A stretch of 54,250 nt of DNA from a virus: IMG/VR virus record IMGVR_UViG_3300049217_000080, positions 1-54,250 of that record; one strand, written 5' to 3'. Of this stretch, positions 1 to 54,250 are shown one piece after another. The position numbers and the translations under genes were made by a program. Positions within the stretch are counted from its first letter, which is position 1. Each line of letters begins with the position of its first letter. The notes under the pieces were generated by a model. The model saw nothing but the letters and a program-made list of their open reading frames with translations, was not told the DNA's origin and made no database searches.

Positions 1-108
1 TCTCGATAAAGCTTTGGAGGTTTCGCAAGAAACCGTAAAGCAGTTGAAAAAGTTTGGGCTTTCGCCCCAAAACTGCCCTGGACGGGCAGTTAGTTAACTT
101 GTACCGAA
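1..108. repeat. Left copy of 108-bp perfect inverted repeat
   Basis: This stretch is the exact reverse complement of 54123-54230. The match stops at 108, where the two copies diverge, but it runs off the left edge, so the true repeat may be longer. It contains three consecutive stem-loops: GGTTTC-GCAA-GAAACC at 19-34 (extended by GCTTT/AAAGC at 11-15 and 37-41), TTGGGC-TTTC-GCCC at 54-67, and AACTGCCC-TGGAC-GGGCAGTT at 71-91. It also holds an open frame that ends at 97. It could be the inner end of a long inverted duplication, a structured terminal or origin element, or an assembly fold-back. Confidence 0.95.
2..97 (+). CDS. C-terminal fragment of unknown protein (left copy, 5' truncated)
   Basis: An open frame enters from the left edge and stops at TAA 95-97, giving about 31 residues ending in CPGRAVS. 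It is identical to the end of the frame at 54134-54250 on the other strand because both lie in the inverted repeat. The segment SQETVKQLKKFGLSP could be one helix-turn-helix unit, but this is a guess. The three hairpins inside the frame make it unclear whether protein coding or nucleic-acid structure is the selected feature. No function is assigned. Confidence 0.35.
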   Translation, partial: LDKALEVSQETVKQLKKFGLSPQNCPGRAVS

Positions 109-251
109 TTTTGCGATATAAACGAAGTTTGGAAAATTGAAGCACCAACTCAGATTAAATTTGAAAAAAATGAGTTTTGGCATAGTTTCAGGATAACATT
201 TCTTGGTTTTGGGTTAGGCTATGCTAGGCAGTGGGGTTATTAAATTTATCC

Positions 252-280
252 TTGACTTTTGGAAAATAGTGTTGTAGAGT
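252..280 (+). promoter_or_regulatory. Early-type sigma70-like promoter (TTGACT-N17-TAGAGT)
   Basis: TTGACT lies at 252-257 and TAGAGT at 275-280, with a 17-bp spacer reading TTTGGAAAATAGTGTTG. The spacer start is shared with the minus-strand promoter at 53084-53112. Transcription would begin near 287, just before the gene at 298. The rest of the non-coding stretch 98-297 is AT-rich and shows no other convincing feature apart from a weak TTGAAA/TAGTTT pair around 160-190. Confidence 0.7.
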
Positions 281-297
281 CTATTTAAGGTTCAAAA

Positions 298-825
298 ATG
301 ACAGATTTAATTGCAAATGACCATTCCATAGTTCTTCCCGCCTTTGGTAAGTCCCCACGACTAACTTTAGAAATGGGTGTTATTAGGGATGCAGAACAAA
401 GGCTGATTGAAGCAAAGACGGTCTCGCCTGTTACATACCCCGAACTTTCTTACACATTTAATAATTCGTATCGCGTTTTGAAAATGCATCTTAGTAATAT
501 TGGATACCAGCTAATGATGGCTGAAAAAGCGCTGCAAGAAGCAAAGGCCGATGTTATTCTGGGCGCTTACGCAGAATATCTTGAGGGAAAACCCAAGAGC
601 GCTGGCTCGGCAGATCTCAGAGACGCCTTCCTAACCAGGGATGAGGCTTATAATGCGGCGCTAGATCGGACACATCAACTCCGCGCCCTGCAATCAAATT
701 TCGAAGGAAAAGTAAAAGTCTTGGAGAATGTCACATCTTTCATGAAACAGAAGATGTACCTAATCTCAAAATCGGGTTTAGGAAACGATAACTTGTATGT
801 TACGAGTGAAAGTAAGGGAAAATAA
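298..825 (+). CDS. Hypothetical phage protein, first gene of the replication operon
   Basis: This 175-residue protein is not recognised. It is largely helical, with long Leu/Ala/Lys/Glu-rich stretches around residues 60-145, and has no membrane segment, cysteine cluster or nucleotide-binding motif. The ATG follows an AAGG-type site and lies a few bases downstream of a promoter. Its stop codon directly abuts the recombinase start at 826, so the two are co-transcribed and probably translationally coupled. By position it might be a recombination or ssDNA-associated factor, but nothing in the sequence proves this. Confidence 0.8.
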   Translation: MTDLIANDHSIVLPAFGKSPRLTLEMGVIRDAEQRLIEAKTVSPVTYPELSYTFNNSYRVLKMHLSNIGYQLMMAEKALQEAKADVILGAYAEYLEGKPKSAGSADLRDAFLTRDEAYNAALDRTHQLRALQSNFEGKVKVLENVTSFMKQKMYLISKSGLGNDNLYVTSESKGK

Positions 826-1878
826 ATGAGTATTAATAAATGGGCTAAACAACTTAAAACAGAATATTCTTTGGATTTGGATTACGATTCATTTGCACCG
901 GAAAATGTAATTAAATCACAGTCGCCTTCTATCAATTATAGCTTTGCGAATAAATCCCATGGATTACCTAAAGATGCCAGTTTAATGCTATATGCTCCAG
1001 CTAAAGCAGGTAAGTCCCTTATTTCTAAAAGCTTCGTTGCTGAAATCCAAAAGAATGATCCAGAAGCCATTACTATGGAATTTAACACCGAATTTCGAGG
1101 CATGCAGTCCTCCAGTAATATTTTCGGTATCGATCTAAATAGACATCTTGTGTATCAGACTAATCGTCCGTCAGAAATATTTGATTTCTTGGTTAAGGAC
1201 GTGGCGGCCCAATTTCAGGACGGAATGCCTCTTAAACTTGTAATCATAGACAGTTTAACCTATGTTGCGGGCGTAAAATCAATGAACGCTGACTCCGTAG
1301 AAGACCATCTTATTGGCGACAAAAGTCTAACCATCACCAAAGGATTAGAACTCATTGTTCCTTGGCTAAAAAGAAATAGGATTCCACTTATTGCTACCGC
1401 ACATATGAGGGCCAATCTAGATCCAGGAAATCCTCGGGCTCCCAAGGAGAAAGCAGCTATAAATCACATGGCACGTCACAGTTTCGAAGTTTTCATGAGT
1501 TTTAGAAAAGCAGGTGCTGCCGATGACAAAGTTAATTTAGCAGGAGAGGCTTACGAAGATAATAATCAAAAAGATATCCGTGGTAACGCAGAGATAACTG
1601 GACACAAAATTATTTCAAAAGTGGAAGAAAATAGTCTTGGTGTTCCGGGTAGAACTGGAATGGTAACCCTTGACTATAAAAAGGGATTGGTCGACATTGA
1701 GTCTGAGGTATTTCTTTTGGGAACCAATACCGGCGTTATCAAAAAAGAAGGAAATCGTAATTACTTCTTTGCTGACAAAAAATGGACCTCTAAAATGGAT
1801 TGCGCTAATGCCATCAAAGACGATCCCAAACTTGCCGCAGCAATCATAGAAGAAGTTCGCAAACTCGATGACAAGTGA
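826..1878 (+). CDS. uvsX: RecA/UvsX-like recombinase
   Basis: This 350-residue RecA-fold ATPase would form filaments on single-stranded DNA and catalyse strand exchange during recombination-dependent replication and repair. The Walker A motif APAKAGKS is at residues 57-64, a Walker B strand LVIIDS at about 138-143, and a polar segment ending in TAH near 190-193 matches the RecA motif next to loop L2. The length fits phage UvsX/RecA proteins (about 350-390). It lies between a hypothetical gene and a sigma-like gene, upstream of helicase and primase, as expected for a replication cluster. The symbol is given by family and has not been tested by alignment. Confidence 0.85.
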   Translation: MSINKWAKQLKTEYSLDLDYDSFAPENVIKSQSPSINYSFANKSHGLPKDASLMLYAPAKAGKSLISKSFVAEIQKNDPEAITMEFNTEFRGMQSSSNIFGIDLNRHLVYQTNRPSEIFDFLVKDVAAQFQDGMPLKLVIIDSLTYVAGVKSMNADSVEDHLIGDKSLTITKGLELIVPWLKRNRIPLIATAHMRANLDPGNPRAPKEKAAINHMARHSFEVFMSFRKAGAADDKVNLAGEAYEDNNQKDIRGNAEITGHKIISKVEENSLGVPGRTGMVTLDYKKGLVDIESEVFLLGTNTGVIKKEGNRNYFFADKKWTSKMDCANAIKDDPKLAAAIIEEVRKLDDK

Positions 1879-1891
1879 TATGAAGGGCAAA

Positions 1892-2806
1892 ATGTCTAAA
1901 CCTACAGAAATCCGTATCAATAGTCGTGACCATTGGGAGTCGTGCTACATGCGTCACCAATACTTGAAAAGAGTGACGGAACAACCTACCGGGGAGGAAA
2001 TGGCTCCCTACTACAGGATTGTGGAGAACTTCACCCGAAATACCTTCTACGTCTACAAGAACCTATTTCTTATGGTTGGCCTAGACCTGGAGGACGTATT
2101 AAATAACGGCCAGGTTCAGCTCATTAGTTTCCTAGGTTTATTTGCTTTAGAGAAAAATCCGGAGAAGTTAGCCGACTTTGAGAGAAACTATAAAAGCAGA
2201 AACTCCATCCTTTGCTCAAAAGAGAATATCTTAGACAAAAACAAGGCCAACTTTACATGTTTCTTAAAACAGCGGCTAGAAGACATGGTCAGAGTTTGCA
2301 GACAAAAAGCTAAGAATATCAGGGGTGTGGTCGCGGAAGAGTTCTTGGTTTTTAAAGGCTCTCAAAAGCCTCCTAAGGATATTGAAGATTTGCTTGACAA
2401 TTACGAAAAACACGGTTATAGTCCTTTAACGACCTCTTCTTTTAAGACGATCAAAAAAAGAATGAGTCGAAAGCAGGAAGGACCGGTTTATTTGGATAAC
2501 AATATTTGGTATGTTTGCGTTCCTATTAGGAAGAAAGTGCTAAGTCTTGCCGATTTTACTTGCAATAACTATGATCCTTATGATAATCTACATAATATGA
2601 CTCCAGAAGAGGTTTTAGATAGATCAGAAGCAAATGACTGGGATGGTAAGTGGCTGAAGTTTAATACGATTTCCAATAATGAACGAAAGGACATGATCAA
2701 GACCTTTATAAACAACAACCAGGGTAACCCAACTTTTAAAGAAGAGATCAAAACCGCTCGCAGATTTTTAGAGGCTTTAAATGTCGCAAACACAAGCAAC
2801 GTTTGA
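1892..2806 (+). CDS. Possible divergent phage RNA polymerase sigma-like factor
   Basis: The protein has 304 residues from the ATG at 1892, which has a GAAGGG site. In-frame ATGs at 1868 and 1880 would add 8 or 4 residues and overlap the recombinase. Residues about 62-82, with LDLEDVLNNGQVQLISFL, resemble sigma70 region 2.1/2.2 (DLIQEGNIGLIKAL type). Residues near 117-140 (FLKQRLEDMVRVCRQKA) resemble the following region 2.3/2.4 helix. No clear region 4 is visible. If correct, it would redirect host RNA polymerase to phage promoters, perhaps the TATGATATA class seen in the late region. The call rests on visual similarity only. Confidence 0.4.
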   Translation: MSKPTEIRINSRDHWESCYMRHQYLKRVTEQPTGEEMAPYYRIVENFTRNTFYVYKNLFLMVGLDLEDVLNNGQVQLISFLGLFALEKNPEKLADFERNYKSRNSILCSKENILDKNKANFTCFLKQRLEDMVRVCRQKAKNIRGVVAEEFLVFKGSQKPPKDIEDLLDNYEKHGYSPLTTSSFKTIKKRMSRKQEGPVYLDNNIWYVCVPIRKKVLSLADFTCNNYDPYDNLHNMTPEEVLDRSEANDWDGKWLKFNTISNNERKDMIKTFINNNQGNPTFKEEIKTARRFLEALNVANTSNV

Positions 2807-3362
2807 GGAAGTAATCAGGGCTTGGATTCTTGATTGTGATGGTCGAGTTCCGACCGAGAAGAGGCAGCGTCAGGAGTCTTTTCTTGTCCTTTTAGGTAAC
2901 CTAGCTAAATATGGGTATGACAAAGAGGAACTTACCACTTCCAAAAAAGAGAAAATTGTTCGGTCGTGTGTAAATCCTAACTATCGCCATAAACAAAAAC
3001 TCAAGACCTGGATTGCAATGGTTGTTAGCGATTTAGAGGACGCTATCCTAATTTACTACGGCCAGGTTAAAATTGACCGAGATGTTATCACGCCAGAAAT
3101 GTCCTCCAAGCTAGATGGCTTGAGTAAGAAAGCGGAAGAGACTAGGCTGCTAAGAAGCGCTGATGATTCGGAAAAAGATTCGGAAAGCGGAGACGAAGGT
3201 CTTGACATTGAGGGTGAAGTTAAAAACGCCATCAACAACCCACATAACATTACGGAAGAAAATTTTGAAATAACGGACGAGATGCTAGGAAATTCGGTTG
3301 GCCCAGAAGTCGTATGGGATGAAAATTTCATGGACAAGATCGAGTCTGACGATGAGCGATAA
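2781..3362 (+). CDS. Hypothetical protein with acidic C-terminus, upstream of helicase
   Basis: This 193-residue protein is unrecognised. The first ~95 residues are basic and helical. Residues from about 120 on are strongly acidic (SEKDSESGDEGLDIEGE and a DDER end). The ATG at 2781 has a GAGG site and overlaps the previous gene by 26 bp in another frame. Its own end overlaps the helicase start by 11 bp. A gene immediately before a replicative helicase could encode a loader or ssDNA-binding partner, and an acidic tail is typical of proteins that bind replication partners. That role is inference from position only. Confidence 0.8.
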   Translation: MSQTQATFEEVIRAWILDCDGRVPTEKRQRQESFLVLLGNLAKYGYDKEELTTSKKEKIVRSCVNPNYRHKQKLKTWIAMVVSDLEDAILIYYGQVKIDRDVITPEMSSKLDGLSKKAEETRLLRSADDSEKDSESGDEGLDIEGEVKNAINNPHNITEENFEITDEMLGNSVGPEVVWDENFMDKIESDDER

Positions 3363-4527
3363 CCAGCCTCAATCAGAAGCCTTAAAGAAGTTTCAAGAGG
3401 CTATTGAAAAGACTAAAGCCGGTAAAACGGATACCCAGAGCCTTAGGGAAAAGGTCCAGGAAAAGAAACTTTTCGTAGAGGACTATAAGTACACCAACGA
3501 ACTGGAAAGAATCAAGAAAAGTGAAGCCGATCTAAAAATAGCAGAAAAAGTCAATGTCGGTATTATGACCGACGAAGACATTTTGGAGGTCCAGGAAAGA
3601 AGTCGATTATACCTGGAAAGCGCCAAGAATGGTATGACGTTCTTGCACGAGTCCTTCCGTAAATGGGTTCCTTGTTGGGCCGGTAATATTATCCTGGTGG
3701 GCGCTAGGACGGGTTCGGGTAAGTCTACTTTGGCCGCAAATCTACTGCTGAGCACGATTCAGCAAATCAATCCCCTGACTGGAAAAAATCGGAAAGTCTT
3801 GTGTATTAGCGCCGAGGAGACCTTGTCCCAGGTTTTCAACAGACTCACATGTTTGGTAAAAAACTACGATTACAACGAACAAGATGAGTTTACAGATGAG
3901 CAAAAAGAGAACCTGATCAAATTCATCCCTAGATGGGCCAAAAATGGGGTGTCTGTTATTGGGGATGACGACTCCACTTGTGTGGCTAGTCTAGAAGGTC
4001 TAGAGTCTATTCTCAAGAATCTTCTGGCTACCAAAACGTATTATGACTTAATTGTAATTGACTACATCCAAAAATTTAATACCTCTTCTAAAAATCCGAT
4101 GCAGAACGAGTACAACGTATTGAAGGCGGCTATGAAGATTTTGGACAAGTTTAAGAACGTATATCCTGGAGCTATCGTGGTCTTGTCCCAATTGAAGGCT
4201 CAGAACGAAGAAGAAACCTTGGACTTTCAAACGCGTTTAAGAGGGTCTTCTGATATTATTACGCCTTGTACGGTGGCGCTTGAAATGCAGATCGACAGTA
4301 AATTGAACAAGACCCGTTTTATCGTAAAAAAGAATCGATACAAGGGGTCTACCTTAGGCCACGGAAAAGATATGGGTTTTAAGAAGGGGTGGTTTGTTCC
4401 TTACACCGAAGAGTTCCAGAAGGAAATCGCCGTTAAGAACGAAAAGAAAGATTATTACGAAACTGTTGGAAAGCATGTGGGAGATAAAGAAAAACAAACT
4501 GAAACAAAGGAGAAAGCAGATGTATAG
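3352..4527 (+). CDS. DnaB-family replicative DNA helicase
   Basis: This 391-residue protein is an SF4 hexameric helicase that would unwind DNA ahead of the fork. The Walker A motif GARTGSGKST sits at about residues 119-128, followed by an SAEETLSQVFNRL segment like the DnaB H1a region. A Walker B strand LIVIDYIQ and a sensor strand GAIVVLSQLKA follow. LRGSSDIITPC matches the DnaB motif carrying the arginine finger region. The N-terminal domain is shorter than in bacterial DnaB. The ATG at 3352 is preferred over an upstream TTG at 3298 that would overlap the previous gene heavily. It pairs with the primase at 4942. Confidence 0.88.
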   Translation: MSDNQPQSEALKKFQEAIEKTKAGKTDTQSLREKVQEKKLFVEDYKYTNELERIKKSEADLKIAEKVNVGIMTDEDILEVQERSRLYLESAKNGMTFLHESFRKWVPCWAGNIILVGARTGSGKSTLAANLLLSTIQQINPLTGKNRKVLCISAEETLSQVFNRLTCLVKNYDYNEQDEFTDEQKENLIKFIPRWAKNGVSVIGDDDSTCVASLEGLESILKNLLATKTYYDLIVIDYIQKFNTSSKNPMQNEYNVLKAAMKILDKFKNVYPGAIVVLSQLKAQNEEETLDFQTRLRGSSDIITPCTVALEMQIDSKLNKTRFIVKKNRYKGSTLGHGKDMGFKKGWFVPYTEEFQKEIAVKNEKKDYYETVGKHVGDKEKQTETKEKADV

Positions 4528-4888
4528 TCGTGAAACCGCAGAAGAGTTGAATAAGTTGTCCATGGAAGTATTTGGCAGTAAAACCAAGTGGCGCAAAATG
4601 GTTGAAAAAGGCGTGGCAGAACTAGTTGAAGAAAATACCACGAAGTTGACTTATGTGGACGGTAAAGAAAAGACCGAAACCATCAAAACGCCAGTCCTAC
4701 ATAAGGACCAAATGACTCAATACACGCTTAAGCGTTATACCGTACCGGAAGTTCGGGAATTCATGCTTTTGGTCAAAGAACGCCACGCCCAGCTCCAAGA
4801 AGCTATTAAGCGCATTGAAGCCCAAAAGAAGGCTTCGGAAGCCACTAAAGCCTCTATAGACCGGGCCTCTGGTAGCGCTACTCCGTAA
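4520..4888 (+). CDS. Hypothetical small protein between helicase and primase
   Basis: The protein has 122 residues from the ATG at 4520, which has a strong AAAGGAG site and overlaps the helicase end by 8 bp. The C-terminal 45 residues (VKERHAQLQEAIKRIEAQ and on) are predicted coiled coil. The N-terminal part has no recognisable motif. Location inside the replication operon suggests a helper of helicase or primase, but no function can be assigned. Confidence 0.75.
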   Translation: MYSRETAEELNKLSMEVFGSKTKWRKMVEKGVAELVEENTTKLTYVDGKEKTETIKTPVLHKDQMTQYTLKRYTVPEVREFMLLVKERHAQLQEAIKRIEAQKKASEATKASIDRASGSATP

Positions 4889-4906
4889 ACGATGATGAAA
4901 TTCCCC

Positions 4907-4935
4907 TTGACTTTTTAGAATACCTGGTCTAGGAT
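4907..4935 (+). promoter_or_regulatory. Sigma70-like promoter directly before primase (TTGACT-N17-TAGGAT)
   Basis: TTGACT is at 4907-4912 and TAGGAT at 4930-4935, with an exact 17-bp spacer. The primase ATG at 4942 lies seven bases after the -10 box, where transcription would start. A transcript from this site would therefore be leaderless or nearly so. The GGATGGTGAT stretch overlapping the -10 box could serve as a ribosome site on read-through mRNA. Confidence 0.6.
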
Positions 4936-4941
4936 GGTGAT

Positions 4942-5805
4942 ATGAAGGATTTTAAAGCCCTCCTAGACCTCGTATTTGACCCCACAGACGACGTTTGTGT
5001 AAGTAATGCTCAATGGGCCTACCATTCGATCCCGCAGTCTCTGGCCTTATCTGGAGAGGTTACACTGGTCTCCAATAATAGCAAGGTATCTGTCCAAAAA
5101 GTTAAAACAAGTGAGTTAACCCTTTTGAGTGTAAATGCCATAAAAGGCTTTAGAAATGACAGTAATGTAACCAAGTACCGGACATTTCTTTGGGAATGCG
5201 ATATCGGCACGCTTCAGCAGCAGTTAAACTACGCCAAAGATCTAGAACTACCCTACAGTGCGGCCATATTTTCTGGCAACAAGTCCGTACATTTCTTAAC
5301 AGTTCTAGATGAGGCTATAGACGCCAAGACTTATAGATATATCTACCGATGGGTACTATCTATCGGAACCCTTTTTGATAAAAACTGCAAGAATCCATCT
5401 AGGGGTGTTAGAATTCCAGGAAACATAAGACCTGACACCGATAGAGAGCAGAAACTTATAAGTCTAGGAAGCAGGGTCAAACTAGAGGACTTTTATGCGT
5501 GGTTATCTAAATATGATCATTTAAGCCCAAAAGAGCAAAAGAGGGAAAATACCTTGACAAATGGAAAAGACTATGGTAAGTTGTCTAGATGGGCGGTAAG
5601 GCAGTTTGAAAAAGGTATCGATTTTTCAAAGGGTCGAAACCAAACTTGGTACGCTCTGGCGTGCGACTTAGTTAAGTCCGGATTTTGTCAAGAAGAAGCG
5701 GTTTGTATCCTGGGACAATATTACCAGGAAGAACACGATTTTCAAGAAAAAGAGTTTTTGTCTTGTATCGACCACGCATATCAATATATGAGAGACAAGG
5801 AATAA
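4942..5805 (+). CDS. Archaeo-eukaryotic-type (AEP/PrimPol-like) DNA primase
   Basis: This 287-residue protein would make primers for replication. The AEP motifs are visible in order: an acidic pair in FLWECD at residues 82-87 (metal binding), SGNKSVHF at 111-118 (the sGxxxhH motif), and FDKNCKNPSRGVRIPG near 145-160. The last ~60 residues (WYALACDLVKSGF and on) look like a PriCT-type primase C-terminal domain. There is no zinc-ribbon or Toprim domain, so it is not a DnaG/gp4-type primase. Its own promoter precedes it. The next gene starts one base after its stop. Confidence 0.75.
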   Translation: MKDFKALLDLVFDPTDDVCVSNAQWAYHSIPQSLALSGEVTLVSNNSKVSVQKVKTSELTLLSVNAIKGFRNDSNVTKYRTFLWECDIGTLQQQLNYAKDLELPYSAAIFSGNKSVHFLTVLDEAIDAKTYRYIYRWVLSIGTLFDKNCKNPSRGVRIPGNIRPDTDREQKLISLGSRVKLEDFYAWLSKYDHLSPKEQKRENTLTNGKDYGKLSRWAVRQFEKGIDFSKGRNQTWYALACDLVKSGFCQEEAVCILGQYYQEEHDFQEKEFLSCIDHAYQYMRDKE

Positions 5806-5806
5806 A

Positions 5807-6325
5807 ATGGGAATTCGTGACGAAGAGATCCAAAGACTGATTAATTACACCAAAGGTCTTGGAGTCAAGGTCACTTTTTCGTCCAAGTCTTCTAAAGACG
5901 CAGCTAGTTGGTATCTGGATAATAGCGAGATAGTGGTTTATAAGCGAAACAACAGTACGAAAATAGAAACAGTCTTAAGCCTAATCCACGAAATCGCCCA
6001 CGCCAAACATTGTATTTGGGAGAAGAATAGAGAGATAGACATAAAAGTAGAAAAAGCCATAGGCCATATGAATAAAGCCGAAGAACTTGAAACCGACACT
6101 AAGAAAAAACAGCGCAAGATTATTTTAGACGACGAGATAGCCGGCACCAAATATTGGGACGAGATTTACCACGAAACTAATATGAAGTTTCCGATTTGGC
6201 GTTTAGAAACCGCAAAAGAATTTGACATCTGGCAATATCAGGTTTTCTATGAAACTGGTAGTTATCCAAAATCTAAGGATAAGAAAAAGAAATATAAGGA
6301 ATTAGTTGATAAACATAGGGAATGA
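5807..6325 (+). CDS. HEXXH-motif putative zinc metallopeptidase-like protein
   Basis: The protein has 172 residues, with HEIAH at 61-65 inside a hydrophobic helix (VLSLIHEIAHAKHC), the zinc-binding and catalytic signature of gluzincin or ImmA/IrrE-like peptidases. A third ligand may be one of the glutamates in EELETD (about 92-97) or DDEIAG. A charged Lys-rich tail follows. No signal peptide is seen, so it is probably cytosolic. ImmA-like proteins often act on regulators or defence proteins, but there is no HTH partner next to it, so the substrate is unknown. It lies between primase and CYTH genes in one operon. Confidence 0.6.
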   Translation: MGIRDEEIQRLINYTKGLGVKVTFSSKSSKDAASWYLDNSEIVVYKRNNSTKIETVLSLIHEIAHAKHCIWEKNREIDIKVEKAIGHMNKAEELETDTKKKQRKIILDDEIAGTKYWDEIYHETNMKFPIWRLETAKEFDIWQYQVFYETGSYPKSKDKKKKYKELVDKHRE

Positions 6326-6326
6326 T

Positions 6327-6980
6327 ATGGATGTAGAAGATAAAACGCTAGAACATATAGAATTTGAAACAAAATATAGAGTTGATGACCACCAACTCAT
6401 TGAGTTCAAACAAATTATGGATTCTTTCCCTGAGAATAAAAAATTTCTTTATGTAGAAGGTCCCGATTATTACTGGACCTATCCTAAATGGTGGTTCGAA
6501 AACAACGCACAATGGGATCCGGATGGAACTTTTACTAGATTTAGAAAGCCTAGTTATGGACTAGACAATGGTAGTAGACAAGTTACCACAAAATACAAAC
6601 CTAAGGAATCGAAAAATAGTATACAAAGAATAGAAAATAACTGGGATATTAAAGACAAAACAGAAGAAAAAGTTATCATTAAAGAACTGGAATGTAGTGG
6701 TAAAAAATTCAGTTTCTCTATCGTTAAGAACTGCCACATCTACAACTTATCTGACGCAACAGTAGTATTTTATACCGTATATGACATTACAGATGGAAAG
6801 CCGAAAAAGGCCGAAAGTTTTGTAGAAGTTGAAGTAGATGAAGACAATATGAAAAATACCACGGAAGAACAGGCTTGGGAAGTAATTATTAAATATGAAA
6901 AACTTCTAGAACCTTTAGGATTGAATGCGAGAAAAAGGCTTTACAAAAGTTTATTTGCAATGTACAAAAGAAATGTTTAA
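6327..6980 (+). CDS. CYTH-domain / triphosphate tunnel metalloenzyme
   Basis: The protein has 217 residues from the ATG at 6327, directly after the preceding stop; an upstream TTG at 6306 is less likely. The CYTH hallmark ExExK is present as EFETK at 12-16. It is followed by the basic strands FTRFRK (R71, R73) and TTKYK (K89, K91), and by an acidic ExE strand FVEVEVDED at 165-173. This is the pattern that lines the triphosphate tunnel in CyaB, thiamine triphosphatases and RNA triphosphatases. Such enzymes hydrolyse or cyclise triphosphates with divalent metal. The phage substrate could be a nucleotide, polyphosphate or RNA 5' end. Confidence 0.75.
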   Translation: MDVEDKTLEHIEFETKYRVDDHQLIEFKQIMDSFPENKKFLYVEGPDYYWTYPKWWFENNAQWDPDGTFTRFRKPSYGLDNGSRQVTTKYKPKESKNSIQRIENNWDIKDKTEEKVIIKELECSGKKFSFSIVKNCHIYNLSDATVVFYTVYDITDGKPKKAESFVEVEVDEDNMKNTTEEQAWEVIIKYEKLLEPLGLNARKRLYKSLFAMYKRNV

Positions 6981-6988
6981 GGAGTTAT

Positions 6989-7555
6989 ATGGTTGTTAGA
7001 AACAAATTTTACAGAATCATAGATAAATATAGAAGAATTTTGACTAAACGCTATACCAAAACTAAAAGTGTAATGACTGTAAATAGTAACCGTTCTAAAA
7101 ATAAAATTCTGGATTTTTATTTGAAAAATAATCGTTGGCCTAATCGTAGAAGTAATAATAAAACCGAGAAACGCTTAGGTTCTAAATTTGAAAATTATGT
7201 CTCAAAAGAAAATTTTTGTTATGATCCAAATTTTCGTCGTATCGTCATGATCACAGGTCGTAAATCGAATAATAAACGTAAGCATGACCGTAGTATACTT
7301 AAGAAGGAAATTTTAGATTTTATTGAAAAACACGGAAGAACACCCAATCGATATGGCAGACCACAAGAATTTGAAGGCGAATCAAAACTTCGTAATAATT
7401 TAGATCGCTATACTCAGGTATATAAAGATATGACATTCTTAGGTGAAGTTTATTCGTTAGATCCATGTCATCGTTCCGGAATTCCATTAAAATTTAGACC
7501 TTTGATCAACAAAGCTTTAGATGTAGACAAACCTTTGTTTAGGATCTGTAAATGA
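6989..7555 (+). CDS. Protein with two helicase-associated-like repeats
   Basis: This is a basic 188-residue protein with a good AAGGAG site. Two similar segments, ILDFYLKNNRWPNRR at about 40-54 and ILDFIEKHGRTPNRYG near 108-123, each followed by a short helix, recall the helicase-associated (HA) repeat (helix, [GN]RxP, then Lx..[LF]). HA repeats are thought to bind nucleic acid. There is no enzymatic motif. Function is unknown, and DNA binding is inferred from charge and repeat type. Confidence 0.55.
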   Translation: MVVRNKFYRIIDKYRRILTKRYTKTKSVMTVNSNRSKNKILDFYLKNNRWPNRRSNNKTEKRLGSKFENYVSKENFCYDPNFRRIVMITGRKSNNKRKHDRSILKKEILDFIEKHGRTPNRYGRPQEFEGESKLRNNLDRYTQVYKDMTFLGEVYSLDPCHRSGIPLKFRPLINKALDVDKPLFRICK

Positions 7556-7785
7556 CAGATATATATGCCTTAGCCGCTCGTGTTAAGAAATTAGCTCGTG
7601 ATTATGATGCCAATTTAAGCCCTATTGGTGAAAAACTTTGTAATTTGTACATTCATGTCTTAAAAGACCTATATGAGTTCGCTGAAACCGTTCCTGAACC
7701 ACACAAAACGAAACTGGTAGAGCTTATCGAATCAAAAGAAGGATTCTGTAGAGACGTTATAAATTTGAACAAGAAAAGGAAATAG
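7552..7785 (+). CDS. Hypothetical small protein
   Basis: This 77-residue helical protein is not recognised. Its start overlaps the previous stop as ATGA, which indicates translational coupling. There are no membrane segments or metal motifs. Confidence 0.7.
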   Translation: MTDIYALAARVKKLARDYDANLSPIGEKLCNLYIHVLKDLYEFAETVPEPHKTKLVELIESKEGFCRDVINLNKKRK

Positions 7786-7787
7786 AA

Positions 7788-8024
7788 ATGACCATATTAG
7801 ATGATTTTATCGGCGGTCTCGTGGATTGGGAAAAGGTATCGGCCGATGGCACTACAATCTGTTCTGGTTTCGGTAGTTTTCAGGGCGCTGAAATAGGGGA
7901 AAGACTCCACCTCGCAGGAGACTATGGGGTTACTACAAGTAAAATTCAATCCATTACGGTATACGGAGAATTCGCAACCATTAAAACCTTGAATTCGACT
8001 TACTCTTTGAGGGCATGGAAATGA
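7788..8024 (+). CDS. Hypothetical small protein, beta-rich
   Basis: This 78-residue protein is not recognised. An AAGGAA site precedes the ATG. Alternating hydrophobic residues (TICSGFGSF, SITVYGEFATIKTL) suggest a small beta fold. It sits in a run of short coupled genes at the end of the + strand block. Confidence 0.65.
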   Translation: MTILDDFIGGLVDWEKVSADGTTICSGFGSFQGAEIGERLHLAGDYGVTTSKIQSITVYGEFATIKTLNSTYSLRAWK

Positions 8025-8260
8025 CACTAACTCCAGAGCAACTCATATACGACCTTCAAAAACAAATCATAAGGCTTGAAGAAGAGCTGCGACATGCTCA
8101 GGAAGACGTGAAGGATTTTGAAAAATTGGCAATAGAATGGAAAAAGGGGCACAACGAACTGGAGATGAAACATAAAAGGATTACAAAAGAAAAGGACCAG
8201 ATTATAGAGGAGTTGGAAGAGGAATTGGACACTTGGAGAACGTACAAGGAACTATCCTAG
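8021..8260 (+). CDS. Small coiled-coil protein
   Basis: The protein has 79 residues from the ATG at 8021, which overlaps the previous stop as ATGA and has a GAGGG site at good spacing; an ATG at 8015 is also in frame. Nearly the whole chain is a charged coiled coil (IIRLEEELRHAQ, IIEELEEELDTW). It is the last gene of the + block, and its end overlaps the tail of a minus-strand gene by 9 bp. Confidence 0.65.
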   Translation: MTLTPEQLIYDLQKQIIRLEEELRHAQEDVKDFEKLAIEWKKGHNELEMKHKRITKEKDQIIEELEEELDTWRTYKELS

Positions 8261-8368
8261 CATTGCCCTAGATATAAGCTTGACTAGTTCTAGAATTCCT
8301 ATCCCTATTTCGTAAAGAAACACTAATCCTGCGACGCACAAAACTGCGGCTAAGAAATCGTCTTTCAT
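8252..8368 (-). CDS. 38-residue putative membrane protein
   Basis: The frame runs from ATG 8368 to TAG 8252. After MKDD comes a hydrophobic stretch (FLAAVLCVAGLVFLYEIGIGIL, residues about 5-26), and then a short basic end, so one membrane span is expected. Its ATG overlaps the stop of the gene at 8365-8535 as ATGA, which supports real translation. It lies at the 3' end of the adhesin operon. A lysis or membrane role is possible but unproven. Confidence 0.5.
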   Translation of the reverse strand: MKDDFLAAVLCVAGLVFLYEIGIGILELVKLISRAMLG

Positions 8369-8535
8369 AGCTTGGAAATACCCTTAATAATATCTGCGGC
8401 GGCATCAATCAAGAATTTAATCTCAGGCTTAAAGATGTAGCCAATACTTACGCAGCAAAGATAGGGGGCCATAGCCCAAACTTTTAGGGCAAATGACTTG
8501 ATCGAATTACAAAGATTTGATAGTTTTTGAAGCAT
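8365..8535 (-). CDS. 56-residue putative membrane protein
   Basis: The frame runs from ATG 8535, three bases after the adhesin stop, to TGA 8365, where it overlaps the next start by ATGA. A hydrophobic segment (FALKVWAMAPYLCCVSIGYIF, about residues 15-35) is followed by an amphipathic helix. Together with 8252-8368 it forms a coupled pair of tiny membrane proteins behind the fibre-tip gene. Size and topology are compatible with a holin-type or membrane-modifying protein, but there is no family match by eye. Confidence 0.5.
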   Translation of the reverse strand: MLQKLSNLCNSIKSFALKVWAMAPYLCCVSIGYIFKPEIKFLIDAAADIIKGISKL

Positions 8536-8538
8536 AAA

Positions 8539-9519
8539 TTATTGATAGAATTCTTTAACTATGATGATTCCCGAACCACCTTGACCGCCGTTTCCACCAA
8601 GAGTTCCTGTGAACCCTGCCCCGCCTGCGCCTACTACGTAGGCCGCACCTGATGACATGATACTAGCTAGAGCCGTTCCTGAGATGAATACTCGAATAAA
8701 CCCACCCGCGCCGCCGCCTGATGACCCAGCCGTTGCAGTTCCACCGCCTGCACCTCCGCCGCCGCCTCCGCTATTGACGATTGCCGCGTTTCCGTTTGAA
8801 TTATTGTATCCACCGCCGCCGCCTCCGCCAAAGGGATTCGCTCCCCCTGCCCCGCCGGCGCTTGCAAAGGACGAAGTTTGAGCACTTGTAGGTTGACCCT
8901 GTCCACCCGCGTACGAATCAAGTGTGACAAGTCCGGATGAAGACGCAATTGAAACTGTACCCCCCGCACCACCTACTGCCTCTAGGACGCCCCCCAAACC
9001 CCCGTTTGCTGTGAGAAAAGAAGTGCCGAAAGTTGTGTTTCCGCCCGTTGTTCCAGTTCCGTTGTATGCACCTCCGCCGCCTCCGCCGCCACACATTTCG
9101 ACTTCAAGATACAAAGGGGTTGGTCCTACTGGAAGAGTGTAGGTTCCGCTGCCAGAAAGGAAGACCTGAATAGTCGGAGCGTTTAAAGAAGGAAAAGTTG
9201 AATTAGAAAGGGTCGTCCAAACGCCTGCAGAAGTTCCGTTATTAATAAGGTTGGTGGTCAAAGTAGAGTTAGCTGGAACTGTTTGAAGTGCGCTACCGCC
9301 GTTGTGATTTACTTGGAGAGATCCGGAAGAGAGGTTGAATATTTGATATGAAATTCCGGCGCGTGAAAAAGTCGTAGCATCGGGTAGGACCACCGTTTGG
9401 TTAGCCGTTCCACTAAAGACTTGGATGGTGGCGCTAGTATTAATTAGCGTGGTTGTCCCACCTGAATTTGTGGTTGTTGCTACGGTATTAATGAGCGACG
9501 AATATTGTAAAACTGCCAT
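8539..9519 (-). CDS. Glycine-rich tail-fibre tip / adhesin
   Basis: This 326-residue protein has an N-terminal ~115 residues of beta-rich, Ser/Thr-rich sequence. From about residue 140 a glycine-rich domain follows, with several runs of five to eight glycines separated by short variable loops. This architecture matches glycine-rich receptor-binding proteins of long tail fibres (polyglycine-II sandwich, as in phage S16 gp38) and Gly-rich tail tips. It would sit at the fibre end and contact the host receptor. Loops between the Gly runs are the likely specificity determinants. An AAGGAGT site and a TATGATATAG element lie upstream. Confidence 0.75.
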   Translation of the reverse strand: MAVLQYSSLINTVATTTNSGGTTTLINTSATIQVFSGTANQTVVLPDATTFSRAGISYQIFNLSSGSLQVNHNGGSALQTVPANSTLTTNLINNGTSAGVWTTLSNSTFPSLNAPTIQVFLSGSGTYTLPVGPTPLYLEVEMCGGGGGGGAYNGTGTTGGNTTFGTSFLTANGGLGGVLEAVGGAGGTVSIASSSGLVTLDSYAGGQGQPTSAQTSSFASAGGAGGANPFGGGGGGGYNNSNGNAAIVNSGGGGGGAGGGTATAGSSGGGAGGFIRVFISGTALASIMSSGAAYVVGAGGAGFTGTLGGNGGQGGSGIIIVKEFYQ

Positions 9520-9540
9520 TGAAAACTCCTTATAAACTCT

Positions 9541-9550
9541 CTATATCATA
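9541..9550 (-). promoter_or_regulatory. TATGATATA-class late promoter candidate for adhesin
   Basis: The minus strand reads TATGATATAG here, 21 bases before the ATG at 9519 and inside the 35-bp gap after the upstream gene. It belongs to a repeated element described at 10422, 11224, 24593, 35752, 38519 and 46472. Confidence 0.5.
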
Positions 9551-9554
9551 TCTC

Positions 9555-10409
9555 TTATGCTGTTAAAGAAATCGCATAATACGTTAAAATGTAAGACGAA
9601 ACGTCTGTTGGAATATTCCAGCTAACTGTAGCGCTTGTTCCGGTTTGCCCAGACAGTAAGATGGGCTGGTATTGCGGAAAACTATCGGAAGTATTTTGCA
9701 TGGTCGCAATCAAAGTATATCCGCTAGAATTAAAATTCACTGGCAAAGGCAACGTAGCGGACGTTACTCCACTAGCTAGAGCAACTTGTCCGGTAGCTAA
9801 AATACCGTAGACCATCTCGTAATTTGCGGAATCCGTAAGGGTATTGAAGCTGAAATTGACTGTCGTAGTATTGTTCGCTCCCACTACCACCGTTTGAAAT
9901 TCTGGGTGTGGATCAACCAAGTTCTGGATTTGTGCGATAACGGGATAGTTTGACCCTGTTTGGGGCATAAACAAACTAGAAGACAGAGTATCAGCCCCTG
10001 AACCAATAGCGGACTCCGCTTCCGGAAACGTCTTAAAAGGTACAATATAGGAAACAAAATAATTTGAACTGTCTAGAGGGTGATTCCACGAAAATGTAAA
10101 ACCGGTTGGACTTTTTGCAGTTACTTCCACTTGCTGGTATTGAGGAAACGAATCTACGAGATTGCCCATCATAGCCAAAACTATATAGGAGGTATCTTGT
10201 TGGGTGGGGATGGTTACAACTTGGGAAGTGGCCCCTGAAGTGAGGGTGGCTTTTTTAGCATAATAACCGCCGCCACTAGAAACAGAGCCTAGAACGTTAT
10301 TGATGGCCGCCAGAATGTCCGCAAGATTATCTCCAGCGGGCGTACCTATATTCGGAAGTGCGGCACGATTTATTACTTGGCGGTCGTCTAAAGGCTTATA
10401 GTCACTCAT
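9555..10409 (-). CDS. Tail-fibre-associated protein with three tandem beta repeats
   Basis: The protein has 284 residues. A short N-terminal helix (GDNLADILAAINNVLG) could attach it to a fibre or baseplate. Three repeats of about 65-70 residues then follow. Each carries a YxVxAxMxNxxDxxPxxQ-like line (SYIVLAMMGNLVDSFPQYQ; NYPVIAQIQNLVDPHPEFQ; GYTLIATMQNTSDSFPQYQ) and ends in FxW-xxP-DSxNYxxxY. It is probably a virion beta-domain protein next to the adhesin. No enzymatic residues are evident. Confidence 0.7.
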   Translation of the reverse strand: MSDYKPLDDRQVINRAALPNIGTPAGDNLADILAAINNVLGSVSSGGGYYAKKATLTSGATSQVVTIPTQQDTSYIVLAMMGNLVDSFPQYQQVEVTAKSPTGFTFSWNHPLDSSNYFVSYIVPFKTFPEAESAIGSGADTLSSSLFMPQTGSNYPVIAQIQNLVDPHPEFQTVVVGANNTTTVNFSFNTLTDSANYEMVYGILATGQVALASGVTSATLPLPVNFNSSGYTLIATMQNTSDSFPQYQPILLSGQTGTSATVSWNIPTDVSSYILTYYAISLTA

Positions 10410-10420
10410 TATAACTCTCT

Positions 10421-10449
10421 TTATATCATTGAGACTCTATATAAAGATT
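10421..10449 (-). promoter_or_regulatory. Tandem regulatory motifs upstream of the triple-repeat protein
   Basis: On the minus strand CAATCTTTA (10442-10450) is followed after a short gap by AATGATATAA (10421-10430), 11 bases before the ATG at 10409. Both motifs recur in other intergenic regions of the window. The rest of the gap 10450-10492 shows nothing recognisable. Confidence 0.5.
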
Positions 10450-10492
10450 GTCGTCTATTGGGATTGGGACAAGTGTTTAGAATTATTAAGAA

Positions 10493-10729
10493 TTACCACT
10501 TACCGAGAGGGCATTTGAAGCTGGAGCCTCTAGCTTTTGCCGCCAAATAACACCCACATTCTCCACATTGATTGGTTTCTTTGATGTGTTTTGGGCATTG
10601 ATTGCAGATTCCTAAGCGCTTATGGAATGTATCGTCTTCAACCAAAAGGTCGTTACCCTCTATAACGTCCTTGGCTAACGCCTTGGCCGATTCAGCGGCA
10701 TACTTAAGTTTCTTAAGAATATCCGACAT
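10493..10729 (-). CDS. Small zinc-binding (cysteine-cluster) protein
   Basis: This 78-residue protein has an N-terminal helix (residues 1-30) and then six cysteines: C42-x2-C45, C55-x2-C58-x-C60 and C73 (ICNQCPKH, CGECGC, KCPLGKW). The pattern fits a compact zinc ribbon of a type often seen in tailed-phage genomes. Its ATG abuts the stop of the thioredoxin-like gene, so the two are coupled. Function is unknown. Confidence 0.65.
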   Translation of the reverse strand: MSDILKKLKYAAESAKALAKDVIEGNDLLVEDDTFHKRLGICNQCPKHIKETNQCGECGCYLAAKARGSSFKCPLGKW

Positions 10730-11215
10730 TCAAGAAACTCTTTGGACCAATATTTGGTTGAGTTCGTCTAGGATAGCCTTAGCTTCTAAGGGATTAAGTC
10801 CATCAAATCCGCCGATGAAGCCAAATTCATTCTCGTAAGTAGCAGCTTTGGTGTGATGGACATAAAACGAAGGAAAAGAGTACTTTTTAACCATTTTAGG
10901 GGTGCCGTCTTCGTTAAATTGCGCTACTGCCTTGGTGAGCTGATTTCCTTTTTCGTCCAATTGAATGGACCCGTCTTCATGGGTTAAGGGCTCATAAACA
11001 ATGGCTTGAATGTCTTCCGCGTATTTCTCGTAATAGGACTTGCCATCGCTAAATTCTAGCGAAAGAAATTGAATACTTGGGTATTCTATTGAGAAGTTCT
11101 CAAACACCGGCTTAGCTGCTTCGCAGTGATGGCAGCCATTAGCGTGAAAGAACAGGACAGAAAACTCTTTTTCTTTTAGTAATGATAACTGATCTTCTTT
11201 AATATTAAGCATCAT
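10730..11215 (-). CDS. Thioredoxin-like protein with CHHC active site
   Basis: This 161-residue protein has a beta strand VLFFHANG followed by C28-H-H-C31, the CxxC redox centre of thioredoxin folds. A cis-proline-type motif SFPSFYV lies near residue 114, after an insertion of about 50 residues. A His-His dipeptide between the cysteines is typical of oxidising DsbA-like or PDI-like sites rather than reducing CGPC thioredoxins. It follows the cysteine-rich fibre gene 11241-13079 by 25 bp in the same direction. It might form or shuffle disulfides in that fibre. The start could also be the second ATG at 11212. Confidence 0.7.
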   Translation of the reverse strand: MMLNIKEDQLSLLKEKEFSVLFFHANGCHHCEAAKPVFENFSIEYPSIQFLSLEFSDGKSYYEKYAEDIQAIVYEPLTHEDGSIQLDEKGNQLTKAVAQFNEDGTPKMVKKYSFPSFYVHHTKAATYENEFGFIGGFDGLNPLEAKAILDELNQILVQRVS

Positions 11216-11221
11216 GAAATA

Positions 11222-11231
11222 CTTATATCAT
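11222..11231 (-). promoter_or_regulatory. TATGATATA-class promoter candidate before thioredoxin-like gene
   Basis: The minus strand reads TTATGATATAAG within 11222-11233, eight to nine bases before the ATG at 11215. No Shine-Dalgarno lies between motif and ATG, so a transcript from here would have a very short leader. A mirror-like case on the + strand is 38519-38528. Confidence 0.45.
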
Positions 11232-11240
11232 AAGTAGGAA

Positions 11241-13079
11241 TCAGTGAGGTCCCATACACATTATATATACATCTGTGTCTTGTGCACTATTGCTAGTGTT
11301 GTAACATAATAGAGTACCTGTTGAAGAGGTAGGATTTCCATCTCCACTGCAATAACCCCTAGTATTACTTTGTCCCACCGTAAAGAAACATGAAGGATAA
11401 CTAGAAAATTCACCCGCCGCAATGTTAAAAGCGTATAAGCCGGTATTACTTCGTGTAACCGAGGTTAACCAACTCCCAGACTGGGAAAGAATCGTACAAG
11501 GGCTTGATGTGCAGCTACCAGGAGATGCTTCTGAGCCTGAGCCAAAATGCGCTCTCTCGATATGCTCCTGCCCCGTCGTCGTACTCGTCACGCTTCCGAC
11601 GAGGATGGGGGCTGCTTGATAACCTGTAGTCATAAATACGCTAATTACTTCGTAAATAGGAGAACCAAGAGGTCCACCACTTTGAGTGGTAATGGTACCA
11701 TCTGGCCTGAGATCAATGTAGTCACCGGCATTCAATTGAACTAATGCACTTGATGCTTGCGGCAAACTGCTGGTGTTCGTTAACGCCAAAAGAACGTAGT
11801 GAGATCCATTCTTGTACAAGTGAACGTTAGTAGTTCCTGCAGCATTGTACAGCGTTGTATTAACTTGATAGTATCCTGAAAAAGGGGCTGTAAATCTCCA
11901 CGATGTACCGGTGGTGACGCAGGAACCTGAACATCCGGTATCAAATAATGCTGTTTGAAAGTTGATTGGATTTCCACCTGTTGTAGAAGTATTAGTGCTA
12001 ACATAGTAGCTCGCAGCTACCGGGCTAGCGTTCGAATTCACCGCTATCTGCGAAGCGCTGGGGAAATAATATACGTCGATTTCGAAGGATTGCGGACTTG
12101 CAGCGGTCGCGTTATTTTGAATTGCAGCATTTGAACTTCCATTAAGAACAACGCCTTGGATTTGAAATTTAGCATTCGATACAGCACTAGTTAAAACAAT
12201 TTGACCGGTAATTGTTGGGATAAATAAGGTGTTACCGCTATTTTGGTTAACAACAGCTTCATCAGACGAAGCTGTTCCGCTGGTAGCTTCGTAAAATCTA
12301 AATCCAGAACTGGTTACACCTGAGCCAGAATTTTGACCAAATGAGCCTCTTGCTACTAAATAGTAAACTCCTGCTGGAGCACTGGTGAAATCAATCTCGG
12401 GAACTTTTGTTGATGGAGCAACAGCGTTTCCAGACACAGTGGGTGTGGGACAGCTAGTATTGGCTGCAAATGCTACGTATGAACCCGTTGAAGTAATATT
12501 CCAAGTACAACTGGTCGTTGCGACCCAATTAATGGACCCCAAGAATTGAGCTTGATTGATTTGTGAAATATTTGTAGCCTTACCATAAGTGATGTTTGCA
12601 ACATGCAAGGCGGAAGCCCCGCTGTTACCCGTCACGTTTTTAATAGCTACAGTCGTAGCACTCCCTAAACTTCCGCACGGAACGTTCAATATCACGTTTT
12701 TAGAAGTAGACTGTGCTGACAAAACTACATAAGCAGCAACGTTCGATCCTTGTAACACCTGTGCTTGAACGGCGCTTCCCATAGAAGAAGCGGTGTAATC
12801 AAAGCTAAGCATGCAGTTTTGGCCGTTAAGGGAATTGTCCAGGGTATTTAAGGTCCAAGTAACACTATCAGTGGTATCGTTGGTAAGCGCGATTTGAAAG
12901 TCCGAAATAGCCGTTAAAGGAGTACTGGTATTTTGAGATACCGTAGCAGAACCACCCACAGCGACGTTGTTGACGTTTTCAAAACCAGAAGGATTGATAA
13001 CGTAATTCCTGCCCTGGGTACCGGATTGTTGTCCCAACAAATAATCGGTTAATTTTACTCTGTTTGATGTATTAGCCAT
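11241..13079 (-). CDS. Cysteine-rich tail fibre with C1q/TNF-like region
   Basis: This 612-residue Ser/Thr/Asn-rich virion protein begins with NYVINPSGFENVNN, typical of phage fibres that carry a carbohydrate-binding-like beta sandwich. Residues about 360-470 (WRFTAPFSGYYQVNTTLY and on to GDYIDLRPDG) resemble a C1q-like jelly roll, which trimerises and binds ligands. About a dozen cysteines occur, several in close pairs (GCSGSC, SCTSSPC), unlike the neighbouring fibres. It lies 2 bp after the 1277-residue fibre gene and before the thioredoxin-like gene. Confidence 0.7.
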   Translation of the reverse strand: MANTSNRVKLTDYLLGQQSGTQGRNYVINPSGFENVNNVAVGGSATVSQNTSTPLTAISDFQIALTNDTTDSVTWTLNTLDNSLNGQNCMLSFDYTASSMGSAVQAQVLQGSNVAAYVVLSAQSTSKNVILNVPCGSLGSATTVAIKNVTGNSGASALHVANITYGKATNISQINQAQFLGSINWVATTSCTWNITSTGSYVAFAANTSCPTPTVSGNAVAPSTKVPEIDFTSAPAGVYYLVARGSFGQNSGSGVTSSGFRFYEATSGTASSDEAVVNQNSGNTLFIPTITGQIVLTSAVSNAKFQIQGVVLNGSSNAAIQNNATAASPQSFEIDVYYFPSASQIAVNSNASPVAASYYVSTNTSTTGGNPINFQTALFDTGCSGSCVTTGTSWRFTAPFSGYYQVNTTLYNAAGTTNVHLYKNGSHYVLLALTNTSSLPQASSALVQLNAGDYIDLRPDGTITTQSGGPLGSPIYEVISVFMTTGYQAAPILVGSVTSTTTGQEHIERAHFGSGSEASPGSCTSSPCTILSQSGSWLTSVTRSNTGLYAFNIAAGEFSSYPSCFFTVGQSNTRGYCSGDGNPTSSTGTLLCYNTSNSAQDTDVYIMCMGPH

Positions 13080-13081
13080 AA

Positions 13082-16000
13082 TTAATTGTTCCTACATTTC
13101 TCTACCCAAGCGGCAGAATCCCATACCAGCGTTAACATATCACTTGCACCTAAAGTACAAGGTCCGTTTAGTTCCACAGATCCGCTTTGATTTGGAATAG
13201 TTACCGTGTTGGTGTTTGACCTTCCGATAATATGAAGTTGTTGTCCCACCACAGTTCCTGCGGCAATTGCTGGGCTTGCGGTAATAGTAACTGCTCCGCC
13301 AGAGCCCTGGATAAAACTTACTTGGATTAATGCGGTCGTAGATACGTTAGTTCCACCCACCAATCCATTTGCAGCGGTAATGCTTAATGGAGAAGCTCTT
13401 GTTCCGAAAGTGGAAGGAGCAGCAGATGAGGTTGCTTGCCAAGTAGGTGCAGAGCTTGAGCCAGTAGATGTCAGAACATATCCGGAATTACCCATTCCAG
13501 ACGAAGCGCTTTGTAGTGCTCCAGTCGCTGTGGTGCCACCGATAATTGGGGCATAGACAGTAAATGAGGTATCGCCGGTTCCGCCGTATCCGACACCTAC
13601 TACCATCCCATTCCAGGTACCAGAAGTAATGGTTCCAACACTTACTAAACTAGAAGCGGTCGTTAGTGCAGACAGCGTAGTCAAAGTAGCGTTCGATGTC
13701 GCGGTTACGTTTGCAGCAGTTCCAGTTGTATTTTGATTCAGAGTAGGAACGTCGGCTGCGACAATCGCTCTGAAAGTTGGTGCGCCCGAAGATCCGTTTG
13801 GAGCGGCAAGGAACGTATTAGCGCTTTGGCTCTTGAAACTAGCAAGAGTTAAGGTGCCAGAACTCGTGACAGGGCTTCCACTGATATTGAATAGGCCAGT
13901 AGAATCTGCTAAAGCGACCGATGTGACAGTACCAGAAGATGCAGGACTTGCCCATGCTGGTGCTCCGGAAACAACAGTCAGTACTTGACCAGTAGATCCG
14001 ATTCCTAAACGTGCTGCGAGTCCAGTTGAAACTTCGTATTCGATATCACCAGTCGTGGTCATTGGTGACAAAGCGTTATAGGCAGCAGCAGCGGTTGTCT
14101 GACCGGTTCCACCATTTGCGATAGCGATCGTGGTTCCGTTCCAAGTACCAGAAGTAATTGTCCCTACCGATGTCAGGGAAGAACTTACTACCGTAGAATT
14201 CAGAGCGGTTCCGCTCAAAGTTCCAGCAGGAGCGACAACTGCGTTGCCACTTGCGGCTGTGATCAATCCCTTGGCATTAACAGTAAAGGAAGGAATCGAA
14301 GTCGAAGAACCAAAAGATCCGGTATTTGAATTGACGGTTGCAAGTGTCAAAGCTCCGGATGCGACGATGGTAGCGTCCCCAGACATTGTCACCGAAGCAG
14401 CAACGTTTGAAGCGCTTCCTACTAAGATATTACCGCTAGTCAAAGCCGCCAATTTAGAAAAGGAGATCGCAGCAGAGCTTGAAATCTGAGTATTGGAAAT
14501 ACCGCCGGATTTAACTTCCAGGGTACTGCCGGAACCGCTTTGATCCAAGGTAACGCCATCAGTGATGGTTGCAAGTTTTGCGGTGGTCACGGAAGCACTT
14601 GCAAGCTGTGTACTGCCTACGCCAGAGGTTGGGATGTAGAGCTGGTTACTTCCGTTCAAGCCAATGGTAGAACCGTCATACAATACGTTTAGGGTATTGC
14701 CTGATTTAGAGAGAGCGTTTCCGGGCTGGATTTGATTGCCGCCATTGAACTGGACGAATGCGCTTCCGCTATATACCCATGCAGAGTCGGAGTAATTTGT
14801 TCCTGAAAGAACGATGATGGTGTCGCCAGAAGAAGGAGCCGCCGTAGCTCGTCCGTTATCGATCCTAGCCGCCCAAGTGATTGCTGTTACTACCACGGTA
14901 GCGGTATAGACTTCGTTGTTTCCGCTAGAAAGATTTACGAACAGAACCGACGTTCCGTTAGTGACAGTCGTTCCATCGATAAGGGTGGCCGTAGTCGCAG
15001 GAAGCGTGGTGTCGACGTTATCAAACAAATTAACAGCAGGTCTGTATTCAATTCCCGCTAGAGCATTTTCTAACTGGCCGTAAGTTACAGCGTCGTTTGT
15101 GCTCGTTCCATTTGCAAGATTTGTAATCTTGTTTGAACCCATGTTGATAGCACCAGACATGGTACCACCACTTAAAGGCAAATAAATCGAAGACAACGAA
15201 GGAATATCTGCTGAGACCAAACTTCTGAAATTTGGTTGAGCAGCAGAACCAGAGCTTGGGCCAGCAAATACTTTGTTGGCGGTTTGGGTACTTAGACTAA
15301 ATGTAAGTGTTCCAGATCCGGTAACAGGTGATCCAGAAATACTATAAATTGGAGTACTTGAGCCGTCCGCTAAAGCGACGGAGGTGACGGTACCGTTAGT
15401 TGCAGGAGTAGCCCAGACGGGCAGGCCGGCTGAGACAGTTAGTACCTGCCCAGTCGACCCAACCGCTAGTCTTGCGGGCGCAGGAGTTGCGTTTTCGTAG
15501 ATGATATCGCCGGCAGTAGTTAAGGGTGACAGAGCGGCAAAAGCAGCCGCAGCAGAAGCTTGACCGGTACCGCCGTTAGCGATAGCGATCGTGGTACCAT
15601 TCCAGGTACCAGAAGTGATTGTTCCAACACTTGCTAAGCTTGAAGCCGTGGTTAGGGCAGAAAGGGTGGTCAGGGTAGCATTGGAGGTTGCGGTTACATT
15701 TGCAGCAGTTCCAGTAGTATTTTGATTAAGCGTAGGAACATCGGCAGCAACTATAGCTCTAAAAGTAGGAGCACCTGAAGATCCATTCGGAGCAGCAAGG
15801 AAGCTATTTGCGGATTGGCTTTTCAAACTAGCAAGAGTTAGAGTTCCAGAAGAAGTTATAGGGGAGCCAGAAATATTAAATATTCCGGTAGAGTCGGTCA
15901 AGGCAACGGAAGTCACGCCAGTAGATGGAATGGAATAGTAGCCTAGAGTTCCACTACCGTTTGTTCCGTAATACTTAGTATTACCAGGAGTTGCGGAATC

Positions 16001-16915
16001 GTTTACAAGAGTGACGACGCCTGCGGTGTTGACGATGGAATCCGAATAAACGACCGGACTTGCAGCAGCTTGCCATGAAGGAAGAGCGCCTGCGCCATTG
16101 GAGGTAAGAACGTAGCCGGAGGTGCCCAGTCCAGAAACTTGTTGGAGCGCGCCTGTACTTGAGGTTCCGCCCGCTAAAACAGCGTAAGGAGTGAATGATG
16201 CAACTCCCGTGCCACCTTCTGCGATTTCCAACGGATACATCGTGACGCCGCCGGTAGAATTACCGATACCAGTGACTTGACCATCCAACCAAATGGAGGT
16301 GGTGCTCATAATGATACCGATTTTTAGGTCGGCTTCGCTAGTTCCAGTTGGAGCGATAGCACTGAAAGCACCGGCAGAAGTCAACCAAACAGGACCTCCG
16401 ATATTGGCGGTACTAAAAGGGGTATCAGAAGAGCCTAGGGTGTAGGAACCAAAGGAATAAACTGTAATGTTTTGGCCAGACGACACCGCTGAAGTAGAAA
16501 ACGCTATTCCAATTCCCCAGAATTCGTCGAAGGACACAATGCTATAATCCGCAGCATAAATTCTGCTGGTAACTTCAGAAAGGGCATTCATACCCCAACG
16601 AACTACGTAGGAAGTGTTAGCGGCAAAGCTTTGGCCTGCTACGAACGTGTTAGCAATAGAGGTAGAGGAATTGATCTGAACCCAACTTAGGTTGCCAGAC
16701 CCATCGTTTTGGAGGTAGGATAGAGCTGAACCTTGGGCAGAAGGTAAAATAAGGGAATAAGAGGTCGTGGCAGAAGCTGCAGATAGCTGTACATACCCAG
16801 AAGAAGATCCTAAAAATTCTTGCGAAGATACTGCAAATATATTTCCGCTTACAGACAAATCAACAGTTCTTGGAACGCCATTGATTAAGTTTAGGATTTT
16901 GTTGTAAACTGCCAT
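13082..16915 (-). CDS. Long tail fibre with repeated modules
   Basis: This 1277-residue Ser/Thr/Gly/Ala-rich protein begins MAVYNKILNLINGVPRTVDLS, an N-terminus shared with the fibre at 17629-20193, so both may dock to the same site. Repeated modules contain GTVTSVALAD, ISGSPVTSSGTL, TFRAIVAADVP, GTITSGTWNG and YGGTG motifs, common in fibre shafts of environmental phages. A PLSGGTMSGAINMGSNKITNL segment marks a beta-helical unit. The C-terminus may fold as a small beta tip. It is part of the adsorption apparatus, and no enzymatic motif is seen. Confidence 0.8.
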   Translation of the reverse strand: MAVYNKILNLINGVPRTVDLSVSGNIFAVSSQEFLGSSSGYVQLSAASATTSYSLILPSAQGSALSYLQNDGSGNLSWVQINSSTSIANTFVAGQSFAANTSYVVRWGMNALSEVTSRIYAADYSIVSFDEFWGIGIAFSTSAVSSGQNITVYSFGSYTLGSSDTPFSTANIGGPVWLTSAGAFSAIAPTGTSEADLKIGIIMSTTSIWLDGQVTGIGNSTGGVTMYPLEIAEGGTGVASFTPYAVLAGGTSSTGALQQVSGLGTSGYVLTSNGAGALPSWQAAASPVVYSDSIVNTAGVVTLVNDSATPGNTKYYGTNGSGTLGYYSIPSTGVTSVALTDSTGIFNISGSPITSSGTLTLASLKSQSANSFLAAPNGSSGAPTFRAIVAADVPTLNQNTTGTAANVTATSNATLTTLSALTTASSLASVGTITSGTWNGTTIAIANGGTGQASAAAAFAALSPLTTAGDIIYENATPAPARLAVGSTGQVLTVSAGLPVWATPATNGTVTSVALADGSSTPIYSISGSPVTGSGTLTFSLSTQTANKVFAGPSSGSAAQPNFRSLVSADIPSLSSIYLPLSGGTMSGAINMGSNKITNLANGTSTNDAVTYGQLENALAGIEYRPAVNLFDNVDTTLPATTATLIDGTTVTNGTSVLFVNLSSGNNEVYTATVVVTAITWAARIDNGRATAAPSSGDTIIVLSGTNYSDSAWVYSGSAFVQFNGGNQIQPGNALSKSGNTLNVLYDGSTIGLNGSNQLYIPTSGVGSTQLASASVTTAKLATITDGVTLDQSGSGSTLEVKSGGISNTQISSSAAISFSKLAALTSGNILVGSASNVAASVTMSGDATIVASGALTLATVNSNTGSFGSSTSIPSFTVNAKGLITAASGNAVVAPAGTLSGTALNSTVVSSSLTSVGTITSGTWNGTTIAIANGGTGQTTAAAAYNALSPMTTTGDIEYEVSTGLAARLGIGSTGQVLTVVSGAPAWASPASSGTVTSVALADSTGLFNISGSPVTSSGTLTLASFKSQSANTFLAAPNGSSGAPTFRAIVAADVPTLNQNTTGTAANVTATSNATLTTLSALTTASSLVSVGTITSGTWNGMVVGVGYGGTGDTSFTVYAPIIGGTTATGALQSASSGMGNSGYVLTSTGSSSAPTWQATSSAAPSTFGTRASPLSITAANGLVGGTNVSTTALIQVSFIQGSGGAVTITASPAIAAGTVVGQQLHIIGRSNTNTVTIPNQSGSVELNGPCTLGASDMLTLVWDSAAWVEKCRNN
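13600..15920 (-). repeat. Duplicated ~95-residue fibre module (13600-13925 and 15590-15920)
   Basis: Two blocks of about 320 bp within the long-fibre gene encode nearly the same ~95 residues, from FNISGSP through SSGAPTFRAIVAADVP to VGTITSGTWNG. The DNA differs at many third codon positions while the protein is nearly unchanged. This indicates an old duplication under purifying selection rather than a recent copy. Confidence 0.75.
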
Positions 16916-16918
16916 TTT

Positions 16919-17563
16919 CTACTCCGCTGCAATATTTGTTAAAGTCTTGTTTTTCTTTACGAGAGCAGTATCTTTTTTTGTTTTTACTTTATGATCTTTT
17001 TCCCACAACGGCTGCAAATTAGTGTAATGGCATAGAGAATAAAGTTCTTTTTCGGTGACGGCCATTCCTAATGGAATTATATGGTCTATATTCCATTTAT
17101 TATCGCCCTTGCCGTAATTATCCCAGGTCATCCCGACTTGAAATTGGGATTCAAGATGACTTACTAGCGTCTCTTTGGAACAACCTATGTATTGTGAAAA
17201 ATGGGTATTTTTTGACCAGACCTTAGATTCTAAGGCGTCCAGAAGACGTGTTCTAAGATTTGATAAGAGTCTTGATCTGGGTTTAGAGGCGCGTACTTTC
17301 CTTCTGCTCTTACACTTTTCAGTACTGCCATATTTCTTATAATACCCAGAAAGTTTTTGGGTATTATTTTTGTCCCATTCTACTTTATATTCTCTAATAC
17401 GTTCTTTATTTTTAACTCTACGAGCGTCTACTTTATGCTTATTCTTTTCGTAGTATAGTTTGTCGCAGGATTTGCACGATGTATATAGGCCGTCTTTTGT
17501 ATATTTATCGTTTCTAAACATACTAGACTCCTTTCCAATTTTACATTTAGTGCAAGTCTTCAT
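16919..17563 (-). CDS. HNH homing endonuclease (free-standing)
   Basis: This 214-residue basic protein has an N-terminal zinc pair CTKC...CKSC (residues about 4-33), and a C-terminal HNH motif in WNIDHIIPLG followed by NLQPLWEKDHKVK. HNH enzymes cut or nick DNA, and in phages they spread by homing. It lies between two paralogous fibre genes. A strong terminator and a TATGATATA-like element sit just upstream, so it is expressed independently of the fibre operon. The ATG at 17563 follows the promoter element by 7-8 bases. Confidence 0.85.
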   Translation of the reverse strand: MKTCTKCKIGKESSMFRNDKYTKDGLYTSCKSCDKLYYEKNKHKVDARRVKNKERIREYKVEWDKNNTQKLSGYYKKYGSTEKCKSRRKVRASKPRSRLLSNLRTRLLDALESKVWSKNTHFSQYIGCSKETLVSHLESQFQVGMTWDNYGKGDNKWNIDHIIPLGMAVTEKELYSLCHYTNLQPLWEKDHKVKTKKDTALVKKNKTLTNIAAE

Positions 17564-17570
17564 ATTGGTC

Positions 17571-17581
17571 TTATATCACAA
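17571..17581 (-). promoter_or_regulatory. Late-type promoter candidate for HNH endonuclease
   Basis: The minus strand reads ACTTGTGATATAAG around 17571-17583, a one-base variant of the TATGATATAA element. It lies seven bases before the ATG and immediately after the terminator T-tract at 17584-17588. Confidence 0.45.
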
Positions 17582-17583
17582 GT

Positions 17584-17617
17584 AAAAAGGGTGGGCTGAA
17601 CCTAAGTCCAACCCACC
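17584..17617 (-). terminator. Rho-independent terminator after the 854-residue fibre gene
   Basis: On the minus strand GGTGGGTTGGAC pairs with GTTCAGCCCACC over 12 bp (two G-T wobbles) around a TTAG loop (17590-17617), followed by CTTTTT. It lies 12 bp after the fibre stop at 17629. It would end the upstream transcript before the HNH gene. Confidence 0.85.
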
Positions 17618-17628
17618 GTAATTATTGA

Positions 17629-20193
17629 TTAATTTACGCCCATCACCTGAATGTTAACCCAGATGTTGTTAGCGTCCTTAACTTGGCCCACTTTAACAAC
17701 AGCGTCTCCTGCAGCAGAAGGAGCGGAACTCGACAGAGCCCCACTGCTTCCTAAATACAAAGGAGCACCGATTGTGAAGCCGTGTGAAGGAACGTTGATC
17801 AAGCCCATTTCCACAACGTTGACTGCTCCGCCTGGGGATACAGCCGAACTTGGGTAAGCCAAGCCGATGACGTAGAAGTTGTCTGCGCTGGAAGCAACGT
17901 AGTCAGCCTTATACATTTGGCCAGAAGTTCCGGCATCTGCCGCTAACTCATAACGAAGTGCGTACAGCGTGCTAGCAGAAAGAGCTTGGCCAGCTACTTC
18001 TGAGGTTTCCAACTTAGGAGCTTGTGCTACTGAAGCAGCCGATCCAGCACCACCGACGATGGTTACTTGGTCGAACGCGCCAGTGGACAATTGCGTAGCC
18101 GAAACACCTGATGCTTTAATTTCAAGCGAGCTACCCGAACCGCTTTGATCCAAGGTAACGCCATCAGTGATGGTTGCAAGTTTTGCAATCGTGACTGAAG
18201 CAGAAGCCAACTGAGCCGTTCCGACTCCGAGAGCTTTAATTTCGAGCGAGCTACCCGAACCCGACTGATCCAAGGTAACGCCATCAGTGATGGTTGCAAG
18301 TTTTGCAATCGTGACTGAAGCAGAAGCCAACTGAGTGGAGGTAATCCCGGAAGCTTTAACTTCGAGTTGATTAGATCCGTTGATATCAATCGTGCTTCCA
18401 TCGACCTGAACTGCGATACCGCTGCCGCCAGTAGCGAGAGCGCTGCTAGCTGCAAATTGTACGGCCAATCCAGACGAGTTATCCAGAAGAGATGCGTCTG
18501 CGACTTTGATGTCAAGTTTATTTCCGGAAATTTGAATACCGTTTTGAACTTGAACTTTGATACCACTGGTACCGGTTACGATCGCACCAGCAGCGTCTTC
18601 TTGAACAGAAATACCACCACCAGCGACCAAGATCGAAGAATCCGAAGCTAGAACAGCGATAGCAGCGCTTGAGAAATGTAAACCATTTCCAAGGTTGGCA
18701 ATTAAATTGCCTGCACTTACTGTCAAGCCATTGCCGTAGTCTAGGCTAATCGAAGTACCGCTTGCACTGAGAGGACTGTTGAAGCTGTATTCGCCAGCAC
18801 TAGAGAATTGAACGAATGAGACCGACGATACTGAGTTTACAACCCAACCGGTGTCAGCGTACTGAGTTCCTCTGAGGACCAGGTAAGCGAAACCAACGGT
18901 AGGAGATACAGACGTAGCGGTGAGGCTATACGCTCCACCCGAAACTGCAGCAACGTAGGTACCGTTTTGGCTAGCGGTGCTTTGATTGCTAAGGATAAGT
19001 CTGTCACCATTTAATACGGTGTAGCTGTCGATAACGAGCGGTGCGCTGCCAGACAACGGAACGTTGGAGCTAGCGAATGCTTCGACCGGCGGTTGCCAAT
19101 CCAAACCGTTGATTGCGGCATCAACGTATGCTTTTGTAGCTGCATCACTTGCAGCAGATGGAGTGCCCAGAGAATTGATCTGGTGTCCACCCATGTTGAT
19201 AGCGCCCGACATCGTTCCACCCGAAAGAGGAAGATAAAGGGACGACAACGAAGGGATATCGGCAAGAACCAAATCTCTGAAACCAGGCTGAGCGGCAGAC
19301 CCAGAAGCAGGACCTGCAAACACCATATTTGCAGATTGATTGTTCAGGGTGATAGCAAGCGTACCAGAACTGGTAACAGGAGATCCGGAAACTGCGTAAA
19401 TTGGAGAGCTAGAATCGTCAGCGAAAGCTACAGAAGTAACTGTTCCAGAAGTTGCTGGAGCAGCCCAAACCGGCAATCCACCCGAAACGGTCAATACCTG
19501 ACCAGCAGATCCGATTCCGAGTCTTACTGGAGCAGGCGCAGAACTTTCATAGATCATGTCGCCGGCAGTCGTCATCGGAGACAGAGCAGCGAAACCAGCA
19601 TTGGCGTTAGATTGGCCAGTGCCGCCGTAAGCGATACCTACCGGGGTTCCTTGCCAGACACCGCTTGAGATAGTTCCAACAGAAGCGAGGCTAGAAGCAG
19701 AGGTCAGAGCAGAAAGGCTCGTGAGGGTAGCGTTGGAAGAAGCTGTGATATTAGAAGCAGTTCCCGTCGTGCTTTGATTCAACGTTGGGAAATTGCCCGC
19801 TACAGCAGCGGCCATGGAGGTTCCATTACCGTACAGGATGCCCGTAACGGTCGTAGATAGGGTCAACGCAGGGGTTGCGCCACCCGAAGATGAGCCGGCA
19901 AAGCCGTTTGCAGAACTTACGGAAATAGCTGTGACGGAACCGCTAGCAGCAGCGATCCAGGACAGATTGCCTACGCCGTCGTTGGCGAGGACATAATTAG
20001 AACCAGCGGCTTGATTTGCTGGCCAGTTGATCTGATAACTACTAGCGAGGGCTGATCCAGAGATGATAATGTGATTACCATTACCGTCCATCTGCAGATT
20101 GCCGCCCAGCTCCAATACGTTGGAACTGTTAGATAGATCTACTGTTCTACCTACACCGTTAATTAAACTTAAAAATTTTGAGAAATTTGCCAT
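17629..20193 (-). CDS. Tail fibre, paralogue of the 1277-residue fibre
   Basis: This 854-residue protein has an N-terminus (MANFSKFLSLINGVGRTVDLS) nearly matching the fibre at 13082-16915. The middle shares GTVTSV, GSPVTSSGTL and PLSGGTMSGAINMGG modules. Residues about 600-690 carry a tandem 40-residue repeat (LASASVTIAKLATITDGVT). The C-terminal ~120 residues are a separate beta domain ending MGVN. The shared N-terminus suggests attachment to the same baseplate site, either as alternative or hetero-oligomeric fibres. Confidence 0.8.
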   Translation of the reverse strand: MANFSKFLSLINGVGRTVDLSNSSNVLELGGNLQMDGNGNHIIISGSALASSYQINWPANQAAGSNYVLANDGVGNLSWIAAASGSVTAISVSSANGFAGSSSGGATPALTLSTTVTGILYGNGTSMAAAVAGNFPTLNQSTTGTASNITASSNATLTSLSALTSASSLASVGTISSGVWQGTPVGIAYGGTGQSNANAGFAALSPMTTAGDMIYESSAPAPVRLGIGSAGQVLTVSGGLPVWAAPATSGTVTSVAFADDSSSPIYAVSGSPVTSSGTLAITLNNQSANMVFAGPASGSAAQPGFRDLVLADIPSLSSLYLPLSGGTMSGAINMGGHQINSLGTPSAASDAATKAYVDAAINGLDWQPPVEAFASSNVPLSGSAPLVIDSYTVLNGDRLILSNQSTASQNGTYVAAVSGGAYSLTATSVSPTVGFAYLVLRGTQYADTGWVVNSVSSVSFVQFSSAGEYSFNSPLSASGTSISLDYGNGLTVSAGNLIANLGNGLHFSSAAIAVLASDSSILVAGGGISVQEDAAGAIVTGTSGIKVQVQNGIQISGNKLDIKVADASLLDNSSGLAVQFAASSALATGGSGIAVQVDGSTIDINGSNQLEVKASGITSTQLASASVTIAKLATITDGVTLDQSGSGSSLEIKALGVGTAQLASASVTIAKLATITDGVTLDQSGSGSSLEIKASGVSATQLSTGAFDQVTIVGGAGSAASVAQAPKLETSEVAGQALSASTLYALRYELAADAGTSGQMYKADYVASSADNFYVIGLAYPSSAVSPGGAVNVVEMGLINVPSHGFTIGAPLYLGSSGALSSSAPSAAGDAVVKVGQVKDANNIWVNIQVMGVN
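18121..18360 (-). repeat. Tandem 120-bp direct repeat in fibre gene
   Basis: Two copies (18121-18240 and 18241-18360) are almost identical in DNA and encode a 40-residue unit. A 50-bp core of the first copy (18137-18186) is also identical to 14532-14581 in the neighbouring fibre gene. This points to recent duplication and exchange between the paralogues. Confidence 0.85.
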
Positions 20194-20239
20194 TCTAGCG
20201 TCCTTTTCTGTGATGATTGGCTATTGAAATTGTATAAAC

Positions 20240-20247
20240 TAAAGATT
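20240..20247 (-). promoter_or_regulatory. TAAAGATT motif (minus: AATCTTTA) upstream of fibre gene
   Basis: This is one of seven intergenic copies of this 8-mer. It lies 46 bp before the fibre ATG at 20193, in the 101-bp gap 20194-20294. On the minus strand it is followed by GTTTATACAAT, which could act as a -10 region. Nothing else is evident in this gap. Confidence 0.4.
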
Positions 20248-20294
20248 GCCCTTTTTATTATTGGGAATTGCTATGTTGCTGAAACTTAATATAT

Positions 20295-20744
20295 TTACAG
20301 TACGTCCACAAACTGGGTGAATAAGGCTATGTCTAATGCTGATGGATTGGTCTCATTAGGGACCAAGACACCTAAAAAGATGACTATATCTCCTTCCACG
20401 AAGCTATTTACGCCCGCAGAAGGTATAATACTCGTGGGGTTAGAGTCAGTTCCTATATAAAGAGCGGTTCCGGCCGTATAGGAGGTGACGAAGTTAGGAA
20501 GCCGCCCATTGGCGACGACTGGACCATTCCCTGAGGCAGGGATTCGGACCGTGGCGTAACCCACGAAAGCTTGCCAACTGGCTTGGCTGGTGACATCTAG
20601 TGGAACAATCAACCCAGAGCCTGTGACTGAGACGGCCATTCCTTGTGGAATAGCATTCACGATAGAAGCATTGGTATAGTTGGTTACGATGGATACCGCT
20701 GATCCAGTGCTTTGTTGATCAAAGTAGAACGGGGAATAGCTCAT
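20295..20744 (-). CDS. Small virion-type structural protein
   Basis: This 149-residue Ser/Val/Gly-rich beta protein has no cysteine and no enzymatic motif. Segments such as GMAVSVTGSGLIVPLDVTS and GTALYIGTDSNPTSIIPSAG resemble the C-terminal beta domain of the adjacent 854-residue fibre (ITIGAPLYLGSSG type). It is probably a fibre- or baseplate-associated accessory protein. It follows the 985-residue gene by 13 bp in the same operon. Confidence 0.6.
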   Translation of the reverse strand: MSYSPFYFDQQSTGSAVSIVTNYTNASIVNAIPQGMAVSVTGSGLIVPLDVTSQASWQAFVGYATVRIPASGNGPVVANGRLPNFVTSYTAGTALYIGTDSNPTSIIPSAGVNSFVEGDIVIFLGVLVPNETNPSALDIALFTQFVDVL

Positions 20745-20757
20745 AAAATATTCTCTT

Positions 20758-23715
20758 TTATAAAATGTACCAAGCCGTGCCAGAACTTACGACGGTGATA
20801 GCTTGCCATTGAGAAGGCAACATAAAAATATTCATTCCATCTATGGTATCAGAACCTGCGCCTTGCAAACTCAAAACATTTGCGGAAGCATCTACTTTTT
20901 TCACGAAAAATATTCTACCAATACCAGCGGAAGCGGTCGGTAGCGTAAACGTAATCGCTCCGGAGGTACAATCTCCTAAAATTACGAAATCGGTTGTAAG
21001 CAAAGTGTAATTACTTGTTTTAGTTGAAACCGAAACCGCATTTCCGAAAGCGTTCATTCCGGCTGGGCCTGTGGGACCTTGAATTCCGGGAGGACCTTGT
21101 GGGCCGACGCCACCGCCGCCGCCTCCACCACCGCCGCCTGCGCCAATTCTAAACTCTACTTCATCACCAACAACTAAGCCGCCGCCAGGAAGAGTTAGAA
21201 TTTGAATTTCATTGCTAGGTGCGCCAGCATTACCCACTTCAGCGTAGGCGCCGCTCTCGACATCCATGTACTGACCGTTCAAGAACACTTGCAAAGTGCC
21301 TTTACCGACGGTGTAGTAAGAAATAATATCAGCTTCTCTGGAATTAAGAGGAAGTGTAATTATGGTACCGTTAGCAACAGGTCCATTTAAAGATGACGGA
21401 GGTGTTGCTCCAGAAGCAACGATCTCGATCACTTCATCATACGTGGGGGAATCAAGGGATTCTACAAATTCTCCGAAAGCGACATCTAATTTTTTAATCG
21501 CTAACGTTAAATTGTCGCCGTCTTGGATAATATAGTTTCCAACTCCGGTACCGGACTGGGAGACAGAGATAGTAAATGGAGCGCCGACATTGAAATTTCC
21601 TGGAGAAGCGGTAGAACCAGCGGAATTATTAGTGACTGTCAAAACATTGGAAGCAATGGTGACCGAGAAATCGTGTTGAACCGTGGTATTAAGAAGTGTC
21701 TGAAGTGTGGTCGCAGTCTGAGCCGCAGTTTGTCCAGTGGTTACGGACCATTCCAGGGGAGTTCCGTTGGCCAAAGGCATTGGATCGGTGCCGCCACCAT
21801 CTTTATTAACCCAAACATAATACTCTCTGGCGCTAGCCGAAGAATAAATGATGAAATATTGTTCGGAAGCCATTGTGGCCGCAGATCCAGTCGTAATACT
21901 CGTAATCTGAGGTAGAACGGAGTTGGATTCGCCTTCCCAAACATTGTAAGCGGAAACGTACTGAGGAGCGGTAGCACTTTCAATTGGGCTGCCGATATAA
22001 GTCAAAACGTTTTGAATTTGTGGGCCAGAAATATTTTCTGAAACACCGTAAGCAAGATCTACGCCAAGCCAACGAATGTAAACGCGAGGAAGTGCGCCGC
22101 CATCGTCGTTACGAGAAAACAACCAGAAGTAATTAGGTCCGGTAGGAACCGCAGCACGAGCAGCAATTTGAATGTCACGAGAATTACCGCTTACACCCGG
22201 AAGCGTGTAAGTACCAAAAGCGTATTGAGCAGGTGCGCCATCTGGGCCTGTACTTGCGCCGCCGTAATTTGCGGTGAGAACGACCGAATAAGAATTGGTG
22301 ACCGTAGCTATTTCATAATAGCCAGAATGGTTTGCTGATTCAAGTTTAACCCAGTCCCCAGGAAGAAGACCCGTAGTCCAAGTAACGTTACCAACCGAGG
22401 TTACGATGTCGCTACCGCCCGTGAAAACTAAATCCGCCCCAGCGGTGACATCACGAGTCAGTTGAATGTACGCTACTTGTCCGTCAGCTAAAACAACGGA
22501 ACTGCCGGTGGGATTTGCTTGAATTTCATATTCAAGATTTGAGCCAATTACTTTGATATAAATGGTGTTAGACCAATTAATTTGACCTGGCTGGGTCGCA
22601 ACCGGATTAGTAAACGAAACCGTGGTGCCGGTGACCGTATCGGTAGCTTCACCGTTCATAGTCACGGTTGAGCCGGAAATACCTAAGACTAAAGTTCCTG
22701 GATAAAACGCTTCACCGTCAATGTATTGACCGCTTACGATCCCTACAGTAGAAGCGAGTCCTGTAATTTGATTGCTTCCTAAGGTAACATTTCCAGTGGT
22801 GGTGAGCACGGGACTTGCATCTGGAATTACACCGTGAGAAATACTTCCATTACCAGTCAAAATAGTATTGGTAGAATCTTCTCTGAGTTGTGGAATCGAA
22901 CCGCTAGGTCCAATTGAAGCAAAAGAATACCAGTAGGGTCCGCCGCCTAGATATAGGAGCAGCGTTTCTATGGCGTCAATCCAGTCCTTAAGATCGGTAA
23001 TATCTTTGTCGCCACCAATAAAAGGGTTGACCGAATTGGAGGTGGTGGTGGGATTGCTTTCTGTTAAGCCGCCCGGCCATGAATAAACATAGAATGGGTT
23101 CGGACTTGCTCCGCCTGTGCCTAAACGAAAAAGTAGGGGGCGAGCGTCGGTAATAGAGACCACGTTGTTACTGGAATCGGTCTCAATGATAGCGATGGGC
23201 AAGATATTAGCAGCCCAAACACTTGAAGTTATGACGATCTCGTAGTTTAAAATGATAGCCGCAGGAGCGATAATCTGGTCTTCTGTTTGAGAAGTAGGGT
23301 CCCAAATAGCACGCTGGGTGTCAGTGGTGGGGTCCTGGAAGCGGTAATAGTCGATACCAACGTAATTGAAGGAGCTTGGGACGAAGGAACCGTAGACATT
23401 GGAGACTGTGGCGGCGTTTAAGATGACATTGGGGGCATCTGCTGGAACAAGAAAAAAGGTACCTGATTGTGAAGCTGTGGTGTGGAGAAGCGCGCCATTA
23501 GCAACTACAACTTGTAGGTTAGTAGAGGCTCCGCCAATAGGATTGGAGGCCATGTTGATGGAGAAACCGTTGATAACATAGGGGTTTCCAGCACCAGAAA
23601 TAAAGGATTTGGCCAATAAATCAAAGTCGGCGGATGCAGCGGACTCAATAGCCCTGAGATCCGGTACGTCCTCGCGCATCTGACTTAATTGATTTACGCG
23701 TCTAATTATGGCCAT
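20758..23715 (-). CDS. Large baseplate/tail-fibre protein with collagen-like segment
   Basis: This 985-residue protein has an N-terminal ~220 residues (VNQLSQMREDVPDLRAIES and on) resembling structural proteins that link fibres to the baseplate. A long beta-rich middle follows. Near residues 858-887 a ten-glycine run is followed by collagen-like Gly-X-Y triplets GPQGPPGIQGPTGPAG, and then a ~95-residue C-terminal beta domain. Collagen-like stalks trimerise in phage fibres. It heads the fibre operon and overlaps the upstream GIY-YIG gene by 14 bp. Confidence 0.7.
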   Translation of the reverse strand: MAIIRRVNQLSQMREDVPDLRAIESAASADFDLLAKSFISGAGNPYVINGFSINMASNPIGGASTNLQVVVANGALLHTTASQSGTFFLVPADAPNVILNAATVSNVYGSFVPSSFNYVGIDYYRFQDPTTDTQRAIWDPTSQTEDQIIAPAAIILNYEIVITSSVWAANILPIAIIETDSSNNVVSITDARPLLFRLGTGGASPNPFYVYSWPGGLTESNPTTTSNSVNPFIGGDKDITDLKDWIDAIETLLLYLGGGPYWYSFASIGPSGSIPQLREDSTNTILTGNGSISHGVIPDASPVLTTTGNVTLGSNQITGLASTVGIVSGQYIDGEAFYPGTLVLGISGSTVTMNGEATDTVTGTTVSFTNPVATQPGQINWSNTIYIKVIGSNLEYEIQANPTGSSVVLADGQVAYIQLTRDVTAGADLVFTGGSDIVTSVGNVTWTTGLLPGDWVKLESANHSGYYEIATVTNSYSVVLTANYGGASTGPDGAPAQYAFGTYTLPGVSGNSRDIQIAARAAVPTGPNYFWLFSRNDDGGALPRVYIRWLGVDLAYGVSENISGPQIQNVLTYIGSPIESATAPQYVSAYNVWEGESNSVLPQITSITTGSAATMASEQYFIIYSSASAREYYVWVNKDGGGTDPMPLANGTPLEWSVTTGQTAAQTATTLQTLLNTTVQHDFSVTIASNVLTVTNNSAGSTASPGNFNVGAPFTISVSQSGTGVGNYIIQDGDNLTLAIKKLDVAFGEFVESLDSPTYDEVIEIVASGATPPSSLNGPVANGTIITLPLNSREADIISYYTVGKGTLQVFLNGQYMDVESGAYAEVGNAGAPSNEIQILTLPGGGLVVGDEVEFRIGAGGGGGGGGGGVGPQGPPGIQGPTGPAGMNAFGNAVSVSTKTSNYTLLTTDFVILGDCTSGAITFTLPTASAGIGRIFFVKKVDASANVLSLQGAGSDTIDGMNIFMLPSQWQAITVVSSGTAWYIL

Positions 23716-24532
23716 TTTTAGGTCCTGTTTTCGGTGGGTTACTCAAATAATCCGTAAATTTTTTCTCTATATTTTTTTCAAAACCGTCTACATCAGAATG
23801 GCACCACACGTACCCACTATGGGAACGTGCTCTACCGCAGCATACGGCGTTAATATTAGTGGGATTGAAGCCGCTTTTAACAGCTTCTGACGCTGATTTA
23901 AATTCTACGATCTCGCCACTTCCTAAATTTTTACCCACAACAGAACGTTGGTTAAGACCTCTGTATTTTTCATATAATTCGACACGCTTATTCATTTCTT
24001 CTAAACTAAAGTATTTTTTGTACATCCACACCCAGCCATGGTGAGAAATTCTTTTACATGTCTTATATTTATCGGATTCATAAACAGACAAATTGCATGC
24101 TCCACCGATGGCCCTTGGATCAAAACCATCTTTAGAGGCGTCGATTCCTGAAGAATATTCTCTTATTTCTCTAGTCTTAATATTCATTGCTACCAAAGGC
24201 TTCTTAAGTCCTTCTGATATTTTTCTTTTTGCTTCTAGTTCCTGGAAACCGCAATTTCCTCCCGGAGCTATATTGTATAGACGATCTTCTTCTTCTTTTA
24301 CTACTTTTCTTTCAGCTTCATTTAATTCTTTCAAAGTATTAAATGTTTTTCTAATTATAAGTTCAAAAGCATCTTTTCCGTACTTATTCCAAGCAGACTG
24401 GAATATAGGGTTATGGTGAACACCTTTCCTTAAGTCTCTTAGATGTTCTCTATCTCTTTCAGATAGACTTCTTTTTGTGGCGCCCACATACCCTTCTTTA
24501 CTTATTTTATTGAAATATTCGTAAAGTATCAT
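23702..24532 (-). CDS. GIY-YIG homing endonuclease with NUMOD-like repeats
   Basis: This 276-residue protein has a divergent GIY-YIG nuclease core in the N-terminal ~95 residues: YEYFNKISKEGYVGATKRSLSERDREH, with Y, Arg and a conserved Glu in LNEAERKVV. Two or three NUMOD-type DNA-binding repeats follow (REYSSGIDASKDGFDPRAIGGAC; VEFKSASEAVKSGFNPTNINAVC), each followed by a HxGYVW/HHGWVW strand. It is a free-standing mobile endonuclease. It is inserted at the head of the fibre operon and overlaps the next gene. Confidence 0.8.
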   Translation of the reverse strand: MILYEYFNKISKEGYVGATKRSLSERDREHLRDLRKGVHHNPIFQSAWNKYGKDAFELIIRKTFNTLKELNEAERKVVKEEEDRLYNIAPGGNCGFQELEAKRKISEGLKKPLVAMNIKTREIREYSSGIDASKDGFDPRAIGGACNLSVYESDKYKTCKRISHHGWVWMYKKYFSLEEMNKRVELYEKYRGLNQRSVVGKNLGSGEIVEFKSASEAVKSGFNPTNINAVCCGRARSHSGYVWCHSDVDGFEKNIEKKFTDYLSNPPKTGPKNGHN

Positions 24533-24544
24533 AATGTGTACCCA

Positions 24545-24600
24545 AAATAGACCTATTTTAAAGATTCGTATGGTTCCTGTCTATTACAATCCTATATCAT
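24545..24600 (-). promoter_or_regulatory. Upstream region of GIY-YIG gene: palindrome, AATCTTTA and ATGATATA motifs
   Basis: On the minus strand the order is ATGATATA (24593-24600), AATCTTTA (24559-24566) and then the palindrome AAAATAGGTCTATTTT (24545-24560) before the ATG at 24532. The two motifs recur upstream of other minus-strand genes. The palindrome could be an operator. Confidence 0.45.
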
Positions 24601-24654
24601 AAGTATTTAAATATCAAGGAAATTACATAGATATGTGTGTTTTTATCAATCTCC

Positions 24655-24684
24655 TTGACAATTGAATCTTTATTATGATAGAGT
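24655..24684 (+). promoter_or_regulatory. Sigma70-like promoter of first + strand island
   Basis: TTGACA at 24655-24660 and TAGAGT at 24679-24684 are separated by 18 bp. It precedes the gene at 24705 and is divergent from the GIY-YIG gene. Its -10 box matches the TAGRRT family. Confidence 0.55.
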
Positions 24685-24704
24685 CAGTATGAGAGGTGAT
24701 CAAC

Positions 24705-25082
24705 TTGGGAAAATCTAGAACGGACCGAAACGGGCAAACTAGGGAACAACAATTAATCAAGGAAAATCAAGCACTTAAGAGACAGATCCAGATATTACGC
24801 AAAAAAGTCGCAAGAAATGATCTCAACCGATATGAAAACGTAAAGGAAGCCGTAGAAGACCATGAACGAAATAGCGGGCTCCCTACCACACAAGACCTTC
24901 TAGATAGTCTAAAACGAGAGTGGGCCTGTAAAAATGAGGGTTGCGGAGGTTATCTGGAGGTAACATTGTTTAATAAAATAAATACCGTATACTACTACAG
25001 AAAATGCAATTCTTGTACCAATAGAACGACTAGCCAGAAATATGACCCAAACTCTGTTAAAGGAATTTTAAGAAATGAATGA
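24705..25082 (+). CDS. Coiled-coil zinc-ribbon protein
   Basis: The protein has 125 residues. The TTG at 24705 is chosen because GAGGTGATC, an almost perfect anti-Shine-Dalgarno match, lies five to six bases upstream; a GTG at 24696 would sit inside that site. Residues about 15-40 form a basic coiled coil (LIKENQALKRQIQILRKKV). Residues 72-105 carry four cysteines as CKNEGC...CNSC, probably one zinc ribbon. A nucleic-acid-binding role is plausible but unproven. It overlaps the next gene by 8 bp. Confidence 0.65.
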   Translation: MGKSRTDRNGQTREQQLIKENQALKRQIQILRKKVARNDLNRYENVKEAVEDHERNSGLPTTQDLLDSLKREWACKNEGCGGYLEVTLFNKINTVYYYRKCNSCTNRTTSQKYDPNSVKGILRNE

Positions 25083-25296
25083 ATTTGTTGAAGGCGATGT
25101 TATTATTTGTGGCACAGGACAGGCCGGTAGTATCGTGGAATGCTTTAAAAGAGATGTATGGGTTTTGTTACGTAACAACGACATATGGGTCGGACCTACA
25201 TCGCATATACGACATCCACAAGATGAAGCGGATTTAAACGCGTGCCCGCTAGACGTGGAAAGAGTCGCTCCTAAAATTAAACTGAGAGAAGACTAG
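25075..25296 (+). CDS. Hypothetical small protein
   Basis: This 73-residue protein is not recognised. Its first half is beta-rich (DVIICGTGQAGSIVECFKRDVWVLL), compatible with a small SH3-like barrel. It converges with the minus-strand gene at 25293, and the two stop codons share the palindrome CTAG at 25293-25296. Confidence 0.6.
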   Translation: MNEFVEGDVIICGTGQAGSIVECFKRDVWVLLRNNDIWVGPTSHIRHPQDEADLNACPLDVERVAPKIKLRED

Positions 25297-26048
25297 TCAA
25301 TCCAGTATTTTGAGTACGGATTTTGATTAAGACCGTTTGGTTGAAAATAAATACCACAAACAGCCTTCATCATATCTAGTCCGAATACTTTTTTAAGTCT
25401 CCACATCCAAACCAGACTTCCTAAATAACAAAGTAGGCTTACTTTTTTTAGGCAATTCTGTGTCTGCCACGACAACAACCGGTCATTTGAATCCGTAGGG
25501 GAATCACCCATACAAGAGGTCGCGACAATCATCGCGGATAAAAAATAAAGAGGAAAGAACGCTAATCTAATCAGCCAATGAAGTGGGTTTACTAGGGATG
25601 GAAAAGAAGCGGAAATCATAGAACATAACAGTTGGGGTTGGCGAATCAAGAAGTCTTGCCATTGCCATTTACCGGGCTGTTGATTATCCATAGAGCCCTT
25701 GTTTTTGATACAGGCCCAAAGAAAGGTTCTTGGAATTTTAGTGTTCCCTAGTTCAATGCAGCCATTTAAGGTTCCAAGGTAGTCGTCAACAGATTCCAAT
25801 CCATCGTTTTCATTTAAAGGAACCCTGTTAAGCAGGCCCTGGGAATCTACACATTGCTCTATTTTTTGGGAGTAATCCTGTTTGTCCAGATTTGTTAGTT
25901 GACCATTTCTTTTAAGTAAGATATAGTATATAGATGTAAACAATGGACCGTTATCGCTGCCACCTACGTTTGGCGTTGGCACACAGGGCGATGGCGTACA
26001 TAAACCGTTTCCATCCCAGAATTTACTAAAATCATCGCGAATTCCCAT
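25293..26048 (-). CDS. Hypothetical membrane-anchored protein
   Basis: This 251-residue protein is not recognised. It starts MGIRDDFSKFWDGNG, has a Cys/Pro segment (CTPSPCVPTP, residues 17-26) and one convincing membrane helix at about 157-178 (LIRLAFFPLYFLSAMIVAT), with a second possible hydrophobic stretch near 203-218. The ATG lies only eight bases from an AATCTTTA motif. It stands alone on the minus strand between two + strand islands. Confidence 0.65.
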   Translation of the reverse strand: MGIRDDFSKFWDGNGLCTPSPCVPTPNVGGSDNGPLFTSIYYILLKRNGQLTNLDKQDYSQKIEQCVDSQGLLNRVPLNENDGLESVDDYLGTLNGCIELGNTKIPRTFLWACIKNKGSMDNQQPGKWQWQDFLIRQPQLLCSMISASFPSLVNPLHWLIRLAFFPLYFLSAMIVATSCMGDSPTDSNDRLLSWQTQNCLKKVSLLCYLGSLVWMWRLKKVFGLDMMKAVCGIYFQPNGLNQNPYSKYWID

Positions 26049-26055
26049 AGTTAGT

Positions 26056-26102
26056 TAAAGATTCATTTTAGGGTTGACTTCTGGGAAAGACTATGTTAGG
26101 GT
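26056..26102 (+). promoter_or_regulatory. Divergent control region: TAAAGATT motif and TTGACT-N17-TAGGGT promoter
   Basis: TAAAGATT at 26056-26063 lies just upstream of the minus gene at 26048. On the + strand TTGACT at 26074-26079 and TAGGGT at 26097-26102, with a 17-bp spacer, form a promoter for the transglycosylase gene at 26121. The spacer contains GGGAAAG, similar to the other early promoters. Confidence 0.6.
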
Positions 26103-26120
26103 AGTAGTAGGAGGATAAGT

Positions 26121-26582
26121 ATGACTTATTTATCTATCATTACAGCAGCCGCTAAGGCCGCTAAAACATCGGCGATTTTGTTATATGCAGTGTGTCAGTT
26201 CGAATCAAATGATTTCATGTACGATTACACCATGTATGACAATGGAACTCCTAGTTTCTCGGTCTGTCAAATCAAATCTGGAACCGCTAAAATGCTGGGC
26301 TGGAACGGCAAAGACGAAATGGAACTCAGAAATCCTCATGTAGGCGTTAAGTACGCAGCAAAATATCTAAAGTACCAACTTGATAGATATGATAATGACT
26401 GGTGTAAAGCAGTTTCTGCCTATAATTCAGGCTCATATACGGAATCGCCTAAAAAACCTGGTTATCCCAAAAATCTTAAATATGTTCGTTTGGTTCAACA
26501 GAGATTGAGTAAAGACTTACAATCTAGACTTTCTTGTGATATAAAAGATAACAGGTTTATTAATAGAATGGAGAACGAATGA
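26121..26582 (+). CDS. Lytic transglycosylase (SLT-like), candidate endolysin or cell-wall hydrolase
   Basis: The 153-residue protein has a strong GGAGG site. The SLT fold is visible: catalytic Glu28 in CQFESND, then FSVCQIKSGTAKMLGW (the GxxQI...TA..LG element), the NPHVGVKYAAKYLKY helix, and AVSAYNSG, which closes the active site. Such enzymes cleave peptidoglycan glycan strands non-hydrolytically. No signal peptide is clear, although a hydrophobic N-terminal helix is present. Its separate promoter away from the baseplate operon fits a lysis role better than a virion role, but both are possible. Confidence 0.8.
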   Translation: MTYLSIITAAAKAAKTSAILLYAVCQFESNDFMYDYTMYDNGTPSFSVCQIKSGTAKMLGWNGKDEMELRNPHVGVKYAAKYLKYQLDRYDNDWCKAVSAYNSGSYTESPKKPGYPKNLKYVRLVQQRLSKDLQSRLSCDIKDNRFINRMENE

Positions 26583-26659
26583 AAACCGTAAAAATTACAA
26601 AGAAAATGCTCAATATGCACCCTTCAGATTTCCTTATTAAGTTGGGAGCAAAGGACTAG
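26579..26659 (+). CDS. 26-residue basic peptide
   Basis: The frame from ATG 26579 to TAG 26659 overlaps the transglycosylase stop as ATGA, and its stop shares CTAG (26656-26659) with the convergent tail gene. It encodes a basic, amphipathic peptide starting MKTVKITKKMLNMHP. The coupling argues that it is translated. Function is unknown. Confidence 0.4.
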   Translation: MKTVKITKKMLNMHPSDFLIKLGAKD

Positions 26660-27084
26660 GATCTGTCGAGGGCGAATAGCGGTACCATACCCTTAAAGTT
26701 AAAATTGAGCTTGTAGGTTCCCTTTGCTGCCACAGAATGACTCTCGTTTGAGATCTTACATTGGGGGATAAATATAATATCCTCGGACGTTGCTCTGTCA
26801 GAAATTCTTATAGAAATATATGGTGAAGCCGAAACGTCGCTAAATAAACTTCTCATATTTTTTGCCTGAAGGCCACCGCTCAACTTGAGACGCAAGGAAT
26901 TCACACTTCCGCTGACAGTAATTTTACCACCTGAGATTTCTTGTGGGTAGGGGCTGTCAACGCCGTAAATCTCATCTTCACCATAATCGACGGAAAAACT
27001 TATGCTTTCAACTTCTTTAAAAAGCTGATTGTTAATGTAGAGATTGATGTGAGGACCTGTGATTACGACTGGTAGTGATGCCAT
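26656..27084 (-). CDS. Tail-tube-like or baseplate protein
   Basis: This 142-residue beta-rich protein (PVVITGPHINLYINNQLFKEV; ISGGKITVSGSVNSLRLKLSGG; GTYKLNFNFKG) has the size and strand pattern of tail-tube or tube-initiator proteins of contractile tails. It sits at the 3' end of the baseplate operon, two bases after the 645-residue wedge gene. The true tube gene may lie outside the window, so this could be a tube-like connector at the baseplate. Confidence 0.5.
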   Translation of the reverse strand: MASLPVVITGPHINLYINNQLFKEVESISFSVDYGEDEIYGVDSPYPQEISGGKITVSGSVNSLRLKLSGGLQAKNMRSLFSDVSASPYISIRISDRATSEDIIFIPQCKISNESHSVAAKGTYKLNFNFKGMVPLFALDRS

Positions 27085-27086
27085 AA

Positions 27087-29024
27087 TTATTCTCCTGTCA
27101 AGTCGTTTATAGGATAATTTACTGTGATAGGATTCGGTCCATATACGTATACGATTTCATCATATGGTGTATCTGACTTGCCCAATCCAATACTATTGGG
27201 ATAAAGTATTGTAAACACTATGGAAATTCCTGCCGCCGTCACTTGCTCGATCAATTGTTCTGCATAGATACGACCTTCAACTACATCTGTAATATAGAAT
27301 GCATAAGACGTGCCATTGATTGGCAATACAACCGGTGATTTTGATTGAATTAAAGAAATACTCTGTCCGGCCGGATGATCGAATTGCAGGTTATTTATTG
27401 GGCTTAACAATATGCTTGTATCTGATGGTGTAGCCAAATATTGAGCCAATTCCTGTGTAGGTCCGCCGTAGTCAAAGATCACGTAACCGGTTTGATTAGG
27501 GAAATTAGCACTACTTTCCATTAAAACAATTCTTCCGGTGCTAGAGTTAACGTCCTGTGTTAACACAGAGTCTACCGCAGCTACTGTAAACGGTTGTGTT
27601 TTATCGTATACGTATGGTCCCAACTGATTGGGCTCCAACGAAACGTTTGATCCTAATGGACCGCTAGCAATGATATCCGCAGATCCCGTATACGTAATGG
27701 TCAGGGCGTTTGCCAAACTATCATTTATAATATAAACAATATTTTGCTCATTAATAACGTTTACGATTCCAACCATTCCTGCATCTAACGAATTTATCTC
27801 GTTAACAATGTTCTGTACGGTATCCAAAATAGTCGCGCCATTAACAAAATTAACTCCAGCCACCAACGAGATGGTCGGCGTTATACTAAAAGTATCTCCA
27901 GGACTTGGCTGGGCAAGTAAGGTAAATGTGCCTCTAGGAGGATCGTGTAAGTGTGCGGACCCAATCCTGCTGCGTCTTATAACTTGAGTTGTTGCGGGCA
28001 AGAATATTTGTAGAACGTTGCTCTCCACCTGATAAAGTGCTGCGTAATATTCATTTGATTGAATAGTTTCTTTTACAGGATTAAAAAACAGTACCGCAGT
28101 GTCAGAGCCTTGGGTAATAATACCTGTCGTTCCTATCGGATTGTAAACCTCAAAATAAGATGTTCCGACTGATCCACCAACTGCATCTATGATGGTAAAA
28201 GTTCCCACATTAGAGGACGAGGCAAATCCACCACCATAAATATTGACGTAATAGCCTGGCAGCAACTTTCCTAGGTTTGGGTTGGCGCCCCCAGACCACG
28301 TAAAACGAATTCTGCCGTCTGACTGAATGCTAAGAGTCCACTGAGTGGAAGCGTTCCCTCCAGCACTTACTGGAGCGGGGAATACGAGTACGTTTTGGGC
28401 TGAGCCGCCTAAGACTTGCACCGAAGATCTAGGACCAATGGTGCTTGAGATTAACTGAACGTAATTACCAAGACCGTTATTTGTGGTAGTGGCTAGGCCG
28501 GTTAGATTTTGTGTAGCTAAATAGGATACTATTGCATCGGCCACTTCTATCGCAGTCGCAGCGTGTATGTTTGCAAAATTTGATGTTTCAAAAGTAATAG
28601 TGACGGGAGGTGCGCCATCAAAGCTTATAATAAGAGTATCGCCATCACTTAGATTGTATGGCTCGATCATTGTTGCAGAATCGTAAGCATTGGTGAAATG
28701 GATTCCGAAAATAATTTCGAGCAAATTATTTATAAGGTCCCTTACTTGTTTTCTGTTCTTGACCTGAATTCCGATCTGCTGAAATAAGTCATCTGCGATT
28801 CCCAATGACGGCGGTCTAGTTACACCGTACTGGGCCAACAGAAGATCCAAGTATTGCCCACTAGCGGTAGTAATAAATAAATTTTCATTCACCGCCTCGA
28901 CGGAATTGATGAGATACCCGGTTCCTGTAGCCAGAGCGTTTAGGACGGCCGAGACATTGGGACCTTTCAGGGCTGGATTCAGGAACGATCTTAATCTCTG
29001 GTATTCTGTTAAGTTAGTTGCCAT
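27087..29024 (-). CDS. Baseplate wedge protein (J-like N-terminus)
   Basis: This 645-residue protein has an N-terminus with NLFITTASGQYLDLLLAQYGVTR and VRDLINNLLEIIFGIHFT, the beginning typical of gpJ/gp6-family wedge proteins. A long beta-rich insertion (residues about 120-330) follows, and later segments resemble the wing-type domains of wedge proteins. It is co-transcribed with the giant J-like gene (3-bp gap). The two could form the gp6/gp7-like heterodimer that makes the inner baseplate ring. Confidence 0.65.
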   Translation of the reverse strand: MATNLTEYQRLRSFLNPALKGPNVSAVLNALATGTGYLINSVEAVNENLFITTASGQYLDLLLAQYGVTRPPSLGIADDLFQQIGIQVKNRKQVRDLINNLLEIIFGIHFTNAYDSATMIEPYNLSDGDTLIISFDGAPPVTITFETSNFANIHAATAIEVADAIVSYLATQNLTGLATTTNNGLGNYVQLISSTIGPRSSVQVLGGSAQNVLVFPAPVSAGGNASTQWTLSIQSDGRIRFTWSGGANPNLGKLLPGYYVNIYGGGFASSSNVGTFTIIDAVGGSVGTSYFEVYNPIGTTGIITQGSDTAVLFFNPVKETIQSNEYYAALYQVESNVLQIFLPATTQVIRRSRIGSAHLHDPPRGTFTLLAQPSPGDTFSITPTISLVAGVNFVNGATILDTVQNIVNEINSLDAGMVGIVNVINEQNIVYIINDSLANALTITYTGSADIIASGPLGSNVSLEPNQLGPYVYDKTQPFTVAAVDSVLTQDVNSSTGRIVLMESSANFPNQTGYVIFDYGGPTQELAQYLATPSDTSILLSPINNLQFDHPAGQSISLIQSKSPVVLPINGTSYAFYITDVVEGRIYAEQLIEQVTAAGISIVFTILYPNSIGLGKSDTPYDEIVYVYGPNPITVNYPINDLTGE

Positions 29025-29027
29025 AAA

Positions 29028-32000
29028 TCACTGTATCAAAGAAACTGAGATATCGGACGCACTTATTACATATGTCTGTTCGTCTTGTTGAACTACGATC
29101 AAATCATTCGTGTCACTGTAAGCTGGACTAGAAATTGCAACAGAAATAATTCCTGGAATTATTGTACAGACAGAAATTATACTCGAAATAGCAATAGATT
29201 GACCTATTGCGTTACTATTTATAAGCGCAGCTACGTTACTTTGCACTTGTTGCACAATAGAACTAAAGGGAGCGCCGGTAGCGAGCCTGATATCAATAGC
29301 TATGTCGTTAATGACCAATACTAGGGGTGGCTTAATAAAAATATCCGTGCCGGCCGCAGCGACTCCCGCAAAAGTTAATGGGTCCGTAGGGTCCCCATAT
29401 ACTACCCTATTCGCTTGTTGAATTAAACCAGTATTATACTTATAACCGTCCAAACCTTGATCTACTGTAACTGGAAACGCTAACTTACCTAGCGCCGTAA
29501 CTTCTACACCGGCCGACTGATTCATCTTTTGGTATTGAGCAACCGTATCAAAAAGAATCTCGTTCAAATTATTTGTTCCTGGTTGCATCGCGACCAAGTA
29601 CACGTGTTTATAACCAGAATACGGGGTTCCTTCATTGATATAAAACGATGACAATAATCCAGTCAAATTCAAACTAGATACAGCCGATATTAATCCCGTC
29701 ACAACAATCTGGGTAGGGCTAACCACTGATACGACTGGGTATGTTCCAGCGCTATTTGCCCCGAAAGCAGTTCCAGAAATAACCAACTGGTCTCCAGGAA
29801 TTGTTGCTTCATAGGTATAAAAGGTTAAACTGCTTGAGGTAAGGATTTGTTCTTCTTCGATATAGTCTGCATTCTCAATCCAGAAGCTATCATTAAAAGT
29901 TCTAATAACTCTATAAGTTCCTTGATTGCTAGACGAGAACGGCGCTCCAATAATAACAGAATCACCTTCTTGGACACCGGTCGTCGCAACAAAAGTGGTT
30001 CCTGCCGTTATAGTGGCACTACCTAAGACTACCGCATTTGAGTTGGTAACTTGTAAAACAGTAGCACTTACACCCGAAACCGTAAAAGTTCCGCTATTCA
30101 GAGGAGAGGACGGAATATCTATGGTCACCAAACTACCAATAGACAGTTCGCTAAACGTAGTTGTTCCGCTTGTGATGGTATAGATGGCATCATTAGTTCC
30201 TGGAACCAACGCCACAGATACAGTATCTCCTGTCGTACTGGTAAAGTTTACGGAATAGTTAAGGTATTGAGACACATCAGTACTATTCACATAACTAAAG
30301 CAAACGAATGTTCCTTGTTTTTCAACTCGGAATTTGAGCCCACTTAATCCCGGAATAACTCTTGGTTCTCCGAAATAAAATTGAGCCGAGGTTTGTCCTG
30401 AAACTATAACTGTAGTTTGCCCTGCGAGCGGCGAGTTAGGAATAGTAGTCACATCAGAATTAGTTCCAAAGTTGGTCAACTTCTTTTGTGCGGTCGCAGC
30501 TTGTAGTTTAAACCACTGACCACTTAATACGTTGTCGGAAGCGGTCGCGACAGCATAGATAGCAGAGTACTGGTTGTTAATGTTCAATGCTCCGTCTTGA
30601 AGTGGGAAAGCGTATCCATTTGCCGGACCTCCTACGATCTCCACATAACCTTGTGAGCCGTAGGTATATGACGATATTTCCAAAACAGAGTCTCTGTCAG
30701 CGGGATTGATTAAGCTCGCGGTGGACAGTCCGGTAACGGGTAGAACGTTCAAATATTGATAAACTTGATCTATGGTGGTCGGAGACAGTATCACGGTTTC
30801 GCCGTTGTTGAACGCGTATCCTGGTAGAGTGCTACTTGGATAAGATAGAGGCCTTTTCAGTACGAATTGCGGACTACCCGTATTTACGAATGTTAGAGTT
30901 GTACCAATATTGGTAGAGGTGGCCGTAGCCGACAAGGTCACCATTGGGCCTGTGGCTGAGATTACCGTTGTTCCACCGGGAATTCCCATACCCGATACCG
31001 TAGCACCGGGCAGAATTCCAGAATTAGGGTAGACACCACTTAAAATATTGCTGCCGCTTGTGGTGTTTCCACTTCCAGAAATAGTGTTAGCGCTAATGTT
31101 GCTATACAAAATCCAATTAATACCATCTAAAAGTTGGGTGCTGGCGCTAGCGGTGATGATTCCAGTTCCAGGAGAGCCGCCCGTACCATCATTTACAGCC
31201 GTAGCGGTCACATAAGCCGACAAATTGGCGTTAACATAGGTAACTACTGCGTTTGCGGTTGTCGAAGGAGGTACTGTGATCGTAATATTGATCGTATTTG
31301 TAATGGTAACGCTACTGCTGATAACTAAAGCTGCACCATTATAGATATAACTTACGATAATTTGTTCCCCGGTACTTCCCCATGGAACAGATCTGTACAA
31401 AATCGAGCTTTGGTTAGTAGTGCTACTCAAAACCTTTTTAGCTTGCATCAATAGTTTGTAGTTGTTGAAGCTAAATCCAGGCCCGAATGAGGTTCCAAAG
31501 GCCCCCATTGGAGCGAAATCAGAATCATAGGCGTTAAAAGCGCCAGAATCTACGGTGTAAGTAGTATTGGTTAGTGCGTGACGATAAAAAGGAATTTGAA
31601 ATATGTAATTGACAAAATTATTGTCCATCACAACAGCCATAGTGTCGTTATTACCAAAAGAGAGTGGGCTTGAGGTGAAGAATCGGTCGCCGGACCTGAG
31701 CCGTCTAACATCCGGATCGTCAGTAAAATTAATTACGGTTGTAGGAGGTATAGTCTCTTGTACTACTTCGTTTTCCGGTTGTTCGTCGTCGATAACGCCG
31801 ACAATGGTGATGCTAACGGCCGTGGTGGTAGCGGTCGCGGACTGACTGATATGGACCTGAGTAGGAGAATCTACGGACGAAATAACACTTCCGGCAGGAA
31901 TTCCAGAGCCTGTCACGGTCATGTTGACTTTGAAGCCAGTGGTGGACGGAATATTTGTGATGATAAACGAACCAAGAGTAATGTTACCCGTGGTTGTTTC

Positions 32001-34745
32001 CAGGGTGGTGCCGTAGGGATTGATGAAGGTGATGATCTCGTCCGGATCTCTGCCTGCCAATGAAATGTTGGAGGTGAACTTAGTCAAAAGCGAATCAGGA
32101 GGTGAAGCAAAAGTATCCGACGTAATAGTGCTGTGGAAAAACGACGGCATGTAAGCTGCGGCGGAGTCCTGATAAGCAATCAAAGGATAACTACTGTCAC
32201 TGAACTGTCCTGCTGTGAAATTCAACTGCGATCCAGAGACATCAAAGGTTAACACTGTTACAGAGCCACCGGTATTCAGGGTTCTGGTACCAACTGTCAT
32301 GTACTCTTCTAGTGAAACACCAAAGGTCAAAGCATCTGTTTGAGCCTGAAGATAAGCTGCTACGTACTCAAGAGTATTAGTCCCTGCTGGTACGTTGAAC
32401 TTTTGAGGAGCGTAGTTGGTTCTGGAAACTACGAAACCTCCGGTTATTTGCACGTCTGATTGCGGAACTACCGCTGCCGCTTCTGCTGCAGTGACCAAAA
32501 TATTTAATGTGTCGCTCGGATTGGTCGTGGTCGTGATAGAATGGACTCTTCCTTCCAAGCGGTTCGTGGCCGCTAATTGTGGGGACCAAATTATAACGTA
32601 GTCGCCAGGAAGAACGTTTGAGAAGGCCATCGGGATATTGGAAAGATAATGTACTATGCTGCCCGTGGTGGAGACGGTTAGGAAGCTGCCGGCGGTTGCG
32701 CCCGTAGCAATTGGAATTACGGGATCGTCGACTGCGATCCAAACATAACCTTCGGTTGGAAACGTTAGCGTGCCTGCGGGTATAATAGAACTTGTGATAG
32801 TTCCTTTTGTGTTTTCGGTGCCCGCAGTTAAATTGTCTCCAGCGACCAATGGTACGGCGAGCTGAAACTGTGCCGTATTTCTGTCCAAAATATAATCGGC
32901 TGGTGCTCCGTCAGATGAAAGCCCAACAGTTAAACTAAACATTCCTTTTGAAACTAGAGTGGAAGAAGGATCAATGGAAATTTCGGCACGAGTCGTGTAA
33001 CCTGAATTAGAAGTTAGTTCGATCTGGGTGCCAACTATTGACGCGGTAACACCGGTCAGTTTGTTGTTAAATACTTCAACCCAAGAAGCCAAAGAATTGG
33101 TTGCATTTACTGTAGTATACAGACCGGTGGCAATAAAATCTGAGTTAAGAAAGGTGTAAGTGATTGCAGCAGTGTTATCCACTGTGAGGATCAGAGTGTC
33201 TCCGTTAGAGATGGTTCCAGACCATAGACTTTGGTTTTGGGTTAGAACCGAAGCTGTGTTTCCATCTTCACTAAGTAGTGTCTCGTTCTTGTAGAGCCAA
33301 AGCGTTTCATTTAAAGTCGTTGGGAAGCCTAGATAGTTGTTGGCGTTGATGGCGGTAGGAGAAGAGGGAACTGTAACTTGGATTCCTTCATGCGTTTCAA
33401 GTGAGATAGCGCTTAGTACAACATAGGTTCCAGAGCCGGCGGTTGTGGCTTGAAAGTTTAGAGCCGAATCTGCGTTAATACTAGCACAAATCTCGAAAGC
33501 AGTCGCGGCTCCAGGAGCTTGGAAATCGGAGGTAAGGAAGGTATGCTGAGTAGTGATTCCTCCTACGGTTACAGCCAGAACCATCTCTCCATAAACAGCA
33601 AATGGACTTGTATCAGTAGACACAATAGACGCTTCTGCAACAGGAGCTTGAGTTCCACCAGTAGCTAATTGAAAGAATTTTTCTCCTCCGACCGCGACAT
33701 CCACAATGTGTTCGATTGCGACACCCGCAGTTTTTGCTTCGTATGGCGTATTGCCTGCAGCGATATAAACCGTGGATGAACCGTTTAGGTTGTTAACTAA
33801 ATTAACAGAAGTAATTGTGGCGGCTTCATCTGTAGCGGAAACGCCGATAAGAGAGTTTTTAATAGCAGTAGCAGTTCCTAGACCAATGGAGGAAAGTTTT
33901 TGAAGAATTTGGGTGCGAAGAGCATCATCGGTAGTAGGGTCAGTTCCGTTAGAAGTAGGATTTGGATTAGTGACAGTAGCGTTGGGAAATGGCGGAGCGG
34001 CGAATTGAACGATAGTGTTAGCAGCTACATTTCCTACTGAGCCGGGAAGAAGAGCGGTAATAGGAATATTGGTAACGGTTGTTGCGCCTGGGAGAATGCT
34101 GGCGGTTTGAGTAATTACATATTGGTTTGATGGAACCAAACCGTTTCCTGGTGCCAATACAATTGTGTTAACCGGAATAGTTCTTACGGAGCCCTGAGAA
34201 AGAATTACTGATTCGCCGATATTATGATAGTGAGAAGTCGGACTTGTTAGATTGATTTGAAAATAATTTCCGATAGCAGCAGTTGAAGAATATCCAATAG
34301 GCCCTTCTGAGTCATTGGTCCCCCGGCCAATATAAATTGAACCAGAAGCCGGGAAGCCAGTAATTGAACCGACATAGATAACGGTCGAACCAATATTGAC
34401 TGGTGCCGATCCAGGATAAATCGCTGATGAAACGACTTGAAAACTAGTATCAATAACTGTAATAGCGCCCGTAGCAACTGCGGATTCAGTTGGCGTGATT
34501 TGGAATTCAGCAGCTATAAGTTGTAGGTTTGGACCGGTGGCATACTGGATACTGGAATTAAGAAGAGTTTGAAACACATCGCCTGAAGCGCGGGCAATCG
34601 TCAGAGAAACCGTTTCAAAAAAACTTAAGTTAGCAGAACCTATAAAAGGTGAGGAAATTCCAGTACTTGCAGAATAACTGGAAAGCATATCAGAAAGGAT
34701 GGTTTGGTAGCTGGAAGGTTGTGGCAAATTAGGGGTGTTGGACAT
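29028..34745 (-). CDS. Giant baseplate J-like (gp6/gp47 family) wedge protein
   Basis: This protein is 1905 residues, several times the usual ~350-660. The N-terminal ~330 residues carry the baseplate-J signature: ATGPNLQLIAAEFQITP, LLPGSVGNVAANTIVQF and DDALRTQILQKLSSIG. The remainder is a chain of beta-rich domains with recurrent strands such as LTVSG/VSATVLQVTN and repeated GSVIS-type turns, probably decorating the baseplate rim. The C-terminal ~180 residues (VTVDQGLDGYKYNTGLIQQANRVVYGDP) look like a second conserved wedge domain. The whole should be part of the wedge ring that triggers sheath contraction. Confidence 0.7.
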   Translation of the reverse strand: MSNTPNLPQPSSYQTILSDMLSSYSASTGISSPFIGSANLSFFETVSLTIARASGDVFQTLLNSSIQYATGPNLQLIAAEFQITPTESAVATGAITVIDTSFQVVSSAIYPGSAPVNIGSTVIYVGSITGFPASGSIYIGRGTNDSEGPIGYSSTAAIGNYFQINLTSPTSHYHNIGESVILSQGSVRTIPVNTIVLAPGNGLVPSNQYVITQTASILPGATTVTNIPITALLPGSVGNVAANTIVQFAAPPFPNATVTNPNPTSNGTDPTTDDALRTQILQKLSSIGLGTATAIKNSLIGVSATDEAATITSVNLVNNLNGSSTVYIAAGNTPYEAKTAGVAIEHIVDVAVGGEKFFQLATGGTQAPVAEASIVSTDTSPFAVYGEMVLAVTVGGITTQHTFLTSDFQAPGAATAFEICASINADSALNFQATTAGSGTYVVLSAISLETHEGIQVTVPSSPTAINANNYLGFPTTLNETLWLYKNETLLSEDGNTASVLTQNQSLWSGTISNGDTLILTVDNTAAITYTFLNSDFIATGLYTTVNATNSLASWVEVFNNKLTGVTASIVGTQIELTSNSGYTTRAEISIDPSSTLVSKGMFSLTVGLSSDGAPADYILDRNTAQFQLAVPLVAGDNLTAGTENTKGTITSSIIPAGTLTFPTEGYVWIAVDDPVIPIATGATAGSFLTVSTTGSIVHYLSNIPMAFSNVLPGDYVIIWSPQLAATNRLEGRVHSITTTTNPSDTLNILVTAAEAAAVVPQSDVQITGGFVVSRTNYAPQKFNVPAGTNTLEYVAAYLQAQTDALTFGVSLEEYMTVGTRTLNTGGSVTVLTFDVSGSQLNFTAGQFSDSSYPLIAYQDSAAAYMPSFFHSTITSDTFASPPDSLLTKFTSNISLAGRDPDEIITFINPYGTTLETTTGNITLGSFIITNIPSTTGFKVNMTVTGSGIPAGSVISSVDSPTQVHISQSATATTTAVSITIVGVIDDEQPENEVVQETIPPTTVINFTDDPDVRRLRSGDRFFTSSPLSFGNNDTMAVVMDNNFVNYIFQIPFYRHALTNTTYTVDSGAFNAYDSDFAPMGAFGTSFGPGFSFNNYKLLMQAKKVLSSTTNQSSILYRSVPWGSTGEQIIVSYIYNGAALVISSSVTITNTINITITVPPSTTANAVVTYVNANLSAYVTATAVNDGTGGSPGTGIITASASTQLLDGINWILYSNISANTISGSGNTTSGSNILSGVYPNSGILPGATVSGMGIPGGTTVISATGPMVTLSATATSTNIGTTLTFVNTGSPQFVLKRPLSYPSSTLPGYAFNNGETVILSPTTIDQVYQYLNVLPVTGLSTASLINPADRDSVLEISSYTYGSQGYVEIVGGPANGYAFPLQDGALNINNQYSAIYAVATASDNVLSGQWFKLQAATAQKKLTNFGTNSDVTTIPNSPLAGQTTVIVSGQTSAQFYFGEPRVIPGLSGLKFRVEKQGTFVCFSYVNSTDVSQYLNYSVNFTSTTGDTVSVALVPGTNDAIYTITSGTTTFSELSIGSLVTIDIPSSPLNSGTFTVSGVSATVLQVTNSNAVVLGSATITAGTTFVATTGVQEGDSVIIGAPFSSSNQGTYRVIRTFNDSFWIENADYIEEEQILTSSSLTFYTYEATIPGDQLVISGTAFGANSAGTYPVVSVVSPTQIVVTGLISAVSSLNLTGLLSSFYINEGTPYSGYKHVYLVAMQPGTNNLNEILFDTVAQYQKMNQSAGVEVTALGKLAFPVTVDQGLDGYKYNTGLIQQANRVVYGDPTDPLTFAGVAAAGTDIFIKPPLVLVINDIAIDIRLATGAPFSSIVQQVQSNVAALINSNAIGQSIAISSIISVCTIIPGIISVAISSPAYSDTNDLIVVQQDEQTYVISASDISVSLIQ

Positions 34746-35741
34746 TTATAAAATCCTCATCTTTTTTAATCTCTTTTGATCCCAAAGTTCTGCCGTAGGA
34801 TGTTCAGATTTAAACCAATCCCATTTAATTTGTGCGTCCGGGCGCATATAGCCCTTAATTTCAATCCAGAGATCTTGTTCTGGCAAGTATGCATCAGGAC
34901 GATAGGTCTTGCCGTTAGGCATTGTAAATGTTTTTGGTTGCCAATGGAAGTCAGTTTGATTGGCATTAAAATGATCCACAACTTTAGATTCATATCCACC
35001 TTGACAAACGATCTCTTTCCCGCTTTTCCAATGATATTTAATAGTGCTTATATTGGAAGATTTAATTTTTAAAGCTATTTCGGTATTCTGCGATCCATTT
35101 TCAACACCGTACTTGTCTAGCATGGTATTTTTTCTTTTGATATTACCGGCGATTGGATGGTTTTGTCCAGAGATTACAGCATATGGTCGGGCGCACCATT
35201 CACCAAAAAATTCATGTATAAAAGTAGCCATTTTTCTCATACCAAAATAAGTTTCTTCCTTAATAAGAATGCTATTACCGTGAGTCCTAAGTAATTTTTC
35301 TTTTACTTTTTGTACTGACATTGGTTTACTTTGAGGATTTTCTATGGCACTCCTTTTAGGGTGTCTAGATCCTGCTAAAACTCTAGAAGGTTCGCATTTC
35401 CATTTTCCGTATAAATCGTCTATAAAAGTACAAGGTTTGGATATTAGAGAAAATTCTTCATATACTATCGTTATATATTTGGGCAAAAGTTTATCAAAAT
35501 CTTCTTTTGATATTTTTACAGTAACCCTTTTTGCTCTTGCCAAATCTCTTCTTTTGGTGTGCCCACTTCCTTTATTTATCACATTGCTTACAATAGCCCA
35601 CCATTCACCGTGGTCTTTGTCTATAAAAAGAGCCTTGTGATTAGAGTCAATAAAAGTGCTGTGATCCATAGAAACATAACCTCCACGAACCGTATATAAT
35701 TTTTCTTCTATTTTGTTTATTGTTAATCTTTTACTACCCAT
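34746..35741 (-). CDS. PD-(D/E)XK-type putative homing endonuclease with repeat DNA-binding region
   Basis: This 331-residue basic protein has an N-terminal half with three similar units (HGEWWAIVSNVINKGSGH; YGKWKCEPSRVLAGSRHP; FGEWCARPYAVISGQNHP), a repeat found in phage homing proteins. Next comes MLDKYGVENGSQNTEIALK, a NUMOD-like helix. The C-terminus holds a nuclease core: E in GYESK, D in RPDAYLP and ExK in WIEIKGY. It is inserted between two baseplate genes and has its own promoter. It is most likely a mobile endonuclease rather than a virion part. Confidence 0.7.
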   Translation of the reverse strand: MGSKRLTINKIEEKLYTVRGGYVSMDHSTFIDSNHKALFIDKDHGEWWAIVSNVINKGSGHTKRRDLARAKRVTVKISKEDFDKLLPKYITIVYEEFSLISKPCTFIDDLYGKWKCEPSRVLAGSRHPKRSAIENPQSKPMSVQKVKEKLLRTHGNSILIKEETYFGMRKMATFIHEFFGEWCARPYAVISGQNHPIAGNIKRKNTMLDKYGVENGSQNTEIALKIKSSNISTIKYHWKSGKEIVCQGGYESKVVDHFNANQTDFHWQPKTFTMPNGKTYRPDAYLPEQDLWIEIKGYMRPDAQIKWDWFKSEHPTAELWDQKRLKKMRIL

Positions 35742-35751
35742 ATATCTATAT

Positions 35752-35776
35752 TATATCATATTCCTACATTTGTCAA
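35752..35776 (-). promoter_or_regulatory. Promoter candidate for the endonuclease gene
   Basis: On the minus strand TTGACA (35771-35776) is followed by TATGATATAATATAG, which includes the ATGATATA element (35752-35759) and also TATAAT or TAATAT at 15 or 17 bp spacing. The ATG at 35741 is ten bases further on. The 45-bp gap 35742-35786 thus combines both promoter styles of this phage. Confidence 0.55.
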
Positions 35777-35786
35777 GCAAAACCAT

Positions 35787-38477
35787 CTAAGCAGCCAAAC
35801 TAAAACTAACAGGAAATACTCCTGTGGTTCCCGCAACTTGTATTCCCAAGGTGATGCCTAAATAAGGGGGATTGGCTTGCAATTGTAAATTTGTAACTCC
35901 AGAAAATCTTGGATCATTCGTAATTTGTTGATTTATTTGCGCATATAACTGCTGAAGATCAATGTCCGCAATGCTAACTCCAGGAGCCACACCAAGACCG
36001 AATTCGGGGTGGATCAAAAAAGAATTCAAAACGGTTTGGAACAATATATATAACCATTGGATAATATTGGTCATTCCGTATGCTAATTGAAAATTACCAA
36101 ATTGGTCAATCACGATATCGCCCGTCTCTGGATTAATCAACCAATCTACACCGGAAACTTGTGCAAGCGGGTCACCACTATTCTGAACGGTTTCCGGTAA
36201 AATAACATTGACCTGTCCTTCTAACTGGGACGGAGATAGATCACTAGGAATGTAAATCTTTTGCATGGCATTTACAGTTCCAGGAAGATAAGCTTGAATG
36301 TACGCGCTATTAGAAGTGGTAAAATTATCCAAGTTTGGAAGACCGTCTACTGTCAGAAGATAATTCCCGTTTGGTAATGCGACCATATTCGTAATATGTC
36401 TGGATTGTTGAATTTGACCATTGCCAATAAAGGTAATTATTTGATCTAAAAATAAATTTTGATTGCTGGAAACGACGGCCTGTCTACCGATCGCATTAGA
36501 TATCAACGGCAACTGAAAACCCGAGTAATCCAGATATGGCTCTTGCAATTTGTTGAGTGCCGCTATTTCTAGCCACCTATTAGGATCTCCTAAGTATCTG
36601 GCCGCAATTGCCTCAATAGTAGTACTAGAAGGAACAGGTACAATAACCTTAGCAGTAGGTACCGTAAATGGAATGTCCGATAACGTAGCAAGACCTGCGA
36701 CATAATTTAAAGAATCTTCTATGTTATTGTCTGTAACTTGCGTTGTCGCGGTCAATATGTAAATGCTTTGCAAGAACTCGTAGAGCGTGTCTAGAATCAA
36801 AAACTGAGGGATGCTCATCTGCTGAGTCGTAACTGGAGGTGGGGTAAGATTAAATAGTTGGCTATAAAGAAGTGTTCCTGCTCCAAAATAATTTTCTAAC
36901 TGATTGACTAATGCTAGAATAGAAGCGGCGTTATTGTTAAGTTGCTTAACTGTTAGAGTGGTATTTGATAGGATGGTGTTTAGTTTGTTTTGTTGCGCCG
37001 TATTTAAAACCAATTGATTTGTCGGCACTTGGTCTAATAAATCTATGTTTGCGTTTGAATTATTGAAAATTGCGGCAGCAGGATTGGTTTGTTGCGCGTT
37101 TAACGTAGAATTTCCAAGCTGCCCATTGGTGGCGGCGGCTTGAGTTATTCCATTTCTTTGTGTGCTAGCGGCTACGATCGCAGTTACGGCTGCGGCACCG
37201 GCAGAAGTTGTAACATTAGACGCGACAGTAGAAGAATTGGTAAAAACAAATTGTTGAATCGCAGAATTGAAATCTTTTACTACGCTTGCTGGCAAATCGG
37301 ACGCTGCGGTTACGACACCCAGAGCGTCTTTTACGAACAGTGCGGTCTGACTTAGTACGCTAAAGACGCCGTTAACATCTGATGTGACAGCACCAATAAC
37401 TCCGATAGCGGAACTCATTGTAAGTCTTGCTTCGGTGATGGTGTTTAATACACGTTGCAGAATTCCTGGAGTAATGGTGTAGGGCTCGGCCGAAACTTCT
37501 TGAGGAATCTCATTTAAAGAAATCCTTCTCCAGGCCTTAAACTGTAACTGATACTGAATCTCCATCGGTTTTTGCGACGATTGATTCCATGTAAACTGCA
37601 TTGGCGTAACGACGAATGATTGGTTCTGTTTTGGAATATCAAAAACCAAACGCCAACTAGCATTCGCTGGATTCTTTTTTGCTTCAGAGTATTGTTCAAG
37701 AAACTGTTGCAGTGCAAGAGCCTGATAATACCCAGTGCTTGTCGGTCCGGGAAAACCTGAGTCTAGCGGATTAGGTGTTATAGGTTTACTATTAGGACTA
37801 TTCGTTGTAAACGTATTGACAACTGCTTGCGCTTGTAATACCAACCCTTGAACTGCAGAAATTGTTCCACCAAAAACGGACTGAAGAACGTTTGGACTTT
37901 GTGGTGGCTTGGAAACACTTGATCTGGACGGCCACACGCCCATGGTTCCTGACGCGCTGATCATTTTAAATTTAATGCCGTTATGTTCTTCTAGAATTCC
38001 CCTAAGAGTGGCCGAAGTATTTATGGCGTACTGATCTACGATACTAAGTTGTTGCGGCGTAATCTGAAGAGAGAAAATCCAGGAATAGCCAGTAGGGGTG
38101 AAACTTATGGTAGATGTCCCTTGATCATAAGCTTTTACGGTTAAGCTGGAATTAGGTATGACACCGTTAACCACCTTGTTATTTTGAGATGTGTCTATGA
38201 CCAAAAGTCTATACGGAAATAGCTGATTCCACCTTTGGGGGTCTATTTTAAGATAGGGGTAAAAAGCGCTATCTACCGGCGTTGGAGATCCGCCGCCCCA
38301 CGGCAGAGTTGTAGCTCTTGCTGACCCTCCGGATAGTGCGGTATTGGAATTTCCAACAAAAACAAAACCATTTCGCTCTGGAGTTTGGGCAAAACCAGTT
38401 GTTTGGCCTATACTACCCTCGCTGGGTGTTAGGCCTGGTTGTATGCTTGTATTTGGGGAGACGGGAGTTCCGTACAT
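35787..38477 (-). CDS. Fusion baseplate wedge protein: LysM (gp53-like) plus gp25/GPW domain
   Basis: The protein has 896 residues. The N-terminal half contains virion-type sequence with FSLQITPQQL and ITPMQFTWNQSSQ strands. Residues about 360-600 are an Ala/Thr/Gln-rich helical linker. A LysM-like unit lies near 612-655 (TIEAIAARYLGDPNRWLEIAALN), as in T4 gp53. From about 781 a gp25/GPW domain follows (GDIVIDQFGNFQLAYG, then SFLIHPEFGLG), the lysozyme-like wedge protein next to the tube. In T4 these are separate genes. The fusion would tie wedge core parts together. Confidence 0.7.
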   Translation of the reverse strand: MYGTPVSPNTSIQPGLTPSEGSIGQTTGFAQTPERNGFVFVGNSNTALSGGSARATTLPWGGGSPTPVDSAFYPYLKIDPQRWNQLFPYRLLVIDTSQNNKVVNGVIPNSSLTVKAYDQGTSTISFTPTGYSWIFSLQITPQQLSIVDQYAINTSATLRGILEEHNGIKFKMISASGTMGVWPSRSSVSKPPQSPNVLQSVFGGTISAVQGLVLQAQAVVNTFTTNSPNSKPITPNPLDSGFPGPTSTGYYQALALQQFLEQYSEAKKNPANASWRLVFDIPKQNQSFVVTPMQFTWNQSSQKPMEIQYQLQFKAWRRISLNEIPQEVSAEPYTITPGILQRVLNTITEARLTMSSAIGVIGAVTSDVNGVFSVLSQTALFVKDALGVVTAASDLPASVVKDFNSAIQQFVFTNSSTVASNVTTSAGAAAVTAIVAASTQRNGITQAAATNGQLGNSTLNAQQTNPAAAIFNNSNANIDLLDQVPTNQLVLNTAQQNKLNTILSNTTLTVKQLNNNAASILALVNQLENYFGAGTLLYSQLFNLTPPPVTTQQMSIPQFLILDTLYEFLQSIYILTATTQVTDNNIEDSLNYVAGLATLSDIPFTVPTAKVIVPVPSSTTIEAIAARYLGDPNRWLEIAALNKLQEPYLDYSGFQLPLISNAIGRQAVVSSNQNLFLDQIITFIGNGQIQQSRHITNMVALPNGNYLLTVDGLPNLDNFTTSNSAYIQAYLPGTVNAMQKIYIPSDLSPSQLEGQVNVILPETVQNSGDPLAQVSGVDWLINPETGDIVIDQFGNFQLAYGMTNIIQWLYILFQTVLNSFLIHPEFGLGVAPGVSIADIDLQQLYAQINQQITNDPRFSGVTNLQLQANPPYLGITLGIQVAGTTGVFPVSFSLAA

Positions 38478-38484
38478 TACGCTC

Positions 38485-38528
38485 TATATCCTTACTTTAA
38501 AGATTGCGATTTTATCCGTATGATATAA
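38485..38528. promoter_or_regulatory. Divergent control region between baseplate fusion gene and lipoprotein island
   Basis: On the + strand TATGATATAA (38519-38528) lies eight bases before the ATG at 38537. On the minus strand GCAATCTTTA (38498-38507) and AGGATATAG (38484-38492) lie upstream of the ATG at 38477. This is the clearest place where the same element appears in both orientations, facing genes on both strands. Confidence 0.55.
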
Positions 38529-38536
38529 AAAGGTAT

Positions 38537-39085
38537 ATGAAGATCAACTTAAAGACCTTACTCCTTGTTTATACTGCACTTTTTTTGTGCCTTAACCTAG
38601 TGCGCTGTGCCAATCTGGGTAAAATTGCCCCAGAGTATAGGGGTGTAGATCCAAAGTTGGAGCACTTTGTTAAGGAATTTAAAGAATTGGCCGAAATGCA
38701 AGGAATTACCTTCAAGCACGGGGTAAGCATGGGCTTTAAGAAATTGGGCGGAACCACGGTAGGACTTACTACTTACGGTAGAAGTTTTAGAGAAATCGAT
38801 ATAGATACCGAATTTTTCAACAATTCTACGGAGATCACAAGAAATACCTTGGTCTGGCACGAACTAGTCCATGCCTATTGTTATAGGGGTCATACGTGGG
38901 GTTATGGTAGGGTATATCCTGAATATTCTGAATGGCACGGAAAAGAACCTAAAGAAGGGCGATATAAGGATGGAAGCCGGTGTCCGCTATCTATCATGTA
39001 TCCTTCGGTATTGGACGATTTTTGCTTATTAATTCATTACGGCGACTACACCACCGAAATGTTTCGAAATTGCCGGCCGTACTAA
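38537..39085 (+). CDS. Putative lipoprotein with HELVH zinc-metallopeptidase motif
   Basis: The protein has 182 residues from the ATG at 38537 (AAAGG site); an upstream TTG at 38504 is rejected. The signal peptide INLKTLLLVYTALFLCLNLVRC ends at Cys24, a relaxed lipobox (LVRC). The exported part has HELVH at 108-112, preceded by hydrophobic NTLVW, with H119 and D160/D161 as possible further ligands. It would act in the periplasm or on a membrane surface. Possible roles are envelope modification, superinfection exclusion or lysis. Its promoter resembles those of late genes. Confidence 0.65.
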   Translation: MKINLKTLLLVYTALFLCLNLVRCANLGKIAPEYRGVDPKLEHFVKEFKELAEMQGITFKHGVSMGFKKLGGTTVGLTTYGRSFREIDIDTEFFNNSTEITRNTLVWHELVHAYCYRGHTWGYGRVYPEYSEWHGKEPKEGRYKDGSRCPLSIMYPSVLDDFCLLIHYGDYTTEMFRNCRPY

Positions 39086-39086
39086 A

Positions 39087-39443
39087 ATGCTCAATCCCAC
39101 TCAGGTAAAGAATATTAGCTTTATTTATGGAAAGTTCATGGAGAGCGAAGTTAAGGGGTGGGCTGCTCTAGATGACCACCTAGAGGTGTTGGAATGGCTT
39201 GATGACGATCAATTGTATAGGGAAGCCGAAGTTTTATATTCTGTTCATAAAAACAAAAAAATGGGTTGCCCCTACAAACATACCGAAGGTACCATCTGTT
39301 TTGCGATTAATATTCTGGAGGCTGTAGAGGCTATCACGGAACTCTACCAAGAGACGGGGAGCTTGCATCCAAGAAATAGATACGTACTTTCCTACTACAT
39401 AGCTCTGTGCGAAGACGGGCAAATTTGCCAGTTAGAGCCTTAA
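39087..39443 (+). CDS. Hypothetical protein of lipoprotein island
   Basis: This 118-residue acidic helical protein is not recognised. It starts one base after the lipoprotein gene. It has cysteines at GCPYKH and TICFA but no clear metal site. Its stop shares TTAA (39440-39443) with the convergent gene. Confidence 0.65.
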   Translation: MLNPTQVKNISFIYGKFMESEVKGWAALDDHLEVLEWLDDDQLYREAEVLYSVHKNKKMGCPYKHTEGTICFAINILEAVEAITELYQETGSLHPRNRYVLSYYIALCEDGQICQLEP

Positions 39444-39703
39444 TGTAATCTAAGTGGTAATATATGGAGCCTTGCTAAGCACTTTAAGGCCGCAGATTGT
39501 TGCTTAGGATTCCCGTTGTCGATGGTATGTAAAATATTAGACAACAGAATCTCGTAATATTTTTCTGCCTGCGCTATAGAAAATGTGTAATCGCCATTCT
39601 TGGCATAGAAATCATTGCCAATCAAAATAACAAAAGAATTGTGCTCGGCCTTTTTCACTTCTGCTGTAGTAAGAGTTTTGTATGGACCGTTTTCTTTTGG
39701 CAT
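39440..39703 (-). CDS. Hypothetical small protein
   Basis: This 87-residue protein is not recognised. Its middle is helical (FSIAQAEKYYEILLSNILHTI). Its ATG abuts the stop of the membrane-protease gene, so it is coupled to it. Confidence 0.6.
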   Translation of the reverse strand: MPKENGPYKTLTTAEVKKAEHNSFVILIGNDFYAKNGDYTFSIAQAEKYYEILLSNILHTIDNGNPKQQSAALKCLARLHILPLRLH

Positions 39704-40240
39704 TTAAAACCCAACAATCATTTTTATAAGCATTATGGTCATGAAGTCGTAAGTTATGTGGTTCACCATTAATGTTCCCAAACCCTTTCTTTGGGCAAAA
39801 TTTACGGCGAACGGTATATACAAAGATATGAACATTGCTGGAACTACGCCCTGGTATATGTGGCCACTCATGAAGGAAATCATCACTACGAGTGTGGCCA
39901 AAGCATGAATTGGCCATGTCCATTTTTTAGTTCCGAGCATCTTTCTCATCAGCACTAGAGGAGCGATATGTGCCATGTCTTCCCAGCCCACAAACATCGT
40001 AGCTCCCACCGGCAAATTCTTAATGGCATCTAGGTGAGAACCATATCCATGATTGATTAGCACCCTAAGCATGAAATAGCGATAAATGCTAACAACTGTC
40101 ATGAACACAAAGAACTTTCCGAAAGTCTTTTTATCAAAAGCAAGTAAATCCTTGTAATCACTTTTCCAAACAGCCCAGCCCATGGCCGCGCCTAAACACC
40201 AGTAAGGAAACATGTGGAAGGCGAAATCAAAAAAGCTCAT
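39704..40240 (-). CDS. CPBP-like intramembrane protease (CAAX/Abi family)
   Basis: This 178-residue protein has about five membrane helices. The three CPBP signatures appear in order: acidic pair E87-D88 in FVGWEDMAH, F123-x3-H127 in FMSGHIY, and H161-x3-D165 in NHITYDF. The family's first motif is usually EExxxR, and the Arg is not obvious here. CPBP proteins cleave membrane substrates, and in bacteria they serve in bacteriocin immunity or signalling. In a tail operon it could affect the host membrane or exclude other phages. The substrate is unknown. It has its own AATCTTTA motif upstream. Confidence 0.6.
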   Translation of the reverse strand: MSFFDFAFHMFPYWCLGAAMGWAVWKSDYKDLLAFDKKTFGKFFVFMTVVSIYRYFMLRVLINHGYGSHLDAIKNLPVGATMFVGWEDMAHIAPLVLMRKMLGTKKWTWPIHALATLVVMISFMSGHIYQGVVPAMFISLYIPFAVNFAQRKGLGTLMVNHITYDFMTIMLIKMIVGF

Positions 40241-40256
40241 AAGTACCTCTATCTAT

Positions 40257-40264
40257 TAAAGATT
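40257..40264 (-). promoter_or_regulatory. TAAAGATT motif upstream of CPBP gene
   Basis: On the minus strand GAATCTTTA is followed by ATAGATAGAGGTACTT and the ATG at 40240. It lies in the 28-bp gap after the Ala-rich gene. This is one of seven intergenic copies in the window. Confidence 0.4.
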
Positions 40265-40268
40265 CACT

Positions 40269-40544
40269 TTATGAGATAGTTCCGGTAGTATCTACAGTTC
40301 CAGTAGCAGAACCTGTGACGGCACCATCTGGTGCTTCCAATCCAGAAGCTGGGACGGCTACGCTTTGACCAGTATTTACCTGCGTATTGGCAACAAGGAA
40401 CGGTATGAGGGCGTTCGCAATTCCAGCGGAAAGTGCGGGAACATAATTGGGAACCCCTATAGGTCCACCATATTGTGCTTCTAGTGCCGAGGTGATGGCT
40501 GAAGTTAATGCTGAAGCTAACTCTGATTCTTGTCCTGTTATCAT
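40269..40544 (-). CDS. Small Ala/Gly-rich virion-type protein
   Basis: This 91-residue protein has an N-terminal amphipathic helix (SELASALTSAITSALEAQYG) and a Gly/Thr/Val tail. It has no cysteine or active-site motif. Placed downstream of the spike gene (with an endonuclease between), it is probably a small baseplate or spike-associated part. Its start overlaps the GIY-YIG stop by 4 bp. Confidence 0.5.
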   Translation of the reverse strand: MITGQESELASALTSAITSALEAQYGGPIGVPNYVPALSAGIANALIPFLVANTQVNTGQSVAVPASGLEAPDGAVTGSATGTVDTTGTIS

Positions 40545-41272
40545 ATTTTGTTTCCTTTTGCGTCATGGTCTCTAAAACCAACAATCATTCCTCTGGCATA
40601 TCTAATCTTCATGCTTTCAGATTGAGTCCTTCTAGGTATGTCGTACCTTCTTAGCCAAGCCTTAATAGCCTGACTACTGCAATTCTTGAGTTTAGCTATC
40701 TGCGTACAGGTCAATAATTGATTACGATAAAGTTCAATCAATTCTTCTTTACTTATAATTTGGCGACTAGGTATGCAAATGAACGAACCGTCCGGCCTAC
40801 AATTTTCAGCATTTTTGGTTTTAAGATCATTTTTTCTTAAGAAAGTTCCCATTATATCTTTTGGGCAATTGAACGCTTCTCCTATTTGTTTTAATGTCCA
40901 TCCCTGTTTTATCATTTTCTTTATTTTTCTCAAGTTGTATTTATATTTAGTGTCGCGTTTAAGTTTTCCTCTAGCGTAATACCCTCCCTTCTCCGTATTA
41001 AGCGGTGGTCTTAGTCTTTCTATCCAATAAATTTCTCTGGGATTCAAACTTCTCTTTCTTCCAACATACTCTAAAACTAAAAATATAGGTTTCAAATTCA
41101 AACTACGCAGTTCTCTTATCCAAACATAAATTTTACGTTTTGAGTCCCTCGTATCTCTGTTGTTTTGGATGTAATTCCCGATTCTTCTTTTAAAGTCATC
41201 GGTTTGACCAACATACATAAGTTGACCGGTTGTGGGGTGGATGATCATGTAGATAAGAGGTTCTTTTTTCAT
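40541..41272 (-). CDS. GIY-YIG homing endonuclease with C-terminal HTH
   Basis: The protein has 243 residues. The N-terminus has a classic GIY-YIG core, YMIIHPTTGQLMYVGQTDDFKRRI, with a catalytic Arg in KRRI and Glu in PREIYWIERL. The C-terminal half has two HTH-like segments (WTLKQIGEAFNCP; LTCTQIAKLKNCSSQAIKAWLRR) for DNA recognition. It is inserted between spike and Ala-rich genes and overlaps the latter by 4 bp. Confidence 0.85.
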   Translation of the reverse strand: MKKEPLIYMIIHPTTGQLMYVGQTDDFKRRIGNYIQNNRDTRDSKRKIYVWIRELRSLNLKPIFLVLEYVGRKRSLNPREIYWIERLRPPLNTEKGGYYARGKLKRDTKYKYNLRKIKKMIKQGWTLKQIGEAFNCPKDIMGTFLRKNDLKTKNAENCRPDGSFICIPSRQIISKEELIELYRNQLLTCTQIAKLKNCSSQAIKAWLRRYDIPRRTQSESMKIRYARGMIVGFRDHDAKGNKI

Positions 41273-41275
41273 GAA

Positions 41276-42163
41276 TTATTCAGTATATACGTGAGTACTC
41301 AGGCTAGAATCCATCACTTCATTTGGCACCGATGTTGGAAAACCGAGGTCACCTGTATGCGTGTGATTATTATAAATTTCCGCAAAATCATTTCCCTTAA
41401 TCACTGCTTGCACCGCGTCCACACCCAGTTTAATCGTACTTCCATCTATAGTAGTAGTTCCTTGTGCGATAATATTAGCAGGACCTGTACATGTAATATT
41501 TATGGTTCCACTTTTCTCTAACTGCATGGTTACGCCAGCATTTTGCACTGAAAAACTACCATCGGTTGCGATAGCAACAGTCGTAGGGCCTTGTCCGGGA
41601 CTAACTAGGTCACCGTTATTATCCGTGGCTCCATTGAAAGTAAGGGAAGTGGATCCATCGGGATTAATTGCAACGGCAACACCATTGTATTCGCCGTAGA
41701 GTTGGGGGGCAGTACTAGCTAAATCCGTCTGTCTGTCCGGATGAGTTAAGCCTCCTACAATGATTGCCTTTTCTCTAAATCCATCAAGACACAAAAGTGT
41801 TACGATTGCACCATTTTGATTGGTAGTATTTACAGCACCTTGCGTATTATCGTTTTGGGTTTGAATACGAAGATTCTTTTCAAAATAGTCAGCTACAGAA
41901 CCCATTCCTTCTGATGCCAAACAGTTTCTATACGTTATATTGGTATAGCTTACGTTTTCATTTTGTTCCAAAACTATTACATCGTACTCCGTAGTAAGTT
42001 TAGAAAAATTGTTAGGATCGTTATAAGCATAAGACTTAACAACAATCCCCATTCTAAATTGGGTATTCTTGTACGCTTTATTAAACGCTCCCATAGCGGC
42101 ATTAACGTCAACGCCTAAAAGTCCATAAGGCAAAACCGTACCGTTAGAAAGGTGATTACTCAT
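41276..42163 (-). CDS. Baseplate central spike protein (gpV/gp45-like)
   Basis: The protein has 295 residues. The N-terminal ~130 residues with FRMGIVVKSYAYNDP and VTLLCLDGFREKAIIVGGL match the OB-fold of puncturing spikes. Residues about 160-250 form repeated strands (TVAIATDGSFSVQNAGV; TINITCTGPANIIAQG), a triple-stranded beta helix. The C-terminal NNHTHTGDLGFPTS contains H267-x-H269, the iron-binding HxH of spike apices. The trimer would tip the tail tube and pierce the outer membrane. Confidence 0.85.
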   Translation of the reverse strand: MSNHLSNGTVLPYGLLGVDVNAAMGAFNKAYKNTQFRMGIVVKSYAYNDPNNFSKLTTEYDVIVLEQNENVSYTNITYRNCLASEGMGSVADYFEKNLRIQTQNDNTQGAVNTTNQNGAIVTLLCLDGFREKAIIVGGLTHPDRQTDLASTAPQLYGEYNGVAVAINPDGSTSLTFNGATDNNGDLVSPGQGPTTVAIATDGSFSVQNAGVTMQLEKSGTINITCTGPANIIAQGTTTIDGSTIKLGVDAVQAVIKGNDFAEIYNNHTHTGDLGFPTSVPNEVMDSSLSTHVYTE

Positions 42164-44022
42164 TATTTTTGTCCTTTCGGCTTAGTCGGTTGAGGGAACG
42201 GCGAATTAGTCTGAGAATTAAGATTGGGAATGTCTACGTTTGGAGCCCTACTCAGTGTGTCTTGAGATTCCGAAACTCCGGGCAAAATTTGACCCAAGTT
42301 CAGGTTATTGTAATCGTCTGTTCTATCTTGGTAAGCATTTGTGTTGGTCATCTGTCCGTAATATGTAACGCTATTAGTACTATCTAAGCTTACACCACTA
42401 CTCAACTTTAGTGTTGTTTTAAATCTTTTTATACCACTTCCGGAATCAATAAAACAATTATGAATAACGCTTTCAATATGAAAAACAATACCCTCAAACT
42501 CTAAATTATCACCAATACAGATTGGCTCAATCACACCAACCATTTCGAGAGTTCCGTTTAGTTTTAAATGACCACCAAAAGTAGCGTCTGCCATTATCTT
42601 TGACCAAATCACGGTTTTGACAGCTACTTCATTACCTGGATCAAATAGATTATAAATAATAGACGGTCTTAGTCCACTTCTTTGAACATCTTTAGGGTCA
42701 AAAGCATAATTACCAGCCGATATTTCTTGAGTAGTTCCAACTCCTTGTTTATCTGCGGAACTACCTCTAGAAAAATATTGATAAAAATTTACTCTAGCGA
42801 CTTCGTCTCTGCCCATATCAAAGCTATAGACTAGTGAAGAATCTACGCTCCATCTCGGAACGGTCAAAAATTTTGTTACTGGTGTCTTTATGTTAAATCT
42901 AGTTTCAAAGTCTTGAGTTGTAAAAGGTGCTTGTCTAAAAATTACGGTAGGATAAACTTTATTGTCTGTGTTAAGTCTATAACAAGTATATATTTCGTTT
43001 AGCGGGGTATTTGTGTACTGATTAATTATTGCCCACGCCTTTGTTGCATTCCAGTACTCTGGTGCAAATTCGGTTTGACCATCCAGGTCAGCGGTTGTAA
43101 AATGAAAGCCAGCACCATCGAATTGTGATTGGCCTCTAAAAGCAGGATTTAATCCTTGCGCCATGCTTTGATCGAGATTTGCTGAATAACTTTGAATTCC
43201 AAAAATATAGTTATAAACATCTTTGGCGGCTTTAGCGTTTGGTATTCCAAGCAGATTTCCAACTAGGTGAGGAATAGCAAAGTGAGTGTTAGGGCTTGGA
43301 AGGAAGGGAGAAATACCATCCACGTCTTTTAGATTGACCCCTCTTCCAATAAAACTACAAATCAATTGCTGAACTAGGTAGTTTAATATATAGTACCCAG
43401 TCTTTTTGTTGATGAGTTGTATCCAATCAAAAGAAAACATTCTAGTAAATAAAGTAAAGTTGTCTTGTGCGCCAGAAGCAAGCAGATTTTGATTGTAGTA
43501 AATAATGTTGTTAAATTCAGTAAAGCCATATCCTTCTATACGAAAAAATACGTTTTTAGTACCATCTTGTTCATTTACAGAAATATTTTTAGAAACTCTT
43601 TGGACTTTAAAAAGACCCTTAAAGCCATCGTTGGGTCCGTTAATGGGATCGCCATTGTTGGCATTGATAGTTACCCGTCTCGCGTCTTCTTCCCAATTGA
43701 GCATGTTTACAAACACAAAATCGCCAGGAGCAACTGCCGCCAGATAATTAATATCTGTTTCTTTTAAAGAAGCCTCCATTGAAGGGGTTAGGGTTCCTTT
43801 ATTCATGCATGTACTTACTGATACACAATCATTTTCAACTACCAAGGGATCATTTTCATTTGTGTTCAGCGGCGGGACAGTACTGTTCCTAAAAGTATCC
43901 CTATTCTCAAAGCGAACAAAAGTAAGAACCCAAGTAGGGCTCGACTGATTTACAGCACTATGCTCATTAGTAGCTTCGGTATTACTATTCAAATTTACAG
44001 TATAAGCGTTATTGCCTTGCAT
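42163..44022 (-). CDS. Baseplate hub protein (gpD/gp44-like)
   Basis: This 619-residue protein has a C-terminal third containing LKLNGTLEMVGVIEPICIGDNLEFEG...FHIESVIHNC and FKTTLKLSSGV, the final beta domain typical of hub proteins that join tail tube and spike. The N-terminal half with GDFVFVNMLNWEEDARRV resembles the hub's first barrel. Order with spike and tape measure fits. It overlaps both neighbours by one base, as expected for a coupled operon. Confidence 0.7.
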   Translation of the reverse strand: MQGNNAYTVNLNSNTEATNEHSAVNQSSPTWVLTFVRFENRDTFRNSTVPPLNTNENDPLVVENDCVSVSTCMNKGTLTPSMEASLKETDINYLAAVAPGDFVFVNMLNWEEDARRVTINANNGDPINGPNDGFKGLFKVQRVSKNISVNEQDGTKNVFFRIEGYGFTEFNNIIYYNQNLLASGAQDNFTLFTRMFSFDWIQLINKKTGYYILNYLVQQLICSFIGRGVNLKDVDGISPFLPSPNTHFAIPHLVGNLLGIPNAKAAKDVYNYIFGIQSYSANLDQSMAQGLNPAFRGQSQFDGAGFHFTTADLDGQTEFAPEYWNATKAWAIINQYTNTPLNEIYTCYRLNTDNKVYPTVIFRQAPFTTQDFETRFNIKTPVTKFLTVPRWSVDSSLVYSFDMGRDEVARVNFYQYFSRGSSADKQGVGTTQEISAGNYAFDPKDVQRSGLRPSIIYNLFDPGNEVAVKTVIWSKIMADATFGGHLKLNGTLEMVGVIEPICIGDNLEFEGIVFHIESVIHNCFIDSGSGIKRFKTTLKLSSGVSLDSTNSVTYYGQMTNTNAYQDRTDDYNNLNLGQILPGVSESQDTLSRAPNVDIPNLNSQTNSPFPQPTKPKGQK

Positions 44023-46379
44023 TAGTGGTTATTATTCCAATCTCGAATTTGCACCACAGACATTGTCGGCGGTCCAGCTGAAGATGAATTAGCTTGTGGT
44101 TGAGGTCCTTTGGACAGGATGGCATTAGCAAGATCAGACTTCGGTTTCTTTCCATTGTTAATGTCCATAATTATTTGTCCGAATAAGAGGAGTTGTTTGT
44201 TTACGTCATCCAAATGACCTGCTGTAGGAGTTAAGCTTTTTCCAAAGCTTTCCCAGTTATCAATGAAAGCTTGTTGAGTAGTGGCTATATTGGCATTTAC
44301 TTTGTCCGCATCTTTTGTCTCCGTACCAGCACCACCACCCAATACCATGTTTGGATGAGTAATGTCTCCGCTAGTAAAAGAGACTCCAGCAGCCATAATA
44401 TCTTGGGCTGTTTTTAATTTTCCAGCATAAGCCCCTATACCAGGAGTATTCAGCGTCTGTCCAGCCATAACGGCGGCTTGACGTACATCTTCGGGCACAG
44501 GAATTCCGCTTGCTAGGGCTTTCCCTATTGGTATCCCATTATCCTGTTCCCATTTCCTTATAATAGCTCTATATCCCGGCATAGAACTATCTAGAGACCC
44601 ACTTGCTCCAATATTATTGGCCTGACTATCCATCAGAGATTCTACAGTAGTGTATCCCGTATCTCCAGGTTTTTTTCCTTTATTGAACTTATACGCTGCT
44701 GATTCTGCTGCTAGACGAAGCGTGGCAGGATCTTCTGCTCCAACTGCAGCTTCGAATATTTTAGATCCTTCTGCTCCCATACTCATAAGACGGCTCCACT
44801 TGGGGTCCCTAATCATAGCGGCACGTTTTAATACAGAAAACGTCCCACTTCTGGCACCGCTAAGTTGCTTATACGCTTCATATGCGTTTTTAGCTCCTTC
44901 TACACCAGCGCCCGTATTTTCCGCTAAGCCCTTACCAAATTGATCCGATATTCTGGCGGCATCCTGAGCGGTTTTGGCGCCAGCTGCAGCTATAAACTGA
45001 GCAGCGGTTCCAGTGAAACTTCTAAATAAGTCAACTAATTCGCTATCGTTTAGACCGTCCTTAAAAGCTGTGGCCATAACCCTGGCTGTGGCTTCTTTGG
45101 TTTGGGCGGCACCACCCATGGTCTTACTGAGAGATCCTAAAATTTGAGATGCATTAGTTAGATTGTAATCTTTTTCAAGTTGGAGACCATAGCCCGCTTC
45201 TCTTCCCATGCGAGCGGAACCACCAGCACCAAGAATGTTTTGTTGCATTCCCGTGACTTGCTCTTCGGTGAACTGCATTCCGTTGCCGCCGTAGCCCATG
45301 TTGCCTTGGAGAAATCCGTTCTTACCTCTAAAACCTTGGTCGGATAATCCCAGCCCTCTTTGAATTCCTAGATTTCTTTGATAATTCTGGGCGTTATAAT
45401 CGGCGGCCAATTTCTTAAATGGGTCCTCGTTTTCTGCACCTGTAATGGATTGCTGAGCTAAATCAGCAAGATCTTTAGAGGATAATTTTTCATAAGCATT
45501 TTTATCGCCCGTAAAAATAGCTCTCTGGGTAGGAGTAGCAAGCATCGTGGTTAATCCACCTGCCATTAAGGCTAATCCAGGACCGGCACCAATTCCAGTG
45601 CTGGTCAGTGCACCACCAGCAGCCATCATTCCAATCGCGGTCGCGATGCCCCCAGCAGCATTGAGCATTTGATCTTCAACTCTTGATGCTTTCCATGCTT
45701 TTTGTGCGGCTGCGAGAGCTTTGGATCTTTCTGGTAAAAATGACATATGGCTGGGGTCAGTCATATCTTTAAGTTGCTGTCCTACTAAATAAGAAACGGC
45801 GGACCCAGCAGCAGCAGAGGCATCCACTTGAAGTCTACCGATACCACCAATAGCTGCGCCTACGCCCGCTATTGCGCCGCCCAACCACGCTCCCCCTTTG
45901 GCCATAGCTCCTATACCAGAAGCGGTATCTTTTTGTTTATTTTGTTGCTGGGTCTGAACATTGTAGCGCTCAACTTGAGCCCTCAATTCTCCTGTGGCAC
46001 GCTTTTCCTTTTCAGTAAGATTGAGTAACTTTTCTTTAATTTCAAGCTTTCTTTGTTCACTTGAAACACCATCTAATTGCTCTTTATTTAGGTCGCCCTG
46101 AAGTCTTTTGATTATGTCAAATTTACGTCTCGTCTCTTCAAACATTTTATCTGACTGTTGCTTAGCCTTCTGTTGGCTTTGCTCCATCTGACGATCGTTT
46201 GGGGCGCCAGGAAGCCCTCCGAGTCCGAGGGACTGCATTTTTTGGGAAATTTGGCGCTGTTGCTGAATCAAAGCGGGTCCCGTATTGATCTGATTCAACT
46301 GATCCTGCATACGCTTTATAGCACTGTTAAATGCTTTATCGTCGAGATCAAGACTAATTTTTAACTTTTTCTCAGACAT
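44022..46379 (-). CDS. Tail tape-measure protein
   Basis: This 785-residue protein has an N-terminus ISLDLDDKAFNSAIKRMQDQLNQI followed by a long Gln/Lys-rich coiled coil to about residue 155, typical of tape measures. A Gly/Ala-rich hydrophobic stretch (about 160-300) with membrane-like segments may insert into the host membrane during injection. With the usual 1.5 angstrom per residue it would set a tail of roughly 115-120 nm. It is the first gene of the baseplate operon, after a 140-bp control region. Confidence 0.75.
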   Translation of the reverse strand: MSEKKLKISLDLDDKAFNSAIKRMQDQLNQINTGPALIQQQRQISQKMQSLGLGGLPGAPNDRQMEQSQQKAKQQSDKMFEETRRKFDIIKRLQGDLNKEQLDGVSSEQRKLEIKEKLLNLTEKEKRATGELRAQVERYNVQTQQQNKQKDTASGIGAMAKGGAWLGGAIAGVGAAIGGIGRLQVDASAAAGSAVSYLVGQQLKDMTDPSHMSFLPERSKALAAAQKAWKASRVEDQMLNAAGGIATAIGMMAAGGALTSTGIGAGPGLALMAGGLTTMLATPTQRAIFTGDKNAYEKLSSKDLADLAQQSITGAENEDPFKKLAADYNAQNYQRNLGIQRGLGLSDQGFRGKNGFLQGNMGYGGNGMQFTEEQVTGMQQNILGAGGSARMGREAGYGLQLEKDYNLTNASQILGSLSKTMGGAAQTKEATARVMATAFKDGLNDSELVDLFRSFTGTAAQFIAAAGAKTAQDAARISDQFGKGLAENTGAGVEGAKNAYEAYKQLSGARSGTFSVLKRAAMIRDPKWSRLMSMGAEGSKIFEAAVGAEDPATLRLAAESAAYKFNKGKKPGDTGYTTVESLMDSQANNIGASGSLDSSMPGYRAIIRKWEQDNGIPIGKALASGIPVPEDVRQAAVMAGQTLNTPGIGAYAGKLKTAQDIMAAGVSFTSGDITHPNMVLGGGAGTETKDADKVNANIATTQQAFIDNWESFGKSLTPTAGHLDDVNKQLLLFGQIIMDINNGKKPKSDLANAILSKGPQPQANSSSAGPPTMSVVQIRDWNNNH

Positions 46380-46413
46380 TTCAATACCTTACGTGTTTGT
46401 CTCTTAAACGAAT

Positions 46414-46479
46414 AAAAGGGCCTTAGAGTAAAGATTCCGTTTAGAGGACATCTTAGACTCCGTAGCCCTTTTATATCAT
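46414..46479 (-). promoter_or_regulatory. Control region of tape-measure/baseplate operon
   Basis: The minus strand carries AATGATATAA (46471-46480) and GAATCTTTA (46429-46437), 92 and 50 bases before the ATG at 46379. Arms GCCCTTTT (46465-46472) and AAAAGGGC (46414-46421) are perfect complements 42 bases apart, so the leader can form a stem whose 3' arm is followed by T-rich sequence, like an attenuator. No gene is visible in 46380-46520. Confidence 0.5.
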
Positions 46480-46520
46480 TGGGGGAGAAAGGGGAGGGAA
46501 ATTGAGGGGTTACAAGATAA

Positions 46521-46718
46521 CTAGACGGTGTTCATCCACTCCCCAACAACACCGCCCAAAGCCGCAACACAAATCAAATAGATCAGATAATACGTTATCA
46601 GAGAGCTATTAGCTGCACCAAAAAATACGTACATAAAGACCTTGGTAAATAGCCAGCCGACGTAAGCTATTTTAAACAGAAAAAACCATGCTGAAAGGTA
46701 AGCCTTAAGAAATCTCAT
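46521..46718 (-). CDS. Small two-helix membrane protein, holin candidate
   Basis: The 65-residue protein has hydrophobic segments at about 10-33 (AWFFLFKIAYVGWLFTKVFMYVFF region) and 42-58 (YYLIYLICVAALGGVV), with a basic N-terminus. Size and two spans fit class II holins. It is the last gene of a coupled run that includes a tiny lipoprotein, which supports a lysis function, but this is inference. Its start overlaps the previous gene by 14 bp. Confidence 0.55.
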   Translation of the reverse strand: MRFLKAYLSAWFFLFKIAYVGWLFTKVFMYVFFGAANSSLITYYLIYLICVAALGGVVGEWMNTV

Positions 46719-46893
46719 TTATTTGCTTCTTAAGTCTTTCTGCTTGAGCCAAAAAGAAGGCGTCAAGATCGGTGCCGTCATTTTTAATATTCCGTATCGT
46801 AAGCCTAAGGCACGCCGTCAAATGGTGCATATCCTTATGGGACTGTTTCTTTTTTGCTTTTTTCTTCATGACTTTCTCCTTCTTTTTAGCCAT
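46705..46893 (-). CDS. Small highly basic protein
   Basis: The protein has 62 residues from the ATG at 46893, with an AGAGGA site. The first ~18 residues are mostly lysine, and a helical region follows. Its start overlaps the lipoprotein stop as TGATG. No membrane segment is present. Nucleic-acid or membrane-surface binding is possible from charge alone. Confidence 0.55.
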   Translation of the reverse strand: MAKKKEKVMKKKAKKKQSHKDMHHLTACLRLTIRNIKNDGTDLDAFFLAQAERLKKQINEIS

Positions 46894-47039
46894 CAAATTC
46901 CTCTTCTAGCAGACGTGTTGTCAATCAGTTCACATTCGTAGTAGTTAATATCTATCGCCACGCAATTCTTAACTCTTACTTTCTGAGGTCCAGAACAAGC
47001 TGATAATAGGGCTAATCCCAAAAACATTAAGTATTTCAT
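46893..47039 (-). CDS. 48-residue lipoprotein, o-spanin-like candidate
   Basis: The frame from ATG 47039 to TGA 46893 encodes a signal peptide MKYLMFLGLALLSAC with a canonical lipobox LSAC (Cys15) and a mature part of about 34 residues containing two more cysteines. It overlaps both neighbours (ATGA upstream, TGATG downstream), which strongly supports translation. Very short outer-membrane lipoproteins in lysis cassettes are typical of o-spanins (lambda Rz1). No i-spanin partner is obvious. Confidence 0.65.
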   Translation of the reverse strand: MKYLMFLGLALLSACSGPQKVRVKNCVAIDINYYECELIDNTSARRGI

Positions 47040-47389
47040 TTCTGTCTCCAAAGCATTTCAACCAATACCAGCTCTTTAAACATGCCCAGCGACATTCTCC
47101 TAGGCTGGGTTCTTTTCATCCAAACACTACTGTTACCAACCTTGTCTCTACACAAAACTTCTGAGCCCAAAATATAGTTAAGATTTCCACAGTGTTCTAT
47201 TGTGAATCTAACACATCCCTTGCTTGGGACTGGATTGTACATCTTATTACCGTAAGAATCTTTTAGTCCATGCAAAACATATTCTACTGGCTTATACAAA
47301 AAGAACCAAGCTGGGTCTCCATAGAAAACATCTCCGGTTTTAGGAGGATTTAGCCAGAGACATAATTTAAGATAAAGTCTACGAAACAT
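47036..47389 (-). CDS. Hypothetical protein
   Basis: This 117-residue basic protein is not recognised. It starts MFRRLYLKLCLWLNPPKTGD with an amphipathic N-terminal helix and has cysteines at about 10, 59, 67 and 80. The ATG lies only a few bases after an AGGATATAGG element (47391-47400), so leader length is uncertain. Confidence 0.6.
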   Translation of the reverse strand: MFRRLYLKLCLWLNPPKTGDVFYGDPAWFFLYKPVEYVLHGLKDSYGNKMYNPVPSKGCVRFTIEHCGNLNYILGSEVLCRDKVGNSSVWMKRTQPRRMSLGMFKELVLVEMLWRQK

Positions 47390-47398
47390 ACCTATATC

Positions 47399-47809
47399 CT
47401 AACACGGTTTTTTCAAAATGTCAAGGGCTTTCTTTGAGTCGGAGCCAGTGATTCCAATATATGGATTTATTTGAACTAAATGATCTAAGATTTTATCCAT
47501 GTCATTTTTATCATCCAGAATAACAAAGTGCTTGATATCTTTGTGGTCCAAAACATATCTTTCAATATGATGACCTCGATCATCTTTTTGAGTTAAGTCG
47601 GTGACATCTATAACCTTTTTAGGATCTACGCCGTAATTACCTAACATTCCTTTGACGAATGATAGCCCGCTGTGACGCCAAGAACTTGAAACCACGATCT
47701 TTAGATCTGGCTCTTGTGATAGAAGCTTGTTTAAGTTGCCAATAGCGGCTTTAGAAATGACGCCATTTATAATAACAACTCCGTCAAAATCTAGAAATAA
47801 AACTTTCAT
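47399..47809 (-). CDS. HAD-superfamily phosphatase (polynucleotide 3'-phosphatase-like)
   Basis: The protein has 136 residues. Motif I is LDFDGV with nucleophile D7 and D9. Motif II is VVSSSWR (Ser41-Ser43). Motif IV is VILDDKNDMD with D99/D100. The SSSWR variant is found in the HAD family associated with RNA-repair proteins and polynucleotide kinase/phosphatases. A role in nucleic-acid end repair or nucleotide dephosphorylation is likely. Start and stop are coupled (ATGA overlap with 47806-48063). Confidence 0.75.
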   Translation of the reverse strand: MKVLFLDFDGVVIINGVISKAAIGNLNKLLSQEPDLKIVVSSSWRHSGLSFVKGMLGNYGVDPKKVIDVTDLTQKDDRGHHIERYVLDHKDIKHFVILDDKNDMDKILDHLVQINPYIGITGSDSKKALDILKKPC

Positions 47810-48063
47810 ATTTTCTCTCCCGGATAACTTTCTGGAACGCCTTTTAAGTTTTTGTAGCTATATGTTTTGATGAGTGTCTGAATGTTGGACATAACCTCTG
47901 GCGGCCATCCAGCGACCTCTCCAATATAAAAAGCGCACGCAATGGCGGGAACGTGAGTGGAAACTGCGATCAAGCTAATGCACTCTACAACTCCTCTACT
48001 TTCTTGTCTCAAGAACCAGGCCTGAATCTCTTTCTTCGTGCTATCGTAATTAGATATATCCAC
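47806..48063 (-). CDS. Hypothetical small protein
   Basis: The 85-residue protein uses a GTG start at 48063 with a good AAGGGG site. The central stretch VVECISLIAVSTHVPAIACAFYIGEVAGW is hydrophobic and could be one membrane segment or a buried core helix. No family is recognised. Confidence 0.6.
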   Translation of the reverse strand: MDISNYDSTKKEIQAWFLRQESRGVVECISLIAVSTHVPAIACAFYIGEVAGWPPEVMSNIQTLIKTYSYKNLKGVPESYPGEKI

Positions 48064-48075
48064 TTATCCCCTTTT

Positions 48076-48426
48076 CTATTTAGACCACGGAAATTTCCAA
48101 CTTAAATTCAGGCTATAACTATTAGTTGTTATGTGGTTGCTGGCGGTATCAGCCAACCCTAGCGTAGGCAATTTAAAATCGACGGCATGATTCTTGTAAG
48201 ATTTATATGTGTATCCAACTCCACCTATCGCATCGGTAGCGCCGGCTCCAAAAGTCGTTACAGCAAAAGAAGTTGCCTTGGTTGTATAATATTTCTCGAT
48301 TTGATCATCAGTTTGATATACCTGACTGGATTTAGCACTTGCTTCTAAAAAATGAGTGCATGCGTCTTGGTGATTCTGAACTGCATTTTGACAGGCCATA
48401 CTGATCATCCAGGACGCTAAAGGCAT
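48076..48426 (-). CDS. Hypothetical protein
   Basis: The protein has 116 residues from the ATG at 48426, chosen because AAAAGGAC lies six bases upstream; a longer frame would begin inside the previous gene. The N-terminal third is Ala/Cys/His-rich and helical. The C-terminus is Ser/Thr/Asn-rich and ends SLNLSWKFPWSK, like an outer-membrane beta strand. No function is assigned. Confidence 0.55.
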   Translation of the reverse strand: MPLASWMISMACQNAVQNHQDACTHFLEASAKSSQVYQTDDQIEKYYTTKATSFAVTTFGAGATDAIGGVGYTYKSYKNHAVDFKLPTLGLADTASNHITTNSYSLNLSWKFPWSK

Positions 48427-48427
48427 A

Positions 48428-48661
48428 TTAGTCCTTTTCGGTTCCAAATGCTGAATCGAGTTCGTCTAGGACTCCCAATTGACTATCGTCATCCCATTCA
48501 TCAAAAGGCTGCTCTTTGTCCATAACCCTATCCGCTAGTTCAAATAGATGCTGGACCTCTTCTTCTGTTTTACCAGAATCGATCATCTCTCCTATATTAG
48601 AAAGGGCCTCTTTTGAAGTCATCGTTCCTTTATTATACTCGACGCACAACATGCAGCACAT
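48428..48661 (-). CDS. Hypothetical acidic small protein
   Basis: The 77-residue protein has an AAGGAGTAATT site before ATG 48661. A second start at 48622, after AAAGGAACG, is also possible and would remove a Cys-rich leader (MCCMLCVEYNKG). The C-terminal half is strongly acidic. It is not recognised. Confidence 0.55.
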   Translation of the reverse strand: MCCMLCVEYNKGTMTSKEALSNIGEMIDSGKTEEEVQHLFELADRVMDKEQPFDEWDDDSQLGVLDELDSAFGTEKD

Positions 48662-48670
48662 AATTACTCC

Positions 48671-48883
48671 TTAAAACCAATCCGGATCTTCATACCTTAA
48701 CTTTTCCTCTTTTACTGGGAAGGGTGGACAACCAACGTAGCTATCTATCCTATACTTATCTAATTCTATCACATCTAAATTCGTGTCCTTACATTTTTCG
48801 CACTTTTTATTTGATATAGGATTAGAATAAACTTCTTCTCTCCACTTATAGTCGCAATATCTACACGTAAAATGAACTTTCAT
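48671..48883 (-). CDS. Small zinc-finger protein
   Basis: This 70-residue protein has C7-x2-C10 (FTCRYCDYKW) and C33-x2-C36 (KKCEKCKD), a classic rubredoxin-type zinc ribbon. An acidic tail follows. Such short ribbons are common in phage early regions and bind nucleic acid or proteins. No specific role can be named. Confidence 0.65.
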   Translation of the reverse strand: MKVHFTCRYCDYKWREEVYSNPISNKKCEKCKDTNLDVIELDKYRIDSYVGCPPFPVKEEKLRYEDPDWF

Positions 48884-48886
48884 TCA

Positions 48887-49213
48887 TTATCCCATCAAAC
48901 TTTTAGCTATGAGCAAAATTTTGTAAGTCAAACTTTCTACCAAATAAGCGAATTCAGGGTCCTGCTTCATATGCTTGCTGATCTCTTTATCGAAATAGCC
49001 CGGACATACTTTGTCGGCCTTCTCTAAAAGTTGAGAGCCTTTGTCGTCATCTCCAAGCTCGTACCAGTCGTGGGAGAGGCACACGAAAATCCTAGCTATC
49101 ATAGCTGGATGATAGATATCGGAATTAACATCAAAATGCTCTTCCATTTTCATGAGTTCTTCGGCTACTTTCAAATCTTCTTTTGATACGTCTCCATGCA
49201 AATTATGTTTCAT
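48887..49213 (-). CDS. Hypothetical protein, helical
   Basis: This 108-residue protein has paired helices (IARIFVCLSHDWYELGDDDKGSQLLEKADKV) reminiscent of a single TPR-like unit. Its start overlaps the previous stop by 4 bp. Function is unknown. Confidence 0.6.
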   Translation of the reverse strand: MKHNLHGDVSKEDLKVAEELMKMEEHFDVNSDIYHPAMIARIFVCLSHDWYELGDDDKGSQLLEKADKVCPGYFDKEISKHMKQDPEFAYLVESLTYKILLIAKSLMG

Positions 49214-49404
49214 TGCTTCTTACTCTTTTTCTCAGGGAAGGGTTTGATCAGCCTTTTATTTTTGTCGTAAAACTTAAGGACTAAACACCCATCTCTATGT
49301 TTAAGAGTGTAGTATACTATTTTGCTAATGTCAAGGATTTTTTGAAATAGTTTGATGTCTACAAATCCTGATTCTGGTACTGTTACTATCATATTAGGCC
49401 TCAT
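49210..49404 (-). CDS. Hypothetical small basic protein
   Basis: This 64-residue protein is beta/alpha in pattern with a Lys-rich tail. Its ATG overlaps the reductase stop as ATGA, and its own stop overlaps the next start, so it is part of a coupled run. It is not recognised. Confidence 0.6.
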   Translation of the reverse strand: MRPNMIVTVPESGFVDIKLFQKILDISKIVYYTLKHRDGCLVLKFYDKNKRLIKPFPEKKSKKQ

Positions 49405-51296
49405 TTAATGGGGCAAATGCCGCTTGCGCACTCCATGCTATCCAATTGATCATCATTAACGCTACCACTAGTGATTGGCTTAACCCTTGCACTATATTCT
49501 TCAAATTGTTCTTTTGTAATCTCCTCATAAGGAGCCTGAGCAAAGCCATGGTCCGAATGAAGTAGAAAACTCATTGTTTTAACGCCCTTATTGTAATTGG
49601 ATTCAAGCCATTTTTTAATTTCTGGCAACTCTTCTGACCTATAATATACTGTGCATGAAACAGAATTGTCCGACCACTCTGATTGTAATCTTTTAACGTA
49701 TTCCATTTGCTGGACAGCACTTAGGTCCTTAGCTACAACGGTTCCTTCAGGAACTGAGACTGGAAAGGATGCAATAATGGTATTTTTATCATCCGTTCCG
49801 TCAAAATTCTTTTGATACTCTATGTCATATCCATTTTTGCGGCACGTCTCTACCAATGGATTATTAGAAGCTATCCTAATTCTTCTTATATAGTATCTGG
49901 AATAAGCTGGATGAACTCCAGGAGTAACATTTGGTAAAAGGGATAGTGTTCCAGAAGGCTTACATGTAGTTAGCTTGATTGATTCAGGCCATCCGTGTTC
50001 TTTAGAATACTCTTTGTCAAAACGTCTCAACTCAGCGTAAGCATCGTTGAGCCAGGATTTTTGCTCTTCTGTTGCTTGAAGATAACCCGTAACTCCAATA
50101 CCCATTCTCATATGCTTATGAACCACCTCTTCAGTTTCTTCAGCGTGACACGGAAGGGCCAGAGAATGTTTGTTGATCCTGTAAAGATATTTTTGAACCT
50201 CAAAGAACTCTTCCTTAGATGTAATGTTGGGCAGAAAAATTTCTGCAAGACAGCAAGTCTCGTAAGCAGCTAGCGACTGCTCAGCGCAAGGATTGAATAC
50301 TATTACATTTTTATCAGGATATTGTGTTTCTCCCAATCTTCCAATATCTTGGGACAGCTTGATATTGATCAAACCGTAAGCTTCTCCCTTACCATTATAG
50401 CCGTTCCAAAATTGTTCCGGCAATAACTTAATATCATTGCAAGCTACCGAATTATTGGACATAGCTCTCCAATTAGGAATACTTCCTTCACTCCAATTCT
50501 TAGCATTTAAGAACTGAAGATCGTCCATATCTCCTACAGCTAGCTGGGCGCTACGACGGACATTCCCGGATACAACTACAAATCCGATAATATTCATAAT
50601 ATCTAGGGCGTCAATAGGTCTAATCTTCTTGCCTGCGCGATTGTTTAATACTCCAGAAATCTGCTCCATACCCCAACAGAGTTCTTCGGCTCCGGCAGCT
50701 AACCCACCAAACCCTTTAATGGGAGCCCCTTTGCCACGAATGCAGGTAGTAGAATAACTAAAACCTTTGCCAGTTTTAAAGTGTGCTTTTAAAACTCTAT
50801 CCAGTAATTTTATCCATCCTTCTCTGGAATCAGGAACAATAAAATCGGCATCGTTTGTGTCTTGTCTAACTATTTTAGCTTTTCTAACCTTGGGCAGTTG
50901 ATAAACATACTCCCTTTGAATATTATAGCCAACGCCAGAACCCAACATCAGTGCATCCATGGTCCAAGTGAAGGACCTAATGGAATCTACCACGGTTCCA
51001 GCACAATTTTGTAGAGACAAAAGACCTAAGCGATCTACCGTTTTTGTTCCGAGCTGCCACCAAAAACGACCGGCAACAGAACCTTTTAAAGACAAAAATA
51101 TCTCTTCCAGCCTTTTTTCTTCGGCTTCTGTAAAACCTATTTTAAGCTGGGTTCTACAAGCCTTGATGACACGTTCTACGGTTTGATTAAACTCTTCTGT
51201 CTCTGAATTCGGATCACTTTCTTTTAGCCTTCTAGAATATGTGCGCTTATAAGTGATATAGCCTATTGGACCCCATGGCGTGACGATCTTACTCAT
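49401..51296 (-). CDS. nrdJ: Adenosylcobalamin-dependent (class II) ribonucleotide reductase
   Basis: The protein has 631 residues from the ATG at 51296 (AGGAAGGG site). It reduces ribonucleotides to deoxyribonucleotides using B12 radical chemistry. Cys98 (LQNCAG) and Cys348 are the expected active-site disulfide pair. N335-P-C337-A-E339 is the radical-site motif. The C-terminal CASGICPIK supplies the redox shuttle cysteines C623 and C628. This tail and the KRTYSRRL start match the monomeric Lactobacillus-type triphosphate reductase, but the chain is about 100 residues shorter. No NrdB or activase gene is needed. Confidence 0.9.
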   Translation of the reverse strand: MSKIVTPWGPIGYITYKRTYSRRLKESDPNSETEEFNQTVERVIKACRTQLKIGFTEAEEKRLEEIFLSLKGSVAGRFWWQLGTKTVDRLGLLSLQNCAGTVVDSIRSFTWTMDALMLGSGVGYNIQREYVYQLPKVRKAKIVRQDTNDADFIVPDSREGWIKLLDRVLKAHFKTGKGFSYSTTCIRGKGAPIKGFGGLAAGAEELCWGMEQISGVLNNRAGKKIRPIDALDIMNIIGFVVVSGNVRRSAQLAVGDMDDLQFLNAKNWSEGSIPNWRAMSNNSVACNDIKLLPEQFWNGYNGKGEAYGLINIKLSQDIGRLGETQYPDKNVIVFNPCAEQSLAAYETCCLAEIFLPNITSKEEFFEVQKYLYRINKHSLALPCHAEETEEVVHKHMRMGIGVTGYLQATEEQKSWLNDAYAELRRFDKEYSKEHGWPESIKLTTCKPSGTLSLLPNVTPGVHPAYSRYYIRRIRIASNNPLVETCRKNGYDIEYQKNFDGTDDKNTIIASFPVSVPEGTVVAKDLSAVQQMEYVKRLQSEWSDNSVSCTVYYRSEELPEIKKWLESNYNKGVKTMSFLLHSDHGFAQAPYEEITKEQFEEYSARVKPITSGSVNDDQLDSMECASGICPIK

Positions 51297-51322
51297 ACTT
51301 TTAACCCTTCCTAAACCTAATC

Positions 51323-51934
51323 TTAATCCCAAAAAGCTTTAGAATGCTTGATCAATATCTCAGCCATTTTGTTAATATCTCTGATTCTATCCCTCTCTCC
51401 GTCCTCGAAACAGGCAAGAAAATCATTTTTTTCTCTATCCTTCAACTCCTGCGCAGCGTTTTCGGGGCAATTCTTACGCCAAATAATCCACTGACCCATA
51501 CCTTTACGGCGACCTTCTTCGTCAAGACAAGGTTCGGTTCTGTGCTCCAGTTTTCCCCACTTCTTATCGTGCTTGCGTAAATATTTACGCTCATGGTTTT
51601 CGCGTCGAAGTCTGTAAACTATTTTAGTCAGCTCCTTAAGAGCGACCATGTCTTCGTCTTCATGAATAGCGTGACCATTTTCTAAGCCTTTATAAAGGCG
51701 TTTAAGCTTAAAAAGAAAAACGTCATAAACGTACGCCATGTCCCAATCGTGGTTGTCCCAACCGAACTTAGCGTAATCATAGGACCTGAGAATGCGCTCT
51801 TTGTAGATTTGGAAAAATCTCTCTACAGGCCAAAACACGTATTTCTCTATAAAATAGGCAATCTTTTTAAAGAATCCCTTTTCATCATCTCCGTACCAAT
51901 CAGGAATTATATTTTTTAGGGCTTTAGACTTCAC
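51323..51934 (-). CDS. Conserved-type hypothetical phage protein
   Basis: The protein has 203 residues. A GTG at 51934 is preferred, because it overlaps the upstream stop as GTGA and has GGAAGG seven bases before it; a TTG at 51967 is less likely. It is rich in aromatic and charged residues (FFKKIAYFIEKYVFWPVERFF; YDYAKFGWDNHDWDMAYVYD). I recall similar sequences from other tailed phages but know no function. It has no membrane span or catalytic motif. Confidence 0.6.
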   Translation of the reverse strand: MKSKALKNIIPDWYGDDEKGFFKKIAYFIEKYVFWPVERFFQIYKERILRSYDYAKFGWDNHDWDMAYVYDVFLFKLKRLYKGLENGHAIHEDEDMVALKELTKIVYRLRRENHERKYLRKHDKKWGKLEHRTEPCLDEEGRRKGMGQWIIWRKNCPENAAQELKDREKNDFLACFEDGERDRIRDINKMAEILIKHSKAFWD

Positions 51935-52125
51935 CACGCACCCTTCCTTTCCTCTACAAGAATCCAATTACCTTCTACGGGACGATCATCTGGATAATAA
52001 GCCCAACAAACCGAGGTCTCTGATATAGGATTCCCATTTTTAGCATCTACCTCAAGCCAGTACCTTCTAGGCTTATTACAAGAACATTCGCTGTTACTAC
52101 GCCGTGAATTTTCCGAAGTACTCAT
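51931..52125 (-). CDS. Hypothetical small protein
   Basis: The protein has 64 residues from the ATG at 52125, which overlaps the previous stop as ATGA. It is Ser-rich at the N-terminus with CSC (about 14-16). The WLEVDAKNGNPI...WAYYPDDRP region looks like a small beta domain. It is not recognised. Confidence 0.55.
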   Translation of the reverse strand: MSTSENSRRSNSECSCNKPRRYWLEVDAKNGNPISETSVCWAYYPDDRPVEGNWILVEERKGAW

Positions 52126-52343
52126 GGAACTTTTCTCACCCAAAAAGGTAAAAGTTTTTGAGTTTCTTCTAGGCGTCGCTGAAGCGCTTTGACTAGACTC
52201 TGGAAGCGCCCTAAACTCACAAGAAGGGCATCTTTTTCCATTTGTTGGAGCCGAAACGCTTTCTCTAGCTTTCTAAGATGTGCTCTACGGCTCAGCCCTC
52301 GATGCTTCTTGTATTCTTTGTCTTTTTCTCTGTGATCGCTCAT
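52122..52343 (-). CDS. Small basic coiled-coil protein
   Basis: This 73-residue protein is highly charged, with heptad-like leucines from about residue 22 to 66 (LRKLEKAFRLQQMEK; LVKALQRRLEETQKLL). It is coupled by ATGA overlap to both neighbours. Function is unknown. Confidence 0.55.
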   Translation of the reverse strand: MSDHREKDKEYKKHRGLSRRAHLRKLEKAFRLQQMEKDALLVSLGRFQSLVKALQRRLEETQKLLPFWVRKVP

Positions 52344-52525
52344 TTTTTAACCTTGTCTATATTCTTAATTGCCCTGTCTATAACGGTCCCGATTTCTACG
52401 GGGTCCATTCGCTCTTCTATCATGATTTCCATGACCCTCTCTGCGGCCTTCTCTGGGGATTCAATCTCCAGGAATTCAGTTATAAACAGAACTTGCTTTT
52501 TGGTTAACCTTACTTTTTCACCCAA
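52340..52525 (-). CDS. Hypothetical small protein (TTG start)
   Basis: The 61-residue helical protein probably starts at TTG 52525, which follows a GGTGA site. The N-terminal KVRLTKKQVLFITEFLEIESPEKAAERV resembles the terminase small-subunit type HTH (LTxKQxxFxxExL), so it may bind DNA or be a truncated relative. This is suggestive only. Confidence 0.5.
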   Translation of the reverse strand: MGEKVRLTKKQVLFITEFLEIESPEKAAERVMEIMIEERMDPVEIGTVIDRAIKNIDKVKK

Positions 52526-52535
52526 GTGTCACCAA

Positions 52536-52787
52536 TCAATCTGTAAGAATTAGGGCACGATAAGTTCCATCTTCATCGATGAGAACAATCATTCCATTTC
52601 TTCTATTAAGTTCAATAACCCTTTCAATACCCCCATCAGTGGCCTTCCCAATCGAAACCCATTTCCCACGACCTTCTTCCTGGGTATTTCTTCGGCGTTC
52701 CACCTTCTTTAGGTAGGGGAAGCCTGATTTGTCTGGGTGAATCTCAAAAGTGATCGGCTTTACGTCTGTCCTATTAGGTATTGTCAT
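52536..52787 (-). CDS. Hypothetical small protein, beta-rich
   Basis: This 83-residue protein is basic in the middle (KKVERRRNTQEEGRGKWVSIGK) and ends with two strands (GMIVLIDEDGTYRALILTD). Its start overlaps the upstream gene by 14 bp. It is not recognised. Confidence 0.55.
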   Translation of the reverse strand: MTIPNRTDVKPITFEIHPDKSGFPYLKKVERRRNTQEEGRGKWVSIGKATDGGIERVIELNRRNGMIVLIDEDGTYRALILTD

Positions 52788-53025
52788 ATTTTTTCCTATG
52801 TTGTTCCAAAAATCTGTCCAATGACTCTATAATATCTTTTTCAAGCCTTAGTCGTTCGCAGCCTGGGTAGCCTAAATGACCGTGTTCGTAAAAACTATCG
52901 TCCAATTCTTCTGTAAATTCAAGCCTAATCATCCCCGAGAAATCTTGGCAGAATTTGACTTCATACCCTAACTGGGTTATATCATGGATCAAATCTACTA
53001 TTTTAAGTCCTGGTTTTGATAGCAT
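52774..53025 (-). CDS. Hypothetical small protein
   Basis: This 83-residue alpha/beta protein has a GAGG site at good distance. It is the first gene after the minus-strand promoter at 53084-53112, so it heads this operon. It is not recognised. Confidence 0.6.
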   Translation of the reverse strand: MLSKPGLKIVDLIHDITQLGYEVKFCQDFSGMIRLEFTEELDDSFYEHGHLGYPGCERLRLEKDIIESLDRFLEQHRKKYDNT

Positions 53026-53083
53026 TTATACCTCAAAACTTTTTTCTATATATTTATGCAAGACAGTACCATCTTCCAGATCT

Positions 53084-53112
53084 ATCCTAACCCACTATTT
53101 TCTAAAAGTCAA
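53084..53112 (-). promoter_or_regulatory. Early-type promoter, minus strand (TTGACT-N17-TAGGAT)
   Basis: On the minus strand TTGACT (53107-53112) and TAGGAT (53084-53089) are separated by TTTAGAAAATAGTGGGT (17 bp), nearly identical to the left-end promoter spacer at 258-274. It drives the operon starting at 53025. Transcription would start near 53077. Confidence 0.75.
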
Positions 53113-53138
53113 GTAAAATCGTAAAAAGTTAACTTTCC

Positions 53139-53159
53139 GGGCGCACGTCCTGTGCGCCC
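53139..53159 (-). terminator. Strong hairpin between operons, probable terminator
   Basis: GGGCGCAC and GTGCGCCC form a perfect 8-bp GC-rich stem around a five-base loop. On the minus strand a T-tract (CTTTTT) follows after about a dozen bases, further than in a classic intrinsic terminator. It sits after the gene 53178-53321 and just before the promoter at 53084-53112, a natural operon boundary. Confidence 0.55.
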
Positions 53160-53177
53160 CAACACGCTTTCCTCTGC

Positions 53178-53321
53178 TTACGCATCCGGAAAGCTGTGGT
53201 GGGGCTTACCTGTAGCCATTATACAAGCCTCAAATGTCCTGCCAATATCAATAGACCGTTTATGCATTGTGATACCATACATAGGCTTTTCAGTAACTAT
53301 CTTTTTCTTAAAAGGCCACAT
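53178..53321 (-). CDS. 47-residue hypothetical protein
   Basis: The frame from ATG 53321 to TAA 53178 starts one base after the MazG-like stop and has a GGAG site about ten bases upstream. It is basic at the start (MWPFKKKIVTEKPM) and ends GKPHHSFPDA. No membrane helix or known motif is present. It is supported by spacing and ribosome site only. Confidence 0.5.
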   Translation of the reverse strand: MWPFKKKIVTEKPMYGITMHKRSIDIGRTFEACIMATGKPHHSFPDA

Positions 53322-53322
53322 A

Positions 53323-53925
53323 CTATTCTTTCTCCAAAATCTTTCTTTCTGTCTCAAGATCCCTGTTCAAGGCGGCGGCTTCTGAAAACTTATCTCCGTA
53401 GCGAGCCCTGAGTTTTGCAATATTCTTCTCGCGCGTGGCTTCAACCGTGGTTCCAGAAACAAAACAGATTGCGGAAGCAGCCAAGCACATTTTTTTAAGT
53501 GAAAGTTTCAGTTTATCTTTGTCTAGTTCTCTGCCATAAAAAATATGCTTCTTTAGCAGATCGTTGAAGTCTCCTGACACGCAGACTGCGGCTAACAATG
53601 TGTATTTTAAGGACGGCAGACAGTGTTTTTCCAGTCCCGACAAATCACGTTCATGCTTAGAGACTTCGTCATGATCTAAACCTAAAGTGTTTACTGCTAC
53701 GGCGGCGTACCAAAGAAGATCTCCCGATTCTTCAGAAATATTAACCCAGTCAATTTCGCCGCTTGGAGGAAGAGCATAAGCATCAACTAATTCTGTAAGT
53801 TCGCTGCTGAAACCAAGTCCGGCATGGAGTAGGCGAATCGCGTCTTCCGTAAGCCTATCTTTAACTGCGGATAGATCTCTGGATTCCGTTACTAAGACGT
53901 TCTGTTCGTACTCTTTAGGTTTCAT
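53323..53925 (-). CDS. MazG-like nucleotide pyrophosphohydrolase
   Basis: The protein has 200 residues. The all-alpha NTP-pyrophosphatase signature is present: E42-x2-E45 in SSELTELVDA, then E66-x2-D69 in EESGDLLWYAA, the Mg-binding ExxE...ExxD pairs. The ending TREKNIAKLRARYGDKFS is also typical. A spacer helical region of ~60 residues (about 100-155) lies between and may be a dimer or regulatory part. In phages, MazG-like enzymes are thought to adjust nucleotide or ppGpp-type pools. It is co-transcribed with 53929-54099. Confidence 0.75.
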   Translation of the reverse strand: MKPKEYEQNVLVTESRDLSAVKDRLTEDAIRLLHAGLGFSSELTELVDAYALPPSGEIDWVNISEESGDLLWYAAVAVNTLGLDHDEVSKHERDLSGLEKHCLPSLKYTLLAAVCVSGDFNDLLKKHIFYGRELDKDKLKLSLKKMCLAASAICFVSGTTVEATREKNIAKLRARYGDKFSEAAALNRDLETERKILEKE

Positions 53926-53928
53926 AAA

Positions 53929-54099
53929 TCAATCCTCTAGCTCGGCGTCTTCCTGCTCTTCGTCTAGGTTCCAAGATAGCTCATCTGATTCCATTAGGAC
54001 CTGGAGAGTTTCGTAAATACGCTCTTTCATATCGTCGGAATCATTGGGGTCTGCCTTGATTTCCATCGGAATGGTTAATTTAATAAGTTTAAGTGCCAT
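53929..54099 (-). CDS. 56-residue acidic protein
   Basis: The frame from ATG 54099 to TGA 53929 has a clear GGAG site eight bases upstream. It starts MALKLIKLTIPMEIKADP and becomes strongly acidic in its second half (LDEEQEDAELED). The MazG-like gene starts three bases after its stop. It is the first complete gene inside the right inverted repeat. Function is unknown. Confidence 0.65.
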   Translation of the reverse strand: MALKLIKLTIPMEIKADPNDSDDMKERIYETLQVLMESDELSWNLDEEQEDAELED

Positions 54100-54122
54100 T
54101 TCTTATCTCCTGTTTAATACTC

Positions 54123-54230
54123 TTCGGTACAAGTTAACTAACTGCCCGTCCAGGGCAGTTTTGGGGCGAAAGCCCAAACTTTTTCAACTGCTTTACGGTT
54201 TCTTGCGAAACCTCCAAAGCTTTATCGAGA
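54123..54230. repeat. Right copy of 108-bp perfect inverted repeat
   Basis: This is the exact reverse complement of 1-108, with the same three stem-loops, here reading on the minus strand. The match covers everything available at the left edge. The further 20 bases at 54231-54250 have no counterpart because the left copy is cut at base 1. The gene at 54099 starts 23 bp inside the repeat, so the repeat directly borders the first gene of the minus-strand early block. Confidence 0.95.
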
Positions 54231-54250
54231 GCATACCTTGCCCCGGCATT
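54134..54250 (-). CDS. C-terminal fragment of unknown protein (right copy, 5' truncated)
   Basis: An open frame enters from the right edge and stops at 54134, giving 38 residues from NAGARYALDKALEVS to CPGRAVS. The last 31 are identical to the frame at 2-97. SQETVKQLKKFGLSP may be one helix of an HTH-like unit. The next gene begins 34 bp downstream. No function is assigned. Confidence 0.4.
   Translation of the reverse strand, partial: NAGARYALDKALEVSQETVKQLKKFGLSPQNCPGRAVS

What the first reader, a model, noticed from the sequence alone, without database searches (positions are those of the whole stretch)
6327..6980. CYTH triphosphate-tunnel protein in a phage replication operon
ExExK, paired Arg/Lys strands and the late ExE strand are all present. 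CYTH enzymes act on triphosphates, including cyclic-nucleotide formation in class IV cyclases. Placement next to primase raises the options of nucleotide pool control, RNA 5'-end processing, or removal of a nucleotide-based defence signal.
Basis: partly seen in the sequence, partly recalled or inferred. Interest (0 to 1): 0.62.

Follow-up and report, generated by a model that had tools for sequence, protein, structure and literature searches.

The report
Phage CYTH triphosphatase beside replication genes
A gene in an uncultivated phage's replication operon encodes a real but highly divergent member of a known family of tunnel-shaped enzymes that cut triphosphates, most likely used on nucleotides; the enzyme family was already known in phages, this branch of it appears not to be catalogued.

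Summary
ORF 6327-6980 (217 aa) is a CYTH / triphosphate tunnel metalloenzyme (TTM). Its own sequence hits no CYTH model, but 30 relatives link it: an alignment of 31 sequences matches archaeal CYTH chains (1yem, E 1e-5). The AlphaFold2 model (pLDDT 89.9) has eight strands and aligns to PH1012 (Z 18.0) and the proven triphosphatase SaTTM (Z 16.5). All eleven expected two-metal tunnel residues are invariant in 31 of 31 sequences. By published motif rules it should be a triphosphate hydrolase, not a cyclase. Two family-wide peculiarities: Cys replaces the second basic residue of the strand-6 pair (30/31), and Phe (31/31) sits where thiamine triphosphatases stack the organic group. Relatives lie in large uncultivated phages, often beside dNMP kinase, phosphatases, ligase, ClpP or primase; the window also has ribonucleotide reductase and MazG. 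Best reading: clearance of nucleoside (or other) triphosphates during phage replication; the true substrate is untested. CYTH proteins in phages, and a nucleotide-pool role, were already proposed (Iyer et al. 2021). Ordinary in kind, a new divergent branch.

The parts
6327..6980 (+). CYTH/TTM protein gene, 217 aa
   Evidence: ORF; AF2 model pLDDT 89.9, eight strands; VIA-align Z 18.0 to 2dc4, 16.5 to 7ns9
6360..6374 (+). ExExK motif, residues 12-16 (strand 1; metal 2 and substrate)
   Evidence: sequence; invariant E, E, K in 31/31
6465..6473 (+). DxY motif, residues 47-49 (places the beta-water in SaTTM/YpCyaB)
   Evidence: D 31/31, Y 28/31 F 3/31; motif role from PMC8233210
6531..6545 (+). 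FxRxR, residues 69-73 (strand 3; catalytic/gatekeeper Arg; Phe at the ThTPase Trp position)
   Evidence: F, R, R 31/31; motif role from PMC8233210 and PMC4641920
6591..6599 (+). KxK, residues 89-91 (strand 4, triphosphate binding)
   Evidence: K89 31/31, K91 30/31
6627..6641 (+). RxExN, residues 101-105 (strand 5, acidic patch Glu)
   Evidence: 31/31 each
6726..6734 (+). KxC, residues 134-136 (strand 6): canonical second basic residue replaced by Cys
   Evidence: K 31/31; C 30/31, V 1/31; gap-free profile alignment puts C136 on Arg of 1yem and 2dc4
6819..6833 (+). FxExE, residues 165-169 (strand 8; metal 1 and metal 2 Glu)
   Evidence: E167, E169 31/31, F165 30/31
6936..6950 (+). R204...S208, start of the C-terminal (plug-helix) region
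   Evidence: R and S 31/31; helix 209-213 in the model
5807..6325 (+). preceding ORF, 172 aa, weakly Peptidase_M78/metallo-protease-like
   Evidence: phrog_87 E 0.0027; M78 E 0.0093 in its L024 relative
4942..5805 (+). DNA primase
   Evidence: phrog_2597 E 1.9e-17
3298..4527 (+). DnaB-like replicative helicase
   Evidence: phrog_19 E 1.1e-26; PF03796 E 1.7e-14
826..1878 (+). UvsX/RecA-like recombinase
   Evidence: phrog_97 E 6.4e-23
49401..51332 (-). ribonucleotide reductase (nucleotide metabolism in the same phage)
   Evidence: phrog_367 E 1.7e-130
53323..53925 (-). MazG-like pyrophosphatase
   Evidence: phrog_229 E 1.3e-26

Best explanation
The protein is a metal-dependent triphosphate tunnel metalloenzyme of the CYTH superfamily. 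A triphosphate enters the eight-stranded tunnel; basic residues R71, R73, K89, K91 and K134 hold it, E167 binds metal 1, and E12, E14 and E169 bind metal 2, which activates water to cut the beta-gamma bond, giving a diphosphate and phosphate (mechanism inferred by homology; residues and fold shown). It should be a hydrolase, not a cyclase. The invariant Phe69 next to the two arginines suggests that an organic triphosphate, most likely an NTP or dNTP, is the physiological substrate, and that the phage uses the enzyme to adjust or clean triphosphate pools while it replicates its DNA (inference). Probabilities: fold and family 0.97; hydrolase rather than cyclase 0.85; nucleotide-pool role about 0.5.
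For: AF2 model from 31 family sequences, pLDDT 89.9, pTM 0.85, eight strands. Foldseek: best PDB hits SaTTM, E 4e-9 to 1e-8. VIA-align: 2dc4 Z 18.0 (rmsd 2.1, 164 aligned), 1yem Z 17.9, SaTTM 7ns9 Z 16.5, YgiF 5a60 Z 15.0. Family profile hits 1yem E 1e-5 and 2dc4 E 4e-5. PF01928 in 4 of 31 members, best 1.1e-5, and Med18 (which shares the tunnel fold, PMC4641920) in 12. Catalytic residues invariant. Motif rules from the SaTTM paper: no HF, RxR kept, ExE kept = TTM or ThTPase. Context: dNMP kinase (PF21448 E 6e-11) directly beside the gene in seven loci, upstream in five and downstream in two; RNR and MazG in the window; MazG in 10 of 19 records searched.
Against: No activity is shown. Substrate class cannot be read from a fold. 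The second basic residue of strand 6 is Cys, so activity could be weak or altered. The archaeal relatives have Leu where this family has Phe69, so the aromatic argument is soft. In several relatives dNMP kinase lies tens of kilobases from the gene, so the link is not universal. Gene order in related phages is not independent evidence.
Confidence: 0.6

Rival explanations
1. It is an RNA 5'-triphosphatase that trims the triphosphate from primers or phage transcripts, preparing ends for kinase/ligase repair or decay.
For: Same fold as Cet1, Pct1 and mimivirus RNA triphosphatases (Z 11-13). Primase nearby in 13 of 30 loci; relatives lie near DNA ligase (4 loci; directly beside it in L009), T4-like polynucleotide kinase/phosphatase (L016, L030, L031), a calcineurin-like phosphatase (3 loci) and a HAD-like protein (5 loci).
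Against: Closest folds are archaeal CYTH proteins, not the capping enzymes (Z 18 against 11-13). No nucleotidyltransferase of the capping kind was seen beside it in the window. The ligase in relatives looks like a DNA ligase.
Confidence: 0.2
2. It is an inorganic triphosphatase (PPPase) like E. coli YgiF or Arabidopsis TTM3, a housekeeping scavenger of tripolyphosphate.
For: YgiF 5a60 Z 15.0 and AtTTM3 Z 13-14; weak profile match to YgiF, E 3.5e-4; all metal residues kept.
Against: No CHAD domain; invariant Phe69 at the organic-group position; a phage has no obvious need for a tripolyphosphatase.
Confidence: 0.2
3. It destroys or alters a nucleotide signal of a host defence system.
For: Phage-borne nucleotide-cutting enzymes are a common counter-defence (general knowledge).
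Against: The conserved setting is replication and nucleotide genes; no defence or counter-defence neighbour was identified; defence signals known to me are mostly cyclic or otherwise lack a free triphosphate.
Confidence: 0.06
4. It is a class IV adenylyl cyclase.
For: CyaB folds align well (3n0z Z 16.1); DxY motif shared.
Against: HFxxxxExExK absent; first Arg of RxR kept; second Glu of ExE kept, which is Ala in all class IV cyclases.
Confidence: 0.03

Closest known systems
Archaeal CYTH proteins PH1012 (2dc4) and Pfu-838710 (1yem)
   Same: Fold over nearly the whole length (Z 18, rmsd 2.0-2.1), about 23% identity, profile E 1e-5, ungapped match through strands 6-7
   Different: They keep Arg where this family has Cys136; Leu where it has Phe69; cellular, not phage
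SaTTM, Sulfolobus acidocaldarius triphosphatase (7ns9, PMC8233210)
   Same: Fold (Z 16.5), ExExK, DxY, RxR, FxExE
   Different: Ala54 at the Phe69 position; cellular; about 21% identity
CYTH proteins of jumbo and T4-like phages (PMC7824862, PMC1524935)
   Same: Superfamily and phage setting; nucleotide-pool role already suggested there
   Different: RB49 and Aeh1 CYTH proteins show no usable sequence similarity to this family; no INPHARED phage matched the members tried
Mammalian thiamine triphosphatase
   Same: Fold (3tvl Z 13.4), aromatic-x-R-x-R, ExE
   Different: Phe rather than Trp/Tyr; lower structural similarity than archaeal CYTH

Membership tests
CYTH / TTM superfamily | eight-stranded tunnel fold | tested here: met
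   AF2 pLDDT 89.9 with eight strands; Z 15-18 to TTM structures
CYTH / TTM superfamily | N-terminal ExExK | tested here: met
   31/31
CYTH / TTM superfamily | score above the Pfam CYTH cut-off | tested here: inconclusive
   window protein no hit; 4 of 31 members match at E <= 1, best 1.1e-5
TTM triphosphatase (two-metal hydrolase) | RxR on strand 3 and both Glu of ExE on strand 8 | tested here: met
   31/31
TTM triphosphatase (two-metal hydrolase) | basic pair on strand 6 (usual, not shown to be indispensable) | tested here: inconclusive
   KxC in 30/31, KxV in 1: one of the two basic residues is kept, the other is lost; the metal and catalytic set is complete
TTM triphosphatase (two-metal hydrolase) | triphosphate hydrolysis in vitro | not testable with these tools
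   needs purified protein
Class IV adenylyl cyclase | HFxxxxExExK | tested here: not met
   sequence KTLEHIEFETK; rule
Class IV adenylyl cyclase | second Glu of ExE replaced by Ala | tested here: not met
   E169 in 31/31; rule
Thiamine triphosphatase | W/YxRxR | tested here: not met
   FxRxR in 31/31; aromatic but not Trp or Tyr
Cet1-like RNA triphosphatase | closest fold among TTM subfamilies | tested here: inconclusive
   listed at Z 11-13 below archaeal CYTH at Z 16-18

The most novel reading that the evidence does not exclude
A phage-only TTM subfamily with a re-tuned tunnel (Cys in place of a phosphate-binding basic residue, invariant Phe at the base-stacking position) that acts on a specific nucleoside triphosphate or on 5'-triphosphate primer ends as a dedicated part of large-phage replication.
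Probability: 0.2. Interest if true: 0.5.

Novelty: new member of a known kind. Interest (0 to 1): 0.28.

Why it matters
CYTH proteins recur in large phages with no tested function that I could find. This family gives 30 further relatives, a confident model, and clear mutants (E167A, E169A, C136R, F69A), so the question of what phage CYTH enzymes cut becomes a short biochemical experiment. It also shows that Pfam and PHROGs miss such divergent members.

Tried and rejected
Single-sequence searches (Pfam, PHROGs, NCBIfam, PDB sequences, INPHARED tblastn) found nothing significant; the weak Ge1, TEF, prion and BdbD hits were taken as chance. AF2 with three close sequences failed (pLDDT 45) and was replaced by one with 31. 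Profile comparison with five Bacteroidota CYTH proteins and with RB49/Aeh1 phage CYTH gave no usable score, so the links rest on archaeal CYTH sequences and on fold. The idea of Iyer et al. that such enzymes purge unmodified nucleotides in phages with modified DNA was checked: a thymidylate-synthase-type enzyme was found in only 1 of 18 records, which gives it no support, though the records may be incomplete and other modification routes were not searched. dN/dS could not be given as a number because dS is saturated. No papers testing a phage CYTH enzyme were found in the open library.

Full report
What is there. The ORF at 6327-6980 (+) codes for 217 residues and starts one base after the stop of the preceding ORF, inside a run of genes on the + strand from 298 to about 8260 that includes a UvsX/RecA-like recombinase, a DnaB-like helicase and a primase. 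The window is a 54,250-base virus record; genes from about 8540 onward are mostly on the - strand and include a baseplate-like protein, a ribonucleotide reductase and a MazG-like pyrophosphatase.

Is it more than chance. The window protein alone matches no CYTH model. Relatives in IMG/VR and one in a Saprospiraceae metagenome bin gave an alignment of 31 sequences, down to 32% identity. Only 25 columns are invariant, and all eleven tunnel residues expected from AtTTM3 and SaTTM are among them (chance about 5e-12). Against the nearest relative dN is 0.16 with dS saturated, as expected of a protein under purifying selection. The 31-sequence profile matches the archaeal CYTH chains 1yem (E 1e-5) and 2dc4 (E 4e-5) in the PDB. 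PF01928 matches 4 members and Med18, a protein of the same fold that appears to have lost catalysis, matches 12.

Fold. AlphaFold2 on the 31-row alignment gave pLDDT 89.9 and pTM 0.85 with strands 14-19, 39-51, 69-73, 84-90, 101-108, 127-140, 144-153 and 163-170, followed by helices. Foldseek's best PDB matches are SaTTM with phosphate ligands. VIA-align gives Z 18.0 to 2dc4, 17.9 to 1yem, 16.5 to SaTTM, 16.1 to CyaB, 15.0 to YgiF, about 13 to thiamine triphosphatase and 11-13 to RNA triphosphatases.

Which activity. Vogt et al. 2021 (PMC8233210) give motif rules. A class IV cyclase needs HFxxxxExExK, a small residue for the first Arg of RxR, and Ala for the second Glu of ExE; here none of the three holds in the window protein, and the last two fail in all 31 sequences. 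The two-metal hydrolase set of Martinez et al. 2015 (PMC4641920) is complete. DxY, which places a substrate water, is present (Y is F in 3 of 31). So hydrolysis of a triphosphate is the expected chemistry; this step is inferred, not shown.

Peculiarities. First, the strand-6 basic pair: the gap-free profile alignment from G125 to V151 puts C136 on an Arg in 1yem and 2dc4, and it is Cys in 30 and Val in 1 of 31. Second, the position two before the first arginine of RxR, Trp in thiamine triphosphatase and Ala in SaTTM, is Phe in 31 of 31; the archaeal relatives have Leu there, so the inference to an organic substrate is soft. Third, Y149 and V151 on strand 7, and R204 and S208 near the plug helix, are invariant; their roles are unknown.

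Context. Gene order was compared across 30 loci, with neighbours named by Pfam. Primase of this type is present in 13; a ClpP-like protease lies within three genes upstream in nine. In a second kind of phage the gene directly follows a deoxynucleotide monophosphate kinase (five loci), and in a third it directly precedes one (two loci, with one more four genes away). In others it lies beside a calcineurin-like phosphatase, a HAD-like protein, MazG or a DNA ligase, or near a T4-like polynucleotide kinase/phosphatase. dNMP kinase occurs in 14 of 32 records, sometimes far from the gene; MazG in 10 of 19; the PNKP phosphatase domain in 6 of 19. The common thread is nucleotide and phosphate-end metabolism, which favours a nucleotide-pool role and leaves RNA-end trimming open.

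Known or new. CYTH triphosphatases are recorded across jumbo phages, with a nucleotide-pool role proposed (PMC7824862), and in RB49, Aeh1 and MA9V-1. The present family was not found in PHROGs or INPHARED at the sensitivity used and is very distant from RB49 and Aeh1 CYTH. It is therefore a new divergent branch of a known kind. A functional test of any phage CYTH enzyme was not found in the open library.

Noticed in passing
6989-7555 (+): 188-aa basic ORF right after the CYTH gene, with two similar repeat-like units (ILDF...NRWPNR and ILDF...GRTPNR); no family match. Possibly a DNA-binding repeat protein.
   Followed up: partly
5807-6325 (+): 172-aa ORF with a HEIAH metal-binding motif, weakly Peptidase_M78/metallo-protease-like; related genes follow the primase in L024 and L025.
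   Followed up: partly
L004, L006, L008, L009, L011, L021, L022, L027, L039: A ClpP-like protease lies within three genes upstream of the CYTH gene in nine relatives, with an AAA+ ATPase downstream in six of these loci; unusual company for replication genes.
   Followed up: partly
L004:10165-11181, also L011, L021, L022, L024, L027, L028, L039: An aminotransferase/alliinase-like gene recurs near the same operon in eight contigs; role unclear.
   Followed up: no
L039 (JALHRR010000011.1): The only relative found among species genomes is on a 129-kb contig binned as Saprospiraceae; its gene order is that of the phage contigs, so it is probably a phage contig in the bin and hints at a Bacteroidota host.
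   Followed up: partly
10730-11215 and 10493-10729 (-): Thioredoxin-like protein followed by a DUF6171-like cysteine-rich small protein among the structural genes.
   Followed up: no
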